A DNA stretch of 64,000 bases from Volvox africanus. Its lineage: Eukaryota > Chlorophyta > Chlorophyceae > Chlamydomonadales > Volvocaceae. Position numbers and translations under genes: made by a program. Location: the NCBI GenBank assembly GCA_030268105.1, contig BSDZ01000079.1, forward strand, positions 5,478,001-5,542,000, given 5' to 3'. The notes below the pieces were generated by a model. The model was not told the origin of the DNA. It did not search any database and saw nothing but the letters and a program-made list of their open reading frames with translations. Numbering within the stretch: the first letter of the stretch is position 1; each line of letters begins with the position of its first letter. Below, in pieces: positions 1 to 64,000 of this stretch.

Positions 1-2
1 AT

Positions 3-2054
3 TCCATCATTGCGGCCCCGCTTACTAACTTAACTCGCAAAGGCGTTTTCGTTTCGCTCGAGTCGTGGACGTCGCAATGCCAGCGGGCATTCGAAGAGCT
101 CAAACGAATCGTTGCCGAAGATGTCACCCTTGCATTCCCTGATTACTCGTTGCCATTTCGTGTTGAGGTAGTGTCTGATGCCTCAATATTTGGAAGCGGC
201 GCTGTATTGTTACAGGAAGGGCGACCGATCGCCTTCACGAGTAAGAAGTTTTCTGGTGCGGAGATTCGCTACACCACCGGGGAACAGGAGCTTCTGGCCG
301 TGCTGCATGCTTTAAAGGAATGGCGCTGTTACCTCGAGGGACGCCCGTTTACTTTAAAGACTGACCACAAGCCCCTAACGTTTTTGCAAAGCGTTCCGAC
401 GTTGAACCGCCGTCAAGCTAGGTGGATGGAATATCTAGCTAGGTTCAACTGCACCTGGGAGTATATTTCTGGTAAATTGAATATTGCCGATGCTCTCAGT
501 CGACATCCGTCGCTACACGCTGCAATTTTGGCAGCGCCCGTCGTGCGGCCGCGTAGCGAGGAGGTTCCGATCGCGACGGACCTCGCGGAGCGGTTGAAGG
601 TTGCCTACAACGCAGACACCTGGTTCGCGGACCCGGCTAATGTAGAAAACCTTCGCAAGCAGAATGGCCTTTGGCTACGGACGGAGGGTGCAGCCACGCA
701 AATCGTCGTTCCGAACGACGACGCGCTACGCTACGACATCCTTGCGCGGTTCCACGAGGACCCGTTAGCAGGACACCCTGGTAGCAAGCGATTGATCGAC
801 TTGGTGCAACGTTCCTTTTGGTGGCCTCGTTTGGCTAAGGATGCGGCGAACTTCGTCCAGACATGCAGTCTGTGCCAGCGCAATAAGGCTTTGTCCGGTA
901 AGGGCCATGGGTTGTTGCAACCGTTGCCTGTCCCGGATGCGCCTTGGGAAAGTGTTTCCATGGACTTCGTAGTCGCGCTGCCCAAAACTGAGGGGGGATA
1001 CGATGCGGTGTTCGTAATGGTCGATCGTCTGACTAAGATGGTTCACCTAGCACCATGCACATCATCCTGCACGGCTGAGCAAACCGCACGTTTGTTTTTC
1101 GATAATGTGGTTCGGTTACACGGGATTCCCAAAAATGTGATCTCGGACCGCGGTGGACAGTTCACGTCTAAGTTTTGGGAAGCGCTCTGCAAACTAGTTG
1201 GCATGCGTGTCAACCTTAGCACGGCGTATCACCCGCAGACTGATGGTCAAACCGAACGCACAAACCGCACGTTGGGTGATATGTTGCGCAATTATGCTGG
1301 TCGCACACCACTTGTTTGGGATACATATTTGACTGCGGCAGAATTCGCGCTTAACAATGCTGTTAATCGCTCTACAGGCAAAAGTCCGTTCTTTCTTAAC
1401 TACGGGTTTCATCCCGCGCTACCCGTGTGGCGTGAGTTGGAAGTGAACGTGCCTGCTGCTAAACTTTTTGCCAAGTCTTTTATGTCCCGAATCACAGACG
1501 CGAAGTCGTGTTTGGACGCGGCGCAGCAACGAACGACGGAATACTACAACAAATCCAAGCAGGATGTGACGTTTTCGGAGGGGCAACTCGTGTTGCTAAG
1601 CACCAAGAACTTGCGTTCCTTGGCCGACGGATCCCGAAAACTCTTACCCCGTTGGATTGGTCCGTATCCTGTCATGCGCATGGTTGGGAATGTGGCTGTG
1701 GAGCTTGCATTGCCCGCTGATATGCCCATTCACCCCACGTTTCACGTATCGCTTGTTCGTCCGTATCGTGGTACGGAACCCGTCCCTGAGCCTGCTAACG
1801 CCCCCGCAGCGATCGAACCAGTTCCCGAGACCTGGATCGCTGGTAAACAGAAGTTTTACGATGTGGAGCGGGTGTTAGATTATCGCGCGCGTCGTGTGGG
1901 CCGACACCGACGTAAGCGAACAGTACACGAGTACTTGGTTAAGTGGACAGGATATACCGACGAGCACAACTCATGGGAACCGGCACGCAACTTCTCACAG
2001 GACATGAAACCCCTGCTCGAAGAAGCCCGCAAACGTGCCACGCAAGCCCAATGA
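3..2054 (+). CDS. Ty3/gypsy pol, 3' part (element A1): RT end, RNase H, integrase, chromodomain
   Basis: The frame is open from the window edge to the TGA at 2052-2054, so the start lies outside. In order it encodes the RT connection region, RNase H (DAS and TDHKPL motifs), the integrase zinc-binding H2C2 region (H..H, CSLCQRNK), the integrase core with the expected acidic residues (SMDF, ISDRGGQF, QTDGQTER), and a C-terminal chromodomain (VHEYLVKWTGY, SWEP). Within the visible part I see no stop or frameshift, so this is the best preserved pol in the nest. It would cut and join element cDNA into chromatin, and the chromodomain is typical of chromoviruses. It is followed by a purine tract and an LTR. 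Whether it is still active depends on the missing upstream part. Confidence 0.93.
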   Translation, partial: SIIAAPLTNLTRKGVFVSLESWTSQCQRAFEELKRIVAEDVTLAFPDYSLPFRVEVVSDASIFGSGAVLLQEGRPIAFTSKKFSGAEIRYTTGEQELLAVLHALKEWRCYLEGRPFTLKTDHKPLTFLQSVPTLNRRQARWMEYLARFNCTWEYISGKLNIADALSRHPSLHAAILAAPVVRPRSEEVPIATDLAERLKVAYNADTWFADPANVENLRKQNGLWLRTEGAATQIVVPNDDALRYDILARFHEDPLAGHPGSKRLIDLVQRSFWWPRLAKDAANFVQTCSLCQRNKALSGKGHGLLQPLPVPDAPWESVSMDFVVALPKTEGGYDAVFVMVDRLTKMVHLAPCTSSCTAEQTARLFFDNVVRLHGIPKNVISDRGGQFTSKFWEALCKLVGMRVNLSTAYHPQTDGQTERTNRTLGDMLRNYAGRTPLVWDTYLTAAEFALNNAVNRSTGKSPFFLNYGFHPALPVWRELEVNVPAAKLFAKSFMSRITDAKSCLDAAQQRTTEYYNKSKQDVTFSEGQLVLLSTKNLRSLADGSRKLLPRWIGPYPVMRMVGNVAVELALPADMPIHPTFHVSLVRPYRGTEPVPEPANAPAAIEPVPETWIAGKQKFYDVERVLDYRARRVGRHRRKRTVHEYLVKWTGYTDEHNSWEPARNFSQDMKPLLEEARKRATQAQ

Positions 2055-2113
2055 CCCCTGCAGTCGATGCTGTATGATGCAGCGAGGACGCTGCATACGG
2101 GAGGGGGGATAAT

Positions 2114-2937
2114 TGTTGTGCTACGGTTCATTTTCCGCCGACGCGTAGGTCGACGCGATCCTATGAGGCGAAGTGCTTTTGTGATGAACGCATTGCATAT
2201 GAATGAATCTGCATGATATAAATGTATTCGCATACATTTATATATGCATCTGGCATGTTGTCATTATCCATCGCGACATCGCATCATGGCAAATCCGCCT
2301 AGCATGCATGAATAACCGAAGCATTGAAGTGCGCATTATGCTCGTGCTACAAAACGATAAGTAATATTATCTGATATAATATTACTTCATTTAAGCACAC
2401 GTTGAGAGCGCCGCACTCGTCGCGATACATGCCCTGCAACCGGATATCGTTATCCGGACCCTTGCATCATGCGAATGCCGGAAAGGCTTATACGTTGTTA
2501 TACGTAGACATCGCCTAGACGCAGTAGGGTTGTCACATCTAGGATCGGCCTCCTGATGTGAATCGTACGGCACTGCGATGCTGCGAGTATAACAGATGCG
2601 AGGACGGCTAAGCTAGACAAGATATCCGATACCGGAGAACACTCGTGTGTTCTAAATTACTATTTCTATACACTATTCTACTTAGCCCGAGCTAAGCCTT
2701 AACTTCGCTAATCACCGCCGCGTGATGATTGCTTGCTTCCGGCGCTGACGGCGATTTCGTCCATTGCATCGTTCTGATCCGTAAAACTGTAAGTTATATC
2801 TCTCTTCGTCTTGAAGTCTTCCGCTGTCTCTGTTTGCTCTCGCTTGCCTTGCTGTACTTGCAAGTGCTCGCGCATCGGTGTCGATAGTCTCCAGACGTGC
2901 AGATACTTATGAGCAAACGCGAACGAGAGGTACAACA
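2114..2937 (+). repeat. 3' LTR of element A1
   Basis: An 824-bp LTR begins TGTTGTGC and ends GGTACAACA, giving TGTTGT/ACAACA terminal inverted repeats. It follows a purine-rich tract (about 2100-2110, GGGAGGGGGGAT) just after the pol stop, as expected for a 3' LTR. The reverse-oriented LTR at 10232-11064 matches it along its length with scattered differences. An antisense ORF inside it recurs in the other copy only because the DNA is shared. Confidence 0.85.
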
Positions 2938-4301
2938 TTTACATCCCTAATCAAGCTGACTTACGACGGGTCATCATGAAAGAGTATCATGATACCCCAT
3001 GCGCTGGCCACCGCGGCATTGACCGCACCAAACAAGCGATCGCACAAACGTACTGGTGGCCTGGACTAGATACTGACGTGAAGGCCTACGTCAAGTCTTG
3101 TCCTCAATGTCAGCATAACAAACCAACCAACACTAAGCCGGGTGGTTTGCTGCAGCCGCTCCCCATACCTTCTTCCGTGTGGGAGAGCATATCAATGGAT
3201 TTGATAACCCAGCTACCAACAACTCGCAATGGGCATGATGCGATCGTAGTGTTTGTGGACCGGCTGAGCAAAATGACGCACTTTGCTCCCACCCACACGA
3301 CCGCAGGAGCGGAAGAGTTGGCTCGCCTTTTTGTAGCCACTGTATTCCGGCAGCACGGCCTTCCAAAGAACATTATCTCTGACCGGGACCCACGTTTTAC
3401 AAGCAATTTCTGGAAGGAAATATTTCGCCTATTGGGCACCCACCTCCATATGAGCACAGCCTTCCATCCACAAACAGATGGACAAACAGAGCGAATGAAC
3501 CGCTTACTGGAAGAGACATTACGGCCCTATATCTCCCCTAATCAGGATGATTGGGATGATCACTTACCGTTGATTGAGTTTGCTATCAATAACTCCAAAC
3601 AACGTTCGACAGGTATGACACCATTTTTGCTTAATGGTGTCCAGCAACCGCGTGTGCCGGTTGACCTGCATATACCCTCGAAAGTGCCAGCTGCTGATGA
3701 GTACTCCACCATCATGCGCAAGCGATTGCAACTCGCTAAAACTTGTCTCCAGGCTGCGCAATCTAGACAAAAACAGGATGCTGACTCTTCTCGGCGCCCC
3801 GTGCGTTATGAGGTTGGGCAAAAAGTGCTGTTAAGTACCAAGAATATTAACCTTAAAAAACCTGGATCTAAGAAGCTGATGCCAAAATTCATCGGCCCAT
3901 ATACAGTTGTCGCTAATATCGGTGAAACAGCGGTAAAACTTGGCTTACCAGCTGAATCTCGCCTACACCCGGTCTTTCATGTATCACTCCTGAAACCATT
4001 CAAGGAGGACGCTCAGCGACAACCACCCTCACCACTCGTTATTGAGGGTGAACCATTCTACATGGTTGAAGCCATTGTAGATCATCGGGATGTCTCAATC
4101 CGTGGGGGCAGAGGTAAAACTCGTTGAGAGTACCTTATCAAGTGGGAAGGATATGATTCCACTCACAATACATATGAAACCGAGGCATCACTGAAAGAAT
4201 CAGATCCTCTGGTGGAAGCCATCGAGGAATATGAGCGAAGACTCAAAGCCAAAGGGCCGAGACCCACTGAGAAAGAAACCTCATCCAAGAGGAGACGGTG
4301 A
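2938..4301 (+). pseudogene. Ty3/gypsy integrase and chromodomain fragment (element D)
   Basis: Reading begins abruptly at the end of the A1 LTR, inside the integrase zinc-binding region, and stays in one frame (codons from 2940). It contains H..H then CPQCQHNK, the core motifs SMDL, ISDRDPRF and QTDGQTER, and then a chromodomain. A TGA at 4125-4127 cuts the chromodomain just before EYLIKWEGY. The same frame continues to a TGA at 4299-4301, so one CGA-to-TGA change is the simplest explanation. The protein differs clearly from A1, marking a separate family. The missing 5' part is explained by insertion of A1 into this pol. Confidence 0.88.
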
Positions 4302-4336
4302 TGCTCCCGGGACGTTTCACTTCAGAGGGGGGGGAA

Positions 4337-4690
4337 TGTAGGAAACTACATTTACCTTAGAGAAATAGGCCCAGATAAAGCGGTAGGCAATCATGGAATA
4401 AGCATGATGCCTAACCGAAAACTAACTACGAGTAAACTTCGCGATTGGCAAAGAAGATTGCCGTACATCTTGGCTAGGTGAGCCAATATTAAAGTCACCC
4501 TGGTGAAGAGCTAAGGCCTGACATTTTAGTATCACACTACTAATTGTTCAGAGTTCAAGACTCCGCTGTCACCGATTATTCCCAATAGATGTACAATTTC
4601 GCGACGCTAACTTACTTGCGAGCTATCTCTAAATCTACAAAAGCTACGCTTCCGCACAAATCTAGTAGCATACTGAAAGGGGCTGCTACA
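4337..4690 (+). repeat. 3' LTR of element D
   Basis: A 354-bp LTR begins TGTAGGAAACTACA and ends GCTGCTACA (TGTAG/CTACA ends). It is preceded by a purine tract at about 4325-4334 after the D pol. Its right end lies inside the gag of element E, so D appears to have inserted into E. The 5' LTR is not in the window, so the target duplication cannot be checked. Confidence 0.75.
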
Positions 4691-5387
4691 TAACGAGTCC
4701 ATGGAGGACTACCGGTTGCGTTTTGAGGGACTGACAGCACCCATGATTGGCTTTTCAGAAGGAGACTACATTTATTGGTTTCAACTCGGTCTCTCGCTTC
4801 AGTTAGCCCGAGCGAGTACTACGGACCTGACACTGGAAGGGACAAGGTCGTACACGTGATGGGTTCAGATCGTTCGTGACGTCGAAGCTCGCCTTAGAAC
4901 GGGACAAGAACGCCTGACATCTTTAGCACTGCTATCAGTTGACACGACGCAAGGTATTACTAACGAGACTGATCCAGCACCTGAGACTACTGGTATTCCC
5001 CTACCGCCGGCTCCTATGCGCCATGGTGATATTCCTCCGACCAATCACGTTCATACTCCTAGTACCCAAGAATTAATTCCAAGAGATTCTCAGATGACTC
5101 GGAGTATGCAGAAAAGGAAGAAGGTGCTACAAAATACCGCTGAGTCCCGCGGAGCTGCATCAGAATCAAAGCGGTCAAGAACACAAAATCGATGGCTTAC
5201 CAAGTGGGGATGTACGCAAACGGAGTTTGTGCAGCGACGACAATTGGGAGTTTGCCTTCGGTGCGCATCAAATCATCCCACGAGGAACTGCCCACTTTTA
5301 CCCCCGTTAGCCGCAGGACTACGTTTGACGGACGAAGCACCTGACACGACTTCCGTTGATATTACCAAAACACCCAGTCCACGTTAA
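4691..5387 (+). pseudogene. gag fragment with zinc knuckle (element E)
   Basis: One frame (codons from 4692) encodes part of a retrotransposon gag capsid (MEDYRLRFEGL, a YWFQLGLS stretch). It is interrupted by a TGA at about 4857-4859, then continues through a basic linker to a CCHC-type knuckle (CLRCASNHPTRNC, spacing CX2CX3HX4C) and ends at 5387. The 5' gag is removed by the inserted D element. It probably belongs with the pol remnant at 6300-8888, because both are plus-strand and no LTR separates them. Confidence 0.7.
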
Positions 5388-6299
5388 CACGGGAATGTTA
5401 GCTGACATGGAGTTCTGAATTATGTACTGACTTGGATTAATCTTGATTATATCTAGCAATGTTGGTATGAGGAGACTCTTCGCTACCTTTGGCTAGATAA
5501 CTCGATGATTAGTAATGAGCATCGTGGATCGTAGGGATGATGCGGAGGTACACCACGTTTGACTCCTTTGGGTGGCAACGAAGTCGATTTTGTTGATCGG
5601 AATTTCGGGACACCTATGTGCTACAGGTGTCACTGACGACCTTATCTCAAAGAAGTGATAAGCATGATGGGGTTGACCCCATAGTCGTCTAATCGTTCAG
5701 GTTACCCTCGTTGATGAGGGTAAGCATCCCATCGTGGGCAGAATCACCCTTAGTCGACGTGAGACCCTTTGTGTGTTAGGGCCCAATGAGTGCAACAAGG
5801 TCTCTTGGAGACAGCACTACATGGACATTGGGTGCCGTGACGTAACGACAGTACCGCGCGCGCATCGATATGGAGTCCAGCACAATTGGCAATTGTGCAA
5901 AAGGGAGCCTATCGCCTAAGGTACCTTGTCTGTCGTACTAAGATGTCACACCAGAGGAGGGCGGAACTGTGCGGAGCCTGCGGTTAATTTCGTTTAGCGG
6001 CGTTCGTCCGCCGGAATAAAGAACCCAAGCTTGAAGGGTGTAAGAGAAGCTTATCAAATGATAAGGAAAAACATCCATGAATTGCTTGTGAGGCCTTGGG
6101 TGCAATCGATTGCTACCACCGCGCAGTCTCTTGTGAAAGATTCTGAGGTCGCAGCCCCCCCTTATTGCCAAATTATACTGATGCATTTGTCATCCTGGGG
6201 CTCCCACCTATGTTACCTGCTGACTATACAATCCCTCTTGTGCTCGAGCACGACCCGTTTCACAACCTATGTACAGGTTAAGCTACCGAGGTTGAGCGG
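5388..6299 (+). pseudogene. Degenerate gag-pol junction and protease region (element E)
   Basis: No long frame survives. Near 6031-6110 a stretch reading AYQMIRKNIHELLVRP aligns by eye with the region upstream of RT in the family B element (RMIRKGAHALLVQP at about 18,200). This is therefore decayed pol upstream of the RT. The protease motif was not found. Confidence 0.45.
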
Positions 6300-8888
6300 A
6301 TGAAGCGGCAAGTGGGGAATCTGCTCGCAAAGGGTATGATTCGGCCAAGCACATCGCCATATTCTGCGCCGATATTGTTTGTTGGTAAGAAGGATGGGAC
6401 GTTGTGTATGTGCACTGATTATCGGGGCTTGAATGCGATTAAAAATTGCTACCCTTTGCCGCGCGTCGATGACCTGCTGATAAGCTGAAAGGCTCAGCTT
6501 ATTTTTCCTCGATTGACCTTCAACAGGGGTATAATCAGATACGCATCGCTGCTTCTGATATTCCGAAAACCGCTTTCTGGACCCCCTTTGGTCACTTCGA
6601 GTACATGGTCTTGTCATTTGGACTTACTAATGCACCCGGCACATTTCAAGCAGTGATGGATCGCATGTTCAGACCGTATATCGACAGGTTCGTCGTTTAT
6701 TATTTGGATGATATTTTAATATATTCCAAGATGCACGAGGAGCACCTGAAGCATCTCGAGCTCGTACTTGAGGTGATGAAGCGGGAGCAATTGTTTGCTA
6801 AACGTGCCAAGTGTTTTTGGGCGCAGCCTCAAGTGGAGTATTTAGGCCACATCGTGTCGGCCACTGGAATAAGGATGGATCCACGGAAGGTAGCTGTGGC
6901 TCGCGAATGGCCCGCGCCTCAGAACCTCACCGGACTACGTCAGTTCTTAGGTTTGACCAACTACTTCCGTAAGTCTATTTATAAATACTCCATTATTGTG
7001 GCCCCGCTTACAAATCTGACGAAGAAAGGAGGTTTCACTTCTCTCGAGGTCTGGACACCCGTGTGCCAGCGGGCATTTGAAGAGCTCAAGCAAATTGTTG
7101 CCGACGACGTTATCCTCTCTTTCCCCGATTACTCGTTGCCATTTCATGTTGAAGTAATATCGGATGCTTCCCTGCATGGAAGCAGCGCTGTATTGTTGCA
7201 GGAAGGACGACCGATCGCCTTCACGAGTAAGAAATTCTCGGGTGCGGAGACCCGATACACGACCGGAGAGCAGGAGCTGTTGGCAGTTCTGCATGCTTTA
7301 AAGGAATGGCGCTGTTACCTTGAGGGCCGCCCTTTTACACTGAAGACCGACCACAAGCCACTGACATTCTTACAGAGTGTTCCCATGCTCAACCGACGAC
7401 AAGCCCGGTGGATGGAGAATCTATCTCGTTTCGACTGTACATGGGAATATATCGCTGGCAGAATTAATATTGCTGACGCCCTCGGTCGACATCCATCGTT
7501 ACACACTGCGATTTTGGCAGCGCCGGTTACTCGTTCACGCAGTCTGGAGGTGCCGATAGCAGCGGACCTTGCGCAACGACTCAAGATGGCGTATGAAATG
7601 GATCCATGGTTTGCTTCGCCAAGTAATGTGGAACATTTGCACAAGCGCAATGATTTGTGGCTGCGGAGGGATGGCTCGACCACACAAATCGTCGTGCTGA
7701 ATAACGACGCTTTACGCTACGATATTCTTGCTTGGTTCCACGAGGACCCATTAGCAGGACATCCTGGAAGTATGCGATTGGCAGAGCTAGTACGACGCTC
7801 GTTCTGGTGGCCGCGCGTGGTGAAGGTTGCCGAAAACTTCGTGCAAAGGTGCAGTTTATGTCAGCGCAATAAAGCACTATCCGGTAAGGGCCAGGGTTTG
7901 TTACAACCTTTACCTATACCAGATGCCCCTTGGGAAAGTGTTTCTATGGACTTGGTAGTCGCGCTGCCCAAAACTGAGGGGGGATACGACTCGGTGTTCG
8001 TTATGGTCGATCGCTTGACCAAGATGGTTCACTTAGCCCCCTGCACCTCATCTTGCACCGCTGAGCAAACAGCACGACTATTTTTCGATAACGTGGTATG
8101 ATTGCATGGCATTCCTAAAAATGTGATATCCGATTGCGGCGGTCAATTCACGTCAGTCTGGGAAGCGCTCTGTGAACTCGTCGGTATGCGCGTTCATTTG
8201 AGCACAGCATATCATCCACAATCCGATGGGCAAACCGAACACACAAACCGCACGCTGGGCGATATGTTAAGGAATTTCGCGGGACGCACACCCTCCGTTT
8301 GGGATACATTTCTAACTTCGGCAGAATTTGCGCTTAACAACGCTGTTAACCGCGGCACAACAACGGACGACGGACTACTATAATAAATCCAAACGAGACG
8401 TGACATTTTCGGTGGGACAGATGGTGTTGTTGAGCACTAAGAACCTGCGTTCGCTCGCCGACGGTTCCCGAAAATTACTGCCCCGCTGGATCGGTCCTTA
8501 TCCCATTGTTCGCATGGTAGGAAATGTAGCTGTAGAGCTATCCCTACCCTCTGACATGAATATTCATCCCACATTTCATATCTCCCTCATCCGCCCTCAT
8601 CACAGCACAGCACCCGTTACAAATGACACCGATGCCCCTGCAGTAATGGACCCCGGTCCCGAGACCTGGATCGCAGGCAAGCAAAAGGAGTATGATGTGG
8701 AGCGGATACTGGATTATCGGGTTCGTCGTGTAGGTCGACAGCGACGAAAGCGGAAGGTGCACGAATATCTGGTCAAGTGGACCAGCTATTCCAGCGAGCA
8801 CAACTCTTGGGAGCCGACACGTAATTTCTCGCCTGAGATGAAGCCCCTATTAGAGGAAGCTCGTCTACATGCCACGCAAACCCAATGA
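6300..8888 (+). pseudogene. Ty3/gypsy pol remnant: RT, RNase H, integrase, chromodomain (element E)
   Basis: RT begins with KRQV and [18 protein letters not shown] one-base loss near 6480 shifts the frame. The RT active site is YYLDDILIYS (about 6697-6725). RNase H and integrase follow and resemble A1. Damage includes a TGA at 8099-8101 in VVRLHG, a small in-frame loss near 8155, and a deletion near 8350 joining ALNNAVNR to the AAQQRTTDYY region. That deletion removes the middle of the integrase C-terminal part and changes frame. The chromodomain (VHEYLVKWTSY) ends at 8888. At least four lesions make it inactive. Confidence 0.88.
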
Positions 8889-8947
8889 TCTTTGCAGTCG
8901 ATGCTGTTCGATGCAGCAAGGATGCTGCATACGGGAGGGGGGATAGT

Positions 8948-9405
8948 TGTTGTACGCGGGTTTGATCACTGTTTACACCGAAGTAGACGGCAATCCATTT
9001 GAGCATTATGAAGCATGATATAATTATATTACCATGATATATTCGAGTATATCTAGCTAATCAGGCATGTCACATTATCATCTACCACATCGCGCTGTCG
9101 GTCAACATGTTTGACTCGAGGTTGATAATTAATGCGCGATCTCTCTGATGACATAATATTTCACGTAATAATACTTTAAATATTATTACCTCATCCTTGT
9201 CATAAACCATACGTGTATGCGAGAACGCGACGATCGCGATGGTTGGGTCGGCAACCGAATATCGATATTCGGACCTTCGCATATTACATACGTTGCATCC
9301 ATTAATATCACGGATTAAGCGATATTTAGAATAGTGCTACGAAGGTACTCACACTTGAGATCAGAATCCAGTGAGACCTGTACTGCACATCGGTATCGCG
9401 ACGTA
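8948..9405 (+). repeat. Truncated 3' LTR of element E
   Basis: After the pol stop there is a purine tract (GGGAGGGGGGATAG) and then TGTTGTACGCGGG, the same start type as the A family LTRs. The body is related to the A1 LTR but strongly diverged (shared AT-rich blocks and an ATATCGATATTCGGACC-like stretch). No ACAACA terminus is found. The sequence changes near 9405 into bacterial-looking DNA, so the LTR is cut short. The right limit is approximate. Confidence 0.6.
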
Positions 9406-9428
9406 AGGCAAGGAAATTAAAGCAAAAA

Positions 9429-9530
9429 TTCCAATTAAATGAATACAATCGGAGGTCTTGTGCTTGCTAAAATTGGAACCGTCCCGGAGAAAGGTGAAGT
9501 ATAGCTATTACTGAGGAAGTGACTGTAGAA
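9429..9530 (+). pseudogene. CorC/TlyC-type C-terminal domain fragment, bacterial
   Basis: Translation gives NTIGGLVLAKIGTVPEKGEV, a very close fit to the conserved start of the CorC/HlyC (TlyC) transporter-associated domain. It is preceded in another frame by FQLNEY and followed, after a one-base slip at about 9500, by AITEEVTVE. Both neighbours are where the family would have them, so two indels break the frame. The DNA is AT-rich, unlike the surrounding algal sequence. The left limit is uncertain (about 9410). It abuts the opposite-strand uvrC fragment at about 9530. Only a fragment of the domain is present and no function is expected. Confidence 0.55.
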
Positions 9531-9777
9531 TAAAATTTGTAGATATTTCATGACCGGTAAGTTTTTATCTAAAGTAAATACCTCTTGATTTGGCCTATGA
9601 AATTGTTCCCTCCCACTATTTCTATCTACTCCCTTAGACATGCATACAAATGGTATACTTAAGCTAAATTTTTCCAGTACTTGCTCTACTATTTTCATAT
9701 GCCCTGTGCCACCGTCTATTATCGTTAAATCAGGTAACCTATATCGCTCATTTCGTAACCTAGTAAGCCTTCTCCCT
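9531..9777 (-). pseudogene. uvrC: uvrC fragment (excinuclease ABC subunit C), bacterial, rickettsial type
   Basis: On the minus strand the frame reads LPDLTIIDGGTGHMKIVE, then IPFVCMSKGVDRN, GREQFHRPNQEVFTLDKN and LPVMKYLQIL. These are signature blocks of the C-terminal endonuclease half of UvrC (DGG and the KG-DR-GRE region). UvrC makes the two incisions in bacterial nucleotide excision repair and has no green-algal nuclear counterpart. The wording and AT-rich codons point to Rickettsiaceae. The match stops sharply at about 9530, where the sequence becomes the antisense of the TlyC-like fragment, and at about 9777, where an autotransporter-like frame takes over. It is an internal piece without start or end. 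Confidence 0.82.
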
Positions 9778-10123
9778 TGAATCTTACGGTCTCATAGGAA
9801 ACACCAAGGTTTGGGACAAAAAACAGTTTGCCTATTGGATAATAATAATCAGCTGTTAACGATCCCCCAAGTAGCTCCCCTTTTAACCTGAATCTGCTAT
9901 TGCCGTTAATCAAGGACTGATAATTCATTTTAGCGTCAACCTGTCCAAGCCTAGCCTCATAACTGACTACCAGACTTTCATTCATTTCTAAACTTCCGTA
10001 AAGGCTACCTATGAGTGATCTGATATCACTGCTAAACTTGCTACCGGCATTATTACTGATATTATTTATTACAGTTTCAGAAGTAGATTTTGGCTTAAGT
10101 TTTGTCTGGTTATGATTTAAAGC
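9778..10123 (-). pseudogene. Outer-membrane autotransporter beta-barrel-like fragment, bacterial
   Basis: An open minus-strand frame of about 115 codons starts near 10123 without a proper start. It contains alternating strand-like segments (ESLVVSYEARLG, DAKMNYQSLI, FRLKGELLGGSLTADYYYPI, LFFVPNLGVSYETVRF). This alternation and the GGSL-x-ADYYYP/VPNLGVSYE wording resemble C-terminal beta-domains of rickettsial surface-antigen autotransporters. The assignment is by pattern only. The frame runs on past 9777 to 9725, but from there the UvrC frame carries the recognisable protein. It is joined at the right to retroelement leader sequence. Confidence 0.5.
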
Positions 10124-10231
10124 AATAGCGGTTCTGGGAATTGTTCATCACTGGTACTGGCCATAGAAAGAACCTTCTTCCGATTTAACACAAAGAGACG
10201 GTTAGGCAACAAACCTGTCTCGATACCAAAT
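10124..10231 (-). mobile_element. Retroelement leader: primer-binding site and gag start, truncated
   Basis: Read on the minus strand, the sequence just beyond the LTR end is ATTTGGTATCGAGACAGG. It carries the same TGGTATCGAGAC block found directly after the family B 5' LTR (14963), so it is a likely tRNA primer-binding site. It continues to ATGGCCAGTACCAGTG (start at about 10166, minus strand), a short likely gag beginning, and breaks off at bacterial sequence. An LTR with a primer-binding site on this side and a pol 3' end on the other is shared by two element bodies. Confidence 0.55.
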
Positions 10232-11064
10232 TGTTGTACCTCTCCTTTGAGTTTGCTCATAGATATCTGCGGGTCTGAAGACTTTCGATACCAATGCGCG
10301 AGCACTTGCAAGTACAGCAAGGCTATCGAGAGCAAACAGAGACAGCAGAAGACTTCAAGACAAGAAGAAATGTAACTTACAATAATACAGACCGAAGCGA
10401 TGCAATGGATGTAATCGTCGTCAGCACCGGAAGCAAGCAATCATCACGCGGTGGTGGCAAGCGAAGTTCAGGCTTAGCTCGGGCTAAGTATGAAAGTGGT
10501 TAGCAATAATGATATTGAACACAGAAGTGTTCTCCAGTGTCAAAATGTCTTGCTTTGCTTAGCCGTCCTCGCATCTGTTATACTCGCAGCATCGCTACGC
10601 CGTACAATTCACACTAGGAGGCCGATCCTAAGTGTGACAACCCTACTGCGTATAGGCGATGTTCATGTATAACAACCGATAAGCCTTTCCGGCATTTGCA
10701 TGATGCAAGGGTCCGAATAACAATATTCGGTTGCAAGGCATGTATCGTGACGAGTGCGGAGTTCCTGACGTGTGCCATAATGATGTAATATTATATCAAA
10801 TAATATTACTTATCGCTCCATAGCATGAGCATCATGCGCGCTTTAATTATTCCGGATTTCATGCATGTTAGGCAGATCAGCCATGATGCGATGGGATATG
10901 TCGCAATGTATAATGGTAACATGCCAAACATATATAAATGTATGCAAATACATTTATGTTCATGCAAGATCATTCATATTCATCAATCATTCATCAAGTC
11001 AGCACATCACCTTGTAGCATCGCAATGACCTACGCATTGGCGGAAAACGAACCGTAGCACAACA
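10232..11064 (-). repeat. LTR of element A2
   Basis: An 833-bp LTR in reverse orientation (TGTTGTAC...ACAACA on the plus strand), homologous to 2114-2937. At its 11064 side it is preceded, in element orientation, by the purine tract and the end of pol (3' LTR position). At its 10232 side it is followed by a primer-binding site (5' LTR position). Confidence 0.82.
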
Positions 11065-11123
11065 ATTATCCCCCCTCTCGTATGCAGCGTCCTCGCTGCT
11101 TCCTACAGCATCGACTGCAGGGA

Positions 11124-11859
11124 TCATTGGGCTTGCGTGGCACGTTTGGGGGCTTCTTCTAGCAGAGGTCTCATGTCTGGTGAGAAGTTGCGTGCTGGTT
11201 CCCACGAGTTGTGCTCGCTGGTATACCCTGTCCACTTGACCAAGTACTCATGTACTGTCCGCTTACACCGGTGTCGGCCCACACGACTGCGCGCGATAAT
11301 CTAACACCCGCTCCACATCGTAAAACTTCTGTTTACCAGCGATTCAGGTCTCCGGAACTGGTTCAATCGCTGCAGGGGCGTTAGCAGGCTCAGGGACGGG
11401 TTCCGTACCACAATAAGGACGGACAAGTGATACGTGAAATGTGGGGTGAATGGTCATATCAGCGGGCAATGCAAGTTCAACAGCCACATTCCCGACCATG
11501 CGCACGACAGGATACGGACCAATCCAACGGGGTAAAAGTTTTTGGGATCCATCGGCCAAGGTGCGCAAATTCTTGGTGCTCAGCAACACAAGTTGCCCTT
11601 CCGAAAACGTCACATCCTGCTTGGATTTGTTGTAGTACTCTGTCGTTCGTTGCTGCACCGCGTCCAAACACGCCTTCGCGTCTGTGATACGGGACATAAA
11701 AGACTTGGCAAAGAGCTTAGCAGCAGGCACGTTCACTTCCAACTCACGCCACACGGGTAGCGCGGGATGAAACCCATAGTTAAGGAAGAACGGACTTTTG
11801 CCTGTAGAGCGGTTAACAGCATTGTTAAGCGCGAATTCTGCCGCAGTCAAATAGGTATC
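11124..11859 (-). pseudogene. Element A2 pol, C-terminal part (integrase end, chromodomain)
   Basis: Minus-strand reading continues the integrase from TAAEFALNNAVNR through to PVPET, nearly identical to A1. A TGG-to-TGA change ends the frame at 11344-11346 and a frameshift lies near 11290. The remaining chromodomain is recognisable to a TGA at 11124-11126. The upstream half of the same gene lies at 20570-21885, beyond the family B block inserted at 11860. Confidence 0.85.
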
Positions 11860-12269
11860 TGTTGTATAATGTACCCACGAAGGGTGGTATCAAAAGATAC
11901 CGGTTGTGGTGCCAGAGCCCGATTAAGTAGAATCGCCGACCAGGTCGTACTTGAGAGACCATAAGGCCTCGAACCGGGCGTGACCTTCAGAAGTCACCAC
12001 TACAACCGGAGGATCAGTGAACCAGGAACCAGGTGTTCCACCATTTACCATTCAGGCGGTAAATGGCCCAGTCCATACAGGTCGTGGACTAACTGACAGG
12101 TTCGGATGATTCAGGAAAGTGGTTAGTAACGTCGATGGTGCGGGATCCAGAAATTGAATAACAGATGGGAACCCGTAACGGTTGAACTGATAATTATTTG
12201 TAATTATTAATGATAAATGAATTATTATTATCTCTTAATGATTTACAGCAAAGCATTAAGGATACAACA
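11860..12269 (-). repeat. Family B LTR (3' LTR of the outer element)
   Basis: A 410-bp LTR whose minus strand starts TGTTGTATCCTTAATGC and ends TACATTATACAACA. The adjacent purine tract (minus strand GAGGGGGAATAAT, 12270-12282) marks it as the 3' LTR of the minus-strand pol next to it. Confidence 0.85.
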
Positions 12270-12338
12270 ATTATTCCCCCTCTAGATGCAGCGTCCCGAT
12301 GCATGAGAAGAAAACAATCAGGATGAAGTAGGGCAGCA

Positions 12339-14541
12339 TCAGAGAGAGCCCTCGTTAGACTGTGCCCGTCGTTTAGCTTCATCAAGCAGGGGTTTCATGT
12401 CAGGGGTGAAGTTACGTGCCGGTTCCCAGCTATTGTGCTCAGATGAATACTCAGCCCACTTAACCAGGTACTCATGCACGTTGCACTTGCGCTTACCCTT
12501 GCCCACACGTTATGTACGGTAATCTAGGATACGTTCAACAGCATACAGAGTCTGCTTGCCAGATAACCAGGTTGAGGGACTAGCTTCCGTAACAGAGGGA
12601 ATGCTAACGTTAGCCTCAGGCAGAGTACCCCGATATGGACGTAAGAGAGATACATGAAATGTGGGATGAATGAGAAGGTCAGATGGGAGTTGTAATTCTA
12701 CAGCCAGACCCTACCATGCGTACGACAGGATAAGGCCCCACAAAGCACGGTAATAATTTACGAGACCCATCAGCAAGGGAACGAAGGTTCTTCGTGCTCA
12801 ACATAACCAGCTGGCCCTTAGTGAACGTGACGTCCTTTTTGGACTTGTTATAATAGTCCATAGCCCGTTGCTGTGCAGCTTCCAGGCAAGCTTTAGCATC
12901 AGTTAGACGGGACACAAAAGACTTAGCAAACGTTTTTGCAGCCGGAACGTTTATGTCCAATTCCCGCCAAACAGGCAAAGCAGGGTTAAAACCGTAATTC
13001 AGGAAAAACGGACTATTACCAACGGGACGGTTAGTAGCATTATTAATGGCAAATTCAGCAGCGGTTAGGTATGTATCCCATGCAGTAGGTGTGCGACCCG
13101 CAAAGTTGCAAAGCATATCACCCAGGACACGGTTAACACGCTCTGTTTGCCCATCAGATTGGGGGTGGTAGGCGGTGGACAGATTCACCCGCATTCTAAC
13201 CAGAGTTCCCAGGGCGCCCCAAAACTTACTTGCAAGTCGAGTGCCACGATCAGACACCACGGACTTGGGGACCCCATGCAAACGTACCACATTGTCGAAG
13301 AATAGACGGGCCGTTTCCTCAGCTGTGCAGGATGATGTCGTGGGGGCCAGGTGGACCATCTTAGTGAAGCGGTCGACCAGGACCAGCACGGCGTCGTATC
13401 CTCCCTCAGTTTTGGGCAGCGCAACAATAAAGTCCATGGAGACGCTTTCCCAGGGGGCGTCAGGAATAGGCAGAGGCTGGAGATGCCCATGCGCTTTACC
13501 AGATTGGGCCTTGTTGTGCTGGCACAGGTCGCAAGAGAGGACATAATTTTCAGCGTCCTTAGCCATGCGGGGCCACCAGAATTGACGCCGCAAAAGCTCC
13601 AGTAACCGCGTGCAGCCAGGATGCCCAGCAAGAGGGCCGTCATGAAAGTGTGACATGAGCTCCTGACGTAATGAGTTGTCATAAGGTACGACAATCTGAC
13701 GGTGGGATCCTTCAGTGCGGATCCATAAGCCATGCTCCTGTACCAAGTGCCCCGTGTTGCTATGATTTGTGAACCACGGGTCGGCTGCATAAGCCTGTTT
13801 CAAGCGCTTGGTAAAATCGGAGGGCACGAAGTTAGGTTTTGCCTGAGACCTACTCCGTGTGCTTACCACCAGTATGGCTGCATGCAGTGAGGGGTGCCTA
13901 CTGAGAGCATCAGCTATGTTAAGTGAGCCGCTCAGATACTCCCAGTCAAAGTTAAACCGTGCCAGGTATTCCATCCAGCGGGCCTGGCGTTGGTTAAGGG
14001 AGGGCACACCTTGCAGAAACGTAAGGGGTTTGTGATCAGTCTTGAGGGCAAAAGGCCGACCCTCAAGGTAACATCGCCATTCCTTCAAGGCATGTAGGAC
14101 CGCAAGGAATTCCTGTTCCCCTGTAGTATAACGGGTTTCAGCCCTCGAAAACTTCTTACCCGTATATGCAATGGGGCGTCCCTGCTGCAACAGAACTGCG
14201 CCCGTCCCATGTATAGATGCATCAGTTATGACCTCTACACGGAACGGCAATGAGTAGTCAGGGAAATGCAGGATAATATCATCAGAGATGGCACGCTTCA
14301 AAGCATCAAAAGCTTCTTGGCATGCGGGGGTCCAGGCCTCAGGTGAAGAGAAGGCTCCCTTACATGTGAGGTTTGTTAGCGGTGCAGCAATGACTGAGTA
14401 GGGCTCTATGAACTTACGAAAGTAGTTGGTCAGGCCCAAAAACTTACGCAGCTCCTGCAGGTTGGAGGGCACTGGCCAATCCCGAACAACAGCAGTTTTC
14501 CGGGGGTCCATCCGTATGCCATCCTGAGACACCATATGCCC
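12339..14541 (-). pseudogene. Family B pol, C-terminal part: RT end, RNase H, integrase, chromodomain
   Basis: The minus-strand frame starts immediately inside the LTR with LGHMVSQDGIRMDPRK, the middle of RT. It then encodes RNase H (TDHKPL), the integrase zinc site (CDLCQHNK), the core (SMDF, VSDRGTRL, QSDGQTER) and the chromodomain, with a TGA at 12339-12341. A frameshift near 12700 and an in-frame TAA near 12515 spoil the C-terminal part. The N-terminal half of this pol matches the plus-strand piece ending at 19040. The two share ATCTG at the break. Confidence 0.88.
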
Positions 14542-14546
14542 CAGAT

Positions 14547-14959
14547 TGTTGTATCCTTAATGCTTTGCTGTAAATCATTAAGAGATAATAATAATAATTC
14601 ATTTATCATTAATAATTACAAATAATTATCAGTTTAAGTGTTACATGTTCCCATCTGTTATTCGATTTCTGGATCCTGCACCATCGACGTTACTAACCAC
14701 TTTCCCGAATCATCCGAACCTGTCGGTTAGTCCACGACCTGTATGGACTGAGCCACTTACCGCCTGAATGGTAAATGGTGGAACACCTGGTTCCTGGTTC
14801 ACTGATCCTCCGGTTGTAGTGGTGACTTCTGAAGGTCACGCCCGGTTCGAGGCCTTATGGTCTCTCAAGTACGACCTGGTCGGCAATTCTACTTAATCGG
14901 GCTCTGGCACCACAACCGGTATCTTTTGATACCACCCTTCGTGGGTACATTATACAACA
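14547..14959 (+). repeat. Family B LTR, plus orientation (5' LTR of the plus-strand body)
   Basis: A 413-bp LTR from TGTTGTATCC to TATACAACA. It is followed after AGC by a primer-binding-like block (14963) and gag. It is the inverse of the LTRs at 11860 and 20163. Confidence 0.85.
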
Positions 14960-14962
14960 AGC

Positions 14963-14974
14963 TGGTATCGAGAC
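14963..14974 (+). other. Likely primer-binding site of family B
   Basis: TGGTATCGAGAC lies three bases after the LTR end. TGG at its start pairs with the universal CCA end of a tRNA. The same 12 bases follow the LTR at 20163 (minus strand) and the A-family LTR at 10232 (minus strand), so both families seem to use one tRNA. The tRNA itself was not identified. Confidence 0.6.
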
Positions 14975-15102
14975 TGTTCCTCCCTGGGACGTCTCGTCAA
15001 GTCTTCCGCTCAGGTCTTCTCAAGTCTCCCTGTTAAAGTCGCTCAAGCCGCTCAAGCCGTGCAGCGCGCTCAAGTCGTTCAAGCCACCCTCTGAAGCAAA
15101 TC

Positions 15103-17120
15103 ATGGATATCGACCACGATCTTCCTCCGGCCGATATCCCTCTGGACGAAGAGACATTGCCCGAGGAGCTGGGGGCCGCCATCTTCGCTGCGGCTAGTAC
15201 CGGTCTGTGAAAGTTTACAAACTTATTCTAGTGACGATTAGAACCTGTTTCCTGCGAGTTCGGCTGTGATTTCTGTCTAGTCGCACTATCTGTTAGTCGC
15301 GAGCATCGTAACTCGCGACCTAGACATCTTGCGTTTTCTGTTAGGAAAAATCTGCCTGAAATGCTGCGTACTATTTAGAACTTGTATTGCAGTCTTGCTG
15401 AGGAATCCGTGAAGTTGCGGGTTCGACAGTATCTTTACATCGGATCCGACGAGGAGTTGACTTCGCGACTTTACTCCGGATTTCACTATTACCGATACAT
15501 CCTTATTACTTGAAAGGTATTGTGTCTGTTACGATCGCTGTGAGTGCCTTCGCAGTTTCTTCAAGTCAAATCCATCGAAGCGACACTGCTGCCAAGTCGC
15601 TCCAATCTGTTCTCCAACAGCTTCATTGTCGAACTTCCGAATTCTTGAAGTTCCTTGAAGGCATTAAAGCGTTGGTTAGGCCCTGGTCCTTGCCTTTGCT
15701 TTGCCTTCAGCCATGACAGCAACTCGCAGTTCGATCTGTTAGGCTTTCTGGCATACAATATGCAAGCCTCGAACTTAGCGAATGCTGTTTCGGCTCTTGT
15801 TGCCAACACACTTCAGTTTGCTGGCCGGATTGCTGCGAATGCTAGCCAAGCAAATAGGTGGGAATGTTTCTCTAGGTTGGCACAGTCACCCAATGCTGCT
15901 GTGGCAGGTGGTACCAACCTGCAGAACCAGCCCCCACCTATTCCCGGGCAAGGCGGCACAGCATCTCCTGAGGCACCTACATCACCTATGTATGCCCCAT
16001 CCCCTTTTTATGTTCATGTCCCTGCCGTAGTGTCAAATCAGTTGACACCTGGTGCAGTGGATATTCCTGGGATGGCTCCTGCTGCTGCTGCAACTACTGG
16101 TGCTGCTGCTGCGGGCACCTCTTCTTGGCAACCTGTGCCCCCTCATACTGGACATGAGGACGAGGTGATAAAAATAGCGATTTCGGTGCCTAAGCTAAAT
16201 ATCCCTACGAATGTTAAGCTTTCCGATTTAGGACGAGTTGCTGCACCTCTTACACGGGCTTTTGTCTGTAATGTTAGGAATTACTTTGCCACAGTCCGTG
16301 GGGGTCAACAGGACTTGCCAATACCTTTGAGGGCGCAGCAAGGATATGGCACGATCAATGGACTAATGCAAGGGATTCCTATATATCCGAGGAACTGCTA
16401 GAAGCACTGCTTGTCCGTTTTGCACCCCAAGTCCAGTCACGTGCTACTGAGGCACACCTTAAGTTGAATGCCGGCAAATACCGCATGCGCCCTGGAGAAA
16501 CTGTCTCCGCCTATCAGAGCTGCTTTGAGGCCCTTGTCACGCCCATTGCGGATCTGTCTGATAGTGAGCGTGTGTTTTGGTTTCAGCAAGGCCTTTCATC
16601 TGACCTTAGTGGGGACTGTGCAACTAACCTGTCGGGTAAAACCTTTGAGTCATATCAGGATTTGATTCAGTTCGCCCTGGGAGCTGAGAAAAGGTTACTT
16701 GCCCGACAGAATACTGAAAAACTGGCCCGTCCCAAACTGAATACGCTGTCAGTACAGGACATGGTCTGTGATGACCCCGACGAGGAGACCCCGGCGCCCC
16801 TAGCCAAGAAACCCCGGGCTGCATCTGTTCGTACTGACATCAGTGGGCAGGAGGATCGGCCACGGGAGGTTAAGGGTGCCGGTAAGTCCAAGAGGGGCGG
16901 CGGACAGCAGGGGAGACACTTGGCCCCAAAAGGGGGCCACGTGCCAAAGAGAGACCAGAAAAGGGATCCGGCGGAGTTTTTAGGCACATTTAAATGTACC
17001 AGACGAGAATTTCATTTTCGGAAACAACATGGGATGTGCCTCCGCTGTGGATCCGACCAGCATAGGGTGGACTCCTGCCCACTCCTGGGGGCGGAGAAAC
17101 CCAAGGGCAAGGACGACTAG
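15103..17120 (+). pseudogene. Family B gag with a 353-bp intron-like insertion, capsid and zinc knuckle
   Basis: The start ATG is at 15103 (MDIDHDLPPADIPLDEE). The frame breaks at 15203, where a GT...AG segment (15203-15555) interrupts the coding sequence. Removing it joins AAASTV to SSSQIHRSD, exactly as in the minus-strand copy at 19,335-20,032, which lacks it. A frameshift near 16380 separates the Pro/Ala-rich first half from the capsid part (GETVSAYQ, FWFQQGLSS). The nucleocapsid has a CCHC knuckle (CLRCGSDQHRVDSC). The frame stops at a TAG (17118-17120), and pol continues in the same frame directly after it. Confidence 0.8.
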
Positions 17121-19040
17121 GAACTTGCCCAGGCTGTTATAGAGGGAACACCGCCTGGGGTCTTTGCTGTGGGCCAGATGGTAGCTAAATGCCGTGCAGT
17201 GCGGGCTCTTTTGCCCTCTGTTTTAAACCAAGTAGAGCAAGCGATAGGTAGACGTTTTTCTTTTGATGCGCGAACTGTCCGTGCTGGCTTTGATGGCTTC
17301 TGTAACCTGTTGGAGCCTCAAGGTCGTCCCCTGTCTTCTGCTAACTTGGGTGGGCATACCATCTTGTTCACTCCCTCTTCACTCTGCGAGCTACAGAAAC
17401 AATTAGCTCACTTTAGGGCATGCAAACGTCAACACCCTGATACCTCAGCATGCATCTTGCTGCCTGAGTATGTGTCCCGACGCAACCCTTCTTTTCTGGC
17501 GGGAATGCAACGTGTCTTAAGGTTTAACCCAGGGACAGCTCTTTTCCATAGCCTTGATATGGCAGGAGAGGTCGTTCAGCTCCCTGGAAGCCCATACTTT
17601 GTTGACGTCTGGTTTGCTGCTCCTAAACCGGTTCAGGAGGGCTTGCTTGAGACTGAACCCTGTATTTCAGTTCTCTGCTTGCCTAAAGCAGCTGCCCTGA
17701 TAGGTGCTGGCGTACCCCTGATCACCGTAAGTACGGCAGGTTGTACGTTCACTGCCCTAGCCGACTCTGGAGCCAGTGATGACTTCATTTCGGCATCAGT
17801 GGTTACACAGCTTGGCCTGAAACCTAGCCCATGCTCCTGGTCAGAAGTTACCCGTGCTGATGGGGGTAAGCAGGCTATCTTGGGGCAGGTTAATCTTCGT
17901 CTATCTGCAGGTCCTTTAAGGTTAAATGTCCGCCCATACGTGTTGCCTGAGCTAACTGATGCTGCCATGTATATCTTGGGTTCTTCCACCCTAGCACAGT
18001 ATGGGGCTGTCCTTGACTATGAGTCAACTAAGTCTTTGCGCCTGCGCAAAGGGACTCTAGTTTGCAAGGTACCCTTTACTACTGCCGGACAGCCACCAGA
18101 TCAGATGACACCTGCGCCTTGCTTTAATTATGCAACCACTGCTATCTGTCAGCACACTGAACCTGAAGTTGTTGACAGAAAAGCAGCAGTTCGCATGATT
18201 CGCAAGGGGGCTCATGCTTTACTAGTACAGCCCACGTTGCACCTGAATGCAACTTCTATCCCAGCTGATGCCACTGACCCTGAGCTTGAGGCCCTGTTAC
18301 AGGAATATGCAGATATATTCCAGGAGGTCCCTGGTAAGCCTCCAATGCGGCCTGTGGATCACACCATACCTTTGGTGCCTGGCGCAGTACCCGTTTCCCG
18401 CCCCATGTATCGGCTAAGCCCCTTGAAGCTGGACGAGGTCAAACGACAGGTTACTGAGCTGCTGAAAAAAGGTATGATACGGCCAAGCACATCCCCATAC
18501 TCTGCCCCTATTCTGTTTGTGGGAAAGAAGGATGGGACTCTGACAATGTGCATTGATTATAGGGGGTTAAATGCTGCAACGGTTAAGAACCGTTACCCCC
18601 TCCCATGTGTTGATGATCTGCTGGATAAGCTAAACGATTCTGCATTCTTTAGCTCTATTGACCTCCAGCAGGGGTATAATCAGATTCGTATAGCAGAATC
18701 TGACATCCCTAAAACGGCTTTCCGTATGCCGTTTGGCCATTTTGAATATACCGTCCTTAGTTTCGGACTGACGAACGCCCCTGCAACGTTCCAAGCCGTC
18801 ATGGACCGTATCTTCAGGCCGACGAACGCCCCTGCAACGTTCCAAGCCGTCATGGACCGTATCTTCAGGCCATACATCGACAAATTCGTCATCTGTTATC
18901 TGGACGATATCCTGGTGTTTTCAAAGACCCACGAGGATCAAAAACAACACCTCCGTCTGGTCTTTGAGGTTCTGCGGCGTGAGCAGCTATATGCTAAGCG
19001 TTCTAAGTGCCACTGGGCACAACCACAGGTGGAGTATCTG
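17121..19040 (+). pseudogene. Family B pol, N-terminal part: protease and reverse transcriptase, cut off
   Basis: The frame is open directly after the gag TAG (ELAQAVIEG...). The first ATG is at 17187 and a track start is at 17169. It contains an aspartic protease active site (ADSGASDDF, about 17,760), then RT with [30 protein letters not shown] and the catalytic CYLDDILVFS (about 18,894). A 51-bp in-frame tandem duplication lies at 18770-18871. Pol ends mid-RT at VEYL, where a reversed LTR begins (19041). The complementary C-terminal half is the minus-strand piece at 12,339-14,541. Confidence 0.85.
18770..18871 (+). repeat. 51-bp in-frame tandem duplication in RT
   Basis: Two head-to-tail identical 51-bp copies (18770-18820 and 18821-18871) encode TNAPATFQAVMDRIFRP twice. 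The single-copy state is seen in element E at about 6628. The duplication keeps the frame but would insert 17 residues just before the YLDD catalytic region. Confidence 0.92.
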
Positions 19041-19334
19041 TGTTGTATAATGTACCCACGAAGGGTGGTATCAAAAGATACCAGTTGTGATGCCAGAGCC
19101 CGATTAGGTAGAATTGCCGACCAGGTCGTACTTGAGAGACCATAAGGCCTCGAACCGGGCGTGACCTTCAGAAGTCACTACTACAACCGGAGGATCAGTG
19201 AACCAGGAACCAGGTGTTCCACCATTTACCATTCAGGCGGTAAATGGCCCAGTCCATACAGGTCGTGGACTAACTGACAGGTTCGGATGATTCGGGAAAG
19301 TGGTTAGTAATGTCGATGGTGCAGGATCCAGAAG
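19041..19334 (-). repeat. Truncated family B LTR, reverse orientation
   Basis: It begins TGTTGTATAATGTACCC exactly at the pol break and matches the LTRs at 11860 and 20163 up to GGATCCAGAA at about 19334. There it jumps to sequence complementary to the gag-pol junction (about 17,185 downward). Roughly 115 bp of the LTR are missing. Confidence 0.82.
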
Positions 19335-20032
19335 CTACCATCTGGCCCACAGCAAAGACCCCAGGCGGTGTTCCCTCTATACCAGCCTGGGCAAGTTCCT
19401 AGTCGTCCTTGCCCTTGGGTTTCTCCGCCCCCAGGAGTGGGCAGGAGTCCACCCTATGCTGGTCGGATCCACAGCGGAGGCACATCCCATGTTTCCAAAA
19501 ATAAAATTCTCGTCTGGTACATTTAAATGTGCCTAAAAACTCCGCCGGATCCCTTTTCTGGCCTCTCTTTGGCATGTGGCCCCCTTTTGGGGCCAAGTGT
19601 CTCCCCTGCTGTCCGCTGCCCCTCTTGGACTTACCGGCACCCTTAACCTCCCGCGGCCAATCCTCCTGCCCCCTGATGTCAGTACGAACGGATGCAGCCC
19701 GGGGTTTCTTGCTTAGGGGCGCCAGGGTCTCCTCGTCGGGGTCATCACAGACCATGTCCTCGTCCTCATGTCCAGTATGAGGGGGCACAGGTTGCCCAGA
19801 AGAGGTGCCCGCAGCAGCAGCAAGGAACTTCAAGGAACTTCAAGAATTCGGAAGTTCGACAATGAAGTTGTTGGAGAACAGATTGGAGCGACTTGGCAGC
19901 AGTGTCGCTTCGATGGATTTGACTTGAAGAAACGGTACTAGCCGCAGCGAAGATGGCGGCCCCCAGCTCCTCGGGCAATGTCTCTTCGTCCAGAGGGATA
20001 TCGGCCGGAGGAAGATCGTGGTCGATGTCCAT
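19335..20032 (-). pseudogene. Second family B gag copy, intron-like segment absent, internally deleted
   Basis: The minus-strand ATG at 20030-20032 reads MDIDHDLPPADIPLDEE and crosses the 15203-15555 site without interruption (STVSSSQIHRSD). Relative to the plus copy it lacks about 15,661-16,096 and about 16,165-16,755. These two deletions fuse the N-terminus to the linker and to the basic C-terminal part with the knuckle (CLRCGSDQHRVDSC). The TAG after GKDD is conserved, and the post-TAG frame runs to the edge at 19335. It is preceded, in element orientation, by leader sequence and the LTR at 20163. Confidence 0.82.
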
Positions 20033-20162
20033 GATTTGCTTCAGAGGGTGGCTTGAACGACTTGAGCGCGCTGCACGGCTTGAGCGGCTTGAGCGACTTT
20101 AACAGGGAGACTTGAGAAGACTTGATGAGACGTCCCAGGGAGGAACAGTCTCGATACCAGCT

Positions 20163-20569
20163 TGTTGTATAATGTACCCACGAAGGGTGGTATCAAAAGA
20201 TACCGGTTGTGGTGCCAGAGCCCAATTAAGTAGAATTGCCGACCAGGTACTTGAGAGACCATAAGGCCTCGAACCGGGCGTGACCTTCAGAAGTCACCAC
20301 TACAACCGGAGGATCAGTGAACCAGGAACCAGGTGTTCCACCATTTACCATTCAGGCGGTAAGTGGCTCAGTCCATACAGGTCGTGGACTAACTGACAGG
20401 TTCGGATGATTCGGGAAAGTGGTTAGTAACGTCGATGGTGCGGGATCCAGAAATTGAATAACAGATGGGAACCCGTAACGGTTGAACTGATAATTATTTG
20501 TAATTATTAATGATAAATGAATTATTATTATCTCTTAATGATTTACAGCAAAGCATTAAGGATACAACA
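20163..20569 (-). repeat. Family B LTR, 5' LTR of the minus-strand gag copy
   Basis: A 407-bp LTR in reverse orientation. The primer-binding block GGTATCGAGAC lies at its 20163 side and the target-site duplication GTATC follows at 20570. It forms the right border of the inserted block. Confidence 0.85.
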
Positions 20570-21885
20570 GTATCCCAGACAAGGGGTGTGCGACCAGCAT
20601 AATTCTTCATCTTAGTCAGACGATCGACCATCACAAACACCGCATCATATCCCCCCTCAGTTTTGGGCAGCGCGACTACAAAGTCCATGGAAACACTTTC
20701 CCAAGGCGCATCCAGGACAGGCAACGGTTGCAACAACCCATGACCCTTACCTGACAAAGCCTTATTGCGCTGGCACAGACTGCATGTCTGTACGAAGTTC
20801 GCCGCATCCTTGGCCAACCGAGGCCACCAGAATGAACGTTGCACCAACTCGACCAACCGCTTGCTACCAGGGTGTCCTGCCAACGGGTCCTCGTGGAACC
20901 GCGCAAGGATATGGTAGTGTAGCGCATCGTCATTCGGAACAACGATTTGCGTAGCTGCACCCTCCGTCCATAGCCAAAGGCCATTCTGCTTGTGAAGGTA
21001 TTCCACATTAGCCGGCTCCGAGAACCAGGCATCCGCATTGTAGGCAACCTTCAACCGCTCCACGAGGTCTGTCGTGATCGGCACCTCCTTGTTACACGGT
21101 CGCAAGACGGGCGCTGCCAAAATTGCAGCGTGTACCAACGGATGTCGACTGAGAGCATCGGCAATATTAAGTTTACCGGCTATGTACTCCCAGGTGCAGT
21201 CGAACCTAGCTAGGTATTCCATCCACCTAGCCTGTCTGCGGTTCAACGTCGGGACGCTTTGCAAAAACGTTAGGGGCTTGTGGTCAGTCTTTAAAGTAAA
21301 TGGGCGTCCCTCAAGGTAACAGCGCCATTCTTTCAAAGCATGCAGCACTGCCAAAAGCTCCTGTTCCCCGGTGGTGTAGCGAATCTCCGCACCAGAAAAC
21401 TTCTTACTCGTGAAGGCGATCGGTCGACCTTCCTGTAACAATACAGCACCGCTTCCATACACTGAGGCATCAGAAACAACCTCCACACGAAACGGCAATG
21501 AGTAGTCAGGGAATGCGAGGGTGACATCTTCAGCAACGGTTCGCTTGAGCTCTTCGAATGCCCGCTGGCATTGTGATGTCCACGACTCGAGCGAAACAAA
21601 AACACCTTTGCGAGTTAAGTTAGTAAGCGGGGCCGCAAGGATGGAATATTTTTCAATGAACTTTCGGAAATAATTGGTCAAGCCAAGGAACTTACGTAGC
21701 TCCGTGAGGTTCTGAGGCGCAGGCCAATCGCGAACCACGGCGACCTTCCGCGGGTCCATCTTCACACCGGTGGCCGACACAATGTGGCCCAAATACTCCA
21801 CCTGAGGCTGCGCCCAAAAGCATTTAGTGCGTTTAGCAAACAATTGCTCCCGCCTCATCACATCGAGCACAAGGTTAAGGAGCAA
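20570..21885 (-). pseudogene. Element A2 pol, N-terminal part: RT end, RNase H, integrase zinc site
   Basis: Minus-strand reading runs from the RT connection (EQLFAKRTKCFWAQPQVEYLGH) through RNase H (TDHKPL) and the integrase zinc region (CSLCQRNK) to VWDT, where the family B block interrupts it. An in-frame deletion joins DRLTKM directly to NYAGRTPL. This removes about 85 residues, including the second and third catalytic acids of integrase. The open frame runs a further 25 codons into the LTR and that tail is not real. The 5' side is cut at about 21885. Confidence 0.88.
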
Positions 21886-24449
21886 ATTGCGTGGGGAAAA
21901 CAGCCAAAGATAAACAGCTTCCTACCAGCCAGGCAGGCCAACCAATCATGAGTCTCAGCAGGAAGCGGTGTTGACTAGGGGTGTGTACGGGAATAACATG
22001 CAAGTTGTACCACAGGCGGCAGAACATGAGCAGTTACAATCAGTTCAAAGTTTTGGTTCATTCCATCTGATATTCATTAATAACATCACCAGACAGCCTA
22101 CATCTCCTCCAAACAGCACCAGACAGTCACAAACACCAACGAACAGTGAACATCCTTGATCTATTTTGTCAACATTGTTGTTTACAGCCAGATCCAATCA
22201 CACCCAGCCCAAAAAATATCTGACAGCTCCATCATTGTTAGAGAATGATTTATGTTACACTAACAGTTTCTAACAGGCAAGCCGGTTAGCCGCTGTTATA
22301 CCCCGTATAAGTTGGTAGGGATCAGGAGCAGAACATAGAGGACAAAACAACCCAAGCACGGCGGCACCAAAACACATGTCCCTGTATGCATATATCTGTC
22401 TTGACAGCCAGGGCATACCTACTGATAAGTATATGCAAGGCTGTCATTGCGTATCCTGGCCTTTCGTTCATATATGGTTTATGGAAATAAGCCTGCCGCC
22501 TTCCTGCTGCATGCTGACTGGCTTATTACATGTCATCATATAACGATGCGTCATCTGCAAACCAGCTGGCAGCATTGGCAGCGGCATCGCAGCATAAGCA
22601 GCAAAAGCAGCAGCTAATATTGTATCATCACCTCCTGCTATGTATGCTGGCTGGACGGATCTGCATCGCGGAGGTAATAAACAGCTATACAAGTGGCTGG
22701 AAACTTGCACTAGGTTTTAGCAAGCTTTCAGAAATCATTGGTTCATTATTAATTGGCTGATTGATTGCAAGTCGCTGCTGGACAATCAACTAACGAGTAT
22801 TTGGCGACGAATAACGCACGCAGCGCTGGAGTCAAGAACCCTACCTTGATTACTTGTAAAATAAAGATGCATATATTACCATCTAAGTATCGCTATGCAA
22901 AGATTAAAAGAATGTAGCATCATTTTTGGCGACCTATCCATGGCATGCCAGATGATGACAACGATGGCGCTTCGAGCTACTCCTGCCTGCGTGCCTCTGT
23001 TTACATACCTTCAATGGCACAATCGGTACGATTGATAATGTAATTTCAACGATTAAGGCCTGTAAAATAATTGATTTTATTCCCCGAAGATATCCATCAT
23101 CCATTCGCTCGTGCAAACGGCTACAACAACGCTACGGTGAAGTACATTCGCACAAAATTGTAGTTGTAATTTGGACGGAAAACATTGCTAATTGCGCGAA
23201 CGCTTGATAGTGGGATTAGTCTAACACTATTTGTTGGTGTGCACGTTGACCTGCCCGACAAGCGCCTAACCCGAGCCATAACCTTGCTATTTTCCAGTAG
23301 ATCCATTTGGTAATAAAGTACTAGTCTTTTGGATGCTGTTGCAATTGTGACAAAATCGGCGTCCGGGGTCCTGGACCGACGAGGCGCGTAGGCTCCTACA
23401 TTTTGGATAAACATCGCGTCAATTATATACACAAGTCGTCTTTCATCGGATTCTCTTAGGTGAGGGTCTTTGCTGAACGTGTGGTTCGCTGGCTGGTTGT
23501 GGCCCCGCCTAGCGCATGCCAGGGCGCACCCTCCCCTAAAGATAATAAATTTCACAATTTAGTCACAATTTTAAGCTGAAAATTTTCTTTGGCAATCCTA
23601 TGCAAGCCTGTAAAGGGACGTTTCCCACCGCGGCCGCGCGGACCAATGAATGTTAATAACTGCGCCGAATGAAACAAATTCCTTGTAGAGATGAAAAATG
23701 TTTATATGTATAGGCCCCGTCTGGGTGGCCAGAAATTTTTTCGCGGTCCCCATGCTGTGATGACAGGTCGTGTCAGCGTGATAAGGAGTTTGCGAAGCCT
23801 GTGATGTCGATTCATGCTTCCATGGTGTACAGATACGTTTTGTTAATCCTAGTTTTTGGTTGAGGGTCGAATCGACATCTTAGGCGGATTCCGCGCGCTG
23901 AGCCAGGGCGTGCTTGGCGCGCATACACAACATTATACGGAAGTATACACAATATAAGTATACACAATACTGAAGTATAGGTAACTTTAACCATTTAACA
24001 TGGAGGTCCTTTGATAATGCGATTTTGGTGGGGAATTTCCACTAGCAGATGGCTGATTTTGTGCCATCTACCGCGGTAAACACAGGACGCGACCAAAAGG
24101 GAAAATTGCATATACAAAATGCAGGCGGGTCTCTTTATCTAAATCATTTTTTACATCGCCGTTGACACTATTTGCTGTTTTTGTGCGGGTTTCAATTGCA
24201 TTTTCCTAGATTCTGATTTTCCGGACTGACAAAATACGTTTCTTGTTTCTTGGGGAGTGGGGTGGGGTGGGCTGTACATGTGTGTGTGTTTGCATGTGCG
24301 TGTGCATTCCAGGACCGCAAGCATGGAAGGAATGCTCCAAGCGCATCGTAAACGTCGGTTGCCGACGTGCATGGAAAATTCCGTCCATGGACTCCATGTT
24401 CCCATGGCGTGTAAAGATATAATTGTGAAACCTTAAAATAAAAAAAAAT

Positions 24450-24480
<31 letters not shown>

Positions 24481-24874
24481 CATACATAATCTTGCCTTTT
24501 CTCCATTCCCACGTTTGTATTCTCCCGTACACTGCGTCCCTTCTTGCTCGACACACCTGCCAAAAACCCCAACTTACGCCAACTTGCCCCTCTTCCCTCA
24601 ACGTCCGCTCCCCTCTTCCCTCTGATTCGTACATCGCAGACAGACCGCTGTCCCCATTTTAACATTTCATAATCCGAGAAGTTGCAAGATACAGTTAAGA
24701 CCTAACTAAGACGGTTGGAAGCTACACCGCTGGCAGTTGGGGGCCAGTTGGACGCTGTCCGACAGCCCCGTAACAGTTCACTACCGATAACAATTCCCTA
24801 AAGACTATCAATACTACTACTACTACTACTAAAATAAAAATAAAAAAATCCAGAACAGCCGCAAATTTTTAATT
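21886..24874. other. Intergenic stretch without a supported gene
   Basis: It follows the broken 5' edge of A2. A 144-codon minus-strand open stretch at 23121-23555 has no recognisable domain. There is a CA/TA microsatellite at about 24,449-24,485 and a CTA-rich run at about 24,812-24,840 just before the next gene. No LTR ends or RNA genes were recognised. Confidence 0.6.
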
Positions 24875-27800
24875 ATGACAAGACGAGATGGGAAATGGCT
24901 ATCTTCGCTGTCAGCACCATCGGCGGTTGTCGTTGCAGTTGGCAATGAAGGAGCTGACGAATCGCTGATGGCGGCGAGGACTAAGCGCCCTCGTCATGAG
25001 AACGTAGAGGTAGAGCTGGGGGTAGAATTTGCCGTACCTTGCTCCGGCAACCCACCTGTGCCAATACCCGGTGTCGTACACGGCGGAGGCGGAGGAGGCG
25101 CTTGCGGAGATGCTGGCGGTGTGTTGAGAACTCCGCGTCAGACGGACGACTCCTCGCAACGACTCTGCGGTGTCATGATCATTGAAGGAGGGGGTGTTGA
25201 GGACGCTGGTGTTGGCGCTGGCGGCAGAGGCAGTAATGACGGCAGTGGCAATGGCAGTGGCAATGATGACTACAGCGCCAGCGGCGGTACCAGCCACGGT
25301 GGCGGTGGCAGTGATGGCAGTGACGGCGCCATGGTGGTCAATGTCGTAGTTCCTCTCAAGAGTCAGTGCAGCGAACTCTTCCTACGAAGTGAGCAGTTGG
25401 CAACACTGCTGCCTATGAATGGTGGCGGTGACCCACGGGTCGATTCTGGGAATGTAGTCCCATGGGTCGGTCCGGGGTTTGAAACGCTTGGCTTGAAGCT
25501 CCTAGCCGAGAACGAGAAGGAAGGCGAGCCGTGGCAGTTGATGGATGCGAATCTGTGCCGCGACACTGCAGCCGGCGGTTGGTGGTTGAAAGGAATCGGA
25601 TCCTGGCTCAACGAACGAACTGTCACCCAGGGAGACTCGCTGCTCGTGATGAACACGGTGCCTGCCGCAACTGGGAATGGGAACAACAACTTTATTCACG
25701 GCAACGGCAGTTGCCGTTACGCGATGGGGATGTCCCTGCTTCGAGGATCTCACCCGCTGACGCCGCCGCCTCAGACAATGACGGCGACGACGATGACAGC
25801 GGCGGAAATGGCGAAACCCAGACGAGTGGGCAGCGCGAGCATGCGTGCTGCCGTCCGTGTGGTCATTGAAACCGTACGGAGACCCCGGGGGCGCCCCCGC
25901 AAGTCAAATACCCGACGTTGCGCATGGTCCGAGTGGCACCGCAAGGTTGGGGAGAGAACCGCGGGCACCACCTGGGATGGGACGCGCATGAAGATGCTCT
26001 CTCTGTCCGATGGTGGGTCGTTGCTCCCCCTAAGAGAACACAGATAGATACGATAATTGCAACAACCGCAGGGCCTGCATAAGGTTCGATGTAAGCTATG
26101 CACTGCCATTCTATATACAACTCTGAAATAGCTGCTGAAGACTCCAGACTGTTGGAGGTATATATGGTATGTATCTCTCTCTATGCCGGCCGCATAGAAG
26201 GTGGTCCATCAGGGAGGGGGATGTTGTACGGAACGGTGGAAGGCGTCCGTTGGGGCGCTGCACTCCATAGCCGTCGGGGTCTCGTCCTTGCTGTCCGAGT
26301 CACATATAGTAAATAGATGGCTTTGTACGCATTCCAAACCTTCCCGAAGGTGGTGCTTTCTTTCTTTCATTACTCTCCTTTCTAAATTTTCCTTAAATAT
26401 AATTTTTATTTATCTAAAATAATCCCTGTCATCCTGAAGGGTCGTCTTGGGCATTTAGTCTTTTCCCATATTCATGGATTTCCTGACGCCCCGCCCCTCC
26501 ACTCCACTCCACTCCATTCCCGGTGGGTTGTATTTCGCGCAGTGAGGACAGGATGTGTGTACTTGCCACAGCGGCTCAAGAGTGGTGTCTTTGCGGGGGC
26601 TCTGGAGAAGCGGATAGAGACCATGCATAAGGCCTCAGTGAAGCTTATTGTGTGCCCGAAGGGGCCTGAAACTAGTGAAGACGGAGACAGCGGAGGCGGT
26701 GGCGGCGGAGGCTGTGACGGCGAAGGCTCTGACGGCGGAGGCAGCAGCAGCGGTGACGGCAGAGGCGGTGACGGCGGAGGTGGCCAGCTGGAATGGGAGG
26801 TAAGGAATGTTTTTTCAGTCACCATTCATATCTTCGTAACGCAAAAATCATTTTGGGACTTCGGAAGCTAGTTAGTTGCGATGCATGGTATAAGGCGTTA
26901 TGTACAAGTGGATTGGGCCAAAGGTAGATATTAAGGCGGGTGCTAGATTTTTCAGCAGGAAGCAAATTTTGCCCGGAAAACAAAAGAGGGGCTTTATTTC
27001 AGCATTTGTCATCGTACATGTATGTACCATGAAAAGTGCTGGAATGAAGCCCCAGAAAGCTGTTGCTTTTCCAACACAATAGACGCAAAGGACACTTTGG
27101 CAGGGGAATAGTTCACAATCAATGGCCAGCCAGTTCGATGAGGTTGTAGAATCCATGGGATTTTTAACGCTTATAATATCCGGGATGACCAGGAAACTGG
27201 GCATCATCTGATCTCGGGCATTCACTGGTTCACTGGAGAACGAGTGGCGGTGGTTCTCATCGCATCAGCACATCATTCATTAAGAAGTAAGTCCTGAACA
27301 TGCTATTTGAGAACTTGGAGGGCTGGGCATACATGCATGTGTGCATGTATGCCTACTACTATGACTTCTTTTCCACTATCGGCATGTTTCCACCTGGCAT
27401 ACCTCCATGAGAAGGGGGATAATTGTAGTATCTTTGGGTGTCTACGCGGATAGTAGTATCTGGGATGGACCGTGTATGGTCATTTTCCTATCGGCCCTTT
27501 GCTTATGAGGCGGACATAACATAGAGACAACAGCTGACAGCAGAGGCCCTTTCCACCTGATGATGATGACGTCCGTGGTGGGCAGCACGCAACTACACAT
27601 GCATAGATGGAACTTGCAGAGCAAACGCTAAGTAGTGAAAGAGGTATTCATCAATTAAATGAAAAAGGTTTTGGACATGGACTGGGGCAAGGCGGTATTT
27701 AGGGCTTCGCGTAGGCCTGAGAGTGAAGCGCCTCGCTTGGGGGGATGTAGTACTCGTACATGTACGGCCCACTTTTTTTTATACCAGCACAAATCAAGAT

Positions 27801-29035
27801 ACAGAAGCACCCTCTCAGCATCTCGAGAGGCCTTGCGGCTCTCAACTACCACAGGGGCCCTTCACACCCTGCCTGTAGGGTTGCCCATGTCCATGCATGT
27901 GTGCGTGTACGTGTGCGTCTTTAATGACCAAACATGATGTTTTGCCCATCTAAAAATCAATGTTTTTAGCCTTACACATTCTATACTACTGCAAGGCATC
28001 TCGTCTGTAGCTGACAAAAATGTATGAGCGTGGTTAAACAGGTTTGGTGAGGTCAAGGGGATATCAACACTACTTGATATCCCCTTGAAATCCAGCCTGC
28101 TACATTTCTTTCCAAAACATGCATGGTTGAAATCTGAGATAGATATATGCGTTTAATAAATGTATCTTTTTTATTACCATCTTCACACACAGCAAGATAC
28201 AGCAGGGCATGTAAATAGTAATAAAGCAAATACTGTAAACTTAGTTCATAGATTCAACCATAAATTCTGCAGCCCAGCAAAAGTCAAATGAGTATGTTGT
28301 GCTGCTTTATTTAACTGCGAAATTGTGAAACTTTACTATTAGCATGCAGCTTGCAGCTCCATCCTGGACGGCAGCAGCAGTCCTTTCGCAGTACTATTCG
28401 AATAATGTCAATCATACTGCATAGGAAAAGATTTGCATCTCAAGGAGCAAAAACATCTAATTGTGGTAAAAGTTCAGCGCGCTCAGGACGGGACCTTCAC
28501 ATGGGGAGGGAGGCCAACTTACAGCTCATGCATGCACAGGAATCGACAATAAATAGGGATCGATCATTGGCAATCCCAACGAAGGCATTTCAGTTTTGGT
28601 GCCCTGCACTCTGGCCACTGTGTGTGTGTGTGCGAACCCGTGCGCCTGTGTAGAGTACGTTTCTCGGTGTTTATATCCGCCAAACAAACTGTTGAGGCTC
28701 GAGGGGAAGATGTCCAGCTTCCTTATCATCTCGAGCTAACAGCCATAGATTCCCCAAGGATACTACAGCTTGCTGTGACTGTAAACCTCCAGAATGTCTA
28801 AACTGCTGCTGACTAAGCAATCACATGGTGCAGATTGGGGCCCCTGCCCTTTTCCTGTCTTCATATACGGAAGCCTATACCAATTCTTGTCATGTTTTGA
28901 GGGGCACAAAAGAGGTTTTTGTTATCTTGTATTAAACAACGGCCATTTCATGCCTATTTAAAGTTTGATATTAGGCGAACCTATAATCATTCGCTTCACC
29001 CGATAAAACTGACCAAGCTCCAGCTATCCTGGGGG

Positions 29036-29068
<33 letters not shown>

Positions 29069-30408
29069 GTTAGTCTTTCGCCCCTATACCCAAGTCCGGA
29101 AAGCGATTTGCACGTCAGCACATCTACGAGCCTCCACCAGAGTTTCCTCTGGCTTCACCCTGCTCAGACATAGTTCACCATCTTTCGGGTCCCAACAGGT
29201 ATGCTCGCACTCAAACCTTTCGCAGAAACAACATGCAAAATAAGACTCACAAAAACGAAAAAGACGGTAAGGAGCTTAGATGCCACATTTATGATTGTAT
29301 GTATTGATGGTCGTCTTAAATCTCTATTTCATGATGTTTCATTTCGAGATTGTGCGCTTCCTCATTTCCAATTACTCGGTTCATGTTTTCTTATTATGTA
29401 TGGTGCCTTTGGATAGTACTACGGTCAATCTGCATTCTTATTCTGCTTCCATCAACCACCAACTGTCACCCGTGTGCACAGGTACATGTTAAGCATTGTG
29501 GTCAGGGAGTTTCCCTGGAGCACGCTTGGCCTATACTGCACTACTTCAAAGCGCAAGTAGGAGATATACTCATTTTTCAACCTGGACGGGATCCAGGATC
29601 CTTCTTCATGGAGATGATCAAGAAACCCGTGGAAGAACTATCAGTCAAAGCCAGCTATGCGTTGCCGCCGCCGCTGCCGCTGCCAGCGGCGGCCGTGACG
29701 GCAGCCGTGGAGGAAGCTGTGGTGGCGGAAGAGGCGACGACCGGTGCGGCTGAAGAGGCGCCGGTAATGGCCATAGCGGAGGAGATGGAGATGGAGATGG
29801 AGATGGCAACGGCGGCGGCAATTGCAGCAGCGGCAGGCAACGTGCGGACTGTGGCGGAGGCGACGGGCGGCGGCCAGTGGGACATGGAAAGCCAAGCCGC
29901 CGCCGCCGCCCTGACGACATGGTCCGCCTGTCATTGGGGCCTGATTGCGCCACCTTCGGAACCCATGCCAGTCTTTTCTTCGCTCTCGGAGGGATATTGT
30001 ACCTCCATGCTGCACCACATTGAGCAGCAGCAACCGCTACTGCTACCACCGCAACAGCAGCAGCTGCTGCTACAGATGTCACTTCCTCCACTGCCACCCC
30101 AGCAACAGCTGCTGCAACAACCACTGACGTCGCATCAACAACAAGAGCAGCAGTGCCAACAAGAACAGGAAGGGCAAGGTGCTGGCAGTGTTCGGTTGGC
30201 CTTACTGTCAGGGCGAAAGCGGCAGTGGCGAATGGCTCCATCACGGCATCGACGGCGACATGACGAGCAACACGAGGGGACCATTATATTCAATCGTCCG
30301 TACCCAGGTACGACATCACGACAACAACAAGCTTTCCGTGCATGTTCATTCTCTTCAAATTCTTAACATGCCTCAAATACTTCTCAGCCATCTCTCAGCC
30401 ATCTCTCA

Positions 30409-30457
<49 letters not shown>

Positions 30458-31760
30458 TGTGTGTGTGTACACATATATGTACATATATATACCCGGATCT
30501 GCGATGCAAAATATTGCATATCAAATGGTGTGAGGCGTGTAAGGAGAAAGTGAGATGCACTTTAGTATATTTGCACTGTGCAGCAATATTCGTTGCACGG
30601 GTACCTCGGCGCCTGCTACTGGAATAAACCCGCAATCTCACGGATATATATATATATATATATACGGTTATGCGCAAACGGTTTGGCTTCTCTATATAAT
30701 TATGGTATATACATATCACATATGTGTAGAGTATAGGGTATATATATATACCCTATACTACCCTATACCCTATATATATGTGTGTTATCGCGCCTATATT
30801 TTTTTATAGCCATGTACTTTTTATGTAATTATCTATTCGTACATAATCCTGTTTGTGTGGCAGACTGGCTCTGGAAAATGTCTGTGTCCAAGTACTGTTG
30901 TCGTGCACGAATGGTTTGAAAGGCTTCCAAATTATTATGACATTTTGTACTGGATTTTTTCCAGCTCTTCAAGCAAACCTCTTACTGGACTTCCGTTGTA
31001 GGGGTCGTCGTTAAAGCAGCGTCGGTTATTGGTTGGCTGCTTGGAAGTGACCCGCGTCTCGGAGACAGTGCTGCCACCGCAACCGATGCGGCTATTGCTG
31101 GTACAGCCCAGTCTGCGAGCTGCCGTCAGTGTACTACAATTACCGAGCCGCAGCCGCGCCCTGCTGTCATCAGCGAGGAAGCTACGACTGCTGAGGAGAA
31201 TGGACTGAAACAATCCTCCCGATCCGACCGAGAGTCCGACCCATGGGTCAATGAGCGCAATGAGGCTGCTAATGGCGGCTGCGGTGAAGCCGCGTCGCAA
31301 CGGGGGTCGCAGCAGGTTTTGTCCGCAGGACCGGACGGACCGTGTACTGAAGCACGAGCACATGCAGCTGCCGAAGTACGGGATGTTGCCCGGGGGCCCC
31401 GAACGAATCGACCGCCAAGTGCACCGCAGCATTTGCCCCGGGACCAGGCCCTGTCGCAGCAACAGCAGCAATGGCAGCAGCCATTGATTTTGGAGCTCGG
31501 CATGGGTACGGCGACACTCAAGGTCAGTGATGAACGTGTGTATTATGACATTGTGGAGTTTTAGCCACATGTATATATTGTTGTGTGTAGGATAGGGGGG
31601 TACATCACCCGTGGCCACTAACCTGGCAGTCCCTACCTTCCCCGGTGTTTCGGGGCACCCTCATCCAGTCACCCATGCCGACTTCTCCGAAATCAGTGGT
31701 TTTCCCAGGTTCAGCACCCACCACCGGCATCCAGTGGAATCTGCCGAATCAACTAATAAC

Positions 31761-31793
<33 letters not shown>

Positions 31794-31988
31794 GTGTGTG
31801 TGTGTGTATGTGTGTGTGCGCGCGCGCGTGTGTGTGTATGTGTGTATATGTGTGTGTATGAAAATCAGTGGTTTCGGAGATATCAACATGCATGGGTGCA
31901 CCCTCATGATTGCGCCCCCAAATACAGGCAGGGGAGGGCAGGGACTACTGCCAGGTGGTAGTGGCCACGGGTGAAGCAAAGGTGTATG

Positions 31989-32031
<43 letters not shown>

Positions 32032-32757
32032 ATATTGCATTAATGGACTATTAAATCGACTATCCACATACAAGTATTAGGCCAAATTTATACAGCTACA
32101 GTTAGTAGCTGGCCAGAAATCACCTTTTATTGACTCATGTACCCGCCGTCTTGAACTCCGAAGGTGCCGAGGGCCGTGCTGCCAATGCCCGAGTACCCCC
32201 GCATGCAACGACGTCGCGCTGCCGCCATCACGCCACATCCGCAGCCCCCAAAGCCGTTGCGACCAACCACCAACCAGAACCTGAATCTGAGTGCCGACGT
32301 GGACGTGAATGACGACATTGATATTTACTGTTTAGAGGTCGGCGCAACAGATCCAGTTCCCATGTTGCGACCCATGGGTCCTTCCCGAGGTCCCCGGTTT
32401 TCCCAGTCGTCGGAAAGCATCGATTTCCTACACGTCCTGGCCGATGTCGCGATCTGCCTCGCGGAGGGCGGTGGCAGCCCGGATGCTTTCCGACCCGCCT
32501 CGTTGCAACCTGTGACGCAGGACGCATGGGTTACTGGTTCCGACGTCACTGGGTTTTGGAGAACCGGGTTTGGCATGGATCAGGCCCTGGCGGGGGAAGG
32601 GCACAGGCGGAAGAGGGGCTTGGGGATAGAGCAGGGGCTGGGGCAAGGACGCGGACGCGGACGGGGACAGGGACGGGGACAGGGACGGGGACGGGGACGG
32701 GGACGGGGACGGGGACGCGGACGTAGCACGACACGACCTGGCGGCGGGCTGCGATAG
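24875..32757 (+). CDS. B3-like DNA-binding protein with AT-hook and Arg-Gly tail, six exons
   Basis: Proposed exons are 24875-26012, 26543-26799, 29482-30307, 30864-30913, 30965-31522 and 32164-32757. They are phase-consistent and give about 1,140 aa. Three B3-like segments are seen: about 153-285 (PLKSQ..LLP, WWLKGI, VTQGDSLLV); about 383-505 (VYLPQRL, SVKLIV, LEWE then HVKHCG, KAQVGDILIFQ..FFMEMI), split by a 2.7-kb intron and holding a Gly-rich insert; and about 640-757 (VRLAL..RQW, EGTIIF). An AT-hook RRPRGRPRK lies near residue 334. The tail near 1101-1131 is RGRG-rich. These features suggest a nuclear DNA-binding regulator. Exons 4 and 5, with only a 51-bp intron between them, are the least certain. 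B3 calls rest on pattern only. Confidence 0.6.
28053..28088. repeat. Perfect 15-bp stem-loop in intron 2
   Basis: TCAAGGGGATATCAA, a 6-base loop (CACTAC), then its exact complement. It lies in the long intron of the B3-like gene. No function is assigned. Confidence 0.8.
30413..30454. repeat. TA microsatellite in intron 3
   Basis: About 20 TA units followed by a TG-rich stretch. Further TA/TG arrays occur at about 30,643-30,664, 31,762-31,858 and 31,990-32,030 in the introns of the same gene. Confidence 0.9.
32650..32723 (+). repeat. Coding GGACGGGGAC-type tandem repeat
   Basis: Short G/C-rich repeats (GGACGG, GGACAG, GGACGC units) encode the Arg-Gly/Gln-Gly tail of the B3-like protein. RG-rich tails commonly bind RNA or are methylated on arginine. 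Length polymorphism is likely. Confidence 0.75.
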
Positions 32758-32796
32758 CCCCGGCAGCGTATGCGGATGTACAGGCGATGGAGGTTA

Positions 32797-32801
32797 TGTA
32801 A
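32797..32801 (+). terminator. Possible polyadenylation signal TGTAA
   Basis: TGTAA is the usual poly(A) signal in volvocine algae and lies 40 bases after the stop of the B3-like gene. A 5-base match is weak evidence by itself. Confidence 0.3.
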
Positions 32802-33512
32802 CGTTCGGGACGTTATCGGTTTTTATCAATTGCTGGGTGGAAGTACCGCAGTGATGCGTCCCGTCTATGTCAGTTGTCTTCGTTCCAAATCTTCTTCAGG
32901 GGATTTACATTACTGTCAACTTCATGGCGTGTTCCCCATTCGCTTTCGCATGCTATTACCTTGACTGCATTAACTTTGCATTTGGTTACGCATTACGCAT
33001 TTTAAAAAGTGTTTCTGGTTCGGCCTTTTGTGCGCGGGTCGTGCGCGGGTCGTGCGCGGGTCGTGCGCGGGTCCCTGACGGCCTCAGTAAGTGGGGTGAA
33101 GAGGCTCAAGTCCGGGACGACGATGCCCTGCTGGTTAGGGGCCCTTTTATTACGCCTTCTTGTTGTACCGTACTTTTTGTCGTTAGTTACAAAATTGAGA
33201 TGAGTGTACAGCAGAACGAACATGTTAAGTGATGATGATGATGTTGGTGGTGTTGGTGGTTGCAAAGACATCATTGTGTGATTCGTACATAGTACGTGCA
33301 GTTACTTGGTCGAGTTCGCGGGATCCTGCCTTCATGCGTGTCATCTTGTGCTTATCGGCATGGCTTCAAGTAAGTCCGTCAGCAACTGCTAATTAGCGAG
33401 CTGTAAGACCTCAGTGTCGTTGCGGCTCATTGCATTCCCCACTGACCAAGTGGGAACACTCTTTTTGTTTGCTCCACTCTGCACCAGCCAGTCAGTTCGT
33501 AAACCCCGGGAG

Positions 33513-33553
33513 AAGCAGACATATACGTCTGCTTGAGGTCCTATATAGGACCT
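33513..33553. repeat. Two adjacent palindromes
   Basis: AGCAGAC-atatac-GTCTGCT (33513-33532) is followed three bases on by the perfect 18-bp palindrome AGGTCCTATATAGGACCT (33536-33553). They lie about 1.8 kb upstream of the B3-SET gene. Confidence 0.8.
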
Positions 33554-35317
33554 AAAGACATGGCCTGGCATGACATGCTATGTATGCCTAGGAGGGCCTT
33601 GAGGTCGGAGGAGATGAATTCCAAATAGTCGGGAGTCGGTGCACCTGCCCCGCACAAACAAGCCTGTACGGCGATACACGTTCCTAAATTACTATTGACC
33701 TCCCCAGTCAAGCTTTATATATACCTGCACGGCCGGGCCCTGACGGAACGGTTGGAGGAAGGAGATTTACGTGCTGAGCCAACATAAGGTAGGATTAAAG
33801 GATTGATATGGCTTGCAGCCGTAACGGGTTCTATTTTATTGTCGTCTGCACCTCCAGCCTTCTCGCTTCATGTGCAGTTAACTGGTACTGGTACTAAGCT
33901 CAATCTTGCTACATATATGTAGGGTCCACCCAGGCTCTTGGGGATGGGTCGGAGGGTATCAGATGGTGCGATTCTGTGCTAGTCTGTGGCACCCGCCTAT
34001 ATCTTGCAGCTGCGGGAATATGTTACAAATGGGCCTGCAATTTAGGGCATGTGCGAAGCGACTCCTTCACTCCCTTCCAGCCACTTCGAAATTGACAAGC
34101 TGTCCTCGGATGCCTTGCATTTGGAATTACGGTACAGAAATGCTCGTAGAATGCTCTACTCACTTGCACATAATTGCACCTATGCTGCAATGACTTAGTG
34201 CAACCCTCCACGAGACCCACGGGGACCATATGTCCAACATTCCACTTATCTATATTTCATTTTTAGGAAGACCATGGTTTGCCCTGTTCCTGTCGGAGGA
34301 TGCCGTCGAAGTCGGAACAGTAGTCATCCGCCAGGTGCCTGCATGATATTTGATGTGCTTAATCTAAAATAAAGTTTAAAAGTATACCCATTATACCAAT
34401 CATAATACAATCAGCTTGCCTGCAGAGTTTTGTTGTCTGGTTCCGTGACGATGATGGCTTTTACGTCGCTTGCCACAACCATGGACTGAGCAGTCTAACC
34501 CATTTTCAAACCTGATCGCATAATCAGGAAAACAGGTAAAACAGGTCTTAGGACGTGAGCAGTTGGAGCGGCTTGCTTGGGGATCGAAATCCGAGGATTA
34601 TTCCTTAACTTCCTTGTTCTGTCATTTAGAGTAGAGCTCACCTCTTACAAGTTACAACGCCTGTTTCCAACGCTTCCCGATCCTAGCTGACTCGTCAGCT
34701 ATGTGGCTTGCGGCCCTAATCCACAGTAAGCGCAAAAATGGTTTCCACTATTAATATGCTTTGAAGTGCCATAACTGTGTACGCACAGCTAGAACCATCG
34801 CTTTGTCGTGCATCTGCTCGATCGAGCAGTTGGAGAAGCGGTATCAACGCGTCTCGGATGGGCCATTGACGAAAATCTCGTTTAGTAGTTATTAGTACCA
34901 TTAATATTAGGCGTCTCGCTAGGGTATCTGGGCAAAACCATGCTGAATACGGGTTTCAGCCGCAATCTGTCCGTGTGCGGAATGACATACAGCCAATATC
35001 ATTACCCCGGTAAATCGTTATTTTTCACTGCGTATTGAAGACAGGCAACGTGCAGGCCATGCAGGCACCAAGGTGCATGACTGAGTGCGATCGCAAGGTT
35101 TTGATTTGGAAGGTTCATGACTGAGTGCAATCGCAAGGTCCTCCATGTACTTGAAAATAAAACAAGGACTGCTCGATGCTAATTTTTCATGAAGTGTGTC
35201 GGTCAAGTTTATAATTCAACTTGCCACCGCTCACACCTTGCAACGCAGGTACTAGGATTTGCATGGGAGACAACCATTCCGAGTTAATACTTAGGATTTG
35301 GGTTTAAAAATACAAGG

Positions 35318-38300
35318 ATGGCACAGCATACGGCGGGGGGCTCAGGATACCGCCGCATCCTGTCGTTCAAATTCATAGAATCTGGCTATATGCCCATCAC
35401 AATGGATAAGAGGGAAGGTGGCAGCGTATTGGTGCGAACTTGCCTAGCTCGATACGGAGCTGAGAGCCATTGCGACGAGGGCGATGTACAATACAGCCGT
35501 TTTGACGTTAACCTATACAACATCCACGGGACCAAGTATGATATTGCCCTTGTTGGCTATCCAAACCATAGACGCAAGAAAGAGTGGAGGTTTGTGCGAA
35601 TTCGAGAATGGCTGGTGAGTAGAGGGACATGGGCTCATGTTAACGGGTTGGGTTTGGCTTCCAAAAGGTTTTCCAAAGCTTCACAAGACGGTGGCAGCCT
35701 CAAGAGCCCTCCCTAATTGAAAGATAATCGCTCAAGGGTATCCGGTAAACACGAGGTTATTCCCGGACCTCATGGGTTGCGATCCGATATACAGGCAGCG
35801 GGCGATATCCGGGACGGCACTCTCGTGGAGTTCCGCCATGGCCCGGATGGTCGCATCGTATTCGAAGTGATCGCTCAAACATTCCCGGCTGGTGCCAGTC
35901 CCGGCACTCATGGCGGCGGCCGGAAACCCTTCGGCGCCGCCGAGGGAAATGGTGGCTTTGTGGCGGCACTCGGCCAGGGCCTAGCGCTTCCTCTGTATGA
36001 TGAGATCACGTTGACCCAAAACATGTGCACCCGCAGCCACCTTAGATTCCATCCTCTGAGCCAACTGGCTGTCACGGGGTTCGCATCACGCCTCTCCGGG
36101 GACCGCAAGTACGATGTGCAAGTACGGGACGAGTTACGGCATGACACGCTGTACGAATGCCAGATGTGGCCGTACGGTGGTGATGGAGGGCCCGGACAAG
36201 CAGACAGCGTGGTGCGTTGGCGGCTCGTCGCTTTGGGGCCCTTTATGCGTGCGCACAAGTTGGCCCCCGGCGATAAAGTCGCGGTGACCCTGAGTCCCCT
36301 TGAAGGCCCGATGCTGGCTCGAGTAGTCCGAGCTAGTGCATATCACGAGCTTAGACAGGCGCCGAAAGTAGGGGCCGAGAAGGTGGCAGCGGGGGCTGGA
36401 TCGCCGGGATGCAAGGACGGCGCCGACGGCACCAGCAGTAGCACCAGCAGTAGCACCAGCACCAGCACCAGCACCAGCACCAGCGGCTATAGTGAATACA
36501 CGGACGAAACTAGCGACAGCGTTAGCAGCAGTGGTAGCAGTGGTGAAGACGATGACAGGGATGATAGGAATGGCCGCGAAGAGGGCGACGACGAGTACCA
36601 GCCGGTGCGCAAAGACCCGCCGTCCCAGCGCATGCCGGTCACAGGCATTAAGCGGGGCCGTCCCGGGAGGGTAACTGTTGCTGGAGCATCACCACAGCCA
36701 CCAGCGCCAGCAGCAGCACCTGCATCGGCACCTGCAAGGGGGAACGGAGGAGCAGCGCCAGCAGCAGTGCCGCCAGAGGCCAGTATCCTATCCACCCAAA
36801 AGCGCCGTCGAATTGGGGGCATTGGGATTGCAGACGGTCTCTTCGATCCTCGCTGTGGCAAAGTGTTGAAGGATTCGGATTCTGTGACCATCAGCCTGTC
36901 CCGAGCCCTGTTCTCGCTGGACGGGGTGTTTGGGGCGCTTATGGGGCGGGAGATGCCATTGCATCTGACCTTACGGACGAAGGCGGGCGCTGAGGCCGGT
37001 GCCCCGGAGTTAAGCTGGCAGGTTAGATGAGGGGGGAGGGGGGAGGGAGACGAACATCGGAACGCTGGTAATACTCGCTGACGAAGCCAGGACTAACCGT
37101 GAAGGGGAGGGAGGGGGGAGGGAGGGGGCTGACGAACGACGTGACGGTGGATTTAGTATTTGTGGAATGCCACGAGTACCATGATCCAATAGCAGTGCTT
37201 GGAGCATTAGTCGCGAGAGATCACAGCGGTGGTGCATCTCTCGCGACTAATACTCCAAGCACCGCTATTGGATCATGGTACTCGTGGCATTCCACAAATA
37301 CTAAATCCACCGTCACGTCGTCCGTAAGAGAGACAGTCAGCCAAAATCCGATACCTTAAACGTGGAAACTTGATAATCTGATCATCCTATTTTTTAAATT
37401 TATGTATTAAAATCTATTTAGACTTAGGCGGCCTTCTTCCGGCGCCGTCGGAGCGACGTTGCTTCTAGGCAAATCGTACATAAGCCCCTATGGGCCGGCC
37501 CTCCCGTGCCTTCGGAGGTCCCCGGGCTGCAGCTACGGTAGTGGTGGCTGACCCATGGGTTGCTTTTCGTGCTGCTTCTTGGGCGTCCGTCTCTTGGCGA
37601 ACGGCCTCACGGTGTGGCTGCCGTCACTGTCGCTATCCTCTTCATTATCACGATCCGCCCCGCGATCGTACTGCACATCGGCGCTAGAATTGTCGCCGCC
37701 CGCAGCAGCAGCAGCAGCGGCAGCACGGGGGATACAGGTTGTGAAACGCCGACGCTCGGAGGCGGTGACACCGCTGTGCTCCGCGGCAGCAGTATTACCC
37801 GCGGGCTGTTTGTTGGCTCTGTCTCGCTGGACCTATTGAAGCACCAATAAGTAGTATATTTATTTCAAAAAATCTCCTATGGTTGTAAATTATGTAGTAT
37901 TTTTATGGAAAGTCGTGAATCGTAAGAATTTGGTATCCCGGCGCGCAGGTCTGGATTCGGGCCCCAAGTGCTTCAATTCAATTACGACTATCGAACATGG
38001 CACAAGTGATACATCAGTTTGGAATGGCCACGGGAGATGTGATCCTCTTCGCGGCAACGGACGACCCACTAACTTACACGATCACGTGCTGGCGCGTCTC
38101 AGCTTCCTCCGCCGCCCCCATCGGCGGAACCAGCGGCCTGAAGCTGGAGCAGCTGTGGCCAAGTTTCCCGCCACGTCGGCGGACCGGCCGTCGGTCTGAC
38201 GCCGCCGCTGCCGCGATGGCAGCAGGCGGCAGGGGGCCGGTGGCAGAGACGGGCACACGGCGCGCCACGGCTAGGCATGACAGCACCAGCGATAAGGATG

Positions 38301-38472
38301 AGGATGTGCCGCTGGCAACTCGATTAGCTCGCGTTCGTGCTCCGGAACCTGATGGCGGTGGCCGCCGACGAGTCAAGGGCAGCTCTGTGGACGGGGCCAG
38401 TTTGCCGCCACAACCGACCAAAGGTGCTGTCGTAAGTGAGCATGCGCTGGCGGCGGCCACGTGGGACGTTGG

Positions 38473-38503
<31 letters not shown>

Positions 38504-41500
38504 CTTGCCTCTGGGCCTGCATTTGCCGATCCAACATCCCTGAGCTCGGAGCCACAGCCGTTCCCAGCGCCACATCGCGGAGTTAGAGTGAAAGATGAGC
38601 CGAGAGGAGGGGAGGGCGTCACGGGCGTCGTCGGCGTGGGTCCCCTTCTTTGCGGCGAAGGGATCGCCACCGATCATAAGGCCCCATTGGCAGTGCGGAA
38701 TTCCCGCGGCTGTGGCTCTGGATGGCGCCCAGTGAATGTCCACAACATGCCGGAGCCCCTATCGGTGGTCGCAACGCAAGAAGCGCCGTCAGCATCAACG
38801 ACCGGGGGTGCAGTCACAACAACGACGCACGCGCCGGAGGCCAGGACTGGGCCTGTCCATGTAGCCCTTCCCGCTTCCTCTATCACCCACCCTCACGGCT
38901 ACGTGCCAGATGGGCCTCCTTCCTTGCGTCCAGGGGAGCTGCGAATCTGCGGACTCACCTTCCATCCCGAGCTGCGGGAGGCGGTGGAGCGGCTGCAGGC
39001 GGTTTGGATGCAGGGCTTGAGGGACCCGCTCGCTCGCACAGACCCCATCCGACACCAGATGGCGATTCTAGGGGTCGATCTCCCGCTGGAATCACCAGAT
39101 GGCAGTTGTCCCGCTGGCGGCGCCGCCGCCGCCGCCGCATTCCGTCGACACGGCCTGAAGCGGAACGTCATCTGCAACCGCCTAGCGCGCATGCTGGGCC
39201 TTATGGGTGAGGGCTGCGTCAGCGACAGCAAACTGCCGGAGGTCTGTCCTGCCTGGCTAGCGGACGTACGGCGCTGTGAAGATCCGGAACGCGGTGGATT
39301 CGGATTGGAGGCCGCCAACAGCCTGCAGGCCAATGTGGTCCTCGGCGTGCTGAGCGGCTACGTGCTGCCGGACGTGGCCCGTGTAGAGCTGATGAGTTAC
39401 GGGACCTGTGACCCACGGGTCACGGCGGAGATGCGGCGGAGAGCGGGCGAGGCAAGTGTGACTGCCTGGCAGTTTCTGATAGATGCCTTCATGGTGCCGT
39501 ACACCTGGCCGTCCGACGTGCAGCTTGAGCGGTCCCAGCACCACCAGCACCGAAGCATGTCGATAACAACGGCAACAACGTCAGTTGGAGCAGGTCAGCG
39601 AGGGTTGAGGCTAAGGCTCGGAGCTGGTAAAGGGAGGGAACAGAGGAGTGGCGTGTGTGTATGTGTATGTTTTCACGAACCTCGGTGTGTCCCATATTGC
39701 AAAATCCCCGTGTATGTCGGGGGCCTTATGATGGTAAGGGACCGTTCGGATCATTCGATCGTTCAGATGTCGCTCGAATCAACTGGCACCCTGTACGACA
39801 TGACAACTCCTGCCAAGGTCCCGCCCATGCCATTTTCCTCGACGCTCCACAGCCGCCCCCCAACCGCCTCAGTGGCAGGCCTGGGCAGCTGCCACACAGG
39901 ATCTGCCCCCGGCTTCAATATCAATGCTGGGGTACGGCAACCTGGCGGCGCTGGTGAATGACCCACGGGTCGAACCCAGGGAATGGCTGACGGGCAACGA
40001 CCTGGACTCTCCGGCCATTGCAGAAAAGGCGAACTGCGTGGTGTGTCGGCGAGAATAGTGTGTTGAGGCGCGCGCTGCGATGGAGACCACTAGAAGCTTA
40101 TTTAGGCAACTGCATTCGGTTTCGGCGGTTGGGCATGTGTTTATCAGAAAGCTGGGTCAGTGGATTACTAGGTTGTACTAGTACCCACGGCAAGGCAAAG
40201 ATGGTCAGTGGATAGATCAGATGTGCTAAGTGAGGGTTTAGCCGCCTATTCTAGGGTTTCTCCGGGAGACGGGGAGAGAAAGAAAGGGGCGGCGATGAGA
40301 GGGTGTGAGGATAGCGCAACCACCGCAGGTATTGTTTTAGCTCTACTATGAATTGATTATATATTATATATTATATTATATTATATTATATTATATTATA
40401 TTATATTATATTATATTATATTATATTATATTATATTATATTATATTATATTATATTATATTATATTATATTATATTATATTATATTATATTATATTATA
40501 TTATATTATATTATATTATATTATATTATATTATATTATATTATATTATATTATATTATATTATATTATATTATATTATATTATATTATATTATATTATA
40601 TTATATTATATTATATTATATTATATTATATTATATTATATTATATTATATTATATTATATTATATTATATTATATTTGATCGCATCTTTATGGATGTAA
40701 TTTGACCTAAAGGTTTAAACCAGGGTGGTTAGGGCCATTTGTAAGGCCCTTGTTGCCTCCGGGCGTCCATAGGTCTTTGTGCACACCTTGCTCTGCAGGT
40801 GCTGCCAGTCGCGGTGCGCGGTCTGGTCCTTCCCGTGATGGTGACGATGCGGCCCGTCAGCAAGGGCGAGCAGCTCTTGTACGACTACGGGTCGCAATGG
40901 TGGCGGCGGCTTATGGACGCTTGGGAAATGCTGGATGCGGAGTGCCTTACGCCGGCGCAGGCGCTGTGGGGCCTTAAGCCGTGCGAAGCGCCAGTCTCTG
41001 CCATGGCGGCGCCGACGCCGGCGGCGGCGGCGGTGGAGGCGACCTTCCATGCTGCCGCCGACATGATCGCTAACGACGTGCCATCCGCCATGTCGACTGA
41101 CAGTGTTGTGGTAGGTCCGGAGCTGTGCGCGGCATTGCCAGCGCTTCCGTTAACGCAGTTAACAGCGGCCGCAGAACTCAATACTGCCGAGTTTGCTGAC
41201 GGTAGCAGGCGGCCCCGCCGTAGCGTCCCCGACGACATCAGCGGGGCCGGGGGAAGCCATAGCAGCGACCGTGCTGCTGCTGCTGCAGCCGCCACCGCTG
41301 CGGCGCCTGCTGCCACGGATCGCAACAGCCGGCCACCGCCGTTGGCGGTGCCGCCATCTGAGTCCTTCTCTCACGGCGACTCGGCTGATCGCGCCATCCC
41401 TCTCGACAGAAATCAGGATCCGGGTCAAAGTCGATTTCGAGATCCAGATATGGATCGATATCAGTGGAGCGATCTTGGATCTGGGTCAAGACTCCTGGAC

Positions 41501-42988
41501 TGGGAAGGCCGGGAGATTCGGTCACGGGACGAGTGGCGTCGGTTTCGGAGCCCAAGTCGTGAGCGTGAGGGCAGGGGCAATCAATCACGGCACCTTTGGC
41601 CGTGGGACGAGTCGTCGCTGCCTGGGCCGTCGGATAACCGAGGCCAAAGGCGACACTCAATGGATCGAGAGGAGCCGGAGCAGGAGGGCTGGCGTCGCGA
41701 AGGGGACTCCACCAGCGGGCGCCGGCGAGATGGTTACAGGGATCGGGCTGGTCAGGGCTGCCCCAGGGAGGGGCCCCTCCCAAGCACGGAGCGACCCTTC
41801 CTTGGGCGACCGTTTCTGGACAACAGGTGCTATGAGCATCAACGAGAGATGCCGGATGAGCGGCAGCGCAGGCTGGAGCTCAGGCGCGGGTTGGGGCGGG
41901 GGTCAAACTATGATGTGGGTCAGCGCGATGTGGGCGCCGGACCGGAGGACCACTGGGGTAGGGTGCCGGGGTTTGATGACCGATATGTGCCAGATGGCGA
42001 TCCGCGAGGCAGAGGACGTGAACGCAGCGTGCGTGGAGATCCGCCGGCATCACGGACGACGGAGCAGTACAGTGACGGCGGGGTGAAGTGCCTAACTGTG
42101 GGCGGCGGCAACGCCACCGATGGAGACCATCAGAAGCGGCCAACACAGCCCCAACCCCAACTCCATCTCCGTCCCCAGCAACGACCTCAACCAAGTCCCC
42201 AGCCACAGCCACAACCCGGGCCTGAAGGTATGGGAGATGGCCGGAAAGGTGCTTGCGAAGTGGGGGGCAAAGAAGACCAGTTCTTCCCCTCCCTCTTCCC
42301 ACCTGGCTACCAAAAGGCAGGGAAAAGAGGCGACTGCGGCACTGGCGGAGGGGAGGGGTCTGGGCGGCTAGACCGCCAACGTACGCAGCTGGGTGGGACG
42401 ACGACTTCAGCGGTCACCGGCGGCCACCTCCTGGCGCAGATGGTCGGAGGGGAGAGCTCGGGGATTGGCTCGGATAACTTCTGGAGGGAACTTAGTAAGG
42501 CACTTAGGGAGGATGACGAAGTCGGAGGCGGCCGCGGCCGCGGCATGCTGCTTCTCGACACACGATGTTCGGCGGCACGATGCGAGGTTTCCGCCGATGC
42601 GGCGTCTTTGGGCATCGCCGGTGAAGAGGATGCCGCATTCGCCACCAGTCTATCGGTGACTGAGGGCCAGCCCCGGGCCAACGGCCAGCGTCCACCCAAG
42701 GCCTCTTACGGCGCGTCCACTGACCCACGGATCCGTGACGGTGTCGGCTCGTCTGGCGGTCAGCTGCAGGATGCCGTCAGAGGTTGCGATGCGATCCTTG
42801 GCGCCTGTACTGCAGCCGATGCGGCTGCTGCCTGCAACGGCCCCTCTGCAACCGCATTGGAAACTGCGAGAGGAGATGCCGAGTTGCAAGTCATGAAGGC
42901 GCGGGCCCGGCAGGTGGACTTCACGTGGCGTGTGCTTGTGCCGTACAGTACCACATCGCACGACAAGCCGTCTGGATCCACGGTTTAA
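35318..42988 (+). CDS. B3-like and SET-domain protein, putative histone lysine methyltransferase, five exons
   Basis: Proposed exons are 35318-35614, 35795-37021, 37949-39593, 39853-40040 and 40799-42988. All are phase-consistent and give about 1,848 aa. B3-like segments lie at about 10-125 (KEWRFVRI then GDIRDGTLVEFRHG), 165-282 (RWRLV, LAPGDKVAVTL) and 455-560 (SWQVWI, FGMATGDVILF). A SET domain spans about 949-1154: ERGGFGLEA start, GYGNLAALVNDP, NCV at an exon end joined to VLPVAVRG, then the closing GEQLLYDYGSQWW. NDP replaces the usual NHS. SET domains transfer methyl groups from S-adenosylmethionine to lysine. The C-terminal 700 residues are Arg, Asp and Gln-rich. Activity is inferred only, and the last exon may hide further introns. 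Confidence 0.65.
37133..37325. repeat. Long near-perfect inverted repeat in intron 2
   Basis: Left arm about 37133-37220 (ACGACGTGACGGTGGATTTA... to GTCGCGAGAGAT) and right arm about 37236-37325 are reverse complements with only a few mismatches over some 85 bases. They are separated by about 15 bases (CACAGCGGTGGTGC). It could be a foldback element, a small-RNA hairpin precursor, or an assembly palindrome. It lies in the intron 37022-37948 of the B3-SET gene. Confidence 0.9.
40369..40676. repeat. TTATA pentanucleotide array, about 61 units
   Basis: About 308 bp of almost uninterrupted (TTATA)n lie in intron 4 of the B3-SET gene, between the NCV-encoding exon and the exon that completes the SET domain. 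The open reading frames through it are artefacts. Confidence 0.97.
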
Positions 42989-44804
42989 CAACCAGCTATC
43001 AGTCTGCCTGGTTGCTTCTGTCGCGGCGTGTTAATGGAACTTCATTATTTGCTAAGGGGACAATAACTTTGTCGGCTTGGAGTCTGGGTTGTTTCGGGTG
43101 GGAGTTTCGGAGCTTATATCACCGCGGGAAAGTCGAATGGGAATTCGAACCGCCGCTGGCACTTGGGGATGACGCCTCTCTTTCTTGTGGTCGACGATGG
43201 AACCTGCCACAAGAAAGCGGGCTCCCCTTCTATTAAATGCTCGCAGACCCTCCAAATGCTAAGGAGGAAAACGTACTCGTACCAAAGTCTGGTTGCAGCA
43301 GGCGTTTGAGATATCATATATTTTTGGGCAGCAGCTAGAGCCAGGGCAGAAGTTATGGTGCGACTAATACCCCCAGAGGTGAGAGAGAGAGAGAGAGAGA
43401 TGGAGATGTTCACCACATCTCACATCGTTGGTGCTGCTGACTGCGATTTGAGACGCGGGCTTCCCAATGGCGTGTGTATTCACCACCTACGCGTCGTACG
43501 ACACCATCAATCAGCCTGGAGTACCGCTGGAGAGGAGGAGCGCCTTACCGCGATTGCAGACTGTCTCGTGACTTTTTGAGTGTCGTAATTGGGCGTCGTT
43601 CCTATCGGGAAGCAAAGGACGGACGGGGCATCTAAACGGCCAATTCAGCTCAGCCCAGAGACCTGTTATGACGATGACTTCTGGATCTGGATCCTTTTCA
43701 ATTGCGATCAACCTTTCCAGGGTGCGGTCAGGTTGATATGGTGTGCAGGGAGGGAAACGACGACGATTTTTTTGTGTTTTTGTGTCCGGATGACTTTGTC
43801 CGGTGTCCAGATTTGTCAAATCGCGGAAGATTATTTCCCGACACATGTGTCCGCTTTATCTAATGTGCTGTTTTGGGAGTAGGAAATGCTTGGCGGGTGC
43901 AAGATGAGGCTGTAAAGCAGGTTTTTGGGACGAATATCCAGGTCAACGCAAGGTCATTGCTTCGGATGGGTCTTAACTAATACGTCTAACTAACTGGTGA
44001 GCTGTTGCTTTATCATAAGTGTTGACGTAATGGATACCTGACAGCCGTTGGTGGCTTTCCGGAGTGCATTGGTAATGCTGCGCATTTGCTGCGGTTGGGA
44101 CCTTGCATAGCCGTGGTGAGCAGGGAGATATGACTGCATTTACGAATGCGAGTTGCAAGTCGTTCCGGCGGGCAACTGCCGCAGTTTGACAGCCACAACA
44201 TTTTTTTATGACGATTCAACTAGAGATCACATTTTTCTGGCGACTTTCGGCCAGCATGGCAACCGAAGCCCTTCCGTTTGGGTAGCTGCGCTATGTACAA
44301 ATAACATGAAACTGTCCGTGTTTAGAGTTCACCGCTATGAGCCTATATGTCTGATGCAACAAGGTTCATCAAGGATATTTGCCTAGTTCTGTAAGCCTCG
44401 ACTCATGGACGCAACTAGGCAAAGGTCAAGCCTTCATGTCACGTAAATATTTCTGGAACAGCTTACACTAAGATTTGCATGCTGGTAAAACCTTCGGAAA
44501 TAACAGGTTGACAAAAGGTTATAATTATTTATTCAAGACACACTGTGGAGTTGGGTCGAACGTGCATTGTTGCTTACTTCTTCCGGAAGCAAGTCGATAC
44601 TGTATTAGGGTCTCAGCCAGCAATGAAAATCAAGTGTAAGCGCGCTAGTGCGGTCGTCTCCGGTACACTATGAATGAAAGTGCCGTGACGTACACCCCGT
44701 ACCGTAAGTCGTAACGCCACCAAATCTTTAAAATCTCTCGGAGGTGCATATTTGTTTATCAAGTAAGCCAACGTCAATCAATTCATCGTCTTCCAATTAG
44801 TTGT
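42989..44804. other. Intergenic region after the B3-SET gene
   Basis: No supported gene. It holds an 11-bp stem (CTTTCTTGTGG...CCACAAGAAAG, about 43,176-43,215), a GA run at 43,381-43,400 and a TGTAA at about 43,910. Confidence 0.55.
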
Positions 44805-44858
44805 TTAAGCTTCAAGCCAATCGTCGCCGGGTCTTCGTCGTCTTCTCATCCTAAGCGG

Positions 44859-45200
44859 GTAAGTGTATGTGGGGAATTTATCCAGGCACTCACGAGGTAA
44901 CAGGGGCGTTGTTTTGCTTTGTGTTCCTTGATGTTGTTGCCCAACAGTGTAGCCTGTCTGGTCCTCACGCCCGAGAATTGAACCACCGTTGGCCCCGGAA
45001 CTCAATTTTGCAAGCAGCTGATGATGTCAGGACTTTCGGCTTGAATAATATATCATGTGAAGGAATATCTTATCTGTCTACAGCCATGAAAGCGTCGTGG
45101 CCTGTGTTCCGGAAAATTGTAGTCTTCGGATGTCCGATAGGTTAACGGGCAACGCAAGCCCCTTGTCATGGATTGTCGTTCCTCTTAATGCTCCAAGCAG
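44859..45200 (+). other. Probable 5' UTR intron of the small gene
   Basis: CTAAGCGG is followed by a strong donor GTAAGTGT, and CCAAGCAG precedes the ATG. No open frame joins across it. The upstream exon (about 44,805-44,858) would be untranslated. Confidence 0.45.
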
Positions 45201-45723
45201 ATGGCTGCTCCACGTGCTGCTGCTGCGGCCGCCGGCGCGGGTGGCGTTGGCATGCTCCTGACCTCTTGGTTCAAGGGCGACACAGCACCTGCTAACCTAC
45301 CCTCTCACCCACATCACCACCTTGGTTACGCTGAAGCTGTGGGTATCACGAAATTGCGTGAAGAGGACATCGCATCGGAAGCTCCTCGCAACGCTGGGAA
45401 TAGCACCTATTCCATGCTTGAGAGCTATGTTGGGCCTGCAGGTATGACTCTTTCCTACTTTTTTCTCTGCTTATGAACTATTTTCAGGTTACTGTCAAGT
45501 ACATGTAGAATTGTCTAAATGTCTGTCCGTACATAAACTTCCGCCTTGCTTTTGCACCCTGCTTTTTATAGAGCCTGTCAACACTAAACATCACTTCGAG
45601 GAGCCGCATCAGAACCTTGCCAAGAAGCTTGAGATTGGTGTGGAGACCCGTGCATCGAACTCCGTGTTCGGGCTGCTCAACTCCTGGTTTGGTGCTGCCG
45701 AGAGCTCGCGAACCAAACACTAG
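45201..45723 (+). CDS. Small two-exon protein of unknown function, about 130 aa
   Basis: The exons are 45201-45441 and 45572-45723, joined across a GTATGA...ATAG intron (phase 1) to give MAAPRAAAAAAGAGG..., ending SSRTKH. A likely 5' UTR intron (GTAAGTGT at 44859 to CAAGCAG at 45200) places the ATG directly at an exon start. The N-terminus is Ala-rich and uncharged, followed by GMLLTSWFKG. The C-terminal exon is charged (HHFEEPHQNLAKKLEIG) and carries a second hydrophobic SWFG motif (VFGLLNSWFG), so two short LxSWF motifs flank a polar middle. I do not recognise the family. Exon phases and even codon use favour a real gene. Confidence 0.65.
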
Positions 45724-48517
45724 ACGCGCGGATAGCTCGTTGTGCCTTTGGCCATTTGCTTTATCCTCTTCACGGAATCCTGTGGTCAAGGTTTGCTGAG
45801 TGGAGTATCTCCCCCCCCCCAAATCTACTAAATCTCGTCTATTAAATGATGGTTGATGCGGAATCTGCTGCATGCCGCATCGATCGATTCCAGTAGTCGT
45901 TGAAGATATTTTCCTACCTTCGTGATATTTAAGTACCATTCCAACAGCAGCGGAGGTGCGTGCAGCTGTTAATGATTGAGACCGTGATGGTGTTGAGCGG
46001 TTGCTGAGTGGCTCAGCTTTAGGTGATGGCTCGCTGCGCAGCGTGTTTGTGCAACGTCCACCGGGTGTCGAGCCGTGCTGGCGGAGTACATGTTTGGTGC
46101 GACAGTCACGGATAAATCCGAGCGAAGGATATGTAGGGGCATGTTTCCATATCTTAAGAGAATTTCAACATCCCTTGAAATTCTTCGTCTACCATCCAGC
46201 TTTGGTAGGCACAGCAGACGAATTGGTGTTGCATGGTATGTTATGTTTCCACACTACTCTGGTGCTTTGCGTGCTGAGCGGCTTTGATTATGACTCGCCT
46301 TCCGGTATGTGCTGCTAGCTAGGCAGGGCCTTTCCGTGGCATTGCATTGGTGCCACGTGTGTGTTGCTTGCTGCAGCTCTTGGTTGGGAGGTGAAGCGGA
46401 CGCGATCACTTTTTCACCATATGGGTCAAGGGTCCTATGCGGAAGCCAATCAGTGTGATCGTGCGCACGGTTCGTAATGGCAAGGGTGAGTTTGTGTGGA
46501 TCGGTTCTGATGGTCAGCCCGTTGTCTTATTCCTTCACAGCCCAGAGCGAGAGTTTCTAAGCACTGGGAAATGAAGAAGGGGATGGAGCGGTGGTGTTGG
46601 CCATTAGGTCCTCAGGGCGCTCTGCTGGCGAAATGATCCATCTCCTTGGGGTTGTCGGTCTGGCTCGCTGGCTTTTTTTTGGTGCTGATGGTACATTTGC
46701 TAATTACTTCAGAAGGTTGTTATGAAGCTTCTTTTTGCAACACTATTACAACAATTTGTATGTTGGCATGGTTACGGGGTTTTGTTGCATGCGGTGGTCA
46801 TCCGTCGTGGTGGTGGTTTGGATTGGTTTGGTTTGGTATGGATGGTGTCTCTCAGCGTATCTCTCGCCTTGTCTGCTGATCATACGCATTGCCCTACCAT
46901 ATGTATAAGGTGTATGCGGCATGCCTGTAAGCCGTATGCCTGTTCGGCTAGTAGATGCTAAAGACGGTAATATTTTTGTTTCCCGTAACCTTCATTTTGC
47001 GGTTGGTAATTCGATGTATGGGGGAAGCTGCACATCCACTCGCTAGTACGGGATGGCGGCTCCCAATGCCCCTGCGGGAAAAGGCCCAAGGATTCTTGTT
47101 CCTGAACCCAAGTCCATTTGGGTTAAGCGTTTTATACGTGGTCCACTGGCATTCGCTTCCGATCGGTTCGCGGGTGCCTTGGTTAGTCATGGCTTTCTGC
47201 GACGCTACTTAGCTTGGCTGGGCCATATTGGGCAGCATGTCTGTGGGGGTTGCCCCTGCTTTGCATCGCGCTGGTCAATCAAGTGAGTGCTGCCCATCTA
47301 GGACCGCCTATTCAAATAATTAAGCATTTGTAATGTAAAAGACTGGAGGCGATAGAACTGTCAATTTGGCGGCCTGGCCTGGTATATATGATTATGCATG
47401 GAAATTCATGGCGCTGGAAAGGCGGGAGGGAGGTATAAATCCGCCTCCATATCCGCCTCTTTACATCTTTACCTGAAAACCGACCTTCACGTCTCTAACG
47501 AGGGGTAGTCCAGAATGGACCCTGTGTGTTTGCGCCCCGGTGACTAGCAGCCGCATGCGTCACGCATTCAATGAAAGGGTTCTCCTAGCACAACCCACGT
47601 GATTCCATCCTTTGGCCAATCTTAACCAGGTATGAGCGGCTAATATTCGACCGTTCTAGCTAGGCTGCGAACCCTGCACAGTCGGGGTCGTTGCGTCGCC
47701 ACCCAAGCTGTCAAACTGGCGTTTTCGCCCTTGTGCTGCCTACTCTAGCTTTTAGAATCCACTATCTGTACTGCTGGACATTATTGAAACGTGATAATTA
47801 ATGACAAGGTTTCACAGGACAGGCACAGGCCAGCACGGCCAGGTGCTGCTGAGTAGTTTTAGAATCTTAGCCACATGCAAAGCATCGTCTTCTGTTGGCA
47901 CGATTATGGTTTTATTGATTCTGTCTGCAATACAAGGGCGCAGGAGATGAAGAGGCGGTATCTGCTTGGCGAGTCCTCGCGCGCTTTTCATAAGCGATTT
48001 GATACCCGTACAGCTTGGCGGGCTTGGCTTGGCCTTTCAAAAATATAATATGAATATTAATGTATACCTACTGTGGCATTAACCGCCCGCAGGGGTTTGT
48101 TTATCTCCCGTGCAAACTTGGTGACTAGTTCGCCACCCAGTTCCTTGGACTGTCCGATGCAGAAGGAGCCTTGTCTCAGGGTGTCCCTCCGTACAATCAC
48201 TCGCTGTTCAATCGAACGTCCCCTGGGTCACCAGGACACGATCCTGACGCAACAGCCAAATAATACGTAAAACGTTTTTACAACACTCATTATCATTATA
48301 GCTAAGGTCAAACATTAGCGCGTTAAAATCCTCACCCAGCTAACCTCCCTAGCGTTTTTGCGTTTTGGGTCAACGAAACCGGGCTTCACAGCACAGGGCA
48401 CAAGTTGTTGAATTGCTCACAATGATTTTCCTTTCATAGTCGCCAGGATTTGAAATCACCCGCAGACTTGGTAACACGCTTTTATTGTGGCGGAGCACCT
48501 ATTTTCAAGTCGTCATC
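45724..48517. other. Intergenic region with an unassigned ORF
   Basis: An ORF at 47053-47286 (MAAPNAPAGKGPRILVPEP...) and a fragment near 46,440 (PISVIVRTVRNGKG) look protein-like but match no family I can name. They may be remnants of a mobile element. Otherwise no gene, LTR or RNA is recognised. Confidence 0.45.
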
Positions 48518-51500
48518 ATGATCCCGGGCGTTCAGCAACAGCAGCCGGTCTCTCTGCCCCGCGGCACGACTCTAAACAACGGCCGATACCGCATCGAGCG
48601 CGAGCTAAACCGTAAGTTCCTGAGCGTAAATTCTCTGCTGCTGCTGCTCTGGCGGCAGTTGAGGAAATAATGGGCGCCGCCTTGCCTATAGCTGCATGCC
48701 TGCTGCCGCGCGAATATGCAACGCGCTTGGGACGGAGTCGCACGCCTCTATTTTTAAGTACCTTTTAAAACATTATCTCACATACTAAGCCAGATATATA
48801 CATGCAGGGCTGCCTAATCTCTAATTACAGCACCGGGTTAGATAACAAATTATTATGGGTTGACTCTTGACTGCCTTTTACCTGCACATGTGCGTCTCAA
48901 TAATTTGGTGGTTAACATCCGGGCGGCGAAACAGGCGGCGGAACGGCCGTGGTCTACGCCGCCGAGGACCGGGTGTCTCGCACGTTCGTGGCGCTTAAGG
49001 TGCGAGGGTTGTTAGGGACATATTGTATGTCCGATGCCACATTTTTTCCAATACCTAATAACGCATCTTGGAGAAATAGCGCGATCGGACAATATTGGTG
49101 ATGATGTCGGCGGCGGCTGCCGCCGCAGCATTGTCCCGGGCGCGCATTACATTACGTTTTGAGCGACTGAGCGAGTAAACAAAGAAAAAATGTAATCGCA
49201 TCATCTCTACAGCCTAATCACCAACACGTTTTGCCAACCTTTGGGCAGTGAGGCAAGCAATAGCAACAGCAACAGCAATAGCATGAGCATGAGCATGAGG
49301 ATGAGGATGAGGATGAGGATGAGGATGAGGATGAGGATGAGGATGAGGATGAGGATGAGGATGAGGATGAGGATGAGGATGAGGATGAGGATGAGGATGA
49401 GGATGAGGATGAGGATGAGGATGAGGATGAGCATGAGCATGAGGATGAGGATGAGCATGAGCATGAGCAGAATGAATTACAGCTGATTACACACGCACAT
49501 GTACAGAACATTCCAGAGCCAGACGTACCTCTCATCACTGATGGGGGCGCTGCAAGTCGTAAACTCGACGCCGGTGCGCATTTGCCCCACAGCGCGCACG
49601 TTGCAGCCAGCTGCGGTGGTTTGTCTTAAAATCGCAACGGCCGCACAAGCGCACAGCCACACACAGCCACACACACAGCCGCACACACACATATACACTC
49701 GCACTCCGTGTGGCCACAGAGGAGCGAATGGTAGAGACGGCGTTACGGGTTTGTCGTACCAACCGATCACCGGTCGCCGCAGGTGATGCATGGTCCAGAT
49801 CACGTGCCGCTCAAGGTCGTTAAGAGGGAGGTGGGTGCTTAGGGACCGACTGGCAGGGCGAGTCAGGTCAGGTCCTATCTTCATTGTGACCGCAATGATA
49901 TACGGTGGTGGAGAGAAGTACCCGAGCCCCAACCTATAGGGTTGCCCTGTCGTACAAGAAACCTGGATGGGGTGGGGGCACGGGGCCGTGCCCACTACGT
50001 GGTCAGGTCACACATACACACACGCACACGTTCTTTCCCGCCACTTTCCGCAACTGTCTTTACCAACACAAAGCGTGTGATGTACACGTGCTTTCTCACA
50101 CCTGTTGCGGAGGCGCTGTCCTGATTGCCTGTCGACTACACTTGGACACCCCTGTCATCCCGCGCCACGTCGCCTACCGTCGTCCTGCGCCTGCGTGAAT
50201 AGATTACTTTCAGCAGCTCCGTCAGTCACGACAACATTGTACGACTGCTCGATGTATTTGCGGAGAAGCAGCAACTCGTCATCGTGGTAGGTACTGGCAT
50301 TGTGGCACACGCACACCCTGACGTCGGTGGGTTCAGTGTAGTACTTCAAATTGGATGCGTCGCAAACACTGACCCACGGGTCATTACGTTTGTACAACGT
50401 ACACACAATGAAGATATAAAAAACAACGTACAAAAAATTCTCTTTAACCTCTCTCTCTCCCCTTTTCTCTTTCTCTCTTCCTCACTCTCGTTCAATTTAC
50501 GTGTTCGGTTTATTCAACCAGATCATTGTAATGTGTTGCGGTTATTCCCGTCGGCACACATCGTGTTGCATCCTGTCATGCCGTCATGCCGCCTCTCTTT
50601 CCCCCCCTACCCCCGCCGGATTCGTTTCATTCGCCTTCCCCCCTCCCCGTCGCTCGTGTCCATTGTTCATCGTGCCTGCTCCGTACGGCAGTGGGAGCTG
50701 ATCAGCGGTCCCGATCTGCTGGACTTGCTCAACGAATGCGGAGGCCGTATGCCGGAAGACATGGCCGCCTTCTACTTCACCCAGGCGGTACGGCATCCTT
50801 CCCATGAGAGTTGTGGGCAAACTTATGCCATATTGACAGGCAGTTGTAGGTTCGTTGGTAGTTATACGTTAGCGACAACGTTCTGGGAGTCGAGGACCTG
50901 GGTTTCTGAGGTTGCGATCAGTTTGGATGAAAAGAGGTCGCAATGAAAAATGCAATTGTTGAGCTATTGTTTGTTTGTTTGAAGCTATGGGCTTCAGCTC
51001 AGGACCATGGGGCTATAAGTATAAGCGTTGAAATCACATATAAACTGTGCCTTTGGTACCTTACCCGGTAACTGCCTCGCCAGCGTCATCATCGCGCCTG
51101 ATCATGTCTGACAACGCGTCGTCATCACTGACTGCCCCATCACCTGACGTCGGCGATATTGATGTTGGTGGGCGGGTGACGAGATATGTCTCTGACGCAT
51201 GCAGCAGTGTGTGGTCGGGGTCCCATCAGCAACCATAATCACATCGTATCTAGAACATAGGCAGTAAATTACGTCACATTTAAGTTTTACTACCTGCGTT
51301 CGTCCTACCCGCCAACCACCAAGTACGTTGCCTAACCCCAACGGATTGACGGAATAAACTGCCTACCATCGGTTTTATATTTTCACTTCTGCCCCCCTGG
51401 ATTCGCTTTTTTCGACTGCCCCTCTGAACCCCTCACCTCCCGCAGCTCCGCGGCCTGGTGTTTATGCACGCTAACGGGTTTTGCCACCGGGATATCAAGC

Positions 51501-54151
51501 CGGAGAACTGCATGGTGCAACGTGCCAACCACCAACTGAAGGTACGACGATGCAGGACATCCATGTCGTACAGCGCAGTATAGTTTAGCAATCTTGTCCT
51601 GTACAGTCGCTTTTCTCCCCTCCTCCTCCCAAGTCCCAACTGCACACTACCATATAACCGTTGACATTATTTCCGACTCCTAACGAACAACGTCCAACCG
51701 TGTACGACTCTGCTGACGTAGCTGATCGACTTCGGCTTGTCGAAGCACCTGGCATCGGCCAAGACCATAGGAGTCGGCACCCCGGGTGAGTACGACACAT
51801 TTGATTTCAATATACGATGTACGATGTACGGTGCGTTCTGCAAGGGTATGTGTTTGACAGCAGCACCAGCACCTACCAGTCCCAGATGATGGGGGTGATA
51901 AACAGGAGGATGACGTACATCGCACATCACACATCACGGCTGATTACACGGGATACCTCAGCAGCAGCCAAGATACTACGAAGCGCGCGTGCGTACGTCA
52001 CTTGTCCCCGGGCCCCTTTGCAAGCTTTACTCTCTTATCTCCCCTTGTGTACACATCCCCTGTTTTGAGCAAATGGCCACTTCCCCCCCCTCACATCTCA
52101 CACCTCACACCTCACCCCCCCTCCCCTGGAGTTACGATTGCTCCATTCCTACCCGCTGCGCCTTCTCACGGATTTGGCCCCCTGCTCGTATCGCGTGCCG
52201 TACGCTTGACCACGTGGATCCATTTGAACTCCGCCGTCCGAAAAAGATTACATGAGCCCGGGTAGGTACGGTGCACCGGTAGGAGGGACTGGTACGGCGT
52301 ACGGGTACGGACAGGAAATATTTGGCCTCCGTTTGGTGACGTTGGATGGCCGGATGGGTTTTCATCAGACGCAGTGGTGTCAAAAGGACGGCAGGTTATT
52401 ATTATCAATATTATCATTCACAATAATGATAATATTTCTGTTGTTGTTGTTGTTAGCAATAGCATTAGTACAATATTGTTGTTGTCGTTATCATTGTTAT
52501 TAGTAGCTACAATGTGGAAAGGAGATGGTGGTGGTGGTGGTGTCTTAGCATTTGCGAAGTGCCTGGGCATTTCCCCTTTTCCCTTCCTGGGGAAGGAAAG
52601 GGTTTTTTTATTTCGGAGCGGTTTTTGTTACTCTCCCGCCCTGCAGAAATGCTCGTCCAACAGCAACAGATGGGTTATGAGATCGGACCGTCCGTACAAA
52701 CGCACCCGTACGACGCTCGCCGCGTTGACGCCTGGGCGATGGGCGTGCTGATGTACCTCCTCGTCACTGGCAGGTAGGTCGAGGGAGAGGCGGATGGGAA
52801 ATGGAGAGTACGACAGTAGCGGCCGAAGTACGGCAGGTAGGTCACAATGAGGGTGCGAATACGGATGCCTGCCAACATGCTTAGACACACATACACATAC
52901 ACACACATACACATACACACACATACGCGCACTCCACTCGCACGCAGGTATCCCTTCGAAGATGACGCGCACCCCAACAACCTCGCCGCCACCGTGACCA
53001 ACGTCCTGGCGGGTCGTCTGCGTCCCCTGCCCCCCGGGGTCTCTGCGAGCTGTACGGAAATGATCGCGGGACTGCTGCAGCCTCGCCCGGAGAGGCGGAG
53101 CACGCTGCTGGTGAGGGCCGGGGCCGTGAGGGTTGGGAGATGTTGTGCACAGACAGGCAGGAGGAGAGGCAGCACGCGCGTGCGGGGGATGACGACAGGG
53201 ACGTGGTGAGGGGCTTAGGCAGATAGACGTGCTGATAAAAGTAAAAGTATAAATATAAATCACAGCACAGAACGTGTTTTGTGTTAACCCGCAAACACGT
53301 TGATGTGGACAGCGTACATACAGTCCCTTGCCCATCCGTACACATTGGATGACGTCACGCAGGACCTGGTGAATAACCCGTGGTTGGCGGCGGCGGCGAT
53401 GCAGTACGCGCGTCGGGTTTCGGAGGCAGAGGGCCGCCCGGGAGATCTCGATCAATGGATCGACCTCCGCGAGTACCGCCACCTCGCCGCCATGGACGGA
53501 AGGTCACGTCACAAACACACACCGCCGCAGCCGCCGCAGCCGGCGGCGGCGGCGGCAGCTGTGGCTACTCCGGCATCCTTGCGACAGAACATGACGGCCC
53601 GAAACGGCATGATCAGTACGACTGCTGGAGGTGGTGACGGCCGCAGTCCCTTCGCCTGCACCGCCGCGTCCGCGGCAGCGGCGCCGGCAGGCCCCGCCGA
53701 CGTCGCCTCCGCAGCCGCTGCATTCGGCCCCTTAGTACCGGCGAGTAGCAGCGCCGGGAGTGAGGAGCTGGCGGCGGCTGCCAGCGCGATGCAGGCGGTG
53801 GCAGGTGTACGGCCCATATCTGATTCTGACGAGCAGCGCTCCGGGCACCCGCAGCGTCAGCACCACCATCATCATCACCACCACCACCCCTGTACTGTGT
53901 CGTTGCCGCCGTGCTCAAAGAACCGGTCACAACACCGCCACCATCACCAGCAGCACCACCACCAACACAAGCACCGTCATCACGACCGCAGCTCGGGTGG
54001 CGAGTCTTCAGAGTCCTCCAGCGTCGCTCGCAACGACGATTCGTCTTCGCATCTTCCCCAGGTGGGGGTTTCGGAGCAGGTGCCGCCGCCGCAGCTGAAG
54101 GGTGCTCTGGCCAAGGTTCGCGCCTATTTCCGCCGCAAGCTGGAGTGCTAA
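48518..54151 (+). CDS. Ser/Thr protein kinase, 11 exons, about 546 aa
   Basis: Proposed exons are 48518-48611, 48935-48999, 49783-49830, 50203-50286, 50692-50787, 51446-51541, 51722-51785, 52247-52261, 52647-52773, 52948-53110 and 53363-54151. Every junction keeps phase. The kinase domain (about 24-294) shows ELNRGGTAVVY, VALK with Lys53, a likely helix-C Glu69 (VVKRE), HDNIVRLLDVF, catalytic HRDIKPEN (Asp145), DFG (Asp164), GTPDYMSPE (183-188), the DAWAMGVLMYLL helix and a final RP-RRSTLL..NPWL block. All catalytic residues are present. It resembles CAMK/SnRK kinases. The 250-residue tail has poly-Ala and a run of nine His, with no calcium-binding EF hands. Exons 3 and 4 are less certain than the rest. 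Confidence 0.85.
49281..49470. repeat. GAGGAT hexanucleotide array in kinase intron 2
   Basis: About 190 bp of GAGGAT units flanked by GAGCAT variants. The Met-Arg, Leu-Ile and Ser-only ORFs across it on both strands are artefacts. Confidence 0.95.
50370..50383. repeat. Palindromic motif TGACCCACGGGTCA (one of a set)
   Basis: This is the fullest match of a 12-bp core, GACCC-AC/AT/GT-GGGTC. Exact cores occur at 25430-25441, 31238-31249, 32369-32380, 39410-39421, 39960-39971, 50371-50382 and 54808-54819. Decayed versions lie near 25457, 34216, 37550, 42722 and 63180. Some sites are in exons (encoding DPRV or DPWV), others in introns and intergenic DNA. No exact copy was seen in the retroelement nest. 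Confidence 0.8.
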
Positions 54152-57100
54152 AGGAATGCTCTGATTGACCCCACCTGTCGCGCGGAGAGCCTGGATTGTG
54201 GTTTGGCGGCAATCTGCGTGAGTGGCGGATTTGGTGGTGGGTCCAATGAGGGGTTCGCGGCTGCCAGGTGGAAACTGCACACACACATGCACACGCATGT
54301 GCACCGAAGCACTCCCTTTTTCTCCGCGTGAAAACGAAGGGGGAATGGGGGAATGGGGAATGACCCAAATGGATTTTGATGTGATGGCAGTGATGGCGTT
54401 CTGGGTCGGCGCTTGTAGGTTGTTGTACTGAGGAAAAGGATACGTAGCAAATGTACGGAATGGGTCGCGGGAAAAGAGCTGGCGAATTCGTTTTGCGTTG
54501 GGGGGGGATGTTTTGTCGCCTCCTCGGCTTCGCCTAGGAAAACGGGACTTATTTTGGGGGATTGCGGCAACTGATTTCTTCTCGGCAGTCGGCAGTCCAG
54601 GACCAGCTTCCTGCAAAGGATTTAAGGATTTTGCCTTGCGGAAGTCTTCAGAAGAAGGGCGGCGCGGAGACATCGTGAGGGTTGAGTCGTTTTGCTCAAC
54701 CCAGGGAGATCGGTTGGGGAGCGGTGAAGGATTGGTTGAGAATTGATTGGGGTTGGGTTCGGGATCGGTTGAAGATTTTACTTGGAAGGAGCCGCAGATG
54801 GACGAAAGACCCGTGGGTCGCTCTTTAGGTGCGCCTCGAGTCCCGAGTCCCATATCTGCGCATGACTCAGATATTCAGATCCGTTGCTCCCGGGGAGGGA
54901 CGCTGACAGTGGCAGGGACCAGGAACTGGAGGAATATCCAGGGGCTGGGGCTGGTGCACGGGCAGGGGCTGGGGCTGGGACAACTTATCTGATTGGATGA
55001 GCCAATCAGCGCGCGGCCGCGTGTATAGATAGGGAGTCGCGAAGGGTCTTCCCCCAAATGGCGATAAACAAATGTGAACGTCATCGGAGCGTTCGCGCGT
55101 CTTCCCTCTCCACAGCAGGTGACAGATCTCGGCGGTGGGGAAGATCTATCCTGCAGGAGATCCATGGCACCTGCTGTACTGCTTCCGTACCCTCCGTCTC
55201 GCGCTCAAAGGTGTGTTGCCACCGCCTCAACCGACGGGTCAGTTATTGAGGCTGGCGGCGGTGGCGGCAGCGTGCTGTCGGCGAGCATTCGGGCAGAGAT
55301 TAAATTGGTTTGTTCTGTACTTCACTTGAGGCAGTTGTTATGGCCCTCGTTCTCAGCCGCAATGCTTGAGTAGACCTTGTGTGCCAATTATGTCTTGTAA
55401 GACATTATATGTCAGATGTGTTGTTGAAAGAACGAGCCGGCTAGGCTGGGGGGATTCCGCGGGCATGTAACGCCCTCGGCAGAGAACCCTCAGCAGCTGC
55501 TGCACCGATAGATGATGATTTTTGAGAAGTACGAACTGTACATCTTTGTCGTATTCACCCTCGTACTGCTTCAAGACAAAATTGGAATCCGGCCGAAAAG
55601 TGTGTGGATTGTGATATATAATCGCGGTTATATTTGTAGGGATGGGAATGTGTTTTTGCTGTTCTAAGTTGCGTATGTTCATTGTTTGCTGTACGACATT
55701 TCCCCAGCTTGCATTTTGTAACATTATGCGCTTCCTAGTTTGTTTGGTACCTTGTTTTCCTCCTCCTCCTACAGCTTTTTAGATCTTTTTGTGTGTGTTG
55801 CGACGACGACAGGAAGATGGGGCTAGCGCCACATTGCAGGAGAGCCATCTGCACGCACGCAATGGAATCCGATCAATCAATCACTCGATGGGATAACTCC
55901 AGAGTCTTGTGTTTCTCTGGCTGTCTGTCTGTCCGTCCGTCTGCCTGCCTGTTGGTTGGTCGGATCCCGGTGGTAGGGAGAGCACCATCAGGTAGAGATG
56001 TCGCAAAGTTCCCGCTCTTCATCGCCCCAGTGCCGCGTGTAGCTAGGAGTGTAACAGCTCACACCTCGTGTTCTATACCCATTACGAGTACCTCCGAATT
56101 ATCGTTTTGAATTGCTTTTAGATAGTTATTACGTGGCAAGCGACGATGACCAATGGACCCTTCATCTCGTAGTTGAAATAGAAGGGCCTTGCCAAGGAGC
56201 ATATTGAGGCCTTGCTAGGTAGGGCTCTTGCGCAAGGTGGTGTTTTATGGCTTTTTGATGAGTCGTTTTGAGTAGTAGTGTGGCTTTTCTCTCTGGTGAC
56301 TGATATATAGCCATGTAGTGTTTTGTTCAGTGCCTTTGTGGTTTGTCTTTGTGGTTCTATATGTTTGTTTGTCTATCGAATCAGCAAAACGTTTATTGCG
56401 TCTTTTCGCCAGCAGGATTTGGCTGGATCGCTTGAACAATTTAAATGCACTCGTTTGAATAGGAGTCTTCAAGACGACAAGGACGATGACGACTACGTCA
56501 TATTGTGCTGCCGTCGGGGAGCGCTGTGAGCGTTGTGACCTTCGTAGTCGTTGACCCAATCTGATGTGCTTCTGCGCTTCCGTGTATTGCGCTGTTGGTG
56601 TTGACACTACATAGGAGGACCATCAGATGTGGGATGGAGAACGCATTGCGGAGGTTCCAGCGTTTATTTGATGTTGTGCGTGTGATGAGAGAGAGGAGAG
56701 GTTTTAGCCTAGATCTCCTTGCTTGATGTCAAGTTTGCGAAGGATGGCAGGGGGGACCTGGTGGGATTGATTGGTTATCTGCACTTGGGGACATCAGATG
56801 TTAGTTGTGAATCCGGATAGGGAGTTTTGTTGAATCGGTAAGCGACCTGTATGTGGGCACCAGTAGGGTGGACGTGTTTTAAGGAGAGCTCAAAAACATG
56901 TGCAGTGCAAGGCAGTGCAGTGCAGTGCAGTGCAGTGCAGTGCAGCTAAAGCCGTCAGGATACGAACGATGGTGACAGGAATCTGAGATGGGCTGACAGA
57001 TTCAGACAAACCACATGCTGGTGGTGGCGGTTTCACCTTAACGAGACTTTTGCATGGCCTTGGCCTTGGCCATGCGGGGCAACCGTGTCGGCCATCCTGC

Positions 57101-57454
57101 ACAGTATGGATCCTTCATTTCTAAGTGTCCCTGTGGGCTGAGATGACAGAAGTGGAACACCAGAACACCTTCAAATGCTTTTAGGAGATTGTTAGGAAGA
57201 TATGTGTCGGCTTCTGTCTGCATGCAGAATGGATTCACAAAGAGAACTGAGCGAGGTCCTAACTGCTCGCTGCGGCGCCTCGACCTGGAGCTGCACAGCT
57301 TTTTCTTGGAACAAAACAAGGCAACTTATCCATACATTCATGTATCGTAAAATTCCATTTCAACTTGATGTCTGCGACAGGTGGAGACATGTGGAGCGAT
57401 GAGTGTGTCGTATATCGCAAGGCGGCCAAGACTGGTCAACGGTTGACCCTGCAG
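54152..57454. other. Gene-poor region after the kinase
   Basis: No exon chain can be supported. An open stretch at 55,074-55,373 and a minus-strand ORF at 55,353-55,724 lack recognisable domains. There is a GGGGCTGG-type repeat near 54,945-54,980 and a GTGCA pentanucleotide run at about 56,906-56,945. Confidence 0.5.
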
Positions 57455-57721
57455 GTCAACGACTAAACCCCACAGGTTCACGGTCCCAATGGAGGTGGTT
57501 AAGGATTGCTAACGGTCTATCTGCAGCGGTGCGAGACGCGTGAGGATGGGCTGGTTGTGACACGGCTTTATAAGGAGACTATACGTCAAATATGTCTGAC
57601 GGCAATATAGCGGGGCCCATTACACCTCGGGTGAATTGATTGGGACGCCTGCAGTTAGACCGTTAGCAAGCCCTTAACCACATCCGTTAGGACCGCTGAC
57701 CTGTGGGGGTTAGTCGTTGAC
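57455..57721. mobile_element. Inverted-repeat element (MITE or foldback type)
   Basis: A 267-bp element whose left end GTCAACGACTAAACCCCACAGG is matched at the right end by the reverse complement of CCTGTGGGGGTTAGTCGTTGAC. The similarity continues inward for about 90 bases (GTGGTTAAGG, TTGCTAACGGTCTA, CTGCAG) with scattered differences. No coding sequence lies between and no clear target duplication was found, so the transposon class is open. Confidence 0.7.
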
Positions 57722-60700
57722 AAACCCGACAAAATAAGTCTTAAGAAATCTATTATCCTGCATCGATTCAGGACAGAACTATGAAGTCATAGGCCGAACT
57801 TCGACGTAAAATATATATTAAATGTTGAAGGAGCTAGATGTGACAAAATGCTTGGATGTCCTTTGACAGTTTTCAACAGTGGAGTTGCATACCCCTTACC
57901 CCTGATCTATCCTGTATATTATATAAGGCTGTAGGGATATATGTACACTCAGGTACGACCTTAGTAAGGCCACCAAGGTGTCGGTGTGTGCCCCTTCCAT
58001 GTATGATAACCATGTATAGCTTCACTACTGCTAATGATGTACTTCCTTCAATGAAGGCATGCCACGCCACGCCAGTATGATGTGTGCAGCAAGTCGACCG
58101 ATGTGGCAAGTATGTAGATATCATGGGATGATGATGGAGAGATATCCATTGCTTGCTTTGAGAGTTGTTGAAAACAAGCAAGCCTTCTGGATTGGGGCTC
58201 GAGATTGTATTATTTATTTCCGAACAGGAAGGCTTATTTTCAACAACCCGAGAGGAAACAATGTAAATCATCTAATGATACCTACTTGCTGCATCAACTG
58301 ACCTGATGCACACATCATAACGGTGCACGCAGCAGCAGCAGCAGCAACACTAATTAGTCCGGTTATCGAGGCAGGGGAGGTTGGCTGCCCTCCCCCCTGC
58401 CCACAGGCAGGTGGTGATGCACATGATGATGAAGACCACTCGCGGATAGCATTTAACACATGCATCCATGTGCTGCTGTCAGCAGCGGCCCCAGTACCAG
58501 AACCACCTATCTAGAACTATCGATAGGTGGTTCTGGCCCGGACGGACGGGCCCTATATCTTAGTCCGTCAGTCCACACCCCTTGTAATACGTAATCCAAC
58601 AGGCGAGTCCAGTGAAACATCATATTACTGGAGTATATAGGGGAATGAAGAAGAAGATGATGATGATGATAATGCCTCCACCACCTTCTGGGATCGATTT
58701 CCGTCAATTAATAACGAATTTAAGTTCCGAACGTTACTGGGAAAATTTCACCGTTACATAAGAGGCAACGACGAGCGGTTGTGGTTGTATCTGGGGCGAG
58801 CAGTGGCTGCACGCATCTTTGGCATTACTCACATACTTAGCACGACGGTCGCCGTATCCACTGCTGCGCGGCGAGGATACGCCCGGACAGCGGGCTTATT
58901 CCCTTCCTCTGGTGGCGGCTACGCCCCTCAGATGCGTTGGGCTGCCCTACCGAACTGGAAGGAGCCCTGGCGGTGCACCCGCTTCCGAAATACATCTAGC
59001 TACAGATATATAAACATGGAGGATAAATATAATATGTGTGGTTCAATTTCGCAGAATACCAGAGATGCAGGCACGCAGTCAGTCGCAAAAGCGCAGAAAC
59101 AGGTGGCGGTGGTCACAGAAGCGAGCGAACAGGTTTAACAACGAAACACTTTGTGATAAATACTTAGTATTTTTTCATGCAGCTTACTTGTGCTTGTTTC
59201 ATTTTTTCGTTCATCTGACAGCAGCCGTCGTTATGTGACGCGTTACCAGCGCGGCTTGCATGCCGTACCCGTGACCATGGGTGAGTTGGTATAAGTGGCG
59301 ATTCATGGGCATCCACCTCCGACATAGCTGCCGCCATGCTGTCCACCTTCACTGACACCTTCTGTTCGCGACCGCCATAAACTCCGCCACTACTCGACCA
59401 TGCATAGGTCCAGCCCTGACCAACTTGGCACGGTATGGCGCCTACGTCGTACTCGCATCGTAAACTCTAGGCTCTCATCTGGGACATATTGAGAGCCACA
59501 ATACCGAACGCCACTAATATATGGATCATTTGAACTTCATTCCGTCATCGCAACAATGAGTTCAAACCGACTTCATATCCTTGCCGATGCAACAATCAGT
59601 TGATGCGAGTCTGTTCCGGGGTTTCGAACGACCGAGTTATGTGTCAATTATGCATCCGTTTTATGCGTCCAGGCAATAACCGCTTTTTAGAGCTTCGGAC
59701 TTCGATCTTCGGATGCATTGCCGGACAGTTGAAAATTAATTATAGATCGCTTGGCAGTTGCACCGTTGTCAGACGTTGTGCAGCAGTGCAAGTGACGCGA
59801 TGGATTGTGGCAACATAATAAACCCACATTTCCCCTCAATAAGGCTGGCCCTACCAGATCCCCTCTCAGGAATGCCTCTCCCGGGAGCCGCCATTTTCAT
59901 TTGCATGTATTGTTCCTGCTATACTAGGGAGACTGGCAGGTCGGTGACTGCAGCTGGGAGGGGAAACACCGCTGCGCCTCATTGATAACACAGGCAGGCA
60001 CTTCTGCAAGTGGCACTCAGGCCTGACTCCCCGCCTGCTTAAAGCCGGCCCCAGCAACACTTGATGGTTGCTCCGTGTGATACAATACGACTTCGGAACT
60101 GTTAACAGTTTTAGTCTCCGGTGTTCTAAAGCGCAGCGACGATGTCTCGACATTTGGCACTGACCACAAAGTATGCTATGGGCTTGAAATTCAGGAGATT
60201 AATGGTTTAAATTATAATACGTTAAGTATGTAAGGTGAGAAATGGCCCTAAAGTCGGAATATTAAAAAGGGGAGCCGACATGGGCAAAACGCGCCTTCGC
60301 CCCCAAACAACGAAGCGATAACGACACAAGAATTCCTACCGAGAATGACTTGTCTTGAACATCTTATCGTAACAGTTCAGGTGATGTAATAGACGTCCAG
60401 TACTCTGTCTGGCAAAAGGATCCAGCTGAGAATTAGTTCCCTAAGCTTATTTTGTACAGGATTGTAATACCTCAATTAAGTATGGAGTACTTATGTGTTA
60501 TATATATGGGACTTACAGCGGAGCTCGAACGGCCCTCGAATGCAGCGCACAACGCTGTGGGCCTTGTGTGGCCAGCTGGCTTCACTGGCTTGAAGGCCTC
60601 CAGTAGTACACATATGATGAATATAAAGGATATAGGACGTTAGAAGTCATGTTCAATCGGACCGCGAAATAAGGAATGGGTGGTTCGTGGGTGAACTGTC

Positions 60701-61276
60701 GCAACTAACTTCTGTGGGGCCGATCCCGCGCTGCATATTCCGCAACCCTTCCCCGAAAATCCGAAAGCACGTTAGCTCCAATCCTGTCAATGGTCGTCGA
60801 GGTTAGACGGGAAGCGAGGTATTCACGGTACAGTAAGGACCGACCCGGGCTCATAACGCTAACGGCAGCCTAGGAAACACCGTCCTGCACGGTTCCACAC
60901 GAGGAAGTGGACGGAAAAGTTTGGAATCCTTAACCATAGACGACGTCTGCGCCCAGATGTAGTAAAAGTATGCCAAGTATCACTTTGATTAAACTGGATT
61001 CCGCGATTGATTTTATTATAACGAAATCATTACAACGAAATTTAAATTCAATTTAAAACCTCCATAACATAATTAATGTCGTAATTTTGTATATATGACT
61101 TTAGCCCGTCAACTACATTACATGTATTTAAGGTTAACAAATACTCGTGTTAATTGGTTTATTGACCTAATTCGCTAAATCAGTTTGACAACAATGGTTT
61201 GGGCTCGTAGAATCCCCGATCAATATTCTTAACAATAATTCTGAGATGCTCGTCTTACTGCACTGCTGATGAATAA
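57722..61276. other. Gene-poor region
   Basis: An open stretch at about 58,722-59,138 (IRGNDERLWLYLGRAVAARIFG) may be a decayed mobile-element ORF, but no family is recognised. A hairpin lies at 58,497-58,536. From about 60,960 the DNA becomes clearly AT-rich. No RNA gene was recognised. Confidence 0.45.
58497..58536. repeat. Perfect 15-bp hairpin
   Basis: CCAGAACCACCTATC, a 10-base loop, then GATAGGTGGTTCTGG. It lies between repeats in gene-poor DNA. Confidence 0.85.
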
Positions 61277-61579
61277 TCATCGAAACTAGGAACTGTTTCT
61301 ACGCTAGGAAAAACCGCCTATAATCCCGAATTTGTTGAAAAAGTACTTCATTGTCAATTGACTGACGAGCAGGATGTACATCCAATAGATGTGTTTCTAT
61401 TTGCTTTTGGAATTATCATTTGGAGGCCGGATGAAAAGAAAGATGAGGAAAGATTAAGAAAAATCGGCTTTGAAGGAAATAATGGAAAGAAGCCCCATTC
61501 TGAATTTATTAATTTTGGTTACGTCGTTAATGAAAATAGAACATATTTTAACGAAGAAAAATACATCAGTATCCTTTGA
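61277..61579 (+). CDS. AT-rich ORF of possible bacterial origin
   Basis: The frame is open from 61277 to the TGA at 61577-61579 with no ATG before the middle, so it is probably a fragment. It encodes YNPEFVEKVL, HPIDVFLFAFGIIIW, a charged stretch (RPDEKKDEERLRKIGFEG) and NENRTYFNEEKY. Codons are AT-rich, unlike the algal genes here, and a second frame (61470-61652, ending NKTLKSFLK) overlaps its end as if one frameshift had split a longer gene. The style resembles Rickettsiales or similar intracellular bacteria. I cannot name a family. Confidence 0.35.
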   Translation, partial: SSKLGTVSTLGKTAYNPEFVEKVLHCQLTDEQDVHPIDVFLFAFGIIIWRPDEKKDEERLRKIGFEGNNGKKPHSEFINFGYVVNENRTYFNEEKYISIL

Positions 61580-61931
61580 AAAGATTCTACTTAAATCAAT
61601 ATCAAAAAAGCAATCAATCAAAAATAAAACATTGAAATCATTTTTAAAATAAAAAATTTCAATGTCAATTTCAATCCGAAAATCCGATTCCGCTCGCAAG
61701 GCTTCAGCGAGAGCCAGGAGGCTAGATAGGCCTGTGCGAATAAGTGACACGAGAAGATAATATGATATCGTAAAATCAGAGAGCAGGAAATATTCCATCT
61801 AAAAACGGAAGGAGAGAAGTCTCGCAGTGCTAATTTACGTCCTGCCTATATTCAATGAACACCTCATAAGAACGCAATCGATGATTCGGGCAAGGCCGAG
61901 TTGGTCTGGGCTTGACATAATTTGAAGTATA

Positions 61932-62177
61932 TTAGAGCATCCCCAGATTAGCAAAACCGGCACGCACTTGAGCACATGCGGGACACTTCACCACCACATG
62001 GTCTCCATCCTCCACGAGATCAGCATTATTGCAAACACGACACCAGCTTTGCTCTCTTGGGCGGCCGTTCAGGCGGTTAACCTCTATTGCCCTCAATTTT
62101 ACGGGTTTGGGAGAAAATGTGATCACGTGGTTCGGATAGCGCTTTTGATATTCTTTGTCATCGCTGTCATGACACAC
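61932..62177 (-). pseudogene. Remnant of a non-LTR retrotransposon C-terminal zinc finger
   Basis: The minus-strand frame has WCRVCNNADLVEDGDHVVVKC followed by PACAQVR. This matches the C..C..H..C pattern with an ED-x-x-H core seen at the C-terminal end of many LINE reverse transcriptases. Only this end is present; no RT motifs were found nearby. It could instead be an isolated zinc-finger ORF. Confidence 0.5.
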
Positions 62178-62682
62178 TACGTGATCGGTCCATCCAATGC
62201 ATGTGCCTGCACATTTTCACGCCTGCCTAACCACCATCAGATACGAATTCATGTGGTCGACTAAGAAGACGCGGGCATAACCAATCTTCCTCTCCAAAAG
62301 AGATGGCGACGATCTCCCCTTTCACACCGCCGTCGTACACAACTTATGATGGCAAGTGGCGAAGTGGACGTTTGGAAAATTATTATAGAGTTTATAGGTT
62401 CTACTTCACAGACATTTTATATGCTTAAAACTTAAGCAAAATGTTTCTAACTTATAACGATTAGAAAGCATGAATCAGCATACCGTTATCGGGTATTTTA
62501 CAACGAGTTGATTGGCTTTTGAATCTATACCAAAATAAAACGCAACTTTAATGGCACTGAATGGATAAGCGGTGTAAGTGTTAGGGCTTTTCGCCAACCT
62601 ACAACGACTTGATATCAGCCCTACGCCCCTGCCTAACTAGATCTTTATCTCTGAAAATTTTAACTATTTGCGGATTGTCGGT
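62178..62682. other. Upstream region of the J-domain gene
   Basis: No gene seen. It should hold the promoter and 5' UTR of the gene starting at 62683. Confidence 0.4.
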
Positions 62683-64000
62683 ATGTGGCGTCGATTGCGC
62701 GGACAGGCGGCGGAGGCGGTTAGACCCGCCCAGTGCCCGCTCCTGCCCACAGCCAAATTCGTTCGCCGGCCTTTCCAGGCCGCCGCAGCGGCCTCCAGCA
62801 CCTCCTCCTATAACATGACAAGCTTATTTGGCGGTGAGGACTTCTACACCATCCTAGGTGTGGTAAGCTCCGTACGGGTCCGTAAGGGTATCTACGCTCC
62901 TTTCATGAACGCTTCCGCGCGCCAACCTAGCTGCTCGCGCAATCGGCCACGTTGTTGGCCTCTTCCCGACCACAGCCGCCCGACGCGGAGGTCCGCGATA
63001 TCAAGCGGGCCTATCACGCTTTGATGCGGCAGTTTCATCCAGACCGGGCTCCCGTGAATCTGCGCGACGACATGGCATCCTTGTGTGTGCTCTTGAACGA
63101 GATCTACGCGGTAGGTTTGATTATTGCTTGGCAGATTACAGACACAGACACATATACACAAACACAGGCACAAATGCACGACCCATGTGTCACAGACGCT
63201 CAGCGACGAGGAGAAACGTGCCGTGTACGACACGCTTGCGGGTTTTTCGTCGCGTGCCATCAACCCCTTTCTCGACGCGAGCTTCGCCCGTGACCAGGTG
63301 ACTGGGCTAACTCAGGCTTTAGGGTACGGAATTGAAACTACTCGGATGCACCCAGCTATGTCCCGCCTGGACTGCGGGTTTCCTTGGAAACCATTTTCCC
63401 TACACACGGTTTGGCTCCCATCCTTGGGGTCATATGACTTAGAAAGCTAACAACAAATCCACTTTATATTTCTGTGACAACCGGATCCATCAGCTTTTAT
63501 GTCCTTTCTCTCTGATCGCTATTCTCTGTCAACTGCCAACCATCAACCGTCAACTGCAAAAGATCTTCGTGGATGAGATCACGTGTATCGGCTGCGGCAA
63601 GTGCGTGCGGGCCTGCCCCAACACGTTTGAGATTGAGGCGTCAAAGTACGGCAGAGCTCGTGTCATCTCTCAGGCAGCGGATGACGTTGACAGCGTCCAG
63701 GTGCGCTGGAGGTCCCTTCCTTAAGCAGCTGCACCGCCTACGGGAAGTGTTGGGGGCTGCATTTGTACGTGTATGTGTGTCTGTATGTGTTTGTTTACTT
63801 GAAAAGGAGTAGCATGGGACAGCATCTTGATGACCATCCTAAGGCCCTTGAGTTCTCGACCGTACAATTGCCAGTATGTGTACGACTGTGATGATAAGGG
63901 ATAACCCTGTGTGTGTGGTCACCAGGAGGGCTTCTGTCGTACAGCCCCAACGGCGTAGGGTTTTACCAATAGGCTTTCCGAATTCAATTTATCATTGTAT
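62683..64000 (+). CDS. CDJ3-5-like chloroplast J-domain/ferredoxin protein, 3' end outside window
   Basis: Exons are 62683-62862, 62976-63110, 63196-63297 and 63563-63700, all phase 0. Residues 1-45 are Arg/Ala/Ser-rich and look like an organelle transit peptide. A J-domain follows (EDFYTILGV, DIKRAYHALMRQFHPDRAP with the HPD motif that stimulates Hsp70 ATPase, then LSDEEKRAVYDTL). Exon 4 encodes a bacterial-type ferredoxin half, ITCIGCGKCVRACP, with four cysteines for a 4Fe-4S cluster. In Chlamydomonas, CDJ3-CDJ5 combine these domains and work with chloroplast HSP70B. The second half of the ferredoxin and the stop should lie in exons beyond 63,700 that I could not identify. The first ATG (62683) was chosen, since the frame upstream has no other. 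Confidence 0.85.

Follow-up and report, generated by a model that had tools for sequence, protein, structure and literature searches.

The closest described counterpart of the locus reported here is in Volvox carteri strain EVE, for which Kawafune et al. (2015; PMC4324946, extracts) reported a region of about 9 kb carrying 16S-murB-ddlB-ftsQ, with 412 bp of the 5′ end of 16S adjoining 768 bp of murB, followed by ddlB and ftsQ; according to the same extracts, rickettsial symbionts occur in only some green algal strains. Nuclear Wolbachia transfers (nuwts) in Brugia malayi total no less than 115.4 kb, covering 10.6% of the donor genome (PMC3849323, extracts), and mosaic organelle insertions in plants (numts, nupts, and numins) bear the hallmarks of end joining (PMC6215612, extracts). 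A literature search by titles and abstract openings, with most subscription journals and all preprints outside its scope, showed only Kawafune et al., among the papers listed, for rickettsial scraps in a volvocine nucleus and, within that same scope, no report of comparable scale in an alga. The words "horizontal," "nuclear," and "plasmid" are absent from the main text of a survey of Megaira (PMC10132079).

Here we describe bacterial DNA at 9404-10127 of the window (the whole 64,000-nucleotide stretch of DNA that was analyzed), where four pieces lie inside a nest of host retroelements. We assign a probability of roughly 0.87 to the reading that this is a nuclear integrant, in which four unlinked fragments of Megaira sealed a chromosome break within the nest. 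The V. carteri region resembles it in being Megaira-clade DNA in a volvocine nuclear genome, in consisting of truncated gene pieces by host repeats, and in joining unlinked donor genes (16S and murB); in contrast, the window holds ampG, corC, uvrC, and an autotransporter gene from a second replicon, at another locus and probably in another species, and genome-wide dispersal here stands against one region of ~9 kb there (PMC4324946, extracts). Brugia nuwts are likewise pieces of an alphaproteobacterial endosymbiont in a host genome (PMC3849323, extracts), whereas in our case the host is an alga, the donor is Megaira, two chromosomal donor blocks are represented to 31% and 24%, and the pieces are mostly of ~100 bp. 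As in numts, nupts, and numins, fragments of different replicons are joined at one site, although the donor here is bacterial and contributed both a chromosome and a second replicon (PMC6215612, extracts). The kind of event is thus already known from nuwts and numts, and it is the host and the scale that are unusual.

Four unlinked bacterial fragments at one site

A first-pass annotation had placed three bacterial-looking fragments side by side at 9410-10125. Their bacterial nature and their adjacency held up, but the pieces number four rather than three and span 9404-10127, the first 32 bp being ampG in antisense. The arrangement from the left host flank to the right is as follows.

8948-9404, plus strand: left host flank, the remaining 457 bp of a truncated 3′ LTR (full length ~815 bp) belonging to element "B," a chromodomain element of Ty3/gypsy type
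9404-9435, minus strand: piece 1, antisense, 32 bp from ampG of Megaira, which encodes a muropeptide MFS transporter; CP084576.1 337562-337531, 97% identity
9436-9442: filler, 7 nt, uncovered by either neighboring match
9443-9530, plus strand: piece 2, 88 bp from the 3′ part of corC (CorC_HlyC domain), sense, with one 1-bp deletion
9531-9773, minus strand: piece 3, 243 bp of uvrC, a portion of the RNase H domain, open frame, antisense
9774-10127, minus strand: piece 4, 354 bp of an autotransporter-type gene (portion of the beta-domain) from the 84-kb second replicon of Megaira, 97.5% identity, gapless
10128-10140: filler, 13 nt
10141-10231, minus strand: right host flank, the beginning of the internal region of an element in opposing orientation ("C"), interrupted at 10141
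10232-11064, minus strand: LTR of element C, with its ends placed by visual inspection

All three genes named in the annotation were recovered. The CorC-type piece on the plus strand aligns over 9443-9530 with the 3′ part of a Megaira ORF carrying CBS and CorC_HlyC domains, and it is 89% identical to a bin from lake Erken and 85% identical to Megaira. The uvrC piece, 85-88% identical to Megaira, gave a Pfam match to UvrC_RNaseH_dom (E 7.6e-15, within 9435-9791 on the minus strand), and the autotransporter beta-domain was matched at an E value of 1.9e-6 (within 9725-10144, minus strand). The donor ORF of piece 4 also contains a RickCE-like catalytic domain that is absent from the piece itself, and the 84-kb replicon on which this ORF lies appears, from its size, to be a plasmid.

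The fragments had further been described as truncated at both ends and partly frameshifted. Truncation is true of all four pieces, which are internal gene fragments cut within genes, and none contains the complete reading frame expected of a functional horizontally acquired gene. Frameshifting, in contrast, is confined to corC with its single 1-bp gap, as the alignments of uvrC and of the autotransporter piece are gapless and neither contains stops. Three of the donor places are at 337.5, 472.6, and 706 kb on the Megaira chromosome, and the fourth piece comes from the other replicon; with four donor places, the locus is a mosaic insertion in the sense of two or more nonadjacent donor fragments at one site. 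In the assembly, its five junctions comprise a 1-bp overlap with the LTR, the 7-nt filler, two joins that are blunt or almost so, and the 13-nt filler. A tandem-repeat scan of 9000-10700 found none.

Identity of the donor

Judged by sequence comparison, the donor is "Candidatus Megaira," in keeping with the rickettsial origin initially proposed for the fragments. We searched one genome per bacterial and archaeal species with the uvrC piece, and 39 loci were returned. The best match was the "Candidatus Megaira" endosymbiont of Mesostigma viride (82% protein identity), followed by an uncultured Rickettsiales bin from lake Erken (81%), and the remaining matches were to Rickettsia and other bacteria, mostly Rickettsiales, at no more than 68%. 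In a maximum likelihood tree (30 rows, 79 columns), the window uvrC grouped with Megaira and the Erken bin with support of 98/95; this endosymbiont clade was recovered by a tree for uvrC only, and the other pieces were placed by identity.

Chance matching is excluded because the blastn E values against Megaira were as low as 8e-170 for the autotransporter piece, 4e-72 for uvrC, and 7e-6 for ampG. We also ran a control with reversed Megaira sequence, for which the query set was the window plus 33 host loci. Real and reversed Megaira gave 12 versus 0 matches at a threshold of 1e-5, 12 versus 1 at 1e-3, and 16 versus 4 at 0.05.

Host flanks and the order of events

Host nuclear DNA lies on either side of the insert in the assembly, in the form of repeats of the host genome, and the annotated position within a retroelement nest was correct, with the LTR of element B on the left and the leader and LTR of element C on the right. 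Each flank is thus a host repeat broken off where the insert begins, with the left LTR stopping midway and the right leader cut at 10141. The element B LTR has at least 41 other host matches at 88-94% identity (best 40 of 2440 candidates). The LTR end could be aligned in 17 of 29 host loci, all 17 of which continue beyond the point at which the window copy is cut; the other 12 loci are in the opposite orientation, and a small deletion is present in the B LTR at locus L069. On the right, 10141-10231 reads as a primer-binding site, a leader, and the start of gag, with TGGTATCGAGAC being what we take to be the primer-binding site of element C. A host locus (L078) shares a 159-bp match across the LTR end and leader of element C at 90.6% identity, and 10229-11598 is an inverted copy of 2940-1581 (86%).

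Because its LTR is cut, element B would have been present before the break, which suggests that at the window locus the element predates it. At L069 (G000:C5), Megaira-like scraps occupy 144-362 and 1454-1504, and an LTR with a normal end begins at 1501, suggesting the reverse order, namely, that the element landed in or beside Megaira DNA. The nest and the Megaira scraps probably overlap in time.

The fragments had been called old passengers, a description that the divergence of the two longest pieces does not support. Between the window and Megaira, the 79 codons of uvrC differ mostly at synonymous positions (pS 0.498, pN 0.061, dN/dS 0.08), and dN/dS against the Erken bin is 0.13. From the dN/dS of 0.08 and the lack of stops, the bulk of the uvrC divergence appears to have arisen in bacteria, and post-insertion decay would amount to a few per cent at most. 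A three-way comparison found 6 residues peculiar to the window and 2 more that differ in all three sequences. The autotransporter piece, 97.5% identical to a sequenced Megaira replicon, carries 3 synonymous and 6 nonsynonymous changes in 117 codons, and its dN/dS of 0.54 fits slight decay after transfer or weak selection. We conclude that the insert at 9404-10127 is not clearly old.

These figures bear on an alternative order of events, in which bacterial DNA was already in place when LTR elements inserted next to it, and later deletions fused the truncated LTR and leader to truncated bacterial pieces, making the insertion older than the nest. A later deletion can indeed put a truncated LTR beside bacterial DNA, and at L069 a normal LTR end does adjoin a Megaira scrap. 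However, this order requires separate deletions on each side of the insert, and nonsynonymous change is small: residues particular to the window are only 6-8 of 79 in uvrC, and nonsynonymous changes in the autotransporter piece are 6 in 275 sites, both being partly attributable to evolution of the donor. In addition, B-family LTR copies, among the matches listed, differ from the window LTR by 6-12%. We therefore regard this order as unlikely.

Megaira scraps are dispersed through the assembly

The window belongs to a 6.2-Mb contig (G000:C76) of an assembly of 141 Mb in 126 contigs. Used as a query, the 716-bp stretch matched four other host loci; each shares 46-80 bp of these genes with it, and identities are 91-100%. 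At one of these loci (L002), the similarity runs past the end of corC into the adjoining DNA, for 303 bp against Megaira, and locus L004 has an additional 52 bp of a sodium/solute symporter gene.

Four 20-kb blocks of Megaira were used as wider queries, with the following results.

L099 (chosen for murB): at least 41 host matches (best 40 of 55 candidates) on at least 25 contigs
L118 (chosen for 16S): at least 42 host matches (best 40 of 44 candidates) on at least 27 contigs
L155 (chosen for the autotransporter): 33 host matches (30 candidates), including the window locus and L003, on 19 contigs
L134 (arbitrary): at least 46 host matches (best 40 of 90 candidates) on at least 18 contigs

Merging those of the at least 162 rows that lie within 10 kb of one another leaves at least 132 places, distributed over at least 36 contigs. 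The Megaira blocks have a G+C content of 33.6-37.4%, similar to that of two control blocks: a 19.3-kb block from Bacteroidetes (33.3% G+C) gave 0 host matches, and a 20-kb block from Rickettsia tamurae (31.7% G+C) gave 2, one of which was the window uvrC.

Such dispersal speaks to the concern that Megaira reads from the culture were mis-joined to algal contigs, producing an assembly chimera or contamination. The junctions are those of the assembly, and some pieces are 97-100% identical to sequenced Megaira, as this explanation would have it. Yet the pieces are short, with medians of 115, 89, and 105 bp in L099, L118, and L155, and they lie at the at least 132 merged places, many of which are in megabase contigs. 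With the longest single match being 3,030 bp (in block L155) across the 80 kb queried with the four blocks, no long Megaira stretch from these blocks was found in the assembly, and host matches range from 72 to 100% identity, unlike a single contaminant. A chimeric or contaminant origin is accordingly quite improbable.

We estimated the load from the donor side. Blocks L099 and L118, which are mainly single-copy and make up 2.8% of the Megaira chromosome, have 31% and 24% of their length represented in the host; together, their 83 rows account for 13,457 host bases against 40,000 of the donor. Extrapolated to the 1,448,425 bases of the chromosome, this gives a rough figure of about 487 kb (~0.5 Mb), or ~3,000 pieces of ~100 bp. 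The sum excludes the nonchromosomal block L155 and also L134, in which only 12 of the 46 rows (together 5,762 bases) fall within donor sequence that is single-copy; multicopy donor bases in Megaira number 865 in L118 and 7,849 in L134. The use of scored candidates makes the counts lower bounds, and rows at 72-77% identity that are maybe not Megaira have the opposite effect; some of these (16S, and L099 14254-14460, which appears twice) may be organelle or host homologues.

Pieces from unlinked blocks lay within 5 kb of each other in 7 pairs (three blocks, without L134), versus 0.32 expected under a uniform distribution. Permissive regions or later rearrangement may explain part of this clustering, and a single pair among the 7 (on C26, 76-77%) may not be Megaira DNA. 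Among the 29 host loci picked for the B LTR alone, scraps were detected at 1e-3 in one (L069) and in none of the other 28. On G000:C26, at ~1627696-1711254, later duplication of an insertion-bearing host block is likely, because the same chromosomal and second-replicon pieces of Megaira recur there, partly at a 10.4-kb spacing. Partial copies of Megaira 16S (94-99%) are found at four separate places, G000:C76:4636403, C11:304329, C86:1730863, and C91:2708187. The largest Megaira-like stretches, at G000:C23:2171493-2176250 and G000:C114:51094-55876, are ~4.4 kb each, 86-93% identical, and of the same layout; they are perhaps alternative haplotypes or the result of duplication.

A proposed model of break repair with symbiont DNA

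Under the reading we prefer, Megaira cells broken down within the alga would release DNA, short fragments of which would reach the nucleus, and end-joining repair of a double-strand break would capture several of them as filler. At the window locus, three chromosomal fragments and one from the second replicon would have been joined head to tail, and such a capture would leave joins that are blunt or overlap slightly, together with a handful of unexplained bases. Repeated many times, capture of this type would scatter scraps through the nuclear genome, and some of these loci were probably duplicated later along with host DNA, as on contig C26. That similar scraps occur at many places in the genome suggests that the alga repeatedly patched chromosome breaks with symbiont DNA, although five junctions at one locus, with no empty site seen, are insufficient to prove end joining.

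The position of the insert directly between two LTR-element sequences might instead point to capture by a retroelement, in which a gypsy reverse transcriptase switched templates onto bacterial RNA and the resulting chimera integrated. However, sense and antisense pieces are mixed, and the left LTR is cut midway rather than ending at its terminus, which makes this route very improbable.

Extending break repair with Megaira DNA to the whole genome, we hold, at slightly better than even odds, that the nucleus is a shredded archive of at least about one-quarter of the Megaira genome, built up over time by many separate captures from several Megaira lineages and replicons, with symbiont DNA serving as a standing filler in break repair as organelle DNA does elsewhere. 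Nuclear scraps are a fossil record from which one could learn which algal lineages once harbored Megaira, at what time they did so, and which of its lineages and replicons took part. With a complete donor genome available and scraps spanning 72-100% identity, the tempo at which endosymbiont DNA flows to the nucleus becomes measurable in an alga. In PCR or read screens, the scraps, 16S included, could also pass for infection, and in annotation they could be mistaken for horizontal gene transfer.

Comparison with the V. carteri insertion

The first-pass annotation suggested that the insert may be the published V. carteri insertion or a relative. That it is the strain EVE insertion, or descends from it, is almost certainly wrong: the donor clade (Megaira) is shared and the host looks volvocine, but the gene content differs, contradicting identity, and one V. 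carteri primer site is absent. The genes of the published cluster correspond in Megaira to L099:378-1331 (murB), 1335-2396 (ddl), and 2396-3187 (ftsQ) and to L118:8336-9835 (16S). None of the 41 L099 rows overlaps murB (best 40 of 55 candidates), and the one ddl row and the five for ftsQ are spread over six different contigs (again among the best 40 of 55). Rows for 16S (best 40 of 44 candidates) share a single contig, C21, with ddl/ftsQ rows, at a distance of 1.8 Mb. An arrangement of 16S, murB, ddlB, and ftsQ within ~9 kb was not found among the scored matches.

The terms "uvrC" and "autotransporter" are absent from the main text of the V. carteri report (PMC4324946). A 25-mer V. carteri primer had no site with up to 2 mismatches. 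A 21-mer regA primer (PMC1774577, extracts) had two matches, each with 2 mismatches, 2.1 kb apart, and its reversed control had 0. These primer results tentatively point to a volvocine alga that is probably a relative of V. carteri rather than that species. A protein-homology search with 40745-42988 found no match at E <= 0.001.

Other sequences in the window

Megaira-like DNA recurs toward the far end of the window.

57815-57854, plus strand: probable gyrB scrap, 40 bp, 92.5% identity, E 2e-7
60964-61591, plus strand: second insertion, comprising upstream DNA and the 5′ part of a DUF155 gene, 77% identity over 638 columns with 27 gap positions

The second insertion sits in an A+T-rich patch and is either more decayed than the insert at 9404-10127 or from a more distant donor. 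Because it is the more diverged of the two, there was probably more than one insertion event. The TATTA simple repeats at 40358-40678 were rejected as rickettsial, as their match to Megaira was due to low complexity and disappeared with the filter on. Rfam and tRNA scans of the whole window found no bacterial RNA. The sole Rfam match in the window was a 142-bp fragment of eukaryotic LSU rRNA at 29050-29191 on the minus strand (RF02543, E 2.4e-44).
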